In this document: in pieces, positions 1 to 41,156 of the stretch
How the letters are laid out: each line of letters begins with the position of its first letter
Position numbering within the stretch: the first letter of the stretch is position 1
The notes under the pieces: model-generated
Seen by the model: only the letters and a program-made list of their open reading frames with translations
Databases searched by the model: none
Told to the model about the DNA's origin: nothing
Position numbers and translations under genes: made by a program
IMG/VR virus record: IMGVR_UViG_3300003690_000092
Location: 1 to 41,156 of that record
Direction: 5' to 3' (one strand)
Length of the DNA: 41,156 nt
Source of the DNA: a virus

Positions 1-853
1 ACAGAATCTTAAAATTGCATTGACGACCTTGTGTGCCAAAACGCGACTTTTCAAGCCTCACCTTTACTTCTGATCCGATTCTGAATCCTTTGTCATCTAA
101 AACAAAACTTGCCTTCGCCTTTCTCCCTGTGAGCCAAATACGAAGAGAGTAAGCATAAATCATTGCTTTCCCTCCAGGGGTAACATAGGGAGTTGTCATA
201 GCCTCGGATGGCGAACGAGTAATATTCGTCTTCAACTGGTTAAGAACCAGAAAGGTAGATTGTGCATTAGCAATTGGGACAGTCAACTTTGACATTCCCT
301 TGGCAAGAATTCTCGCCTTCATTGCCATTGAGGATTGAGGGTTAAAGTCGCCTTCAATATCCGACACAGCAGGGGTTAGCGCAAGAGAGTCCCAAATGAA
401 AAGCATCCGATTATTATTATTTGCTAAAAGATCTTCGATAGTCTCCAAGACAAATTCAACAGATGCCGCTTGCACGTAAAGTAAATTATTTAAATCACAC
501 CCTGCTCTTTCAAGAAATGCTGGATCAATGGCAGATTCAGAATCAAAATAGATTACGTCAATGTCCATTTTCTGAGCATTGGCTGCAACCTGCGCCGCCA
601 TATAACTCTTTCCGGTCGATTCAAGTCCAGCAATTTCTGTAATCTTTCCAATGGGAATACCTGATCGTTTCCCTCGACATACAATAGAGTCAAGCCAGCG
701 AGAACCGGTCGGAATCCAGTCTTTAACTTGCGTTGGGTTCTCTTCTGTTAAGTTATGAGCTACATTGATGCCCGCCTTTTTGTTGATTAAAGCACGCATA
801 TCTGCTAAACTTAGTTTACCTGCTTTGGTGCTTTTAGATCTCGCCATTCTCAT
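1..853 (-). CDS. uvsX: UvsX/RecA-like recombinase (3' end outside window)
   Basis: RecA-family strand-exchange ATPase, the T4 UvsX type. It would coat ssDNA and drive homologous pairing in recombination-dependent replication. The visible 284 residues carry a Walker A motif GLESTGKS (76-83), a RecA-like segment FDSESAIDP with the likely catalytic Glu at 106, and Walker B LFIWDS (151-156). The C-terminus runs off the left edge. The start at 853 (MRMARSK) is preceded by GGAG six bases upstream; an in-frame ATG at 847 is an alternative. It lies downstream of the gp32-like gene, its usual functional partner. A hairpin in the 65-nt gap may attenuate its transcription. Identification is firm; the assignment to UvsX rather than cellular RecA rests on the phage context and divergence. 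Confidence 0.93.
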   Translation of the reverse strand, partial: MRMARSKSTKAGKLSLADMRALINKKAGINVAHNLTEENPTQVKDWIPTGSRWLDSIVCRGKRSGIPIGKITEIAGLESTGKSYMAAQVAANAQKMDIDVIYFDSESAIDPAFLERAGCDLNNLLYVQAASVEFVLETIEDLLANNNNRMLFIWDSLALTPAVSDIEGDFNPQSSMAMKARILAKGMSKLTVPIANAQSTFLVLNQLKTNITRSPSEAMTTPYVTPGGKAMIYAYSLRIWLTGRKAKASFVLDDKGFRIGSEVKVRLEKSRFGTQGRQCNFKIL

Positions 854-869
854 TTAATCTCCATTGAGT

Positions 870-903
870 AAAAAGGGTGAGGCACCTGATAACCCTGTGC
901 CTC
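870..903 (-). terminator. Candidate terminator or attenuator between gp32-like gene and uvsX
   Basis: A perfect 7-bp stem (879-885 with 897-903, sequence GAGGCAC/GTGCCTC, 11-nt loop) is followed on the minus strand by ACCC and then TTTTT. The T tract is offset from the stem by four bases, so termination may be partial. It would let the gp32-like protein be made in excess over UvsX. Confidence 0.45.
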
Positions 904-918
904 CCTGTGGACGTGGGA

Positions 919-1677
919 TTACGCTCCCATGAGTTCGTTGAAAGCAGCATCAACAGAAGAAACTGTGTCGGTTGAAGGAGGGGTGGTTGTAGAATCAGCC
1001 TCCTCGCTGGTGCTTTCATCACCAATAAGATAGGCATCTAGGAGTGCCCCTACATCTTCTGGTGTCTTACGCTCAAAGAGCGTGTCGAAGTCGGGAATGC
1101 TTTCAAGCAATTCCGCGCAACGTTCGTCTCCACCAACTGCATCATCACATAACACAGAAGAGCGGCGACGGGGGGTAAGCTTCGTTTGAGGGAAGCTAGC
1201 CCCTTGCGGCTTACCATAATGAAGAACGAGATCTGTTCCCGTATCAGTATCGGTAATATCGCCATATTCAGGATTAAGAACAAGATTGAGCAACTGCTCA
1301 TATACCATCTTGCCATATCCCCAAATACGGACACCCTTTTCCTCTTCACCTCTTACAAGAACAGGTGAGAAGAACCGTTGACGAGCCATTAATGACTTCG
1401 CCATCTTGATGCTTTCCTCGGTGCCCTCGTTAAAAAGCTTCCGAACAAAATCATCCAACGGATCTCCTTCACCGAAGTTCTTCTTCGGGCTCAGGAAACC
1501 AGGACTGTTGCCCACATTATAGTGGAACCAGAAATCCTTGAAAGGATCTCCATCAGCAGTGGGGACAATACGAATACACTGTTCGCCGTCTTGTGGACGC
1601 CAAAACGTATCACGATTGCCTCCTCTATTATCTAATGCAGCCTTGCGCTGCTTCATTTTATCAACATTAATTGCCAT
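919..1677 (-). CDS. gp32: gp32-like single-stranded DNA-binding protein
   Basis: A 252-aa ssDNA-binding protein of the T4 gp32 type that would protect replication and recombination intermediates. The N-terminus is basic (MAINVDKMKQRK), followed by an OB-fold-like core (FWRPQDGEQCIRIVP at about 26-40). The last 50 residues are rich in Asp, Glu, Ser and Thr, the acidic tail through which such proteins bind partner proteins. The T4 gp32 zinc ligands are absent; only three scattered cysteines are present. The gene has a good ribosome binding site (AAGGAG), its own sigma70-like promoter and a structured 5' leader, and uvsX lies immediately downstream. Assignment is by overall pattern and context, as marine relatives diverge strongly from T4. 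Confidence 0.82.
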   Translation of the reverse strand: MAINVDKMKQRKAALDNRGGNRDTFWRPQDGEQCIRIVPTADGDPFKDFWFHYNVGNSPGFLSPKKNFGEGDPLDDFVRKLFNEGTEESIKMAKSLMARQRFFSPVLVRGEEEKGVRIWGYGKMVYEQLLNLVLNPEYGDITDTDTGTDLVLHYGKPQGASFPQTKLTPRRRSSVLCDDAVGGDERCAELLESIPDFDTLFERKTPEDVGALLDAYLIGDESTSEEADSTTTPPSTDTVSSVDAAFNELMGA

Positions 1678-1715
1678 TTTTTATTTCTCCTTATTTGTGG
1701 CTTTTGCCTTGAGTT

Positions 1716-1737
1716 AAGACGACAAATGTTTCGTCTT
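1716..1737 (-). promoter_or_regulatory. Hairpin in the 5' leader of the gp32-like gene
   Basis: A 7-bp stem AAGACGA/TCGTCTT with an 8-nt loop lies between the promoter and the ribosome binding site. A second small GGC-AAAA-GCC hairpin (about 1703-1712) sits between it and the AAGGAG. T4 gene 32 is controlled through a structured leader bound by its own product, so an autoregulatory operator is possible here; that role is inferred. Confidence 0.4.
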
Positions 1738-1747
1738 ACTAAGATAT

Positions 1748-1776
1748 AATATAACATAATCTCATAGTACTGTCAA
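1748..1776 (-). promoter_or_regulatory. Sigma70-like promoter for the gp32-like/uvsX unit
   Basis: On the minus strand a perfect -35 TTGACA (1771-1776) is separated by exactly 17 bases from TATATT (1748-1753). This is the best vegetative-type promoter I found in the window. It predicts a transcript starting near 1741 with a leader of about 60 nt. It suggests host-polymerase-driven early or middle expression, distinct from the late structural genes. Confidence 0.75.
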
Positions 1777-1790
1777 GAGATTAATTAAAA

Positions 1791-2054
1791 TTAATTAAAA
1801 AAACTGTGATCGACCGGAATAGTAAGAATAAATCCGCCTGCTTGTTCGCACTGGCACGTACCCTCATATTCAAATCCCGAGAAGTCCGCACCCAAGACGG
1901 AGCATGCGACTTCACAGTGACCGACTATTCTTCCAAATTCAAAACCTTCCTTATATGTAGCGACAGCTAGCAAGCTTCCACCGGCTGTGAGGATAAGCAT
2001 GACGAGTACCCTTTTCCAATATTTTTGTATCAGATTTCGTAGCTTACTCAACAT
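1791..2054 (-). CDS. Small cysteine-containing membrane protein, unknown
   Basis: An 87-aa protein with a basic N-terminus (MLSKLRNLIQKYWKR), one hydrophobic segment (about 16-33) and a polar C-terminal part with four cysteines (CEVAC and CQC). The pattern suggests a type II or signal-anchored membrane protein whose cysteine-bearing domain faces the periplasm and could form disulphides. It follows the FtsZ/tubulin-like gene by 22 nt and ends just upstream of the gp32-like promoter. I do not recognise a family. Proteins of this build in phages include superinfection-exclusion and envelope-modifying proteins, but nothing here specifies that. Confidence 0.6.
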   Translation of the reverse strand: MLSKLRNLIQKYWKRVLVMLILTAGGSLLAVATYKEGFEFGRIVGHCEVACSVLGADFSGFEYEGTCQCEQAGGFILTIPVDHSFFN

Positions 2055-2076
2055 AATACTTTATAACCTTTACTTT

Positions 2077-2910
2077 TTAATTGCTTGTGTGCGAAGTGTT
2101 TGCCACAACATATCCATAGTTCTTTTCGTAAGAAGTGGAATAAATTTGAAAACTTGTTTTAATATCTTTTTGATTTTGTTGAATATTATCAGTTAAACGT
2201 CGAAAGAGTGCTCCATCTTGTTCCAACTCTTTCTCGTTAATAGCATAATAATAACTCTTTTCAGATACATTGTCAAGAGAAAAAAACAATTTTTCTTCAC
2301 CGTTCTGGGGATCTGTTAATCCAAAAGTGCTTATGCGCCGACCTACCTTACTCTCAAAAGGAGTTTTGTATATAGGCTTATTGTGTTTATAGATATTAAC
2401 CATATGGACAGTAGATACGAGTAGGTCATTGATGTGATCAAAAAATGTCATAATTGGAACATCGCCTAAAATCTTTTCTATCTCTGTGTTATCAACAATG
2501 TAAAGCCGCTTAAAAAGACCAGATCTGGTATATTCCTGTAAGACGTGTCTAACTAATTGTTCTTGTAATAAGTTAGTTTCTGCCAAAAATTGTAATTCTG
2601 GCTTTATGTATAAAATATTAATATTTTTTGAAGACAAGTGTTTAAGTATCTGTAGTGCTGCGCCTGAAACGAATCCCGCGCCACAAACAATAAAAAGAAT
2701 ATCGTTAGTGGTATTGTTAAAAAATGCTTTAAGAGGAGGGGCATGTTTCTCGTATTCTTCGGGGTGATTATATCGTTTTAATAGATAACTGCCTTCGTCT
2801 TTGTGATCAATATCTTCGCTATCAATCTTAAAGATTTTGTACTGGGGATGCTGGGCGAATTTGTCTGCTATTGCACAACCTGCCCTTCCAAGACCGATTA
2901 TTGTATCCAT
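2077..2910 (-). CDS. Divergent FtsZ/tubulin-superfamily protein (candidate)
   Basis: A 277-aa protein whose layout follows the FtsZ GTPase domain. The N-terminal strand and loop IIGLGRAGC (4-12) resembles the FtsZ VIGVGGAGCNA loop. A strand plus glycine loop FIVCGAGFVSGAA (73-85) sits where the tubulin signature GGGTGTGAA lies. It is followed by a strand ILYIKPE like the FtsZ VVTKP segment, then RLYIVDNTEIEKIL (135-148) like LIVIPNDKLL, and a helix FFDHINDLLVSTVHMV resembling the FtsZ helix after that element. The signature loop is degenerate, so GTP binding is uncertain. The start has a strong AGGAGG inside the 3' end of the polymerase gene, overlapping it by 13 nt, so the two are translationally coupled. 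A Rossmann NAD-binding protein is the main alternative. Confidence 0.6.
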   Translation of the reverse strand: MDTIIGLGRAGCAIADKFAQHPQYKIFKIDSEDIDHKDEGSYLLKRYNHPEEYEKHAPPLKAFFNNTTNDILFIVCGAGFVSGAALQILKHLSSKNINILYIKPELQFLAETNLLQEQLVRHVLQEYTRSGLFKRLYIVDNTEIEKILGDVPIMTFFDHINDLLVSTVHMVNIYKHNKPIYKTPFESKVGRRISTFGLTDPQNGEEKLFFSLDNVSEKSYYYAINEKELEQDGALFRRLTDNIQQNQKDIKTSFQIYSTSYEKNYGYVVANTSHTSN

Positions 2911-4100
2911 CCTAGCCTCCTCATTGTGCCATACGATTTTCCAGCACTTACATTAACCTTAAAAACGCCAAAAGGAGTTTCAGAGAAAATATCGATCAAC
3001 TCTCCAATAATTGCACGCTCGCTATCGTCACAATCTATAACAATACTATCATGAAGCGTGAAGGAAATAAAGGACTTTTTCTCCTTTAGTTTGTCTGCAA
3101 TCTTAAACGCCCTGGACAGTACCAAGTCGCTTGTGGTGCTCTGTATTAAATAGTTTAATGCATGGTGTTTGTCCGCTTCAATTTTTCTATTATAAGGTGT
3201 CGTTACTTGTTGTCCGTTAAAATATTTTTGCAATATACCATCTCGATCATAATGCCGATTTGATAAATAATCTTTAGCCTTTGGGTTATATAACCAAGCA
3301 AAAATTCGTTTTTTTGCCTCTTCGCGTGTTCCCATGCCGCGATAGATATTATCAATATTCCACTGATGGATGTCGTCTTGTGGTTGTTCTTTCCCGCTTA
3401 GTCCGAGAAGAACACGAAGTTCTGCTGCATTGTAGTCTAATTCAACAAAATAATCATTCACGGGTTTTAATATATTTCTATAATCGGCATTTAAAGTTAA
3501 TATTGGAAAGCTTCGTTTACATGTTGTCATCCTTCCAGTCTTCGTGCCATAAATATTATATGAAATATATGGTTTGATATGCTTACTCTTCTTTAGAAAG
3601 TTTCGGGTCTTCAGTTGATGACTCTCTCTGGCAATTTCTGCATAGTTAATATTTAGCTTTTGCTGCCGAATGTTATATGTAAGTTCTGATAGGTTTCTCA
3701 TGAAAGCATAGTTCTCTGGCATGTCGTATTTTTTGATAACATGCTCAGTGATTTTGTTCTTAACCTCACAATATTCAAGCAGAAATCGTTGGGGGACGAT
3801 ATCGTAAAAGCAGTGCCTATCGAGAGAGATTTTTGCCGTTGAAAATGACTTGTAAAACGCTCTTAGGCGGGCGTTGATAGCCTCCCAACGGTGTCTTAGA
3901 AAATCAGGGCAGACCTCATTCAATGATTTGCCTCCAACGAATAGAGAGGCAATGAGGGCATTATTGTGGACTAAAATAGGGCTATAATTCCAAGTTGCAC
4001 TTACAGCATTGAAGTTAAATTCATCACAATCGTAAATAAGTTTGCCGTCGTGATATATTCCAATACAATGTTTTTTATCGTCTAGTGTTTGAATAAACAA
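2898..4100 (-). CDS. polA: Short family A DNA polymerase lacking exonuclease domain
   Basis: A 400-aa polymerase of the Pol I family. Motif A is LDYNAAELR (221-229, catalytic D222). The O-helix fits the R-xxx-K-xxx-F-xxx-Y spacing exactly (R259, K263, F267, Y271, in TREEAKKRIFAWLY). Motif C is LHDSIVI (catalytic D351), with Ser where Pol I has Glu. A thumb-like region precedes motif A, including SYNIYGTKTGRMT (180-192). The first 150 residues show no 3'-5' exonuclease DxE motif, and the protein is much shorter than E. coli Pol I (928 aa) or T7 polymerase (704 aa). The start is TTG at 4100 with AGGTGA just upstream; no nearby ATG fits. Phe at the O-helix position predicts discrimination against dideoxynucleotides. 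The proofreading function may be supplied elsewhere. Confidence 0.88.
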   Translation of the reverse strand: MFIQTLDDKKHCIGIYHDGKLIYDCDEFNFNAVSATWNYSPILVHNNALIASLFVGGKSLNEVCPDFLRHRWEAINARLRAFYKSFSTAKISLDRHCFYDIVPQRFLLEYCEVKNKITEHVIKKYDMPENYAFMRNLSELTYNIRQQKLNINYAEIARESHQLKTRNFLKKSKHIKPYISYNIYGTKTGRMTTCKRSFPILTLNADYRNILKPVNDYFVELDYNAAELRVLLGLSGKEQPQDDIHQWNIDNIYRGMGTREEAKKRIFAWLYNPKAKDYLSNRHYDRDGILQKYFNGQQVTTPYNRKIEADKHHALNYLIQSTTSDLVLSRAFKIADKLKEKKSFISFTLHDSIVIDCDDSERAIIGELIDIFSETPFGVFKVNVSAGKSYGTMRRLGWIQ

Positions 4101-4117
4101 CGTTCACCTATTAATAG

Positions 4118-5503
4118 CTAATTTTGCAAAGATAAAAGAGCGATTGGGTATCTATGGAAATTTATCTTATCTTTAATATAACTCTTTGCGGCTTCAATGT
4201 CAATGTTTTTATATAAATCTTTTGCATTTTTTATTGTTTTGTTAACGCTTATATCATTCATAGGGCTTGATAATTCATAGTTTAGCATTTCAATATATAA
4301 AGGGATCCAATAGATATCAGTATAGGTGGTTCTCAAATCTTCTTCGGCTATCTGTCGTCTTTCTCGCAATTGTGTTTTTGTAAGGCGGCATTTGGTGGCA
4401 TTTGGATTATTTCCGTTACCCCCTCGATTAAGTGATTGGATGCTTGGAATATTGGGAGTCCCTCTCTGTCCCGGCGTCCTCTTTGTCGAGTTAACCGATG
4501 GCATCCCGTTGTTCTTGTAATCGTTTGTACGATTAAAAACATATTGATATGTGGTACCAGTGCTCTGATTTATTATAATTGTTTTTGTAGGTTGAAGCAC
4601 AACATAGTTGTTATAGATTTGAATGAGATATGTTCTTATAATATCATAGTCAAACTCACAGGCTTTATAAAAATAAGTTTCAAAAACTTCATCAATTGAC
4701 ATTAATCCATAATTTGCCATATATGCCTGCATTTGTGGAGAACCGAGATCTGCAATAATCCTATTTGGATTTTCTTTATTTGCCATAAACCCAAATTTTT
4801 TAAGGGCATACATATAAAATTCAAAATTAGGATTGTCAAAAAAAGTAAAATTATTCATAAAATCAGAATCAGCCTGATCTGCTTGGATATTTGGAACAAT
4901 ATCTATTGCTAGTCCCGATATGTGTGTTGAACATTTCGGTGATAAGATAAAATAAGATCTGCTTAGCCCAACGTGCTTACCTCTTGATTTGTGAAAATGT
5001 TTTGTGGATTTAATAAACTCATCAAAATTCATGGGACGGCTGTTCTCTATTCCTCGGAATTCATTTGGCTGTTCCAAATATAGATCGACCATATTTGTAA
5101 ACAAGCTTTTAATATAATTACCATATAAAGCGTGCATACTTTGCCACCCACTAATTGGCTTAATTTTATTTAGACTGTTCTCACCAGAATCCTTGAGTAT
5201 GTTCATTTTATATGCTTTATTAAAATAATCTTGAAGATCGCTAAAAGCATCTGCTACAAAATTTAAGGCATATACTCGTTTATTGGTTTCACTTTGATGT
5301 GTTCGAAGAGGTTTTAAATATTTTTCAGAAGGATATATGGCATTTCCATGTGTATCAACTCGACCATAATATAACGAAACAGTATGATCGTAAAAATTAG
5401 TATATTGTTGAGAAGGTACAATTTCAGAAAGATAGAGTTTCCTTAGAGCAAAGGTGCTTGCCGTGCCTGTACGCCTTGCCAATAATCGTGTATTTTTAGC
5501 CAT
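4118..5503 (-). CDS. Baseplate-adjacent protein with degenerate M15-peptidase-like motif
   Basis: A 461-aa protein taken from the ATG at 5503 (MAKNTRLLARR), four bases after the upstream stop; a GTG at 5524 would add seven residues. Residues 192-201 read STHISGLAID, which matches the SxHxxGxAxD zinc motif of M15 (VanY-type, endolysin) peptidases, preceded by a GLSRSY segment in the place of the usual SGYRS. The downstream PWH-type segment that supplies the Glu base and third zinc ligand is not visible; NRIIADLGSP stands there. The domain may therefore be an inactive peptidoglycan-binding version. The C-terminal third has a low-complexity linker rich in Asn, Gly, Thr and Pro and a charged helical end. 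It is the last gene of the tail block, next to the hub-like gene, so a virion role is inferred. Confidence 0.6.
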   Translation of the reverse strand: MAKNTRLLARRTGTASTFALRKLYLSEIVPSQQYTNFYDHTVSLYYGRVDTHGNAIYPSEKYLKPLRTHQSETNKRVYALNFVADAFSDLQDYFNKAYKMNILKDSGENSLNKIKPISGWQSMHALYGNYIKSLFTNMVDLYLEQPNEFRGIENSRPMNFDEFIKSTKHFHKSRGKHVGLSRSYFILSPKCSTHISGLAIDIVPNIQADQADSDFMNNFTFFDNPNFEFYMYALKKFGFMANKENPNRIIADLGSPQMQAYMANYGLMSIDEVFETYFYKACEFDYDIIRTYLIQIYNNYVVLQPTKTIIINQSTGTTYQYVFNRTNDYKNNGMPSVNSTKRTPGQRGTPNIPSIQSLNRGGNGNNPNATKCRLTKTQLRERRQIAEEDLRTTYTDIYWIPLYIEMLNYELSSPMNDISVNKTIKNAKDLYKNIDIEAAKSYIKDKINFHRYPIALLSLQN

Positions 5504-5507
5504 ATCT

Positions 5508-8500
5508 TTATAGTATCGCTCCACCTGCTTCGGTGAAGGCCTCTGGGCATTCTAGATCTGCATCAGTTTGGTTCTTCCCCGCCCAATTTTCATCTTGATC
5601 GGGAACGCATGGATCATTTTCGTTTGCGAATGCAAGCCATTTTGCTTGGAAAGTGGTGGTCCACTCTACGGCCGGGAGGTCCATCACATGAGTTATCCGA
5701 GTTATTACATAGTACCCACCTAATCCAAGCAGTCTTGCATATGGGGTGTCATCTCGCAGTCCACTGGGCAGCGTGGGTGCGACGAATTTGTCGCTAGGTA
5801 GTGGGTCTTCCGGTCCACCCCCATAGGCTTTTGTGTTCTTTCCACGAGCAAGTGTATTTGGATTAATGTAAAAAATGCCTCCGGGCTTATACATTGTATT
5901 GCCTATAACTGTTAAGTTACAATTGTATTTTTCTCTAATTATCCCCAGAGGTCCAGCATCAATATTCGCCTCTCTAATATATGGCAAATCTTCTTTTACA
6001 AATTGCACTGATTCTACAACGGCACTGTTTTCACCAACCGGGTTGATGTGTGCTCTATTATATTCCAGATCTTCCAAAACATCGCCCGTCCCTACAAATG
6101 CTCCCGTGTCTTTCATTGATATCGCGGTAATTGGAGTAATTGGTCCAGCCTCTAGCGCTCTCTGCGCGGCAGTCTCGTCGCTGTTGAGAACATCTTGAAT
6201 TTCGTCTCCGGTAGTATATCTTCCAATCAACGGAGACGGCGTACCGGTAGCGACGGCTTTTCGAAATGCGGGATAAACTTGGGCACGTCCCATAATATTG
6301 TCGCCCGAAACGCTATAATTATTTAACATAATTTGTGGCGTTTTTTCTCCGTCAGCTATCCACGCACACCCTCTTCCTATAGCGCGAGGCAATAAATCAG
6401 TTATAAGCTTAATTAAAAATTCCCTAAAATATAGAGTTGTCTGCCCTGGTCTGGATATTGCCACATTCATCCACCACTGCCGAAAAAAGTCCCAACTAAT
6501 CGGGAGATCTGCAATGTTTATGGTTCGAACACCTCGGGGACCAGCCAGCACGCCACCGATGTTCGGCTTTGGCATTGTTATATCTCCAGTTATAAATTCT
6601 CCTAACATTCTTTTAACAAGCTTTTCCCTATCGGTGAACCCATCGGCTGCACCAGTCTCTGCCTCAGTTCGGAATCCAGTATTGACGATGCCAAGCGCTT
6701 GGTCACGTTGGGTGGGATTCTGCGGGGTGAGGGTCTGAGAACTACTTTGGGGCTCTGGACCTTGATCAGCCCCGATACCAGCGAAAAAAGTTGGACGATG
6801 AGTATAATCTATGTGGCTCCAAGTATATCTTCCAGTTTCTGGGGGATTATTCTCGTCGGCTGCTATTCCCGCACGCCTCTCTATACGATCCTGTAGTCCT
6901 TGATTCTGCTCAATGTAAAGATTTTGTGCCACAAGCTCCAGAGCAGCTTCAATAATATCCCCGAAAAATACAAATTTAATTAGCTTTTTAGGGTTTTTAC
7001 CGATTGATGTTGCCAATCCAGTTTCCCCAGTGGTAGGTATGCCTGTCGGCATCACGGAACCACCGATTTGGAGGTCCGGCAAATCTGATATATCCTGCCC
7101 GTAAAGCTCCAGAAGCGCTCTTTCTGCCCTCTCGTCTGTGCGCTCGTAGTATCTCATCCCTGCACCGGAACGAACCCCGTTTGCACCGGCTTCCAGAAGT
7201 CCACTCTGCATCATGGAGGCATAATTGTATATAGGAATCATGGTTTGCTCCGGGCTTGCTTGCGTTGTAAATGGTAATGTACTCATAAGAGCTTCTTGAG
7301 TTATTAATGTCCAATAAACGCGGGACACGTTTCGTTTACCCGCTGCCTGGGCAGAACTTACATCGGCTTGCTGTCCATAAGTTGCACCCAACAATAATTG
7401 ATTTAAAAGTCGTTTCTTTGCACGCACATTAGCATTGGCTATTTGTTGCTGAAGCTCTTGTACTGTTATTTCTAATTCCGCACGGCAGGATGCACGTCGT
7501 TCGTTTTTGGCCTTCTGCTCCGGGGTCAAACCGCCAACGGGTGCACCCGGTACCGTGAACAGCGCGGTGCTCACGATTGGCTGGATTGCGCCGAGTTGTT
7601 GATTTAGTTTAGCAAGCTCGGCTTTCTTGATCTCTGCATATTTTCTAAGCCCATAGTCGTGAAAAAGATCTGCTTGAGTATTTCTTTGCGATTGTTCAAT
7701 GGAGGCAATATAACTAATTTCCAGTTCTACTGTACCAATGCCCTTACCCGATCCTACATATTTAAGTTCGTGTCTCATTAGGTTTAAATCATAACGTTTC
7801 TCTTGGGATAGTACCATTGCCTCAAAGTCGTTTAGATGCCACTCAACTAGATCATCACCTGTCAGACCTCCTTTAGAGACGAGTGGTGTAATTCCCGATT
7901 CCGGTGGTGGGTTCAGTGCACCGGCAAGCGCGATTCTCACCTCGTCCTTTGCCTCTTTGTCCCACTTATATCCAACCTTGAGTTGGATTCTGGATGGCTT
8001 GTATTTGTCAATGCAGCCGCGTCCCGAACTAACTTGTATTAAATCAATCCATCGAAGCCCGATGCCAGTGGTTTCGTCAAAAACAGCCCGCACGTCATCG
8101 GGAATTTCGAGATTTGTCCTTCCCATTGAGGGTCGGATCCCTTGTCGTTGAGCAGGAACCCAAGGGGTAAAGAAATTGGATAAATCTTTTGTGTTGAGCG
8201 TAACCTTAAAAGCGATATTGCTGTCAATTTCAGCAGGATTGCCACCTAATTGCTGCCATTCAATTTTGGTGAATATAATTTTGGACGGGCCATCGTGGTC
8301 TTGATCCTTCGGTTCATCCTGGTAGGGGAACTCCTCTGGGCGCATTCTAACTGGATACCAAGCTGGACCCTCGGGGGTGTCGTGCTCATACATTTTATAA
8401 AATGCAAAGTCAGGTTGTAAGTGGCCTTTCAAGTTAGTAGCCATAGAAAGAGCCCCTTGTTCTTCTTTTATAGAAAACATGTCCGCAAGATCGGTTATGC

Positions 8501-8774
8501 TACTATATTTAGATTCTATTGCGCCGTTTACTCCATAGGCAGGTGGGTCAATTTCAATTGTTGATACGAGGGGGGCGCGATGATGGATAGATCTTTCCGA
8601 ACCTTTTACCCTCTTAACGGCAATCAAAGGGGGTCCGACGCGCAGGGCGCTGTTCATGGTCGTGCGTCTAGTGTCTCCCTCCTGTTGATCACGTTTTGCG
8701 CCTCTAATAATGTGTAAACAGTTGGCGGCGAGAAAACATTGTGCTAACTGTTCTTCTGTTGCTTGTTCTGACAT
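5508..8774 (-). CDS. Large baseplate hub-like structural protein
   Basis: A 1088-aa protein, probably the central hub beneath the tail tube. Support comes from position (directly after the LysM gp53-like gene and downstream of the tape measure) and from the C-terminal segment at about 1019-1050. There a YYVITRITHVM strand followed by VEWTTTFQAKW resembles the final strands of gpD/gp27-type hub proteins. A central region (about 370-500) is helical and Gln/Ala/Lys rich and looks like a coiled coil. At 1088 aa it is much larger than T4 gp27 (391 aa), so extra domains are present. No lysozyme domain is evident. It overlaps the next gene's longer reading by 17 nt. Exact family unrecognised; the hub role is inferred. 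Confidence 0.6.
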   Translation of the reverse strand: MSEQATEEQLAQCFLAANCLHIIRGAKRDQQEGDTRRTTMNSALRVGPPLIAVKRVKGSERSIHHRAPLVSTIEIDPPAYGVNGAIESKYSSITDLADMFSIKEEQGALSMATNLKGHLQPDFAFYKMYEHDTPEGPAWYPVRMRPEEFPYQDEPKDQDHDGPSKIIFTKIEWQQLGGNPAEIDSNIAFKVTLNTKDLSNFFTPWVPAQRQGIRPSMGRTNLEIPDDVRAVFDETTGIGLRWIDLIQVSSGRGCIDKYKPSRIQLKVGYKWDKEAKDEVRIALAGALNPPPESGITPLVSKGGLTGDDLVEWHLNDFEAMVLSQEKRYDLNLMRHELKYVGSGKGIGTVELEISYIASIEQSQRNTQADLFHDYGLRKYAEIKKAELAKLNQQLGAIQPIVSTALFTVPGAPVGGLTPEQKAKNERRASCRAELEITVQELQQQIANANVRAKKRLLNQLLLGATYGQQADVSSAQAAGKRNVSRVYWTLITQEALMSTLPFTTQASPEQTMIPIYNYASMMQSGLLEAGANGVRSGAGMRYYERTDERAERALLELYGQDISDLPDLQIGGSVMPTGIPTTGETGLATSIGKNPKKLIKFVFFGDIIEAALELVAQNLYIEQNQGLQDRIERRAGIAADENNPPETGRYTWSHIDYTHRPTFFAGIGADQGPEPQSSSQTLTPQNPTQRDQALGIVNTGFRTEAETGAADGFTDREKLVKRMLGEFITGDITMPKPNIGGVLAGPRGVRTINIADLPISWDFFRQWWMNVAISRPGQTTLYFREFLIKLITDLLPRAIGRGCAWIADGEKTPQIMLNNYSVSGDNIMGRAQVYPAFRKAVATGTPSPLIGRYTTGDEIQDVLNSDETAAQRALEAGPITPITAISMKDTGAFVGTGDVLEDLEYNRAHINPVGENSAVVESVQFVKEDLPYIREANIDAGPLGIIREKYNCNLTVIGNTMYKPGGIFYINPNTLARGKNTKAYGGGPEDPLPSDKFVAPTLPSGLRDDTPYARLLGLGGYYVITRITHVMDLPAVEWTTTFQAKWLAFANENDPCVPDQDENWAGKNQTDADLECPEAFTEAGGAIL

Positions 8775-8790
8775 ATGAGTATACTATATA

Positions 8791-9123
8791 TTAAAGAGTT
8801 CGCAACACTTGCGAAAGCGGTAGAGGAATTAAAACTTGATCTCCGAGTTTAAGATGTCCTTCAGTGGGTTTGTTATTAAACTTAGCGATTACCCACCATA
8901 AACTAGCATCATTATAGTAGGTCACTGCTAATTTATAATATTTATCGCCAGTTGTCCAAGTGTGGCGAACAGAGCGAATAGAAGTAGGGTCAACATTTGG
9001 AGTAAATGTCGGAGTTGTAAGCTGCCTTATGAAATTTATCTTTTTACGATGCAATATATCACTATAGTGTTTAGCAGCGTTCACAAAAGAGGTTCTTCCC
9101 GGCGTGCGAGGTTTGTATGGCAT
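8791..9123 (-). CDS. gp53: LysM-domain baseplate protein (gp53/gpX-like)
   Basis: A 110-aa protein. Residues from about 50 form a LysM-type fold: HTWTTGDKYYKLAVTYYND followed by WWVIAKFNNKPTEGHLKLGDQ and a closing IPLP. This arrangement is typical of T4 gp53 and of P2 gpX/T4-like baseplate LysM proteins, where the domain helps link hub and wedge or tube rather than bind peptidoglycan freely. It sits between the tube-like pair and the hub-like gene, as expected for a tube-to-hub connector. The ATG at 9123 is preceded by AAGGAT. Confidence 0.85.
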   Translation of the reverse strand: MPYKPRTPGRTSFVNAAKHYSDILHRKKINFIRQLTTPTFTPNVDPTSIRSVRHTWTTGDKYYKLAVTYYNDASLWWVIAKFNNKPTEGHLKLGDQVLIPLPLSQVLRTL

Positions 9124-9188
9124 AGTTTAAATATCCTTGTCTTTAATAATTAGGTATCATTGTTATTATTACAAAAATTATATTATAA

Positions 9189-10121
9189 CTATTGCTGGAT
9201 CCAGGCAGACCAGTCTCTGCCTTCGGCTACATTGTTAGGATCGTCTGGATCGCCCTCTGAGTGTGGTGAGGCAATGGTGGTTTGTTCACAATATTTAGCT
9301 GTACTAATTGGTCCAGTTCCATGGGGCCAGTCTCTATTATTATTTAAACTCCAACCTTTAGACACAGTGGAGCCTCCTCGTGTTGTGCCCCCAAAGCCAA
9401 GGGGCTTTGCGGGTTGGTCTGTTGCGGAGCTTCCTAATATCGCATGCATTTCAATTTGTACGTTGATGGATCTTGGATATACTTTTCCCTTTTCGCCGTG
9501 GAAAACGTATCCTTGTTCAGATAGAAGCGCACCGGGCTGTTGTCCTTGCATTTGCCAATATGCGTCTTGAACCTCGCCCGCGCCTGCTGGTCCCGCCTCG
9601 CCCCGGCTCGTACCTATTGGAGTATTATCATATGTAAAAAAGCCTGCTTCAAAATCCACTTCAAAATTAAATTTAGTTAAATATACATCTGTATCCTGTA
9701 TTAAATTCCCGAAACTTACAGTCAGCACATCTGGATTAACCCCAAATAAGTTTGGTATTTCTACTTGTCCCGCTCCTGTTCCTACCACTCTGGTGCCCAC
9801 TTGAACATAATTAAGATACGTTTTTTTTATTAGCTTCGCACAATAAGTCAAATTATGTTTTGATTCGGCAACATTCCGTGCACCTAGTGTAAAAGACATA
9901 TCTATTTTTCTTTCTGTGCCACTATATGACCAATTAGGGTTAAGTGCGCCCGGATCCCTTTTAAGATTCCATTTTGCTGCATAGGTTTCCGCATAGTCTT
10001 TAAGAAAGATATATTTTGCCTCAGCGATAGGTTCGGTGTCTGCCTCGTCTCCAGTAGATATTATTAACGGAGCATAAGAACGATCCCCTATTGACTTGAT
10101 GGGGCTATATTGATATGTCAT
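9189..10121 (-). CDS. Tail tube-like baseplate protein, larger paralogue
   Basis: A 310-aa structural protein. It shares a block order with the 214-aa neighbour: a W-S-x(3)-ER-I-x-MSFTL strand near 65-80, a helix with conserved Asn-Leu, FGNLIQDTDVYLT (about 137-149), and a closing PRSINVQIEMHAIL strand (about 215-228). These features fit a gp19/gp54-like tube fold capping the tube at the baseplate. It has an extra Gly/Pro/Gln-rich loop (about 170-205) and a C-terminal tail of about 80 residues that the paralogue lacks. Its ATG overlaps the upstream stop as ATGA, so the pair is translationally coupled. Function is inferred from position between tape measure and LysM protein. Confidence 0.65.
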   Translation of the reverse strand: MTYQYSPIKSIGDRSYAPLIISTGDEADTEPIAEAKYIFLKDYAETYAAKWNLKRDPGALNPNWSYSGTERKIDMSFTLGARNVAESKHNLTYCAKLIKKTYLNYVQVGTRVVGTGAGQVEIPNLFGVNPDVLTVSFGNLIQDTDVYLTKFNFEVDFEAGFFTYDNTPIGTSRGEAGPAGAGEVQDAYWQMQGQQPGALLSEQGYVFHGEKGKVYPRSINVQIEMHAILGSSATDQPAKPLGFGGTTRGGSTVSKGWSLNNNRDWPHGTGPISTAKYCEQTTIASPHSEGDPDDPNNVAEGRDWSAWIQQ

Positions 10122-10762
10122 TGTCCAAACCCTCCATAATTAGGATAATTGTTTGGAAGATCCTGTTCTGCCGAAGCGACTGCCCTAATTAATACTTCAG
10201 CCTCTATAGAAAAATTAATTATTGTCGGATACATTTCTGGGCTGCTTGTAGAGCGCTTACTCGTAATAAGTCCTTTTTCTAAATCTGGTTTGTATACCAA
10301 AGTTGATATAAACGCATCTATCCCTTCGCCATATATATCTTGTATGAGATTCATTCCTTTAATGTTTACTCTCGAACCGTTAATCGTGGGGGTGTTTTTA
10401 TCATTGAGCGCCGAGTACATCATACATAGTAAAAGATTTATACTTTGAGCATTGTATCTTGCCTCGTCTATTGAGGCACTGGCCACAGTAAAGGTAAATG
10501 AAATTTTTCTTATGCTATTTTGTATTTCAACGGTTGGTTCGGCAGATCCCCATCCATATTCTTTGCTTAAAGCTGCATCATGAGAATCCGTAAAACTAGT
10601 AATATCTGCGGGGAATTTTACAACATGCCCAGTGCCTATATGTGTAAATGATAAAATAGCGCCAAGCTTTTCTGCCATGGCAGGATTGCCAATGCCATTC
10701 AGAGAATCAGAATAAATTTCCCTTATTTCTGGTCCTTCTGGGGGTGGGCGAGTATCTGCCAT
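10118..10762 (-). CDS. Tail tube-like baseplate protein, smaller paralogue
   Basis: A 214-aa protein immediately downstream of the tape measure (one base between them). The core includes a KFPADITSFTDSHDA start, EIQNSIRKISFTFTV (about 76-90), MNLIQDIYGEG (about 132-142) and IINFSIEAEVLI (about 180-191). The same ordered blocks occur in the 310-aa neighbour, so the two genes look like an old duplication. A role as tube initiator or adaptor between the tape measure and the LysM/hub proteins is inferred, comparable to T4 gp48/gp54. I do not recognise a named family directly. Confidence 0.62.
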   Translation of the reverse strand: MADTRPPPEGPEIREIYSDSLNGIGNPAMAEKLGAILSFTHIGTGHVVKFPADITSFTDSHDAALSKEYGWGSAEPTVEIQNSIRKISFTFTVASASIDEARYNAQSINLLLCMMYSALNDKNTPTINGSRVNIKGMNLIQDIYGEGIDAFISTLVYKPDLEKGLITSKRSTSSPEMYPTIINFSIEAEVLIRAVASAEQDLPNNYPNYGGFGQ

Positions 10763-10763
10763 T

Positions 10764-13274
10764 TTAGCCTGCCCTGCTTCTTATTACATTAACGGGAGGC
10801 GCTCCGTTATAATCGTCAACAACCCGCCGAGCGGTTTTTTCATCCAGAACCACCTGTCTTTTAGCTGATGCCATGGCGACAGCATTGGCACCATTGGCAT
10901 AAGTTTCATTCAAGCTGGCAAATCCAGCTTTAAATTCTGCGATCAATGGGGCGAAAGCATCTTGTGCTGTGCCACTTTTTCTTGCAGGCGGAATCATTGT
11001 TTCACCGGGAGATACTGTAGCCATTAATGGCGAACTTGGAGAAACGCCTTGAGGGGCTACTGCCATGCCGCCATCGTGGAAGCTTGCTGCACCGATCCCC
11101 CCAGCGCCGCCAATTGCAGCCCCAAGCGCCGCTCCTGGAGGTCCACCTAACATAAAGCCTGCGATGCCTCCTGCGATAGCGCCCCATCCACCGACTTTAG
11201 CAGCTTCGCCCTCCTTGAAGCCTCCCTTCTCTAACGATCTATATGCCATATAGCCAGCGCCAGCCGCTCCTGCGCCCAAGCCCAAGCCCAGCGCAAGGCG
11301 TCCAGCACCGGTCATCTTCGCAATCCGTCCCCCTGGACCGCCGCCGAGAAGACCAGGAAGCTTGCTCATGTTACCTGCTATGTTATTTGCGAATCTTGCA
11401 AGCATACTGCTACTGCTCTTCAGCCACTTGTTCATGCCGCCTGACAAGCGTGATAGGAACGAGAGGTTGTTCGTCTTAAGCCCGTCTAACAAGACTTCTT
11501 GCCTGCCACCAAGATCGATACCAAGTTTCTCTAGAGGGCTCTGAATCTTTTTTTCAAGTTTGCCAAGCCATGGGTTTCCTTTGGCATCAAATAAGCCCTT
11601 CCACTTCTCCATAGTCTCGTTTGCCATTACCACGCGCAAAGCCTCTGAAGCAGAGCCTGGACCACATGCTTGCCCGCACTTTTCGGCTCTCTTCCCCATA
11701 ACGGCTTCTTTAAACATCCCCTTTACGCCGCCTGCCTTCCCCGCTGCTGCAAGTCGTTTAGCTGCGGATTTGAGATCGGCTCCCTTGCCCCAAGCCTTTT
11801 TTACCCCAATCCCGATAAATCCAGCAGCAGCGGCGGCTTTGAGAGCGTGTCCGAAGCCCGGCGTGGCTAAGGTTTTGTTGAGTAGCCTAAGCATGTCTTT
11901 AAGCGGTTCAATTGCCCACTGAAGGGAGGCACCCATCTCTGCCACTAAAATCTTCAGATCTGCCATAACATCCCTGCCTCTACCCATTAACTCTTCATAT
12001 TCCTTTGCGCTCATATTGTTTCTTGTCAGCGCTTGTTCAAGTTCGCTTGCTTCTTTTTTCTGGAGTACCATGCGCTGTGTTTGTTCAACAGTTAGTCCCA
12101 CGGCATTTGCAATTGCCTTTCGCTGGTAATAGTCCATGTTTTCCCAGCCCCCTGTGGCTTCGTTAATAGCATCGGCAAACAAATTCATTCTTTCAGCAGG
12201 ATCTGTCGTTTCAAGAATAGACATCGTATCAATAAATTGTCCTCGGAGGACAGCATTAAGATTTCCAGCAGCCGTGGCAGCGGCATCAAATGTATCAAAT
12301 TTCTCTGCTATGCCGACAATTGCGTCCATCCCCATGCCCGTTCTTCTTGAAGCTTCATAGAGGTTGTCAAGGACTTGTGCAGTGGCGGCTCCGTGTACGG
12401 CAATTTGTGGCAATATTGTTGCTGTCTCTTTCATTACCTTGTTTAGATCATCACCAAAAGCATTAGCGGTTGCCATAATAGAGTCAGAGAGAGCTTGAGC
12501 CCTCTCATGAGTTATTCCCATAACCCTTGTGCCTGTTTCTAAAATTTTAACTGCATCTGATGTGGCGACACCAAATTTTGCCATTTGAGCAACATTCTCG
12601 GCTAGTGCCACTTGTGTGTCTTCGTTTACAAACAGAAAGTCGGTAAACTCTCCATGAAGCGCTGCGAGAGCAGCACCAGATTCGTCTGCTGTTACTCCAA
12701 ATAAGCGATTTTGTTTTTCTATGCGCCTGATGGCTTCGGTATATGTGTTACCTGTACCGGTTGCGGCAGCAAAGGCTGATGTTGCCGAATCCACCTGCTT
12801 TGTAAGCATAGCGGTGCTTTCAAACATCTTTCTGGTAATAGAAATACCAATATTGAACGTATCCAAAGTCTCTAACGTGGACTTTGCTACTTGTCCCATT
12901 GCCGTTTTAAGATCGCCGGAAGTCTTGATCGCGTTGCCAAACGATTCTATAAATGTTGCGTTTGTGGCTTTGCGAACTCCTGTCAGTCTTGTAATAAATA
13001 ATTCGGTCTGATAGTCAAGCCCTTGGAGCGCGACTTTGGCATCGGCTGAGCCCCTTGTAATTATCTGATATTGCTTTTCTAGACCATCAAGGTGTGCTGT
13101 TAAAGTCGCTGTGTTGCTGGATGCGGCGGTGAGGTGGGTTGAGAAGTCCTCCAGGTAGTCAATAAAGCCTTCCATTTCTGGAACGTCTTTTATGTTTTCA
13201 AGGAGTTTTACGGCTTGCTGCGCTAATTCTGGGGCACCCTTGCCCGGTTTCTTTGGATCTTTTGGATCAGCCAT
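10764..13274 (-). CDS. Tail tape measure protein
   Basis: An 836-aa Ala/Gly/Lys-rich, largely helical protein with the composition and position of a tape measure, lying between the chaperone-like genes and the distal tail genes. The first 480 residues are helical with repeated Thr/Ala/Lys patterns. Hydrophobic Gly/Ala-rich stretches (about 480-495, and 665-760 with GLGLGAGAAGAG and LGGPPGAALGAAIGG) are typical of the segments that enter the host membrane. At the usual relation of about 0.15 nm per residue it would predict a tail near 125 nm; that is an estimate. Good ribosome binding site TAGGAGGCG before the ATG. Confidence 0.87.
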   Translation of the reverse strand: MADPKDPKKPGKGAPELAQQAVKLLENIKDVPEMEGFIDYLEDFSTHLTAASSNTATLTAHLDGLEKQYQIITRGSADAKVALQGLDYQTELFITRLTGVRKATNATFIESFGNAIKTSGDLKTAMGQVAKSTLETLDTFNIGISITRKMFESTAMLTKQVDSATSAFAAATGTGNTYTEAIRRIEKQNRLFGVTADESGAALAALHGEFTDFLFVNEDTQVALAENVAQMAKFGVATSDAVKILETGTRVMGITHERAQALSDSIMATANAFGDDLNKVMKETATILPQIAVHGAATAQVLDNLYEASRRTGMGMDAIVGIAEKFDTFDAAATAAGNLNAVLRGQFIDTMSILETTDPAERMNLFADAINEATGGWENMDYYQRKAIANAVGLTVEQTQRMVLQKKEASELEQALTRNNMSAKEYEELMGRGRDVMADLKILVAEMGASLQWAIEPLKDMLRLLNKTLATPGFGHALKAAAAAGFIGIGVKKAWGKGADLKSAAKRLAAAGKAGGVKGMFKEAVMGKRAEKCGQACGPGSASEALRVVMANETMEKWKGLFDAKGNPWLGKLEKKIQSPLEKLGIDLGGRQEVLLDGLKTNNLSFLSRLSGGMNKWLKSSSSMLARFANNIAGNMSKLPGLLGGGPGGRIAKMTGAGRLALGLGLGAGAAGAGYMAYRSLEKGGFKEGEAAKVGGWGAIAGGIAGFMLGGPPGAALGAAIGGAGGIGAASFHDGGMAVAPQGVSPSSPLMATVSPGETMIPPARKSGTAQDAFAPLIAEFKAGFASLNETYANGANAVAMASAKRQVVLDEKTARRVVDDYNGAPPVNVIRSRAG

Positions 13275-13288
13275 ATTTTAATCGCCTC

Positions 13289-13615
13289 CTATTTAAATGG
13301 CCAAACGATTCCGGTTTCACTTTCGAAACTTCGTATGGCTCTATCTAGTGCAACTTTATTATTAGTTACTTGGGGATTATTTAGCCCATGTTTGTTTACT
13401 GCTTCAAGGTACCTTTTTTCTGAGCCAAGCGCTCTTGAAAAAGAATCAACTTGGCTTCTGCTGCCAACGACTTCTACTGGCATGGAAGTTCCGCCAAACA
13501 TTGCGCCCATTATTCCTTTTATATTGGCACCAAACATTGAAAGCCAACTTTCGTTAATAGAGTCACCAATGGTTAAGTCAATCTTAATTGGAATTAAATC
13601 ATTTGTATCATTCAT
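13289..13615 (-). CDS. Small protein before tape measure, unknown
   Basis: A 108-aa protein between the chaperone-like pair and the tape measure. The N-terminal 25 residues look like a beta strand region (IPIKIDLTIGDSINESW), then a short Gly/Met-rich segment (GIMGAMFGG) and a helical C-terminal half ending in GIVWPFK. It has a strong ribosome binding site (AAGGAAGGAT) and starts 45 nt after the terminator hairpin, so it may begin a separate transcript with the tape measure. No family recognised. By position it could be a minor tail assembly factor. Confidence 0.6.
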   Translation of the reverse strand: MNDTNDLIPIKIDLTIGDSINESWLSMFGANIKGIMGAMFGGTSMPVEVVGSRSQVDSFSRALGSEKRYLEAVNKHGLNNPQVTNNKVALDRAIRSFESETGIVWPFK

Positions 13616-13659
13616 GGGGATCCTTCCTTACACTACTGTCTTTTTTAATTAGTTCCATA

Positions 13660-13692
13660 AAAAAAGAAAATTGGGCGTTAACCCAATTTTCT
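13660..13692 (-). terminator. Rho-independent terminator after chaperone-like pair
   Basis: A perfect 10-bp stem (13666-13675 with 13682-13691, GAAAATTGGG/CCCAATTTTC) with a 6-nt loop is followed directly on the minus strand by a run of seven T. It separates the tube/gp26-like unit from the tape measure unit. Confidence 0.85.
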
Positions 13693-13706
13693 CTATTTGT
13701 ATTACA

Positions 13707-13961
13707 TTAGCGACGATTTTTCGCTTTATTCGCTTGTTTTTTATGTGCTTCGTTTTGATCCTCAAAGTGTTTTGAGAGTCTATTAACAAACCATCTTCTT
13801 AAGCCAATGGGGAGATTGTATGCTTCAATAAAGCTCCATCCACCATGAAACTTTAAATAGAAGAACTGCTCATATACGTTCTCCATATATTCATCATTTA
13901 GGCCAAAAAAAGTCCGCTGTAAGCGGAACCTCCATTTCCGACTCATATCCACAGTGCACAC
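13707..13961 (-). CDS. Out-of-frame extension of the gp26-like gene (gp51/GT-like)
   Basis: The open frame codes for 84 aa, but the first 19 codons overlap the Cys-rich end of the gp26-like gene in another frame. They use a GTG start without a ribosome binding site. The conserved-looking part begins at GLNDEYMENVYEQFFYLKFHG and continues to a Lys/Arg/Asn-rich C-terminus. I think it is normally made as a C-terminal extension of the gp26-like protein by slippage on the T7 run at 13905-13911. That would give about 353 aa in place of 291. Position between tube and tape measure is where lambda G/GT-type tail assembly chaperone pairs lie. Independent initiation at ATG 13946 is possible but lacks a Shine-Dalgarno. 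Confidence 0.7.
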   Translation of the reverse strand: MCTVDMSRKWRFRLQRTFFGLNDEYMENVYEQFFYLKFHGGWSFIEAYNLPIGLRRWFVNRLSKHFEDQNEAHKKQANKAKNRR

Positions 13962-14769
13962 AGGAAAAAAGCTGTGACATGTCTACATTGGGAGTCGAGC
14001 CCTGGACGCATGCGCGTAAAAATCGTGAATCTAATGCTGGCATATTATCAATAAATGTACCGATTTCGGATCCAGACGTAACGCCACTAACAGATACCAC
14101 AACCCTCTTAAGAAGATCGGTGGAAACGGAATCGGGTAAATTAAGTTTTGCTTTTCTAGATGCCGACTCGGTAAGATACTTTTCATCATGCCCGTTTAAT
14201 AGTCGATATACAACTTCGTATTGTGTTTTCGGCAATGTAACCTCAAATAAACCGTCTGTGGTCGCCTTAATTTCTTCAACCTCACCAGAAAGCGCTTTGC
14301 CCAAATGTCCCTCAAAATCGGCAAGATTAAAGTCGCAAGTAGAAGCGACATTACAATTTGGACAAGTTATGCTTGTTTCGTAGCTCTCGCCATAACCAGA
14401 AATTCTCGCGGCGAGAATAACCGCGTTTTTATCTCCAAGTAGAAGATCATCAATTTTTATCTGATTGTCAACAACAAGATTTTGTAGCATTCTATCAATT
14501 GCTAAGCCCTTTCTTAAAAGCGCTTTTGATGTAAGAATATCTTCATCTCTTGCGGTCATGTACCTAATTTCTATAGTTTCCTGATTATGGAGGGGATGAT
14601 CGGAGGGATATAGTTTTCCCTCTGATGGAAGTTCTACAAATTCTGTGGGGGATACATAGGAAAGAGTAGTGGGTGCCGATGCTGCGGTGGCTTGCACGGC
14701 TGCGGTGACATCTTCAGCGGCATCAGGTTGGGGAGGAAGCCCCGTCCGCTCAGGGTTATTTCGTGACAT
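13894..14769 (-). CDS. gp26: gp26-like protein of the T4_baseplate family, probable tail chaperone
   Basis: A 291-aa protein of the T4 gp26 family (T4_baseplate). Typical elements are ELPSEGKLYP (46-55), an EIRYMTARDEDILT segment (67-80), and DDLLLGDKNAVILAARISGYGE (about 107-128). Two Cys pairs, CPNC (136-139) and CVHC (270-273), probably bind one zinc ion. T4 gp26 is described as a hub assembly protein. Here the gene lies between tail tube and tape measure, with an out-of-frame downstream partner, which fits a tail assembly chaperone. The N-terminal 35 residues are Ala/Pro/Thr rich and look disordered. The ATG is preceded by AGAGGTG. Its stop lies four codons after the proposed slip site. 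Confidence 0.82.
   Translation of the reverse strand: MSRNNPERTGLPPQPDAAEDVTAAVQATAASAPTTLSYVSPTEFVELPSEGKLYPSDHPLHNQETIEIRYMTARDEDILTSKALLRKGLAIDRMLQNLVVDNQIKIDDLLLGDKNAVILAARISGYGESYETSITCPNCNVASTCDFNLADFEGHLGKALSGEVEEIKATTDGLFEVTLPKTQYEVVYRLLNGHDEKYLTESASRKAKLNLPDSVSTDLLKRVVVSVSGVTSGSEIGTFIDNMPALDSRFLRACVQGSTPNVDMSQLFSCVHCGYESEMEVPLTADFFWPK
13903..13914 (-). other. Candidate programmed frameshift site
   Basis: The minus strand reads GAC TTT TTT TGG in the gp26-like frame. Slippage of +1 (or -2) on the seven T residues moves ribosomes into the downstream frame just four codons before the gp26-like stop, giving ...ADFF-GLNDEY. A sequencing indel in the homopolymer would look the same. Confidence 0.55.
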
Positions 14770-14800
14770 TTACACCTCTATGTTTGTTATGTCTTTATAC

Positions 14801-14806
14801 ATTATA
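14801..14806 (-). promoter_or_regulatory. Weak -10-like element before gp26-like gene
   Basis: TATAAT occurs 32 nt upstream of the start in the AT-rich 107-nt gap between tube and gp26-like genes. No good -35 lies at normal spacing, so this is tentative. Confidence 0.25.
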
Positions 14807-14876
14807 ATACATATAACGTGTTTTTAAAGTATTTTAATAAATTTATTTTACTTTGACAGGATTTAAAGTGCTTTCC

Positions 14877-15455
14877 CTACGACGGCACTGGACTCGCTGG
14901 GTTCATTCCAGTGTACGTCGCCCAATCAAAACGAAGCGTGACCGAAATTTCTACCATTTCATCTGAATCATATGAATGAGCGCCAAAATTTACTTCTGTG
15001 ATAAATGGGTTTATAAGCTCCCATTCCCCTTGAATGCCCGAGGCGCTGGGATCTGGACCATCTGCATTGGCTGATCCAATTTCTCTAATTTTGACAGAGG
15101 AAAGCGCATTGGTGGCAGATGCCTTTGTAATAGTCGTCGCAGTAACACTGGCCAGGGTGCCTGCGGTCGGATCTGCAATGCCTATGTCGTGGAGATAACC
15201 ATAAAGCTTGTCTGCTGCACCAGGAGTAACGGCGTCAACCAAAGTCAATGTAACAGTGTTCCATGTTAACCTACCTGGATAATAAAACGTGTGATTGAAG
15301 AACTGGTGTGATTGTTCACCAATGGTATAGCTTGGACGATCTATTCCTTTAGCAGAAAAATTAAGTTGCATATCGCCTAAGTCGAAGTCAACCAAAAATC
15401 TAAATTGTCTTTTCGGTTCAAAAGATCTATCTCCCCAAAAACTTGGACTTGCCAT
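14877..15455 (-). CDS. gp19: Tail tube protein (gp19-like)
   Basis: A 192-aa major tail tube subunit of the T4 gp19 family. The N-terminus includes a KRQFRFLVDF strand (15-24), a conserved AKGIDRPSYTIGE region (35-47), the PGRLTWNTVTLTLVD segment (60-74) and a C-terminal EISVTLRFDWATY (about 169-181). The tube polymerises inside the sheath and conducts DNA. It follows the sheath gene by 43 nt with its own ribosome binding site (AGGAGA). Size is close to T4 gp19 (163 aa). The proteins at 9189-10762 are probably distant relatives that cap the tube. Confidence 0.9.
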   Translation of the reverse strand: MASPSFWGDRSFEPKRQFRFLVDFDLGDMQLNFSAKGIDRPSYTIGEQSHQFFNHTFYYPGRLTWNTVTLTLVDAVTPGAADKLYGYLHDIGIADPTAGTLASVTATTITKASATNALSSVKIREIGSANADGPDPSASGIQGEWELINPFITEVNFGAHSYDSDEMVEISVTLRFDWATYTGMNPASPVPS

Positions 15456-15498
15456 TTATTTGTTTCTCCTGTTCATGTAATATATAGTTTCTTTAGTA

Positions 15499-18400
15499 TT
15501 AATCATCGAAAGAAGCTCCTGTATTTGTTATAACAAAGTCAAGTGCAATAAATTCAATTGCGCGAGCGGGCTTTAAGAAGATCTTGGCATACAAAACGTT
15601 TCTATCAATTAGTTCAGGAGTTGTTGTGCTGCTATCAAGGACAACCTTGAAATCTGTTAGTCCCAATCTTGACTGGACGCTTCGCAGGAAAGGATTGGCT
15701 TTGTTTAGGAATCTATCCCAAGTTGCTTGCACATTTTGGTCAAACAAAATCGTAGCTGCCATTCTTGAAATTTCTTTCTTAACATAAATCATTAAGCGGC
15801 GTACATTGACTCTATCAAGTGCCGAAGGGGTTACCTGCAATGTCTTTTGACCAAAGATTACAATACCCTCTGCCGGGAATGTGGCAATTGGATTAATATT
15901 CGCCTCGTAAAGATCGTCACGATCCTTAGAAGTTAATCTTTGTCGAGTTTGAAGTACTGGCAGTCCTGCGGATCCTTCGGTTAAGCCACCGCGAGTAAAG
16001 CCTGCGGGTGCAAACCAAAGTTCGCTGTTCCTTTGTGCGCTTGAGAAGGTTCCCAAGGCAACAATAGAGGGGGGAGCCCAAAGAAGACTGTTGCTATAGT
16101 TATCAAGAATCTGAACCCATGGATAATATACACATCCATAACTTGAATTAATTTTTCTATTCTTTAGATTCGTGACCGCAGTTGAGACGCTTCCGATTCG
16201 GTCGGCAATAGATTGTGTATTTTCTGTGTCTGCCTTATATCCTGAATCAATATCGACAACAGCAAGTGCGTCTCCGCGATTTTCACAGACCTTAATTGCG
16301 TGTGCGGTTAGAGGTTCATACCAAATACCAGGAAGTGACATTAAGTTATATTCTGCAACTTCTGGATCTGCAACCGTATCTACTGCTCTTCTAATTGAGT
16401 AATAGGCATAATTGCTGGTATCTGTGGCATCCGTCATTCCAGAGTTTCTGAATGGCTCTTTTTCTGAGATATCGAGCCCGTCGTATCCTCCGACAACCGG
16501 CACCGTAAAACGGTTATAACCATCATCAAGAATCTGCTGATATGTTCCGCTCACTGCTGTGATGGAGTGGCCACTTATCCGGGAGCCGGAAGCCCAAACA
16601 GCCACGCCTCCATCTTGACCTGGACCCACTGAAGAGCTTAGATCATCGAGGCTAAAGAGATAGGAGTATTCATTGCCGTCCGCCTTGGTAAACGTAGATA
16701 CCGAATAAGGTAGCGGTCTTACTATATCCATGTAGCTTTGCTCGAATTCATTATTAGATGCCTGTGTGGTATCAATGCCGAAATATGCGTCCTTTGGACT
16801 AGAAATGCCGCCATCAGATGCGCTCGCCCTCAGAGGAATTGTTGGGTATTTGGCCAAGCAACTGAATGGGTTCGTGATACCTACAGATAAGAAGTTTGAA
16901 CCAGAATGTGGGTTGGTGATATTGCTGCCACCTCTGACCCAAGTATTACCAGAACCTGTCACAAAGTCCGTGCTGGTGGAATCGGGACCGAAGTTTGTGA
17001 GTAGCTTCCGTGAGGCACTAACAAAAACCCAGTCTGAAAACTTAAGAGGACCATACGAACCAAACGGCAAGGATGCGGCATCGGTAACAGCGGTTTCAAC
17101 ATCTTCATTCATTTCCACACGAACATATATTGATGCATTGGGATAGTCGCCAAAAGTGCGATGTCTTCTTTCAACATCGTCCCATGTAATATATTGATTG
17201 CCAACAACTCTAGAAATATATTTAGAAGAGTTTGGATTCAAATTAACAGAACTAAATCTTTCGAGAACAACAGGGGCATTATCGCTATCTGTTGCGTCTC
17301 TAATTTCTACACTAAAGGAGCCGTAAGGATCGTAATCATTAGAAGTAGACTTAATATCTACAATAGAAACTTTGAGGAGCTTACTTTCGCGCTCTCCGGT
17401 ATCTAATGTATGGAACTTAAATAGAGCCTTTATACGATTTGTATCTGTTATATCGAAGCTTGTGTAGCTTGACTGAAGATCCTGTGAAATAATCCAAGGG
17501 GTCTGTCCCGCCTGGAATCCGTATTTAAAGTTAGATGAGCCAAGAGTACCACTATCGAGCCCCAGGACCGCCGCAAAAGCGTTCCCTGTGGAGGTGCTAG
17601 TAACATACGTGGTGAGATGTCGTTCATATGTTTGTCCAAGCCAATAGGTTTTTTGTTGATCCGATCTTGTAATTGCTGTATTGGTTAAAGTCGGATTCGT
17701 GTTGAAAACCTTTCGAATATACTTTGCAGAGGAGGGGCTAAAATTAAAATTAGTTTCATGTACAACAGTACCACCGGAATTTCTAATAACCGCTCTCCAC
17801 TCATTTGCAGTGGCACCAGCCGAGTTGGGCTCAATAGACAAACCATTGACACCACCACCCGAATCAAGAGATCTGATCAAAACCGCACTGCCTGTTCCTT
17901 GTTTGGGATCACTGGCCATACCGGCTTCGCCGCTTCCCCTGGCGGATCCTGATTGGGTGTGCCCGCTTGACGAAGCGAAGGTGCGAAATGTACCAGAAAG
18001 TTCGATACAGCCTTCGTTTAGATACCAGACTGCTGCTAGAGCGCCTGTAACGCCTGCCGAGGAGTATTGAGTAGTGTTAGGAGCAGCCGCGCCCGATGTT
18101 GGCGCAGAAGCGGAAGGAAAAACAAACAGTCCATATGCACCACCATTGGCGGCAATTCCTTTGGTGTTTAGAGTGGCATCAGTTTCCCAGCCAGCGCGAC
18201 CAGCGCCACCGCCTTGTCCTGCGGATACTCTTGAATCTTGTGCCCCCAAGAGGCGCACCATTGTTAGAGCATTGCTGTTTCTCAAATAAGCTTGTGCTGC
18301 AAACCCAGCGTAAGTGGGAGCGGTATAGTTGCCATCTCGCCAAATATCGCCGCCCTCGCCACCGGCTAAGGGGTTTCCAAAAATCTCAACATATTCAGAA

Positions 18401-18555
18401 AATGACCCAACTTTGACGGGGCGCATTGCTGGACCTTTTTCTGTTCGTCCGATGAGGACTGGCCCCATGTCCGCAGCAACCCGAGGTAATTGAGAATTGT
18501 CGATCTCATTTATAAAAATACCGGGTGAAATAAATTTGAAAGATTTAACTGGCAT
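15499..18555 (-). CDS. gp18: Tail sheath protein (gp18-like)
   Basis: A 1018-aa contractile sheath subunit. The N-terminus shows the usual SPGIFINEID start and a MGPVLIGRTEKGPA segment. The C-terminal 250 residues carry the conserved core, including GIVIFGQKTLQ, a VRRLMIYVKKEISR helix, TWDRFLNKANPFLRSVQ and the final strand EFIALDFVITNTGA that inserts into neighbouring subunits. It is much longer than T4 gp18 (659 aa). The excess is in Ser/Gly/Thr-rich middle domains (about 120-600), probably exposed on the tail surface. Strong ribosome binding site AAGGAGAC. It lies between the gp15-like and tube genes as expected. Confidence 0.93.
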   Translation of the reverse strand: MPVKSFKFISPGIFINEIDNSQLPRVAADMGPVLIGRTEKGPAMRPVKVGSFSEYVEIFGNPLAGGEGGDIWRDGNYTAPTYAGFAAQAYLRNSNALTMVRLLGAQDSRVSAGQGGGAGRAGWETDATLNTKGIAANGGAYGLFVFPSASAPTSGAAAPNTTQYSSAGVTGALAAVWYLNEGCIELSGTFRTFASSSGHTQSGSARGSGEAGMASDPKQGTGSAVLIRSLDSGGGVNGLSIEPNSAGATANEWRAVIRNSGGTVVHETNFNFSPSSAKYIRKVFNTNPTLTNTAITRSDQQKTYWLGQTYERHLTTYVTSTSTGNAFAAVLGLDSGTLGSSNFKYGFQAGQTPWIISQDLQSSYTSFDITDTNRIKALFKFHTLDTGERESKLLKVSIVDIKSTSNDYDPYGSFSVEIRDATDSDNAPVVLERFSSVNLNPNSSKYISRVVGNQYITWDDVERRHRTFGDYPNASIYVRVEMNEDVETAVTDAASLPFGSYGPLKFSDWVFVSASRKLLTNFGPDSTSTDFVTGSGNTWVRGGSNITNPHSGSNFLSVGITNPFSCLAKYPTIPLRASASDGGISSPKDAYFGIDTTQASNNEFEQSYMDIVRPLPYSVSTFTKADGNEYSYLFSLDDLSSSVGPGQDGGVAVWASGSRISGHSITAVSGTYQQILDDGYNRFTVPVVGGYDGLDISEKEPFRNSGMTDATDTSNYAYYSIRRAVDTVADPEVAEYNLMSLPGIWYEPLTAHAIKVCENRGDALAVVDIDSGYKADTENTQSIADRIGSVSTAVTNLKNRKINSSYGCVYYPWVQILDNYSNSLLWAPPSIVALGTFSSAQRNSELWFAPAGFTRGGLTEGSAGLPVLQTRQRLTSKDRDDLYEANINPIATFPAEGIVIFGQKTLQVTPSALDRVNVRRLMIYVKKEISRMAATILFDQNVQATWDRFLNKANPFLRSVQSRLGLTDFKVVLDSSTTTPELIDRNVLYAKIFLKPARAIEFIALDFVITNTGASFDD

Positions 18556-18624
18556 TACGAAGTGTCTCCTTACAGCGCTTCAACATAAATTATTAAGAAT
18601 AGTATATATTCGTATTATCGTAAG

Positions 18625-18631
18625 TAAATAG
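18625..18631 (-). promoter_or_regulatory. CTATTTA motif upstream of sheath gene
   Basis: AACTATTTAC on the minus strand, 70 nt upstream of the sheath start in a 112-nt gap. One of five intergenic copies of CTATTTA in the same orientation. Possible phage late promoter element. Confidence 0.35.
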
Positions 18632-18667
18632 TTAAATAAATGGTGAAAGACCCAAATAACTCAAAAA

Positions 18668-19576
18668 CTAATCTTTGTAAAATGGAACATTTCCACTAAT
18701 ATGTACATTCTCTGGGATGTCACCAAGGATTACATGTTCCCTGCCCATTTTAACTTCGACGGCATTTTCTCTTCTAACAATTTTGGGACGTTCTTCGTTT
18801 TTATTGCCCCCTATTATATACCCAATTACGTTAAATGTAATTTCTGTTTGGTATCCCCTTGCATCCTCCATTAGTGAGGCGGCATTGTTCGTTAAGGTAT
18901 AATTAGGTTCAACAAAAACCTCAAACGTATGACCATCCTGACTAATATTAAAATAGTTTATTCCACCGGGTCTGGTTATAAATGATGTGATAATCTCATT
19001 TACTTGTTGTTGATATTCTGTTTGGAGTAACAGCTTATAATTTATTTCCAAGTAAATGGGAACTGGCATCGTGATAGTTTCATAGACTATCTTTGTATTC
19101 GGTTTGGGAAAATTGCTTTGCTGTGTTGATACTGGTTGAGATCGGCTCAGCAATATTCTCTTGGCATCGGCATTCGCAAAATTAGCAGTTTTATCTTGTT
19201 TAATCACCCTTGCGACAGTCATACTACCACCCTTGTTGTCCGATCTGTTTGGCAAAGATGCATAAAATGCCCCTCTTTTAGTTACATCTTTAGCAATAGA
19301 AATCCGCTCAAGAGACATCATGGGATAAATTAGGAATCCATTTATATCTCGTAGATCTTTATTGTGCTTAATTTGATACGCTCTTTCTGCACCTGTCCAA
19401 ATAAATGGCACCTTTTTCCAGCCCTTGTTGGTACTGCAAAAAGGATTAATATTTTCGTTAATATGTTTAAAAAGGGCACGATCAATAGTCTCTATAGTAG
19501 AGGGCATAAAAGAAATTTCTTGCAAAGGTGCAAGCTCGGTTCTTCTTGGGTGCTTTCTTGGATCATCAAGTGGCAT
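18668..19576 (-). CDS. gp15: gp15-like tail terminator / sheath stabiliser
   Basis: A 302-aa protein following the order of T4 gp15: VPFIWTGAERAYQIKHN (about 56-72), IYPMMSLERISIAKD (about 83-97), then IVYETITMPVPIYLEINYKL (about 163-182) with a following TEYQQQVNEIITSF helix, and a YQTEITFNVIGYIIG strand (about 242-256). T4 gp15 closes the head-proximal end of the tail and stabilises the sheath. The gene lies in the gp13-gp14-gp15-gp18 order used for the T4 neck. It overlaps the gp14-like gene by 11 nt. A C-terminal extension of 45 residues follows the last strand. Confidence 0.8.
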   Translation of the reverse strand: MPLDDPRKHPRRTELAPLQEISFMPSTIETIDRALFKHINENINPFCSTNKGWKKVPFIWTGAERAYQIKHNKDLRDINGFLIYPMMSLERISIAKDVTKRGAFYASLPNRSDNKGGSMTVARVIKQDKTANFANADAKRILLSRSQPVSTQQSNFPKPNTKIVYETITMPVPIYLEINYKLLLQTEYQQQVNEIITSFITRPGGINYFNISQDGHTFEVFVEPNYTLTNNAASLMEDARGYQTEITFNVIGYIIGGNKNEERPKIVRRENAVEVKMGREHVILGDIPENVHISGNVPFYKD

Positions 19577-20057
19577 CGAATAGTCCCTCTCGCGAATATG
19601 TACAAGTGGCTATGACTTCAAATTTGTGATCAATTTGTCCAAATAATTGTCTTGCCCATGCAACAGTTGTGATCTCGTAAAAATAATCGCCATACAATAC
19701 AAAATCACCTTCTCTAACATATAGATCTTGATCATCAGTTAGCCTTCTTTTGTGGAAATAAATTGTAATCGTGTTTGATTTGTCAACTCCAACGTGTTCA
19801 TCGGTTTTTGTTTCCGTGCTTTGGTAATCAACAAGTGCATACACTCTTATCGGTGGGAGAAATGATTTCTCTATAGCCTCACCATATAGATCGTTATAGT
19901 TTGTGGTAGTTTGATCTATCGGATAATATACAACCTGTTGTCCAATAACTCGCTCAATAAGCTCGTCGTTTACTTGTTTTACTAAGTTTCTTTCTTTTTC
20001 TCCAAAAAACAATGGAGGAGGAGGATTCTTAGGCTGTGACCATTTATTGTTTGCCAT
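19566..20057 (-). CDS. gp14: gp14-like neck protein
   Basis: A 163-aa head completion protein. The NLVKQVNDELIERVIGQQV helix (about 24-42), VYYPID strand, and NDLYGEAIEKSF segment (about 55-66) match the T4 gp14 arrangement. A beta-rich second half follows (VREGDFVLYGDYFYEITTV, about 118-136). T4 gp14 forms the neck with gp13 and receives the tail. It is shorter than T4 gp14 (256 aa). It lies between gp13-like and gp15-like genes, with a ribosome binding site in the 10-nt gap. Confidence 0.75.
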   Translation of the reverse strand: MANNKWSQPKNPPPPLFFGEKERNLVKQVNDELIERVIGQQVVYYPIDQTTTNYNDLYGEAIEKSFLPPIRVYALVDYQSTETKTDEHVGVDKSNTITIYFHKRRLTDDQDLYVREGDFVLYGDYFYEITTVAWARQLFGQIDHKFEVIATCTYSREGLFDAT

Positions 20058-20067
20058 CTATCTCCTT

Positions 20068-21387
20068 CTACCCAACAAAAATGCCTGCTGGGATAATCTG
20101 ATTGACTCGACTAGCAGACTCAACAATGGTCGCGTCAGATTCAACCAGAGATTGATAAGTGAGTTCGTCAAGTACTTCTCTTAGCTCCGTTCTTAATTTA
20201 TCTTGATCTTCTCGGGCTTCAGTGATTAATGCTGGTCCATTTAATGTCACCGATTCTCCTGGTATGGGGACGGTGGCAAATTTGGAGCGAACTTGTCCCA
20301 ATGTTTCTTTTGAAAGAGCTAAGGTAAATCTTCTAATCCATTGTTTTCCAATTGAATTAATATTTTCATATGGAATATTGGCAAATGGTAGCGTATTCAT
20401 ATTGTTAACGCCCTCAGTTCCAATTGTTCTGTCATAGGTTTGTGACCACGCATCGTCTTCAACTCTAAAATTAACCCAATAATAAGCTGGTCCCGACGAG
20501 ACTGAGTTTGGAAATATTCTTAGTTTATTGTTTTTAATTTCATAAGAATAATGTGAATTTCTTGTATATATGGCATCTTCAAATTGCATTGCTTGCGCTT
20601 TGTTTTGCCAAACTGGTATTATTTGAAACGTTGAATCATCTGCATATTGTCCATAGTTTGCCAAATTACCAACAGTATTCAAGCCGCCATAATACCCGAA
20701 AAATCTCCACATTGCACTTGGGGTCTTATAATATACTTTATCAATAATAACTTTTTTATTTCCGATGTTTGCATATGGCACTGGATCCCCCGTCGCAGCG
20801 TCTTCATTATCTGATGAAGCACTAGAAATTATTTGTTGTAAATCATAATCTTGCCGACCGGCAGTTGAAGCAAAAGAAGCAGAATAAATTGTAGTTGAGC
20901 CGCCGATGCCAGCCTGGACCGAGACGGCATCCGAAACTCGCTCTGAATATTGAAGAGTAAACTTTGGATATTTTAGGGAAATCTGATCGCCCTTGAGACT
21001 TGAGGAAAGTTCCCCTGATTTGAATTCCCCGTCATGATTAAATGTTCCGGTTGAATTTCCTAAAAGATTTGATAATACATTTTTTGATTGATGCAAATTA
21101 ACAATATAAGAATATTCTAAACATGCTTCTTCATATCCTGCATAAACACTTCCCGTAGTGAGTTCAATATCAAGAATATCTCCACCGAGTTTTTGGTAAG
21201 TGTATGCAACCTGATCAACTGCGCCAGATACAAAATCAGCAGAGGCAGTATAAACACCAATTGGACAATGTGTGGCCACTTGAGAAGTGGTCGGATCATT
21301 TCCGGTATGATTAAGATGTGTCGAACCAGATGCTGGGAGCACAACTGCACTAAAAGAGCTAGCTGGTGAAAGTTTGGGGATCGCCAT
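20068..21387 (-). CDS. gp13: gp13-like neck protein
   Basis: A 439-aa neck protein. The recognisable part is the C-terminal region: IGKQWIRRFTLALSKETLGQ (about 331-350), VPIPGESVTLNGPALI (about 356-371) and the helix DKLRTELREVLDEL, as in T4 gp13. The N-terminal part includes YTYQKLGGDILDIELT (about 63-78) and YEEACLEYSYIVN, also typical of the family. It is longer than T4 gp13 (309 aa). It starts the neck and tail unit after the strong gp23 terminator and has GAGGAGG upstream. Confidence 0.82.
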   Translation of the reverse strand: MAIPKLSPASSFSAVVLPASGSTHLNHTGNDPTTSQVATHCPIGVYTASADFVSGAVDQVAYTYQKLGGDILDIELTTGSVYAGYEEACLEYSYIVNLHQSKNVLSNLLGNSTGTFNHDGEFKSGELSSSLKGDQISLKYPKFTLQYSERVSDAVSVQAGIGGSTTIYSASFASTAGRQDYDLQQIISSASSDNEDAATGDPVPYANIGNKKVIIDKVYYKTPSAMWRFFGYYGGLNTVGNLANYGQYADDSTFQIIPVWQNKAQAMQFEDAIYTRNSHYSYEIKNNKLRIFPNSVSSGPAYYWVNFRVEDDAWSQTYDRTIGTEGVNNMNTLPFANIPYENINSIGKQWIRRFTLALSKETLGQVRSKFATVPIPGESVTLNGPALITEAREDQDKLRTELREVLDELTYQSLVESDATIVESASRVNQIIPAGIFVG

Positions 21388-21408
21388 TACATATAAACCT
21401 CCTCAACT

Positions 21409-21415
21409 TAAATAG
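21409..21415 (-). promoter_or_regulatory. CTATTTA motif upstream of gp13-like gene
   Basis: CAACTATTTAAGTTG (21403-21417) is a CTATTTA motif flanked by CAACT/AGTTG arms, 22 nt upstream of the gp13-like start and just after the gp23 terminator. Candidate late promoter for the neck and tail unit. Confidence 0.4.
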
Positions 21416-21420
21416 TTGAA

Positions 21421-21460
21421 CGATAAAAGAAAACCCTCGCCATTTACATGACGAGGGAAT
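21421..21460 (-). terminator. Strong terminator after major capsid gene
   Basis: A 6-bp GC-rich stem CCCTCG/CGAGGG (21434-21439 with 21452-21457), extended inside by CAT/ATG pairing, is followed on the minus strand by TTTTCTTTT. It ends the head gene unit. Confidence 0.85.
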
Positions 21461-21490
21461 TCTTTTTGCGCTATTGTTTATTTTGCTCTA

Positions 21491-21616
21491 TTAAACGAGG
21501 TCAACAACAATAACTAGTCCATACATATCAGGACGAACCATCTTCTTACCGTAGCGCGTCATGACTCCCTTGCGGGGCACGAAGTCTTCGGTTCCGAAGA
21601 TAGTAGGCGTGACTTG
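21491..21616 (-). pseudogene. Displaced C-terminus of the major capsid protein
   Basis: In the -1 frame relative to the capsid gene this stretch encodes 41 residues ending at a TAA. It contains QVTPTIFGTEDF, PRKGVMTRYGKKM and RPDMYGLVIVVDLV, which is the normal end of gp23-family proteins. The capsid frame instead leaves it and stops at 21559. The usual Leu-Glu-x-Gly-Tyr-x-Tyr-Ala-Pro-Tyr-Val-Pro segment between the two parts is missing. A short deletion plus frameshift near 21616-21622, natural or from assembly, explains both. Confidence 0.85.
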
Positions 21617-23247
21617 TAAGAACCACCCTTGCGTCCGACGAGAACGACGTTACGCGGGAAGTAGGGATCTACATAGACATCCCATTTCTTGGAAAGTGCG
21701 CCAGTCTTGACAGCACCAACAGTACCTCTGTCTGCATCACCAGTGACTTGAGCACGGAATCCAGCAGTGAACTCAAGAACGTTGGCAACTTCAGGTCCGA
21801 CGACGATGAAGTTAGCCCCTCCTCTTAAGGTCTTGCGATGAATCTGTGCGGACACATCATTGATTGTCTCAACAAGAGTCTCATACCACTCAGAAACAGT
21901 ACCAGTAAAGTCTGGAGTTGCTGTAGTAGCACCTTGCTCCTGACCGGTGAGCCTGTTTACAAAGCGACCAGCCGCACGCGACCAGTAGTATGTACCAGCA
22001 GTAGCACCGACAACCAAGTCGTTAAGAATCTCACGATCAATCTCAAGAGCAATTTGCTCAGAGAGAATCGACGTAAGCTCAACTTCTGCATCCAAATTGT
22101 GATAGGCGTTAAGATCCTGTCCCAATTCAGGTGTCCACTTGGCTTTGAGCTTCTTGGTCATCGCTGTAATGCTTACAGAGTCAACCTTGATGTCAATCTC
22201 GGGAATGACACCAGCCGTCTGACCGACGGAGGCTGCTGCCTGCTCAGCACCCCAAAGCTGCTTACCGATAACAGAGCCAATAACACCACCTGCACCGAAG
22301 TCATCTGTCGCTGCAAATTCGTAGTCCAGGTCATCCGTATTGACAGCATATGACGCGGACAATGCTGCAATTGTTCGAGTATCAGATGCTACGAAAACCA
22401 AAAGGTGAGTTTTTGCGTCACCGGGCTTCCACACGCCACTGTTGGCATTAGATCCTGACCACTGGGTCAGACGACGAACCTGTTCGGGCTGGTATGATGC
22501 TGAAATACTGATAAAATCATCGGTATTTAACTGATCAAGACTCGTGAGAGCGACCCTCTGAATAAGCACGTTGGTTGTTCCAGAAGTGAAGTCTGGGTCG
22601 TACCGACAAAGCCTATCGAAGAGTCCACCCGCCATAGCCACGCCTGCAAGTGAGGTACCATTGTCTGGAGCCCAGGCACGACCTTCGCCCACCTTGGATC
22701 CACCGCCCCCGAACGTTCCAGAAGCAACGTTTTGGACTGCAATGTCCGTTGCTGATCCTGTTGGTGAAGAATAACCTTGATTCAAGTTATAAAAGCTATC
22801 TTCTGCGTTCTCGCCGGAAAGCGAAACACCACCAGTAATTTCAGCACCAACCTTGCCGCCACCATACAAAGATTCACCAGATTCGTATCCTAGACGATTA
22901 CCAGTATCGCTAGATACAGTGAAATCAAGGAAGAAAATGAGTCCAGTTGGTAAGCTCATTGGTTGTACGCTAACGATATCGTTAGCGACTAGCCCACCGA
23001 ATACACGGCGGACAATTGGAAATGCGACGGCAGCGAAGCCTTCAACATCGCCAGAAGCCATAGCAGAAGTTTCACGAAGAAGCTCCTTGGCTTGGTTTTC
23101 AAGAAGACGAGCCATGCTGTTCTTCTTGCGGTCATTATCAATACCCTCTAAAAGTCCAGTGCGCTCCCACTTGTTTAAGAGTGCAGTACCTTCCTTTGAA
23201 AGATTCCTATCGACAATGCCTTCAGTTAGTTTGTTTAAAACGGACAT
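21559..23247 (-). CDS. gp23: Major capsid protein (gp23-like), 3' end disrupted
   Basis: A 562-aa T4 gp23-type capsid protein. After a scaffolding-linked N-terminus, the conserved segment VEGFAAVAFPIVRRVFGGL (68-86) leads to SVQPMSLPTGLIFFLDF. LRE at 57-59 fits the gp21 cleavage rule (Leu/Ile-x-Glu), so mature protein probably starts at Thr60. A Gly/Ser-rich insertion follows. The C-terminal domain continues normally to DPYFPRNVVLVGRKGGSY. The last 17 residues after SY are out of frame and unlike the family, because the true C-terminus lies in the -1 frame down to 21491. Start ATG 23247 overlaps the gp22 stop as TAATG, with GGAGG upstream. As written the protein would probably not assemble. 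Confidence 0.9.
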   Translation of the reverse strand: MSVLNKLTEGIVDRNLSKEGTALLNKWERTGLLEGIDNDRKKNSMARLLENQAKELLRETSAMASGDVEGFAAVAFPIVRRVFGGLVANDIVSVQPMSLPTGLIFFLDFTVSSDTGNRLGYESGESLYGGGKVGAEITGGVSLSGENAEDSFYNLNQGYSSPTGSATDIAVQNVASGTFGGGGSKVGEGRAWAPDNGTSLAGVAMAGGLFDRLCRYDPDFTSGTTNVLIQRVALTSLDQLNTDDFISISASYQPEQVRRLTQWSGSNANSGVWKPGDAKTHLLVFVASDTRTIAALSASYAVNTDDLDYEFAATDDFGAGGVIGSVIGKQLWGAEQAAASVGQTAGVIPEIDIKVDSVSITAMTKKLKAKWTPELGQDLNAYHNLDAEVELTSILSEQIALEIDREILNDLVVGATAGTYYWSRAAGRFVNRLTGQEQGATTATPDFTGTVSEWYETLVETINDVSAQIHRKTLRGGANFIVVGPEVANVLEFTAGFRAQVTGDADRGTVGAVKTGALSKKWDVYVDPYFPRNVVLVGRKGGSYKSRLLSSEPKTSCPARES

Positions 23248-24209
23248 TATTTATTACCTCCTTTAATGCCTGCTAATGCCTTCATCCGATCAAAATACGG
23301 ATTTTGGGCATGAACTTCCCTTCTTCGGGGAAGTGTTGGCGACGGTCTTTCAACTGCTTCACGAAGTGATTGTGGAGATTTTATGTTTCTAATATCTCCC
23401 ACTGCGTTTTGAAGAGTTTCATAAATAACCTTCGCTTCTTCAACTGAATCGGCGTTTGAAATAGACTCGACAATTCTTTTCTTTTGTCGCTCATTCAAGG
23501 AGGTGCTATTTAAAACACGATTAGTATAAAGTAAACGAGCGTTGGAAAGATTAACTTCTTCCAATCGCTCCTTAAGATGTAAAACTGTTTTGTGGAGATT
23601 TGACTTCGCTTTGCGAAGAGCGTTCAATTGCTCCGTATATGTATTAAGCTCTTTTCTGGCTTTTTCGAGTGCCTCATGTTCTTCGGCAAGCTCATCGTCT
23701 TTTAGGGATGCAAGTTGTGCTTTTTGTCCCTCAAGGTTTCTTGCTGTGGGTGTTGCTCGACCGCCTGGACCTTGATCGGGGGCAGAAACATCTACTCTCA
23801 ACTCTTCGGCTAGGGCATCAAGTATGGCTTGATCAAGCTCGATCTCTTCGTCAATTTCCCCTTGCTCGGTCCCTTCCTCGATCTCTTCTTCAAGATCTTC
23901 TGCGAGTTCTTCGTGAGTTTCTTCAGCAACTGTGGATCCTTCTTCATCCAGAGCGCGTTCTAAAGCTTCAAGATCTAAACGTACCATAATTGGCTCATCA
24001 CCTTCTTCAACGGCATAGGGAACGTCTTTTGAAACAGGGCTTTCCTCTTGGGGCTCTTCCTCAAATTCGTCTTCATGTTCTAAAAGTGACTCAACTGCCA
24101 CCTTGACTTCAGATGAATATTTTTCAATAATCGTCGCTTCAGCATTTTTAATTGCTGCTTCTTTTAGCGCTTCGGCATCAACTATCGCTTGTTCAAGCAA
24201 CGTAGACAT
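23247..24209 (-). CDS. gp22: Prohead scaffold core protein (gp22-like)
   Basis: A 320-aa, very acidic, helical protein directly upstream of the capsid gene, the T4 gp22 position. The N-terminal helix (VDAEALKEAAIKNAEA) is followed by a Glu-rich stretch (45-140) and a long coiled coil (about 160-225). A segment with NERQKKRIVESISN precedes SVEEAKVIYETLQNAV, a pattern usual near the end of gp22 relatives. The C-terminus ends in DRMKALAGIKGG. The scaffold shapes the prohead and is degraded by gp21. Its stop codon overlaps the capsid start codon, giving translational coupling. Confidence 0.88.
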   Translation of the reverse strand: MSTLLEQAIVDAEALKEAAIKNAEATIIEKYSSEVKVAVESLLEHEDEFEEEPQEESPVSKDVPYAVEEGDEPIMVRLDLEALERALDEEGSTVAEETHEELAEDLEEEIEEGTEQGEIDEEIELDQAILDALAEELRVDVSAPDQGPGGRATPTARNLEGQKAQLASLKDDELAEEHEALEKARKELNTYTEQLNALRKAKSNLHKTVLHLKERLEEVNLSNARLLYTNRVLNSTSLNERQKKRIVESISNADSVEEAKVIYETLQNAVGDIRNIKSPQSLREAVERPSPTLPRRREVHAQNPYFDRMKALAGIKGGNK

Positions 24210-24242
24210 ATATACACTCCATTAAAGACATTTAGTCACAAA

Positions 24243-24249
24243 TAAATAG
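24243..24249 (-). promoter_or_regulatory. CTATTTA motif upstream of gp22-like gene
   Basis: CACTATTTATTTG on the minus strand, 34 nt upstream of the scaffold start in an 87-nt gap. Spacing would suit a late promoter for the scaffold and capsid genes. Confidence 0.4.
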
Positions 24250-24296
24250 TGTCTTAAAACTGAAAATGACCGATTATCTTTATTCACTTCATCGTC

Positions 24297-25490
24297 TTAT
24301 TTGTAGATTCCTGCCCCTATAATATCGCACGCAATTGATTTCAAGGCGTTTGTGCCAATATTGTCAGCACGGACGGCTGCTCCAAGATTCCAAGATGTGC
24401 CATTAGTGGTAGCCCAAATTCTGCCGCTTTGGCCTACAGCAATGGCAGTTACATGATCTGTTGCAATTGCGTTCATTGTGGTACCTTCGAGTCCAGCAAT
24501 ATTGCCCCAATTCTCTTCGTCCTCGTCAATAGCGACATTGGTTTGACTTTTGCCCATTCCAGATTGTCCGACTATAATCCATCTATTTACACTCCCTTTC
24601 ATATACACCATCCCAGCGATGTTATTAGCTGTTCCAGTCCTTGAACTTTGATCTACCCAAAGATCTCCGTCGTTATCGCTATACCAAGCATCGCCAGCGG
24701 TGCCCCCTGCCATCCACCGACCCGATCCATCGTAGGCAATTGCTTTAAAAATCACGGTGCCGTAGCTGCCATCATAGGATCCTGTGAAGATCCGACTCCA
24801 GTTTGCTCCATTGTCAGTAGATCTCCATATAGATTTACCATGTCCTGCCATCCATGTATTGCCAGTACCCTTATAACACATAACCTCTCCTTCATCGTTT
24901 TCATCGTTGCTTTCTGCTAGCCGAGTCCAGGAGGCTCCATAATTAGTTGATCTCCAAAACGACTGATAGTCGCCACTAACATTTTTTTCTTTTGTAGCAC
25001 CCATCCAGACATCATTTCCATATGCAAGACCCTGGCGACCCTGAAATCCGTCATCCATAACGGGTGCTGATGCTGAAGTCCAATTGCTCGCTGTTGCATA
25101 GTATGGTATGCCAGCGGCATCGAGTACAGATGAGGAATTTATATAACATATTCCGCCAAGGCTACCGTTTGATTGGGCAAGACCACATATCCAACGTGGG
25201 GGATCCTCGACATCCTCCCCACTATTGCCATAAGCAACACTGACAACATCTCCATTCCCAAGATCTATAATAGCTCCGTTTGTACCCTTACCATCTCCCC
25301 AGCCGGTGAGTCCATTTGAGGCGGTTGTAGTAAACAGTCTGCCTGTGTTGGCACCCCCCATCCATCTTGTAGCAACACCATTCGCAGGATAGGTCGCGGT
25401 GCCAATCTTTACAATATCAGCCTTGGCAACACCATCAATAAATGCAATATCTCCGGTATCAACACCATCTATTTTAACTGCATCAGCCAC
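24297..25490 (-). CDS. Asp-box beta-propeller fibre or surface protein
   Basis: A 397-aa protein with four Asp-box (BNR) repeats, S/T-x-D/N-x-G-x-x-W: STNYGASW (181-188), STDNGANW (224-231), SDNDGDLW (271-278) and ATTNGTSW (360-367). They are separated by strands such as RWMAGG and RWIIVGQSG. These repeats occur at turns of beta-propellers in sialidases, Ycf48-like proteins and phage fibres. No sialidase catalytic residues are identifiable. The first 40 residues hold VKIDGVDTGDIAFIDGV, a short repeat likely to attach to another fibre. The start is a GTG overlapping the upstream stop (TAGTG), so translation is coupled to the fibre gene. Probable glycan-binding adhesin; role inferred. Confidence 0.7.
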   Translation of the reverse strand: MADAVKIDGVDTGDIAFIDGVAKADIVKIGTATYPANGVATRWMGGANTGRLFTTTASNGLTGWGDGKGTNGAIIDLGNGDVVSVAYGNSGEDVEDPPRWICGLAQSNGSLGGICYINSSSVLDAAGIPYYATASNWTSASAPVMDDGFQGRQGLAYGNDVWMGATKEKNVSGDYQSFWRSTNYGASWTRLAESNDENDEGEVMCYKGTGNTWMAGHGKSIWRSTDNGANWSRIFTGSYDGSYGTVIFKAIAYDGSGRWMAGGTAGDAWYSDNDGDLWVDQSSRTGTANNIAGMVYMKGSVNRWIIVGQSGMGKSQTNVAIDEDEENWGNIAGLEGTTMNAIATDHVTAIAVGQSGRIWATTNGTSWNLGAAVRADNIGTNALKSIACDIIGAGIYK

Positions 25491-27658
25491 TATAGTTCAA
25501 TCCAGGTGTTATCGGGGTTGAAGTATATGAGATTTGCCACGGGCGTACCATAGCCGATAACTCTTACAGTGTCCCCTGCTGCTGAAGGGGCTATAAAATC
25601 AATGTGCCCGGCGTCTTCCGAGATGTAACATGGCTGACCTATAACATGGTGATCGCTCACAGATGCTGTTGCACAATGGAAATATCCTTGTAGAAGTATG
25701 CCGTCAGAGACAGCGCCGCCGAGGGCTATTCCGAGAAGGGCGCTGCTGCTTATTACCAGATCTGCATCGGCAAGACACCAATCACCATCGTCCTGCATGC
25801 AATATAGGTAGCCAGCGACCAGCGCGTTGGCTCCAAGAGGGCTTTCTGTTCCAAATGCTACAACTTCGCCACCGCCTGTACTAATTTTTAAGGAAGTCGG
25901 ATTGTGATGAACGTTCATTCCTAGGCTGGCAGAAACGGGTACCCCGACGCCGACAGATCTGAGAATGTCTACATCCCCGGCGACCGTAACACCAAAATTG
26001 CTTGACTGAAGCTGGAAGCTGTTTGCGCCGTTATTCGCTGAAGCCGATATGTTTCCATCGACAACAAATGCTAAATTAGCGGCGGGACCACCGGAGGCAT
26101 CGACGGTTTGCATTGTTAACTGACCATTTGCACCCACAGCAAGGAAAGAATAATCAGCTTGATTTGCATCAGACTTCATCACGATGTCTGCGCTGGTTCC
26201 ACCGTCTTCAGTAACTAAGACGATGCCATAGTTCTCAGTTGCATCAGTAACCTTGAGGTCTAAGCCAATATTGATATTACTACCCGCAGTGCTTGCAGAA
26301 TCAACGTCAAGATCGATGCCCGTCATTACCACGGTGGAACCGGCATGGTTGGTGGCAGCATCTGCCATATTGACTTGTACCCCAGTATAGGCAGAGGTTA
26401 CTGTATCGGCAGTTACACCATCTTTATCAAAATCATATGAGATACCTATTGGTCCAACGGCTGTAGTTGCTGCATCGTTGTGATCAATCGCAATTACTTT
26501 TCCTGTAGTCAAACTATCATCGGCAGTGATATTAAGGACATTGGCTGTTGTAAGTGAGCTAGCAACAATATCAACAGCATTGTTGGTATCTTCTGCATGG
26601 GTGATCGAAAGAGTGGGCTTGGCTTGAGCGCTGTCGCCCTCTATATCTAAGACTGCATCAGGGACTGCGGCACTAACTCCGATACCGACAGCATCAGAGG
26701 TGGCATCAACAAAAAGGAGTTGGGCATCATTATCGCCCGCGACTCTAAGATCGACACTATCGTCGCCATAATTTACAACGAATTGCTTCGCGGAAGAATC
26801 TAATCTGAAGGATTCATAGGCTGTACCTCCTGTTTTACCCCGGAAAATCATGTCCCTGTCGTTAAGCATGACTCGGTAGTTCAAAGCACCGCCTGAACCC
26901 ATGTCGAGCGTGTGTACCTGAGTTCCGCCCTGTGAATAAATCAAGTAACCGAGGCCACTGGTGGGTGAAGCTATCTCTAATTCCGGTGCGGTACCCTTAA
27001 CCTGGAGGTTTCCAGATATGATATTTGTAGCACTTGAGGTGAGATGCAGGGAGCCGGAAATATTGTGAAGATCGGTAATATGATTACCAATATTTGCATT
27101 TCCGCTTAGGATTAGATTACCGGAAACTTCACAGTTTCCGCTGGTTCTCAAGCTAGTACCGTATATATCTTCCGAAGAGGATAAGGGCGTATTTAATAAT
27201 TTAAGTTGCGATGCCTGGATCTGGAAGGGGTTTGCCCCATGATTAGCAGAAGCAGATATGTTTCCATCAACTTCAAATAATAAATTAGCAGCAGAAGCGG
27301 CATCCTCTACGGTCCTAATTGTTGTTGCTCCTGCTGTACCGACTGTAATCGAGAAGTGATCATCTTCATCAGCAGAACTAGCAATTACAAAATCTGCATT
27401 GGCCTGGTCAATAACTGTGTGATCTGTAGTAACAATTTTTACACCTAGATTTTTATCAGCACTTACAGCGCGGACAGATATGCCCTCTGTATTAGACGTT
27501 CCGTTGCTGTGTCCGGTTGCGGTAAATTCGCCACCAATAACTGTGGTTGTTCCTGCATCGGCAGCATGAGTCAAGGTTGGTGTGACCTGAACACCTATCA
27601 TTTGGTTCACGCCGTTAGTTGCCGTGGCATGTGGAAGCTCCGGTCTTGTCAAAATCAA
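25490..27658 (-). CDS. Tail fibre, distal part of a split gene
   Basis: An open frame of 722 codons whose first ten residues (MILTRPELPH) come from an out-of-frame region and lack a start signal (TTG, no ribosome binding site). From ATATNGVNQMIGVQ onward it repeats a module found at residues 261-330 of the upstream fibre frame. It is therefore most likely the C-terminal part of one long fibre. It has beta-rich Thr/Ala/Asp/Gly repeats, two copies of a DGNISASAN-x-GAN-x-FQ module (about 129 and 535), and a QAKPTLSITH-x-EDTN module also found upstream. The C-terminal 150 residues change to a unique domain with Cys, Trp and His (YLYCMQDDGDWC, HHVIGQPCYISED) that may be the tip. Confidence 0.75.
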   Translation of the reverse strand: MILTRPELPHATATNGVNQMIGVQVTPTLTHAADAGTTTVIGGEFTATGHSNGTSNTEGISVRAVSADKNLGVKIVTTDHTVIDQANADFVIASSADEDDHFSITVGTAGATTIRTVEDAASAANLLFEVDGNISASANHGANPFQIQASQLKLLNTPLSSSEDIYGTSLRTSGNCEVSGNLILSGNANIGNHITDLHNISGSLHLTSSATNIISGNLQVKGTAPELEIASPTSGLGYLIYSQGGTQVHTLDMGSGGALNYRVMLNDRDMIFRGKTGGTAYESFRLDSSAKQFVVNYGDDSVDLRVAGDNDAQLLFVDATSDAVGIGVSAAVPDAVLDIEGDSAQAKPTLSITHAEDTNNAVDIVASSLTTANVLNITADDSLTTGKVIAIDHNDAATTAVGPIGISYDFDKDGVTADTVTSAYTGVQVNMADAATNHAGSTVVMTGIDLDVDSASTAGSNINIGLDLKVTDATENYGIVLVTEDGGTSADIVMKSDANQADYSFLAVGANGQLTMQTVDASGGPAANLAFVVDGNISASANNGANSFQLQSSNFGVTVAGDVDILRSVGVGVPVSASLGMNVHHNPTSLKISTGGGEVVAFGTESPLGANALVAGYLYCMQDDGDWCLADADLVISSSALLGIALGGAVSDGILLQGYFHCATASVSDHHVIGQPCYISEDAGHIDFIAPSAAGDTVRVIGYGTPVANLIYFNPDNTWIEL
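27540..27632. repeat. 93-nt direct repeat, copy 2, at the fibre frame break
   Basis: Identical over 93 bases to 29275-29367, with further near-identity beyond the left edge (for example around 27446-27510 versus 29186-29250). The right end of the repeat at 27632 is exactly where the fibre reading frame is broken. Confidence 0.9.
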
Positions 27659-30143
27659 GAATTAAGCCGGTTACGGATGCTGCACTTGTGTTAGTATAGC
27701 CCTTGCTTATTACCATCCCTGTTTTCCCACCACTAGAGGAAACAGCTAGGGCTGTGGCACCGAGAGCCGATGCGTGGGTCTGTTTTATTTCAACAACATG
27801 GTGATCGCCTGTGTTTGAAGAATTATCCTCGATATGTAATCCAACGCCAGTTGTTAGTGCGTCAGCGGAAATTTCCAATACCTTTGCGGTTGTAACTGCA
27901 TCGGCAGTAATATCAACAACATTTACGGTTGTGTTAACTGCATTAATATCAAGCGCTATCTGGTCGTCTTCATTGTTGTTTAATTGGACAAGCGTAGTGT
28001 TGAAGTTGGCATGATTGGCATTTGTAACCTCAAGTGTTGCGGAGGGTCCATCTGTATCATCGCCAATGCTTACGCGGTTGGCACCGCCGTCAACAAAAAG
28101 CATATGAGTTTCGCCATCGGATTCAACACGGAAGTTGCAATCGACACCAGCATCGTTAACAGCTACTTCGCATGTGCTAGCGACCGAGGCGTCCTCGCCA
28201 CCTATTGAGAAGAGATTTGCTGATGCAGCCGTGCCTGCTGTGCCTCCAGCAAAAACATTAAATGTAAGTTTGCCGCCTTCGTCGCCGTTGACAACATCAG
28301 AGGCAATTGCGTCGATGGATACATAGTCTGTCGGGTTATTAGCAGCATCAACTCCATGGAATTTAATAGCACCCAAAGACATGTCATCTGCCGAGGAGCC
28401 GGTGCTATGAAAAGTAAGTATAGGCGGTTTGTCTGTTGCGGCATTGTCGTTTTTTAATTCGAGAAGAGCGTCTGTTTCTGCTGCTGTGGACTCAATCAAT
28501 AATATTGGGTCGCCTGCACCGCCAATGGCATCATTTTTAAGATGAACCATTTGGACACCGGTTGCTGCTGTGTTGTCATTGATAACGCTTAGCAGAGTTC
28601 TGTTTCCAGTATCGCTGGAGTTTGATTGTAGATGAAGTAGTCCGCCTGTTGTGAGAGCACTTCCTGTTACTTCTATCACATTGCTTGTAGTATTTGAGGC
28701 TTTAACCTCAACCGCTTTAACGGTTGTGTTTGCGGCAGTGATATCGAGAACGAACTGATCAACATCATTATTATTAAGCTGCACAAGGGGAACATTATAA
28801 GCACCAGCAGATGCATGGTTTGTGATTTCCAAGGTGGCTGCGGGAGAGTCTACGGAATCACCGATGCTTACTCTATTGGTTGACCCCTCAACAAAAATCA
28901 TGTGAGTCTCGTCTACTGCCTCTACTCTGAAATCGACATCTAGTCCGCCCTCGTTGAACACCGCTTCGTCGCCAGCAACAGCTTCAATTATGATTTTACC
29001 GTCTGCATCCAATGTTAAATTGGCAACAGCGGCGTCGGAATCGACTGTTGCAATCGTTGTTACACCACTTGCTCCCACTGCAATATAACAAAGGTCTTCC
29101 TCGTCAGCAGAACTAGCAATTATAATATCTGCGTTGTCAGCGGCGGGTGGGTCCACGTCTGTGGTGAAGATCTTTACACCCACATTTTTATCAGCACTTA
29201 CAGCGCGGACAGATATGCCCTCTGTATTAGACGTTCCGTTGGTGTGTCCGGTGGCTGTAATTTCTGCACCAATGACTGTGGTTGTTCCTGCATCGGCAGC
29301 ATGAGTCAAGGTTGGTGTGACCTGAACACCTATCATTTGGTTCACGCCGTTAGTTGCCGTGGCATGTAACACCATGCCTGTTTTCCCGCCACTAGAGGTG
29401 ACTGCTAATGCGGTAGCACCCACGGCTGAAGCGTGGGTCTGATGTATTTCAACAACATGGTGATCACCAGTGTTTGAAGAATTGTCCTCAATCTGTAATC
29501 CAATGCCGGTTGTCAAAGCATCGGCACTAATATTAACCACCTTTGCAGTTGTAACAGCGTCTGCTATAATCTCGACAGCATCATTGGTATCTTCCAAGTG
29601 CGTAATCGAAAGAGTGGGCTTTGCTTGACTGTCGTTACCCACAGCCTGGAAGACTCCTGCCCTAAATGTACTAAGATCGGGAAACGGAACATCATAAGCA
29701 GTTTTGTCAGGACCATGCGATCCCACTTTTCCTATGACAAAGCTTCCAGAAGATTGATCCCAAATTAAAGCTTGGTTAAGGTTCCCAATAAGACCAAAAA
29801 TAAACCCACGGTCACCTACGCCGCCTGTAACTGTCGATGCATGGGCTCCAGACCCAAATGCAAGCCCAATTACTGGATCTTGTATGATTAGATTACTTGA
29901 AGAAATTGTGGTGAAGCTGCCAGCGATATTAAGATTTCCACTGATATTTAAATTACCAGTGAGTTCTAGTATGCCTACCGCGTTGCCACCATGTTCAGGC
30001 TGGGATCCTGTAAGATATCTAAGGTTGGGGCTTCCTGATAGAGTGGCAAAACAGCCCTCATTATCGCCCCTAAATTGGATCGAACCAGTGGGACCACTTG
30101 CCGTTAGTGCCCCATTAATATATGCCCAGGTAAACTCACCCAT
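27615..30143 (-). CDS. Tail fibre, proximal part of a split gene
   Basis: An 842-codon frame with a good start (TAGGAGC before ATG). The N-terminus (MGEFTWAYINGALTASGPTG) and NLNISGNLNIAGSF motif resemble attachment regions of phage fibres that carry repeated beta strands. Several modules recur: TTAK-V-x-x-ISADALTTG through SSGGKTGMV at 194-258 and 747-811, and ETHM-x-FV through LVQLNNN at about 411-458 and 678-724. The frame ends in STCHGN, four codons after it enters the 93-nt repeat out of phase. The fibre protein normally should continue into the 722-codon frame, giving about 1550 residues. Thr, Ala, Asp and Asn richness suits a long beta-helical trimer. Confidence 0.78.
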   Translation of the reverse strand: MGEFTWAYINGALTASGPTGSIQFRGDNEGCFATLSGSPNLRYLTGSQPEHGGNAVGILELTGNLNISGNLNIAGSFTTISSSNLIIQDPVIGLAFGSGAHASTVTGGVGDRGFIFGLIGNLNQALIWDQSSGSFVIGKVGSHGPDKTAYDVPFPDLSTFRAGVFQAVGNDSQAKPTLSITHLEDTNDAVEIIADAVTTAKVVNISADALTTGIGLQIEDNSSNTGDHHVVEIHQTHASAVGATALAVTSSGGKTGMVLHATATNGVNQMIGVQVTPTLTHAADAGTTTVIGAEITATGHTNGTSNTEGISVRAVSADKNVGVKIFTTDVDPPAADNADIIIASSADEEDLCYIAVGASGVTTIATVDSDAAVANLTLDADGKIIIEAVAGDEAVFNEGGLDVDFRVEAVDETHMIFVEGSTNRVSIGDSVDSPAATLEITNHASAGAYNVPLVQLNNNDVDQFVLDITAANTTVKAVEVKASNTTSNVIEVTGSALTTGGLLHLQSNSSDTGNRTLLSVINDNTAATGVQMVHLKNDAIGGAGDPILLIESTAAETDALLELKNDNAATDKPPILTFHSTGSSADDMSLGAIKFHGVDAANNPTDYVSIDAIASDVVNGDEGGKLTFNVFAGGTAGTAASANLFSIGGEDASVASTCEVAVNDAGVDCNFRVESDGETHMLFVDGGANRVSIGDDTDGPSATLEVTNANHANFNTTLVQLNNNEDDQIALDINAVNTTVNVVDITADAVTTAKVLEISADALTTGVGLHIEDNSSNTGDHHVVEIKQTHASALGATALAVSSSGGKTGMVISKGYTNTSAASVTGLILDFDKTGASTCHGN
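27711..27905. repeat. Fibre module A, second copy (first at 29370-29564)
   Basis: Encodes residues 747-811 of the proximal fibre frame and matches residues 194-258 with about nine in ten residues identical by eye. Both copies end in SGGKTGMV; the first then joins directly to the HATATNGV module, the second to a different segment. Confidence 0.8.
27921..28130. repeat. Fibre module B, second copy (first at 28719-28928)
   Basis: Encodes residues 672-741 of the proximal fibre frame, matching residues 406-475. Shared elements include ETHM, NRVSIGD, ATLE-x-TN and VQLNNN. Confidence 0.75.
29275..29367. repeat. 93-nt direct repeat, copy 1
   Basis: In-frame copy encoding HATATNGVNQMIGVQV and onward within the proximal fibre frame. 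Identical to 27540-27632. Confidence 0.9.
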
Positions 30144-30176
30144 TAAACAAAGCTCCTATATTATAATTCTTCAGTA

Positions 30177-30183
30177 TAAATAG
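30177..30183 (-). promoter_or_regulatory. CTATTTA motif upstream of fibre gene
   Basis: ACCTATTTATACTG on the minus strand, 34 nt upstream of the fibre start in a 97-nt gap. On the plus strand the same site reads TATAAATA, the T4 late consensus, but that orientation faces no gene. Confidence 0.4.
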
Positions 30184-30240
30184 GTTGTAAATGGTATTAA
30201 GAGCGCCCTTATTATTAAATTTTCTATAAGCTATTAGTCG

Positions 30241-30675
30241 TTATATGGAGTTCACGCCCAGATAACAGGTGACGCTGTTACCTCCAGCATAGGTGGTACA
30301 TCTAACAGCAACTCTTTCGGCACCCTCAATTGGGATTATATAGTACTGGTCTAGGTTGGCAGCCACTGTTACTTCGATAAGAGTATCAGTGCCTGCATCT
30401 GGATCTATAGTATGTAGGTTGCCCCATTGATTTGCAAAAGAGTGGTATAAATAAAATGTAAATTTGCATGTGCCAGCATTGTTGTTCATAAGTACAACAT
30501 GCAAATTCTTGTTTTGACCGTAATTGACATAACCATCTACCACGCCACTGGGTACCAATGTTGTTGCCGTAAAAGTATACGCAAGCACTCCAGCATCGCC
30601 AACGCTCGCTACGTTAATAACTGAGCGAGATCGCCCGCCTGATTTATATATTCGAGGTCCAGAATCTGCGCCCAT
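30241..30675 (-). CDS. Probable virion protein, unknown
   Basis: A 144-aa protein with a short basic N-terminal segment (PRIYKSGGRSRSVINV) and then an all-beta composition with alternating hydrophobic residues (NLHVVLMNNNAGTCKFTFYLYH at about 57-78, and EVTVAANLDQYYIIPIEGAERVAVRC at about 101-126). A small beta-sandwich, such as a decoration or fibre accessory protein, would fit. It lies between bS21 and the fibre gene and has a strong ribosome binding site (TAGGAGTG). I do not recognise a family. Confidence 0.6.
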   Translation of the reverse strand: MGADSGPRIYKSGGRSRSVINVASVGDAGVLAYTFTATTLVPSGVVDGYVNYGQNKNLHVVLMNNNAGTCKFTFYLYHSFANQWGNLHTIDPDAGTDTLIEVTVAANLDQYYIIPIEGAERVAVRCTTYAGGNSVTCYLGVNSI

Positions 30676-30716
30676 AATTTAACACTCCTACTTTGTTCTC
30701 TATAATTAGTATCTAA

Positions 30717-30926
30717 TTACTTCTTTTTTCTTTCTAATTTTGCGATTTCTCGTTTTCTACGAATAGTTTTTTCTCTTTTCAATTCTGAAGGTTTTTTATA
30801 ATACTGTCTTTTTTTAACCTCGTCAAGAATTCCTGATTTCTTCACTTTGCGCCTAAACCTTCGAATTAGCTTTTCGGAGGTATCTCTTTTTAGCGGCTTG
30901 ACGGAAATATTAACTGCTCTGCTCAT
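30717..30926 (-). CDS. rpsU: Ribosomal protein bS21 homologue
   Basis: A 69-aa very basic protein matching bacterial bS21 along its length: VNISVKPLKRDTSEKLIRRF aligns with the E. coli strand and helix (VRENEPFDVALRRFKR), KKSGILDEVKKRQYYKKPSE with EKAGVLAEVRRREFYEKPT, and a Lys/Arg-rich C-terminal helix follows. bS21 sits on the 30S subunit near the anti-Shine-Dalgarno region and assists initiation. Phage-encoded bS21 is documented in several aquatic phages, where it may replace the host protein in ribosomes. Its ATG overlaps the upstream stop (ATGA). It lies among structural genes, so it is probably made late. Confidence 0.93.
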   Translation of the reverse strand: MSRAVNISVKPLKRDTSEKLIRRFRRKVKKSGILDEVKKRQYYKKPSELKREKTIRRKREIAKLERKKK

Positions 30927-31339
30927 TTAAACATGTGTGACCAGTTTTTACTGGCTCCTCCAAAAATGGTATTGATATCGACACCTTGATCACCGGGATC
31001 TATACCAGCGAGGGCTGATGTTTGATCAGACTTCTGAGGCGTTAGGGTTGTTCCCTCAAAGAGATCTACCCCATTATAAGATTCGGTGCCAATGGCATCT
31101 AACATTCTTTTTCTCGTCTCTTGTGTCTTTTGACGTTCTGCTTTTATTTCTTGTTGTTCATTGATACTTTGTTGCGCGGTGTGGGCAACATGTTGTTTTG
31201 AGGCAACAATTGTTTTGTTCCCAAGACCTTGTGCAACTTCGGAAACAATATTGGACAAAACGCCCTCTTCAAACATCACCTCTTTAATACACTCTTTTAT
31301 AAGAGGTTTGAGAAGCTGTTTCAATTCTGATTTTTTCAT
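30923..31339 (-). CDS. Small protein next to prohead protease, unknown
   Basis: A 138-aa protein. The first 40 residues form an amphipathic helical region (MKKSELKQLLKPLIKECIKE, then VLSNIVSEVAQGL). A Gln/Glu/Arg/Lys-rich coiled-coil-like segment follows (about 52-80), and then a polar Asp/Gly/Thr C-terminus. It overlaps the gp21 stop and the bS21 start by four bases each (ATGA), so it is part of one tightly coupled unit. Position suggests a prohead core component, but this is inferred. Confidence 0.6.
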   Translation of the reverse strand: MKKSELKQLLKPLIKECIKEVMFEEGVLSNIVSEVAQGLGNKTIVASKQHVAHTAQQSINEQQEIKAERQKTQETRKRMLDAIGTESYNGVDLFEGTTLTPQKSDQTSALAGIDPGDQGVDINTIFGGASKNWSHMFK

Positions 31340-31938
31340 TGATCCCTCAATATTTCGTTGAGCGCTCTATTGATTCTATCTGCTTTTGTAATAATGTTTG
31401 GCTGTTTATTTTCTTGCATCATAAAAGCACCAGTTGTTGAAGGTTCAGAAACAAAATCAAAACAAATTAATTGAAAATCGTCTTCTACAATTGTTTGTCC
31501 ATTTGATTCATGCACAGAACCCATTCCTCTTGAGGATATTCCAAGTTTTACGCCAGAATTGACAAGTTCTTTCAAGATCTTACCAGATGGTGTGTTTAGT
31601 ACTTGTACTTTGCCCATGACAGCATCACCATCCCACCACACTTCTGTTACAAGATGACACGCAGCCGCTAAATTAATAACAGCAGAATCGGGGTGATCTA
31701 ATTCTCCCAAAGCCCTTCTTTCACGGACAAGCTTATCATAATTTTTAACTTCGCGTTCTAAGATTGGACGATTGTAAATTCGGCCGTTTCCATTAAGATG
31801 ATTTGCTCGCTGCATAATTCCTGTTAAAAACATGGCCCCATCTTCACGAACCATTCTCTTCTCTTCTTCTGTTAGAAGATCGTCGCACTTTCCGCTAGGA
31901 CATAGTTCATAATATTCTGTTAATAATAGTTTACTCAT
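31336..31938 (-). CDS. gp21: Prohead core protease (gp21-like)
   Basis: A 200-aa serine protease of the T4 gp21 type that cleaves scaffold and capsid proteins during head maturation. The N-terminal block is MSKLLLTEYYELCPSGKC; ANHLNGNGRIYNRPILERE (45-63) is a family hallmark. The catalytic His is in GELDHPDS (His82) and the catalytic Ser in GISSRG (135-136). FDFVSEPS follows. I chose the ATG at 31938 because the longer reading needs a TTG and adds residues without family resemblance. It lies between the portal block and the bS21 unit. Confidence 0.92.
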   Translation of the reverse strand: MSKLLLTEYYELCPSGKCDDLLTEEEKRMVREDGAMFLTGIMQRANHLNGNGRIYNRPILEREVKNYDKLVRERRALGELDHPDSAVINLAAACHLVTEVWWDGDAVMGKVQVLNTPSGKILKELVNSGVKLGISSRGMGSVHESNGQTIVEDDFQLICFDFVSEPSTTGAFMMQENKQPNIITKADRINRALNEILRDQ

Positions 31939-31994
31939 AGTATTCTTTAAATGCAGGCGCAACCTGCGCGAGTTATGATCCTTTGCAGCAGCGT

Positions 31995-32330
31995 CTAACG
32001 GGTTGAAGCATCCACTTGTTTATCCTGTTGTCCATTATTAACTCCTATTTGTATACCATTGTCACAAAATATCACATTTAAGATATATGATGTCCCTGAC
32101 GAAAGCCAACTCAATATAAAGAGATTAGCAATAGTATATTCAAATGTAAATAGTTCTGAATACCTATTAATTCCAAATAAAAATGCCCCGACCCAAAAGC
32201 CGAGACACATTGGACAATGAAATAGTTCTCCTAGTTTACCCTTTGTTGGTCTAACAGAATTAAATATAGTTCCGTATACTAAAATTTGCGTTAAGCCATA
32301 AGCAGCCAACACAAAATATAAAAGATCCAT
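31995..32330 (-). CDS. Small membrane protein with CPMCLGFW motif (DUF1360-like)
   Basis: A 111-aa protein with hydrophobic segments at about 3-20, 42-53 and 66-90. Between the first two lies FHCPMCLGFWVG (37-48), a Cys-x-x-Cys followed by Gly-Phe-Trp that is typical of DUF1360-type membrane proteins. Function is not known. The tail (from about 95) is polar. It lies between the unknown 179-aa protein and the prohead protease, inside the head gene block, which might suggest a role in assembly at the membrane; T4 proheads assemble on the inner membrane. Confidence 0.65.
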   Translation of the reverse strand: MDLLYFVLAAYGLTQILVYGTIFNSVRPTKGKLGELFHCPMCLGFWVGAFLFGINRYSELFTFEYTIANLFILSWLSSGTSYILNVIFCDNGIQIGVNNGQQDKQVDASTR

Positions 32331-32331
32331 T

Positions 32332-32871
32332 TTAAATCCTGGTCATTATACTCATGCCATATGGACCCCGTATCCAACCGGGTCTAATTGATCCCTTAGT
32401 AGGTTCTTGCGGTACTTCTCCAAGAGGGGTACTATCATCATCAGTTGGCTCCGTTATATAATCATCTACGGCTTTTTCAAACTGATCAATATATTCAAAA
32501 TAAGGCTTTTCTTCTGTAATAAATTTATCTATTCCATAAAGAGCCACCTGAACCATGTCGATATCTTCATTTAAGAACATTAGAGCCTCCATAGAACCAT
32601 AAACAAATCCTGCTCTTATGCTCTCAGGATCTACAATGCCCTCCTTTCTTAAAAGTAAGAAAAGTCTGTCTTGCGTATCGTAAACCTCGTCATTAGGAGT
32701 GTGCTTTGCTAAAGCCAAAACTTTATTACTTTCAGGGATAATAACAATATCTACATCGGGATGATCAAATACAACAAATTGTTCTCCCAAAGTCTTGCGG
32801 ACATCAAGAACAATATCTTTTTGAATTCCAATTTTTTTCTTTACGTGTGGAATTGTTACTGTAATACTCAT
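32332..32871 (-). CDS. Unknown protein in head gene block
   Basis: A 179-aa acidic protein. The first half looks alpha/beta (VVFDHPDVDIVIIPESNKVLALAK), the middle is helical, and the C-terminal 40 residues are Pro/Asp/Gly rich, ending in GWIRGPYGMSIMTRI. It occupies, with its upstream neighbour, the place of T4 gp67/gp68 between portal and protease. I see no sequence resemblance to those small core proteins, so no function is assigned. Its ATG overlaps the upstream stop by four bases. Confidence 0.65.
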   Translation of the reverse strand: MSITVTIPHVKKKIGIQKDIVLDVRKTLGEQFVVFDHPDVDIVIIPESNKVLALAKHTPNDEVYDTQDRLFLLLRKEGIVDPESIRAGFVYGSMEALMFLNEDIDMVQVALYGIDKFITEEKPYFEYIDQFEKAVDDYITEPTDDDSTPLGEVPQEPTKGSIRPGWIRGPYGMSIMTRI

Positions 32872-33707
32872 TTGCTTGTAATCTCATATACTAAATTTTG
32901 AATTTTTAATACGCTGCTTACCATATTTTTATCAATTGGTCTGTCTTTAAAGCTTTCAATTAGGGCAAGAACTTCTTTGGTTGAGTTTGCCATGTTATTA
33001 TCGTTTTTAATCTCTTCGTATTTAGTGGATCCCTCAATGACTTTATAAAGTCTTGAAAGTTCTTCATTAAGATAAATTTTAATATCAATTCCATTATCTA
33101 CAAAAGAGAAAACATATTTATTTAATAGTACCCTCTGCTCTCTAAGAAGTCCATCAGTGTGTGTTTCGTTAAACTTATTAGCAAAAGTCTTAAAAACCAA
33201 ATTATCAATTGGCTTCATTTTATTTTGTGGTTCTTTTGTTTCTACTAACATAAGATTTTTAACAATCTGATGTTCTAGCAAAACATTTCTTTTAATATTG
33301 GCTGCGCTCAGATCTGCATCAAAAAGTTGGGATAGGGTCGCCATGCTTTTATAGTTCGGAACGAAATTAACAAATACGCTTTTTGCTAGATCCTTGTTGA
33401 CTCTCTTAACCAAACTTCCTTGTGCACTATGAACTTGTTGTTGATCAAGTTTGGTATGTGCCTCTCGCACTTTATAAACCAATTTTTCAGCAGTATAGGC
33501 GTCTAGACCGCTTGTTTCTAAAAGAATATTATAAAGAGATAGTTCTTTTCTTAAGATAGCATTTGGATTAAAAAATTCTTTGAGAATAGAAACTACACGT
33601 AATTTACGCTCCTGATCTTTAGTCACTATTGCCCGAGTTATTTCTTTTATCAGTGCTTCATATAAAAAAGCGGTATTTCTTTTCTTGTTATGTTTGTTCT
33701 TTTTCAT
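32868..33707 (-). CDS. Unknown helical protein after portal gene
   Basis: A 279-aa mainly helical protein taken from ATG 33707 (MKKNKHNKKRN); a GTG at 33716 would add three residues. GGGTGAT upstream, inside the portal gene, can serve as ribosome binding site. The N-terminus is very basic, followed by FLYEALIKEITRAIV and a long helical region. The C-terminal part has repeated Glu/Lys/Asp patterns. It overlaps the portal 3' end by 20 nt. Position suggests a prohead core or portal-associated protein, as T4 gp67/68 follow gp20, but sequence does not confirm it. Confidence 0.65.
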   Translation of the reverse strand: MKKNKHNKKRNTAFLYEALIKEITRAIVTKDQERKLRVVSILKEFFNPNAILRKELSLYNILLETSGLDAYTAEKLVYKVREAHTKLDQQQVHSAQGSLVKRVNKDLAKSVFVNFVPNYKSMATLSQLFDADLSAANIKRNVLLEHQIVKNLMLVETKEPQNKMKPIDNLVFKTFANKFNETHTDGLLREQRVLLNKYVFSFVDNGIDIKIYLNEELSRLYKVIEGSTKYEEIKNDNNMANSTKEVLALIESFKDRPIDKNMVSSVLKIQNLVYEITSK

Positions 33708-35628
33708 TTTTATCACCCAATTTACTATCTTCTAGTTCCGTAATTAGTTTCTTTATTTCGTGTTTTACCTCAAATAATCTGCTTTCTTCTAAATTATCTT
33801 TATGCCCATTGGATTCATAATACATACCTGCTTTCCTAAACTCGTCACCAATAGAAGAAAGGTGATGTAGTGTTTCATATCCTACGCCGCCTGGATTATT
33901 AGTTCTGGCTGTATTTACCTCAATTCCTCGGGATTTGCTGCGAGTATGCCGCCTTCTTGGTCCGCTTTTACCTATGCGTCTCTGATCATCACGTTTGCCG
34001 GGGGCTGCTAAAAGTGTGTCTTCGCCCCCTTCGTCTCCAGGTTCTTCGCCCCCAGGTTCTTCACCAAGCTCGCCACCAAGTTCTCCGCCGAGGTCAGCAC
34101 CGAGATCGCCACCAAGTTCTCCGCCGAGGTCAGCACCGAGATCGCCACCCATACCTTCGGCTGCTCCTTCAGCAGCAGCAGTAATAGCCATGGCTTCTGC
34201 TTCAAGTTGAGCATCATACCGTCTATCGAAAAACATTTCTCGTTGATTTCTAATAAACTCTTCCTCAGATAAATTAAACAAATGTTCTGCGACCCAACGA
34301 CGACTAAAGAATCCTTCGGTTGCGCCCGCAGCCACGTCGAACTTGGTCTTCCAATGTTCAAGTTCTTGAAGTTCCGCGATCTTAGATGGGTTATTAAGAG
34401 AAAGCTTGAATCCAATTAAATCTGCACCCTTATACCCAAGCGTATATAAATGAATAATTCCTATTTTTTCTAGTTCTGCAATGATAGATCTTTGCAATCT
34501 CTGGATTGTTCTCGCAAAACGAATATCTTTTTGTGCAAGTGTTGTCTTGTCTTCTTCGGCACCTTCGCCTCTTGAAAGATAAGATTGCGGAATCTTTAAT
34601 GCAGAAAACAATTTATCTCTTAAATATTTAACATCATCAATATCGCCAGTATAAGAACCACCTGCCAAGGTTTCAACCTTGGAAGAAACACCGCCACGGA
34701 CGGGGATAAAGTAATCTTCTTCAGTACTCATCGGATTGTAACGCAAGTCTACACGACCAGTGCTAGAGTCAACAACTTGATTGCGCTTCATTTGTGTCAT
34801 AACTTTTTGCATATATTGTTCAACATCTTGTGGCGCAACATTCCCAACATCAATATAAAAAACACGGCGTTCGGGTGATCGCACAATGCGATATGCCATC
34901 ATAGCATCTTCTAATAAAATTAGTTGACGAAAAATTCTTCGTGCAGGCTCTAAAACTGAGGAGCCGTATGGCGCATACTTATCATTGCCTAAGATCCTAA
35001 AATGTGCGATTTGCCAATTTTCAAATGTAAGCCCACCCGAGTTCCACTGAAATTGTACGTATTTTGGATTGCTTTTATCTTCTCCTTCTAAGCGCTCAAT
35101 TTCGTGGGTTGGAAGTCCGACAATGGATTGTATACCTAATTGTTCATCTATATCTAAATATAAAAAGAAGTCCCCATATTTACACATTGTGCGGCACCAA
35201 CCAAAAAGATTGAAATCAATATTAAGAACTGTATGATATAGTTCCTGCAAAACGGCTTTAATTTCTTCATTGTGGCACTTGACATTAAGAAGAGGTTGTA
35301 AATCGCTGGAAGTGGTCATTTCATCGGCGTAAATATCAAGCCCGGAAGCAATCTCGGGGGTATACTCCATTTGCTCAAAATCTTGATATCTTTCGGATCG
35401 TAGCTGATTTGCCATAACGGCTGTGCTTAACTGCTCAAAAGGATTATATGCAGATTTTTTGAAATTTAATCCTCCGGCAGACTGAAACTTAAATTTATCA
35501 AGCTGGACGCGAGAAAGCTTTCTACTCGTTTGTGTACGATAATTTACAAGCGGACCAGAGAGCAATCGAGTTAATTGCTTAAAAAGGTTGGATTGATTAT
35601 TTTTGGGATTTCTATTATTACTTGCCAT
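33688..35628 (-). CDS. gp20: Portal protein (gp20-like) with acidic Gly-rich extension
   Basis: A 646-aa portal subunit of the T4 gp20 type. Conserved segments include EIASGLDIYADEMTT (about 71-85), YGSSVLEPARRIFRQLILLEDAMMAYRIVRSPERR, the stem region VEQYMQKVMTQMKR, and LPQSYLS-like KIPQSYLSRGEGAEEDKTTL. After the conserved core comes an unusual tail: a Gly/Asp/Leu/Glu repeat (about 490-545), a basic stretch (RRIGKSGPRRRHTRSKSRG) and a helical end. T4 gp20 is 524 aa, so the excess is mostly this tail. The ribosome binding site lies in the end of the terminase gene. Confidence 0.92.
   Translation of the reverse strand: MASNNRNPKNNQSNLFKQLTRLLSGPLVNYRTQTSRKLSRVQLDKFKFQSAGGLNFKKSAYNPFEQLSTAVMANQLRSERYQDFEQMEYTPEIASGLDIYADEMTTSSDLQPLLNVKCHNEEIKAVLQELYHTVLNIDFNLFGWCRTMCKYGDFFLYLDIDEQLGIQSIVGLPTHEIERLEGEDKSNPKYVQFQWNSGGLTFENWQIAHFRILGNDKYAPYGSSVLEPARRIFRQLILLEDAMMAYRIVRSPERRVFYIDVGNVAPQDVEQYMQKVMTQMKRNQVVDSSTGRVDLRYNPMSTEEDYFIPVRGGVSSKVETLAGGSYTGDIDDVKYLRDKLFSALKIPQSYLSRGEGAEEDKTTLAQKDIRFARTIQRLQRSIIAELEKIGIIHLYTLGYKGADLIGFKLSLNNPSKIAELQELEHWKTKFDVAAGATEGFFSRRWVAEHLFNLSEEEFIRNQREMFFDRRYDAQLEAEAMAITAAAEGAAEGMGGDLGADLGGELGGDLGADLGGELGGELGEEPGGEEPGDEGGEDTLLAAPGKRDDQRRIGKSGPRRRHTRSKSRGIEVNTARTNNPGGVGYETLHHLSSIGDEFRKAGMYYESNGHKDNLEESRLFEVKHEIKKLITELEDSKLGDKNEKEQT
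34070..34141. repeat. Two tandem 36-nt repeats in the portal gene
   Basis: 34070-34105 and 34106-34141 are identical. They encode two 12-residue units with the core GADLGGELGGDL in the acidic Gly-rich tail. Such repeats change copy number easily. Confidence 0.9.
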
Positions 35629-35633
35629 TTATT

Positions 35634-37223
35634 TTATCCTTTATATAGCCAGCCAAATTCTTGCATTGATTCGTTGGCTTGTTGCTGCTCACCCTGGAGA
35701 TCCATGTCCTTTCTATATCCCTCTTGCCCTTTAATTTGATTATTGAGCTTTGTTGAGGCAACAAACATAGAATTTACAAATGCGTTTCTATATTCTTGAT
35801 CCAATTTTCCTGCCTCAAAAGCTGTATCTCGAACCCAGCAGCCAATCGCTAAAGCCATAGTGAGATCATCATTATAACTTCTCATAGCCTCGGGACGACC
35901 ATGGTGCCAGATAAAAGTTTTTAACTCGTTAACCATTCTAGAAGAGTATATAGTAATTAGTTTATTTCTAATGAATTCTTCCATTTTTGCAACAATCAGA
36001 GGGCGAGTCTTTGATGTAGTAGAAAAACCAGCAACAGCATTAGACATGTGTTCTCCCTGCAACTGATCAACATATTCATGAGTTGACTTAATAGAAAAAT
36101 AAATATTATTATTGCCCAACTCTTGCAATTTTGTTAACACTCCAAACCCAACAGAGTTGTTTTCAACAACAACCATGCCGTTATTAAACTCTCGTCCAAT
36201 ACTATTAATCATATCGGCATAAACATCAAGAGTTGGCTTTCCTTGATATTCTGCGACAACTTCCATAGTTTCTAGCTTTATAACATGAAGTGTTGAATTG
36301 TCCTTGCCGTCGCCGCGTGCAACATCAACGGTAAGAAGGTAATTATATCCATCTATGGCCTTTTCCCAAATCCAAAAATTTCTATCAAATCCTGTTCGGT
36401 ATTGTGGCTCTTTAATCATTGTTGTCATCCATTCTAGATCTTCTGGGTGGATAACAGTCTCGCCTGACATATTAAAGTTGCACTCTAGCTCTTGTGCAAC
36501 TTGTCTCCGGGACATGTTCTTGGTTTCCTTTTCAAACCATTCCAGATCTCTCTCGGGATGAACATCCCATATTAATTTAGTAGGAAAGAAATCGTTTTGT
36601 TCCTGTTCTGAATCTACGTATATCTGGTGGAACCAGTTCCCAACACCATTAGGAGTTGATAAGGCAATACAACGACCGCCTGTTGATAGGGTGGGATAAA
36701 GACCTGGCCATAAATCATCTAACCCCTCAACGTGTGCTGCCTCATCAATTACTAATAACGATAGCGCCTCCGAACGACCAGCATCGGCAGAAGTTGACGA
36801 TGCTTTGATCTCAGAACCGTTGGAAAGAACAAACGATGCCCTATTGTCAATTGTAATATTTGCTATTTGCATCCAAGGTGGCAGATTTTTAATTATATGT
36901 TTTACTTTTTTTACAAGATTGCCTGCGGTCTGGAACTTGGTCGCAATTACAAGAATATTTTTATTTCTGTGAAACAGCATCATCCACGCAATATAAGCAG
37001 CAGTTGTGGTGGAAATGCCCAACTGTCTTGCCTTTAATATGACATTGAAGCGATGATCATTAAAATCTGTTAGTAATTCTTTCTGAAAGTCGTACAGTTT
37101 AAAAGGAATTAAGCCCTCCAAAGGGTGGGCGATTCTCGCATAGTTATCAATAAAATAAACTGGATCTTTGCCGCTTTTTAAGATCTCTTTTAAAATTTCA
37201 TTTTTTGTAAGTGTGAACGACAT
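35634..37223 (-). CDS. gp17: Large terminase subunit (gp17-like)
   Basis: A 529-aa DNA packaging motor. The adenine-binding region includes LYDFQKELL (43-51). Walker A is ARQLGIST (65-72), Walker B is LLVIDEAAH (156-164), and the coupling motif is ALSTPNG (187-193). The RNase H-like nuclease domain has LLTVDVARGDGKDNST (296-311, first catalytic Asp300), VVVENNSVG (351-359) and YNDDLTMALAIG (450-461). It cuts concatemers and fills proheads through the portal. No clear small terminase (gp16) is identifiable beside it; the 174-aa neighbour upstream is a positional candidate only. Confidence 0.96.
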   Translation of the reverse strand: MSFTLTKNEILKEILKSGKDPVYFIDNYARIAHPLEGLIPFKLYDFQKELLTDFNDHRFNVILKARQLGISTTTAAYIAWMMLFHRNKNILVIATKFQTAGNLVKKVKHIIKNLPPWMQIANITIDNRASFVLSNGSEIKASSTSADAGRSEALSLLVIDEAAHVEGLDDLWPGLYPTLSTGGRCIALSTPNGVGNWFHQIYVDSEQEQNDFFPTKLIWDVHPERDLEWFEKETKNMSRRQVAQELECNFNMSGETVIHPEDLEWMTTMIKEPQYRTGFDRNFWIWEKAIDGYNYLLTVDVARGDGKDNSTLHVIKLETMEVVAEYQGKPTLDVYADMINSIGREFNNGMVVVENNSVGFGVLTKLQELGNNNIYFSIKSTHEYVDQLQGEHMSNAVAGFSTTSKTRPLIVAKMEEFIRNKLITIYSSRMVNELKTFIWHHGRPEAMRSYNDDLTMALAIGCWVRDTAFEAGKLDQEYRNAFVNSMFVASTKLNNQIKGQEGYRKDMDLQGEQQQANESMQEFGWLYKG

Positions 37224-37234
37224 CTAATCATTTT

Positions 37235-37759
37235 TTATTTATTTCTGCGCCACTTGCCAAGAGCCAAGAAGTCACGAATGGTTTTATCTAATCTATCCTC
37301 AGAGGGTTCAGCAACTGGCGTTACGCCATCAAGGTTTCCAACTTTATAATGTCGTTTGCCTGTAACAAAAGCACGAACATTTGAAGTGTTCTGAACTAGA
37401 ACACTCACTTCCTCATCAGGCGTGAGAGAAAGCGCATCGCCAGTAATCTTTTTATACTCTTTTTTGAGGAAATTGGCAACGTTCTGAATCATGTCTTCTA
37501 CGTCGGCTTCAATATCGCCCGCATATACTTCCTTGAGTTTAATATCGCTCTGATAGCTGATGCATAAAAGATTGCCATGAAAGACAACGCCAAATCCATC
37601 AACGACGCGAGAATCAACAATAGGATCGCCCTCTTCTCTTTTTAACCCAATCTTTCTTGATTCGCCGTCATAAGAATATCTCTCATCTTGTGAGCCATCA
37701 TAGGCATTTGCGGCTGCTTGTGAAATTCCTCTTACGATGTCTAACACTGTGGTTGCCAT
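37235..37759 (-). CDS. Unknown protein upstream of terminase
   Basis: A 174-aa protein. The N-terminus is helical (DIVRGISQAAANAYDG), then a beta-rich section with GFGVVFHGNLLCISYQSDIKL (about 55-75). A helix follows, DVEDMIQNVANFLKKEYKKI, and then strands (EEVSVLVQNTSNVRAFV). A polar segment leads to a basic C-terminus (FLALGKWRRNK). It lies 12 nt before the large terminase with a good ribosome binding site (AAGGAGA). T4 has gp16 in this place, but the fold pattern does not look like the helical small terminase. No function assigned. Confidence 0.65.
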   Translation of the reverse strand: MATTVLDIVRGISQAAANAYDGSQDERYSYDGESRKIGLKREEGDPIVDSRVVDGFGVVFHGNLLCISYQSDIKLKEVYAGDIEADVEDMIQNVANFLKKEYKKITGDALSLTPDEEVSVLVQNTSNVRAFVTGKRHYKVGNLDGVTPVAEPSEDRLDKTIRDFLALGKWRRNK

Positions 37760-38158
37760 TTATTTATTTTCTCCTTGTGTGGGACGCCATCCGGTTTCCC
37801 AACGTTCTTTTCTTCCCTCGACCCATGTTATATAACACTTACGACAGCAATCATATTTATTCATGTAAATATTATCCTTCGTATCAAAAGAATAGGTATC
37901 ACAAGTGGAACAAACTCTATTGCTATCTTTATTAAGTAGTTTTTTTGATATCAAAACTCCCTGAACTTCTACTTTTTCAGTCTTTTCGGATAATTTTCTA
38001 ATTTTTTCACTTAATAGCCTGCACTGCTCTATATATTCTCGCTCTTTTTCTGGGGTCCAGTCTTTTTCTGGGTGCTGTACAGTTTCTATGCCATATTTCT
38101 CTGCTATTGCCTTTTCAACTTTTATGGCGTAGTCTGGATCTTGTTTGGGCTTCGTCAT
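37760..38158 (-). CDS. Small zinc-knuckle-like protein, unknown
   Basis: A 132-aa protein from ATG 38158 (MTKPKQD); the frame is open further up but the extra 26 residues overlap the previous gene in another frame. The first 75 residues are charged and helical (EKEREYIEQCRLLSEKIRKL). C83-x-x-C86 and C104/C105-x-x-C108 form a probable zinc-binding Cys4 site. The C-terminus is Trp/Arg rich. The ATGA overlap with the upstream membrane protein gene couples their translation. No family recognised; nucleic acid or protein binding is possible. Confidence 0.6.
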   Translation of the reverse strand: MTKPKQDPDYAIKVEKAIAEKYGIETVQHPEKDWTPEKEREYIEQCRLLSEKIRKLSEKTEKVEVQGVLISKKLLNKDSNRVCSTCDTYSFDTKDNIYMNKYDCCRKCYITWVEGRKERWETGWRPTQGENK

Positions 38159-38613
38159 TGTGCGATATTTGTTGCGGCGTAAAACACACCAAGAGAAAGT
38201 CCGATACCCGCGATAGCTCCTCCCGCGAGCCACCAATGATTATTTTTATTTGGCTGAACAAGTGCCATCTCTCTATACATATCAATCTCTTGTTCTTTAA
38301 TTTCAAATAACAAGTTCATTCTTTCATTCTGTGCGTTATAGCTTATTCGAAGAGTAGCAAGTTCTAGTTGCATTTCAGATCGCGCTTTTGCAATCTCATA
38401 TTCTACCAACAAATCACATTCGGTTAATGAATATTGGTGCGCCGTAATTAACTCTGCCGTGGCTGGTGGGTTAAATAAAGTGCCCGCAAAGGGTGCTGCC
38501 TCGCCTTGTTCTAGATGTGTATACATCGGCTCTTCTTCTGTATCTTGCGCGTATACGGGAGTACACAAAAATAAAGTAAAGCCTAATATTTGTGCAATAA
38601 TCTTATTCCACAT
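38155..38613 (-). CDS. Signal-peptide and C-terminal TM protein (u-spanin-like topology)
   Basis: A 152-aa protein taken from ATG 38613 (MWNKIIAQ); a longer reading to 38670 overlaps the upstream gene and buries the signal sequence. Residues 1-22 form a signal peptide ending PVYA before QDTEEE. The middle holds a helical, Glu/Arg/Leu-rich region (about 70-112), and a transmembrane segment follows HHWWLAGGAIAGIGLSLGVF (124-143 region). N-terminal export with a C-terminal inner-membrane anchor is the layout of unimolecular spanins. However, FLC at 16-18 does not fit a standard lipobox. Gene lies after the i-spanin-like gene. A role in lysis is inferred. Confidence 0.6.
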   Translation of the reverse strand: MWNKIIAQILGFTLFLCTPVYAQDTEEEPMYTHLEQGEAAPFAGTLFNPPATAELITAHQYSLTECDLLVEYEIAKARSEMQLELATLRISYNAQNERMNLLFEIKEQEIDMYREMALVQPNKNNHWWLAGGAIAGIGLSLGVFYAATNIAQ

Positions 38614-39007
38614 ATTTAAATCCAAACTCCTCTGTAATTGCCTTATTAACAAATTCTGGATCTTGATCAAACATCGTTATTAATTCTAAGTATCTTGCTC
38701 TTTTTTCGACAGTTAAATAATCTAAAGATCTTTCATAATGATGTTCTAGCTTAGATATCGCCTCACTGTGCTTCCGAATTGCTTCATTTCTTTTTTCTAT
38801 TTCGGCATTGTGGGTGCTTTCCAGCACTTCTACTTCCTTCTTATAGCTCTCAATAGTTGTGTCGAGTACCTTGGCATATGCACTAACGTTCTTTCGTGCA
38901 AAAACCCAGATAACAAGAGTCCATGCGGCGACCGCAGCGATCTTCCAATGATGTTTACACCAAAGCCATGCTTTTTTCATATATAATTTCATAGCCAACC
39001 AAGTCAT
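38603..39007 (-). CDS. Membrane-anchored coiled-coil protein (i-spanin-like)
   Basis: A 134-aa protein with a short basic start, one transmembrane helix (about 21-38, IAAVAAWTLVIWVF) and then a coiled coil (about 43-105) with regular hydrophobic spacing. This is the topology of Rz-type inner-membrane spanins, which join with an outer-membrane partner to fuse the membranes at lysis. The ATG follows directly the stop of the holin-like gene (GGAGAATAAATG), and its end overlaps the next gene by 11 nt. Identification is by topology and context, not by sequence family. Confidence 0.55.
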   Translation of the reverse strand: MTWLAMKLYMKKAWLWCKHHWKIAAVAAWTLVIWVFARKNVSAYAKVLDTTIESYKKEVEVLESTHNAEIEKRNEAIRKHSEAISKLEHHYERSLDYLTVEKRARYLELITMFDQDPEFVNKAITEEFGFKYVE

Positions 39008-39196
39008 TTATTCTCCATATTTATATGCCTTCATAACATCTACTGCTCCTTGGGTGCCAATGTAAACCATGGCAATCAGACCCCATGTCTCCGAGGCTAA
39101 ATCGGACCAAACCATAAGTCCCGTTGCTGTTAAAAATGTAAGTAACTTGCGGGAAATTAGCTTTTGTAATACTTTATCTAATAAACCATTTTGCAT
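39008..39196 (-). CDS. Holin-like small membrane protein
   Basis: A 62-aa protein with an N-terminal amphipathic helix (LLDKVLQKLISRK), then two hydrophobic segments (about 18-30 and 37-53) separated by DLASETW, and a short polar end (KAYKYGE). Size and two-helix build match small phage holins that open the inner membrane at lysis. It has AGGAGAT upstream and a CTATTTA motif in the short gap after the gp46-like gene. No endolysin gene is identifiable in the window, so the lysis role remains an inference. Confidence 0.55.
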   Translation of the reverse strand: MQNGLLDKVLQKLISRKLLTFLTATGLMVWSDLASETWGLIAMVYIGTQGAVDVMKAYKYGE

Positions 39197-39217
39197 TATT
39201 TTTTATCTCCTGTTATC

Positions 39218-39224
39218 TAAATAG
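39218..39224 (-). promoter_or_regulatory. CTATTTA motif upstream of holin-like gene
   Basis: TTGACTATTTAGATAAC on the minus strand, 22 nt upstream of the holin-like start. The adjoining AGTCAA/TTGACT inverted repeat (39223-39243) spans a run of T on the minus strand. Confidence 0.4.
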
Positions 39225-39234
39225 TCAAAAAAAA

Positions 39235-41156
39235 TTATTGACTTACATGTGCATAGCCATTTTTCTTTTCAATGTTTACGATGTAGTCAACACAATCTTT
39301 TAGCGAATCTAGATGAGATATTAGGATCACTGTCTTGAAATACGACTTAACCATATCTAATATTCTAACAAATCCTTCTAGATTTTCTGCATCAAGAGCA
39401 GTTCCCGGTTCGTCAAGAATGAAAATATTTGACTTAGGCAAGTTGCTAACGTGCAACAACGCGAGCCTAATCGCCATCGAAGCGATTGTTTTTTCTGCCC
39501 CGGATCCCATTTCAATAGGTCGAGGTTCGTGCTTTGGGTGCTTGATGTAAACGTTTAAACGTCTGCCCTCATTCTCAAAAAAGACTTCAAAATTTACAAT
39601 ATTTGCCAACACCTTCGCAATCTCTTCATTAACCGCTGGCAACTTCTTCTTAATAATATCATAGGAGATGCCGCTGGTGTGCATGCATCTCATAAATAAA
39701 TCATAAGCGGAGTAGTCTTCGCGCAATTCGGATAGCTCGCTCTTTTGTTCAATTAAGCTCTGTAATTTTTGCTCGCAGGATCCGTGGGAAACATATAGGT
39801 CATTTAATTCTTGCTGGCACTCGTCGCACCTTTCCTCTATATCTTCAAGAAATGCGCCATATTTCTTTTTCTTTATAAGAAGCAGCCCCAGGTTTTCAAT
39901 CGCTTCTTTGTTTTCTTCATATGTTGTAATTTGCTTCTCAGTGTTTTCAATTTCGTGCCTAAAGACTTCTAGCTTTGATAAATTATTTTGCATCTCCAAA
40001 TTAGAAACCGAGATCTCATGTTGCACCTCTTTTTGTTTTTCCACTAATAAATCATATTTATTCAAATAATCATTTAGCTTATCAACATCAAGGTTATGAA
40101 TATCTTCTAAAAGTTGTACACTTTGTTTACGAATATCGCCAACTTCTGTTATCATATTTGGCAATGCATCTTTTGCTTTATGGGCATCGCAAATAAATTT
40201 ACAAGTTGGGAACGACTCACCGCAGGGCACTTCTTGAAGAAGGCTCACTTTCTTTCGGTATGCATTGATATCCTTATTTTTATTCTTTAAAAAATGTAAA
40301 AGATCGTCATATTCTTCATTCTTAATTTCGACGCTCTTTTTCTTGTTTCGTAAATTTTCAATATCGTATTCTTGTAGAAAATTATTTAATTTTTCAGCCA
40401 ACTCGTTGTTGTTATTATTGTTCTCTGTAAACTGTTTGTTCTGCTGTAAAAGGATCCGAACATCATTCTTCTTTGCTTTTAGTGCATTTATCGTTTGTTC
40501 AATAGCAATAATCTCCAGTGGGATCGATGTGATTTTATTTTCTATTTCGCTCAATAAGGATTTGGTATCTAATATTTGCTGTTGATATTCTTCACATTTT
40601 TGGCTGTGTTCCTCAATACCAACTTCGCTCTGGTGTATTTGTTCTTTCGCTTCCTCGATATCTTCCTCATACTCTCTGCCTTCAAGTCGCTTGAGCGCTC
40701 CTCTTAAGTCCGACGCATCTTCTTTTGCTAGCTTAAATTTCTTATCAAATATTTCCAGATCAAGAAATTTAGCGAGAATTTCTTTGCGGCGGGTTGAGCC
40801 TTCTTTGATAAATGTTAGGCTATCTAATTGAGATGCCATAGAAGTAAGCAGGAAATCATCAAGCGTTCCAAGCATCTTACGAATATTTTTATCCGTGTCA
40901 TTACGAGTCAATCCGTTGTGGCTCACAACCTGGGTCGTAACAGAATCGACTTCGTTAAATTCAACAGTTGTCTTTGCTTCTAATGTCTCTTCACCTTTTA
41001 GTTTCTTAATATACTTTTCACTTTCGCGTTCAATTACAAATTGTTTGTCGCCAATAGAAATTCCCACTCTACCAACGCCTCTCTCCTTGTTCTGGTTAAT
41101 AACGTTAAGGTTCTTCCGCTCATTTTTCGAAGTGGAGTTAAACAGCGTATAAAGGG
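39235..41156 (-). CDS. gp46: gp46-like recombination nuclease subunit, Rad50/SbcC family (5' end outside window)
   Basis: The frame is open to the right edge (about 640 residues visible), so the N-terminus with Walker A lies outside; a GTG at 41067 is not the real start. Visible are DDFLLTSMASQLDSLTFI and STRRKEILAKFLDLEIF, typical of the Rad50/SbcC family after the ATPase N-lobe. Long coiled coils flank a Cys-containing apex (VPCGESFPTCKFICDA), which may act as zinc hook though it is not the canonical CPxC. The C-terminal ATPase lobe has a signature motif EMGSGAEKT, Walker B NIFILDEPGTALD and an H-loop LISH. With gp47 it would resect DNA ends for recombination-dependent replication with UvsX and gp32. 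Confidence 0.93.
   Translation of the reverse strand, partial: LYTLFNSTSKNERKNLNVINQNKERGVGRVGISIGDKQFVIERESEKYIKKLKGEETLEAKTTVEFNEVDSVTTQVVSHNGLTRNDTDKNIRKMLGTLDDFLLTSMASQLDSLTFIKEGSTRRKEILAKFLDLEIFDKKFKLAKEDASDLRGALKRLEGREYEEDIEEAKEQIHQSEVGIEEHSQKCEEYQQQILDTKSLLSEIENKITSIPLEIIAIEQTINALKAKKNDVRILLQQNKQFTENNNNNNELAEKLNNFLQEYDIENLRNKKKSVEIKNEEYDDLLHFLKNKNKDINAYRKKVSLLQEVPCGESFPTCKFICDAHKAKDALPNMITEVGDIRKQSVQLLEDIHNLDVDKLNDYLNKYDLLVEKQKEVQHEISVSNLEMQNNLSKLEVFRHEIENTEKQITTYEENKEAIENLGLLLIKKKKYGAFLEDIEERCDECQQELNDLYVSHGSCEQKLQSLIEQKSELSELREDYSAYDLFMRCMHTSGISYDIIKKKLPAVNEEIAKVLANIVNFEVFFENEGRRLNVYIKHPKHEPRPIEMGSGAEKTIASMAIRLALLHVSNLPKSNIFILDEPGTALDAENLEGFVRILDMVKSYFKTVILISHLDSLKDCVDYIVNIEKKNGYAHVSQ

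Follow-up and report, generated by a model that had tools for sequence, protein, structure and literature searches.

Organization of the Locus

The window analyzed here is an entire virus record of 41,156 bp, and the gene under study is an ATG-initiated ORF encoding a 277-aa protein, with a Shine-Dalgarno sequence (GAGGAGG) located 5 nt 5′ of the start codon (Table 1). A preliminary description of this DNA had placed the gene in a T4-like phage, overlapping a DNA polymerase gene and close to gp32 and uvsX. The ORF indeed overlaps by 13 nt with the stop of a family-A DNA polymerase ORF, the gp32-like and uvsX-like genes both lie downstream, and the remaining window is made up of T4-type structural genes for head and tail (portal, protease, major head, sheath, tube and terminase). 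The motifs quoted for the 277-aa product were all verified in the protein, namely IIGLGRAGC, CGAGFVSGAA, LYIKPE, LYIVDNTEIEKIL and FDHINDLLVSTV. The reading frame is kept across hundreds of relatives, and comparison of the window gene with a 94% relative (L001) gave a dN/dS of 0.15, which indicates purifying selection.

The family-A polymerase, in the window and in relatives, is only ~400 aa long and has no recognized exonuclease domain; in relatives, a 5′-3′ exonuclease is encoded by a gene of its own that lies some kb further downstream (L064:10277-11299). In the window's subclade the tubulin-like gene is immediately followed by one for an 87-aa protein with one predicted transmembrane helix and Cys in its tail, a possible candidate for a membrane anchor or partner of the tubulin-like protein. 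Elsewhere in the window, the tail sheath homolog (15499-18555, minus strand) is 1018 aa long, and its PHROG sheath matches fall mainly past residue 458.

Table 1. Features of the locus, with positions in the window unless a relative's contig is named.
Feature	Position	Strand	Basis
Predicted tubulin/FtsZ-superfamily protein, 277 aa	2077..2910	-	ORF, relatives, AlphaFold2, Foldseek
T1 loop GLGRAGC codons (residues 6-12; G6, G8, G11 invariant, C12 96%)	2875..2895	-	Conservation
D30 codon (T2 loop; SaFtsZ D46 position), 95% conserved	2821..2823	-	Conservation, alignment
Degenerate T4 signature loop GAGFVSG codons (residues 77-83; family GxGx[IV]SG)	2662..2682	-	Conservation
N141 codon (T6 loop, guanine contact position), 96% conserved	2488..2490	-	hhalign, conservation
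N161 codon (N-terminal part of helix H7, guanine contact position), 96%	2428..2430	-	hhalign, conservation
Codons of residues 176-192, standing in for T7 loop and H8, no NxDxxD	2335..2385	-	AlphaFold2, conservation
Family-A DNA polymerase, 400 aa, 13-nt overlap with tubulin-like gene	2898..4100	-	PF00476 E 1e-11; adjacency
gp32-like single-strand DNA-binding protein, next conserved gene downstream	919..1677	-	Library matches; adjacency
UvsX/RecA-like recombinase, cut by window end	2..853	-	Library matches
Small membrane-anchored Cys-containing protein, 87 aa, one TM helix, window's own subclade only	1791..2054	-	Prediction
MazG/PRA-PH-like ORF, examples	L064:5688-5999, L109:5661-5999, L086:5699-6001		Subthreshold match

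Distribution of the Family and Its Place in the Replication Module

A first scan of IMG/VR returned 14 relatives, and alignment-based scans of the same collection raised this number to 346 and then to at least 584 confirmed stretches, on contigs of up to 190 kb. A tblastn search of 50,697 phage records with E-values up to 1 gave no match to the protein, and no INPHARED phage with the gene was found. Phage records reached through polA, uvsX and terminase yielded no further carrier; the nearest cultured relatives by terminase are Microcystis phage Mel-JY01 and Flavobacterium phage immuto, at 41-43%. Five terminase relatives and phiKZ, scanned with the family profile and PF00091, likewise included no carrier, a result that is weak evidence of absence given that the scan had no positive control. 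The single match among 84,980 prokaryote genomes, in a WOR-3 MAG (L154, CP070664.1), was rejected as a host gene: the phage fragment (5.5-10.8 kb, carrying phage replication genes) sits between runs of N in a MAG labeled as a chromosome, which is probably a chimeric scaffold. No second full-length tubulin/FtsZ was detected in eight larger relative contigs. In one contig (L014, 957-1789) a frameshift splits the gene.

The gene neighborhood was surveyed for 181 non-identical genes (182 were counted, one of them, L015, being a duplicate of the window), and the order was polA-(MazG-like)-tub-ssb-uvsX. In every locus with enough sequence, ssb lies downstream on the same strand within ~1 kb, and polA is at most 700 nt upstream in 151 of the 163 loci with room for it; in most of the others it lies at a distance of up to ~3 kb or falls outside the contig. 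When loci were collected by a polymerase query alone, 79 of 80 carried the tubulin-like gene, and the contig of the one exception ends ~470 nt past the polymerase. Of the 151 loci with polA that close, 36 have an ORF of ~103 aa inserted after polA and ahead of the tubulin-like gene, with a subthreshold resemblance to MazG/PRA-PH. Given this strict linkage to polA and ssb, the gene is a core member of the replication module and not cargo; as to function, the neighborhood could stem from expression timing instead of physical interaction. In L056 (1466-3391; also in L098, and partially in L046 and L073), a 641-aa protein that looks secreted, and that has DNDCDG repeats and a stretch resembling VWA, is encoded directly upstream of the tubulin-like gene, within the replication module.

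Sequence and Fold Evidence for Tubulin/FtsZ Kinship

Searches with the single protein against Pfam, PHROGs, NCBIfam and PDB sequences gave nothing significant, and for the window protein the curated libraries returned only subthreshold Rossmann families (TrkA_N, E 0.017, residues 4-36; Sacchrp_dh_NADP, E 0.15). Among 61 members scanned singly, which as relatives are not independent and among which the window protein itself falls below every cut-off, 13 gave a subthreshold match to Pfam Tubulin (PF00091), with a best E of 0.0055, and 15 matched TrkA_N, with a best E of 0.001. Alignment of the family profile to 18 FtsZ proteins by hhalign gave an E-value of 0.0026 over 157 columns at a probability of only 11%, pairing the T6 Asn and H7 regions, and the NCBIfam FtsZ model matched member L035 over the same T6/H7 stretch (E 0.29). 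The only hit of the family profile among PDB sequences, to an alcohol-oxidase N-terminus, was dismissed as chance. At the sequence level the support for kinship with tubulin/FtsZ is thus weak but consistent, and below curated cut-offs.

An AlphaFold2 model of the window protein was obtained from a 61-sequence alignment with the window protein placed first (pLDDT 92.9, pTM 0.91). Foldseek searches of the PDB with this model showed that the 50 best matches were without exception FtsZ, TubZ or tubulin (best E 5.6e-13, probability 1.00, TM normalized to the query up to 0.74, 10-14% identity). In the viral library BFVD, the top match was an "FtsZ" of an uncultured Caudovirales phage (E 2.1e-13, query TM 0.81, 17% identity), followed by phage tubulins and PhuZ, and the first dehydrogenase came ninth (E 8e-4, query TM 0.41), nine orders of magnitude in E-value behind the phage FtsZ. 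As a replicate, a distant member (L013, 37% identical) was modeled from an alignment that left out the window protein, with a pLDDT of 95.0, and its best PDB matches were TubZ (E 2.0e-13) and FtsZ (E 2.2e-13); this replicate is not fully independent, since the two alignments have many relatives in common. The models contain the two-domain fold, i.e., an N-terminal nucleotide domain, the core helix H7 and a C-terminal domain. The FtsZ/tubulin-like character claimed in the preliminary description was thereby borne out, and a Rossmann dehydrogenase as best structural match, the outcome that it had named as speaking against the claim, did not occur. Together, these predicted structures leave little doubt that the protein has a tubulin/FtsZ fold and belongs to the superfamily.

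Retention of a Predicted Nucleotide Pocket and Loss of Catalytic Parts

Equivalence of residues to FtsZ was deduced from sequence and profile alignment together with secondary structure, and conservation was calculated from 88 non-redundant members. The predicted elements of the N-terminal part are S1 (3-7), T1, H1 (8-18), S2 (25-30), S3 (41-43), S4 (70-75), T4 and H4 (80-90); the middle part comprises S5 (96-103), H5 (111-129), S6 (135-140), T6, H6 (141-148) and H7 (153-175); and after H7 there are strands at 193-199 and 217-225, helices at 226-231 and 235-246, and strands at 251-259 and 265-272. Judging from the order of elements in the model, the FtsZ helices H2, H8 and H9 appear to have no counterpart, and the C-terminal domain would be a trimmed one. 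At the C-terminus (residue 276), an SSx[IV]Q tail is conserved in most members, its Q at 84%, and the window's subclade has T..TNN or similar.

In SaFtsZ, loops T1-T4 touch the phosphates, T5 the ribose and T6 the guanine; the Mg waters are kept in order by D46 of T2, the T7 residues D210 and D213 position the water that attacks, and each of D46A, R143Q, N208L, D210N and D213N alone abolishes assembly (PMC8936486). In the tubulin-like family, G6, G8 and G11 are conserved at 100%, C12 at 96%, D30 at 95%, and N141 and N161 at 96% each, so that the guanine-contact Asn residues of T6 and H7 are present. The preliminary description had noted that the GGGTGTG signature is lost; across the 88 members neither this signature nor [SAG]GGTG[SAT]G is matched, and the T4 loop is degenerate yet patterned, reading G-x-G-x-[IV]-S-G with a position and H4 start that match the T4 signature. 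The same members have no conserved Asn or Asp between H7 and S7, and hence the NxDxxD (T7) loop is gone. Nor is any Arg conserved in the early part of H5 (residues 110-117), where a counterpart of SaFtsZ R143 would be sought (R118 is conserved at only 56%), and the T3 glycines are missing. Four of the five SaFtsZ positions listed above are therefore without a counterpart, D46 alone having one.

The earlier suggestion that the protein may not hydrolyze GTP is strengthened by these results, in that the losses go beyond the T4 signature and take in the T3 glycines, the Arg of H5 and the catalytic loop T7. With the pocket retained and the catalytic parts lost, canonical GTPase activity is likely absent, a canonical filament is unlikely, and the protein probably does bind a guanine nucleotide, a reading of the aligned residues that should extend to the window protein because its guanine-site residues are kept. 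Of the alternatives "cytoskeletal or pseudo-GTPase" offered previously, the pseudo-GTPase part is strengthened by the loss of catalytic parts; the cytoskeletal part is conjectural, as the canonical filament interface is largely missing, and filaments of a non-canonical kind are conceivable.

A Pocket-Less Clade and a Second Conserved Surface

One clade (L011, L012/L090, L061, L013, L087, L088 and L089) has lost D30, N141 and N161 together and has an altered T4, and all other members examined kept both Asn residues. In the phylogenetic tree the six non-redundant members of this clade form one group with support of 100/99, so that a single co-loss event is likely and the clade amounts to one natural experiment. 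Since these residues are distant in sequence, were lost jointly and are predicted to lie in one pocket, their loss supports the assignment of D30, N141 and N161 to a nucleotide site. The gene itself was retained in the clade despite the lost pocket, as were the T1 glycines and Q125, R129, H169, R192 and Y220.

Outside the pocket, the most invariant residues of the family are Q125, Y127, R129 and S130 at the end of H5, H169, M170 and N172 at the end of H7, and R192, Y220 and Y222. In the tubulin fold the helices run from the nucleotide side toward the opposite side, and we accordingly take the ends of H5 and H7 to be placed at the face where FtsZ has T7. This patch is mostly kept in the pocket-less clade (N172 excepted, in some members), which argues for a structural or partner-binding role and not for catalysis in trans. 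The idea that trans-acting basic residues replace T7 was set aside on the same grounds, as Q125, R129, H169 and R192 persist where the nucleotide pocket does not.

Proposed Function and Alternatives

We propose that the protein is a guanine-nucleotide-binding, non-canonical tubulin-superfamily accessory of the replisome, a statement to which, taken whole and with its function drawn from linkage, we assign a probability of roughly 55%. According to this proposal, a reduced tubulin/FtsZ-superfamily protein would be a fixed component of the replication module in a large T4-like phage lineage. It would bind GTP, GDP or another guanine nucleotide, and would neither hydrolyze it by the mechanism in which T7 acts in trans nor form FtsZ-type protofilaments. 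Occupancy of the site may tune a binding surface opposite the nucleotide, made up of Q125/Y127/R129/S130, H169/M170/N172 and R192, and the tuned patch may dock a replication partner (the polymerase or the SSB), helping to load or organize the phage replisome. Because one subclade lost the pocket and kept the patch, contact with the partner, and not nucleotide turnover, would be the core function. The fuller proposition, that the tubulin fold was recruited as a non-filamentous, nucleotide-gated replisome subunit fixed across a large uncultivated T4-like lineage, is put forward tentatively, as possible more than probable.

The main rival is a phage cytoskeletal filament of the PhuZ/TubZ type that polymerizes through a rebuilt bottom interface and positions or segregates replicating DNA or capsids. 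Membership of the same superfamily, the presence of PhuZ and related phage tubulins among the best BFVD matches, the high conservation of the patch predicted for the bottom face and the conserved SSxIQ tail of most members (such tails matter for FtsZ and TubZ filaments) all speak for it; we nevertheless consider it unlikely, as T7 NxDxxD, H8, the T3 glycines and the H5 Arg are absent, including positions essential for SaFtsZ assembly, and an entire subclade kept the gene after losing the nucleotide pocket. Inhibition of host division and nucleotide sensing are weaker rivals than such a filament. Phages are known to encode division inhibitors that act on FtsZ, such as lambda Kil and T7 gp0.4, and an FtsZ fold that retains part of the loops on its nucleotide side and has lost the catalytic loop on the other is what would be expected of a one-sided mimic, one that attaches to the FtsZ of the infected host and caps the filaments. 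The strict placement between polA and ssb, and not among host-takeover genes, makes this reading improbable, as do the deep divergence (~13% identity) and the lack of conservation with FtsZ in the top-face T3 and T5, where FtsZ makes longitudinal contacts.

A kept pocket with lost catalysis would also suit a guanine-nucleotide sensor, a soluble, non-polymerizing tubulin fold responding to (d)GTP/GDP or an alarmone and regulating either the polymerase next to it or the nucleotide pool, and the MazG/PRA-PH-like ORF found in part of the loci resembles a family of nucleotide-pool enzymes; however, the assignment of that ORF is subthreshold and the pocket-less clade kept the gene, and we regard a sensor as more improbable still. 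Least credible of all is a Rossmann-type NAD(P) or other nucleotide-binding enzyme whose tubulin likeness would be a fold-level analogy only. TrkA_N is the best curated match of the window protein and recurs among members, but it spans only the T1 loop, whereas Foldseek ranks FtsZ, TubZ and tubulin along the whole chain including the C-terminal domain and places the first viral dehydrogenase far behind the phage FtsZ; the H7 core helix and the T6/H7 Asn pair are moreover tubulin features. A Rossmann dehydrogenase was therefore rejected on fold evidence.

Comparison With Known Tubulin-Superfamily Systems

The protein shares with bacterial FtsZ (PF00091; S. aureus structures 5MN5 and 4DXD) the whole-chain fold, the order of elements, the T1 glycines, the T2 Asp, the T6 Asn and the Asn at the start of H7. 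It differs from FtsZ in sequence (~13% identity, with GxGx[IV]SG in T4 in place of GGGTGTG), in the absence of T7 NxDxxD, the H5 catalytic Arg, the T3 glycines, H2, H8 and H9, and in genomic context. TubZ of plasmid and phage partition systems (4EI7, 2XKA) has the same fold and is the best match for L013, but the tubulin-like protein is ~100 residues shorter and without the catalytic loop, and no TubR/TubY-type partner was seen among its neighbors (polA, MazG-like, ssb, uvsX). PhuZ of phiKZ-type jumbo phages is likewise a phage-encoded superfamily member, and Noxifer PhuZ is among the BFVD matches (E 1.3e-6); by sequence, however, hhalign against phiKZ gp39 was insignificant (E 0.062, 79 columns), and the family profile found nothing in phiKZ. 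Compared with PhuZ phages, the carriers here are smaller and have T4-like head and tail genes, and the gene is linked to polA and ssb. The closest single fold match, the BFVD entry A0A6J5RW92 ("FtsZ Cell division GTPase," 452 aa) introduced above as the top viral hit, is 175 residues longer and is likened by fold.

Papers on phage tubulins deal with jumbo phages and with partition systems (PMC7824862, PMC3678025, PMC8314001, PMC7162821); the open-access literature yielded no account of T4-like phages with a protein of this kind, and no model in Pfam, PHROGs or NCBIfam names the family. Sequence sets the protein apart from PhuZ, and its neighbors, as far as they go, give no sign of TubZ. It is a superfamily member by predicted fold that lacks the T4 signature, T7 and the H5 Arg, the features by which active FtsZ-type GTPases are defined, and is best described as a new, reduced variant within the known tubulin/FtsZ superfamily. 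The family provides a natural series running from an intact to a lost pocket, with the catalytic loop nowhere present, in which to ask what the tubulin fold does without GTP hydrolysis, and because the slot next to the polymerase and SSB genes is fixed, a role in replication can be put directly to the test. If such a role holds true, this would be the first tubulin fold working in DNA replication itself and not in filaments. Most known phage tubulins belong to jumbo phages of the phiKZ type or to TubZ partition elements. The family described here adds a distinct, trimmed form of the fold, encoded by a core gene of T4-like phages on hundreds of metagenomic contigs, and it seems that a phage replication module has taken up a cytoskeleton fold as a constant component.
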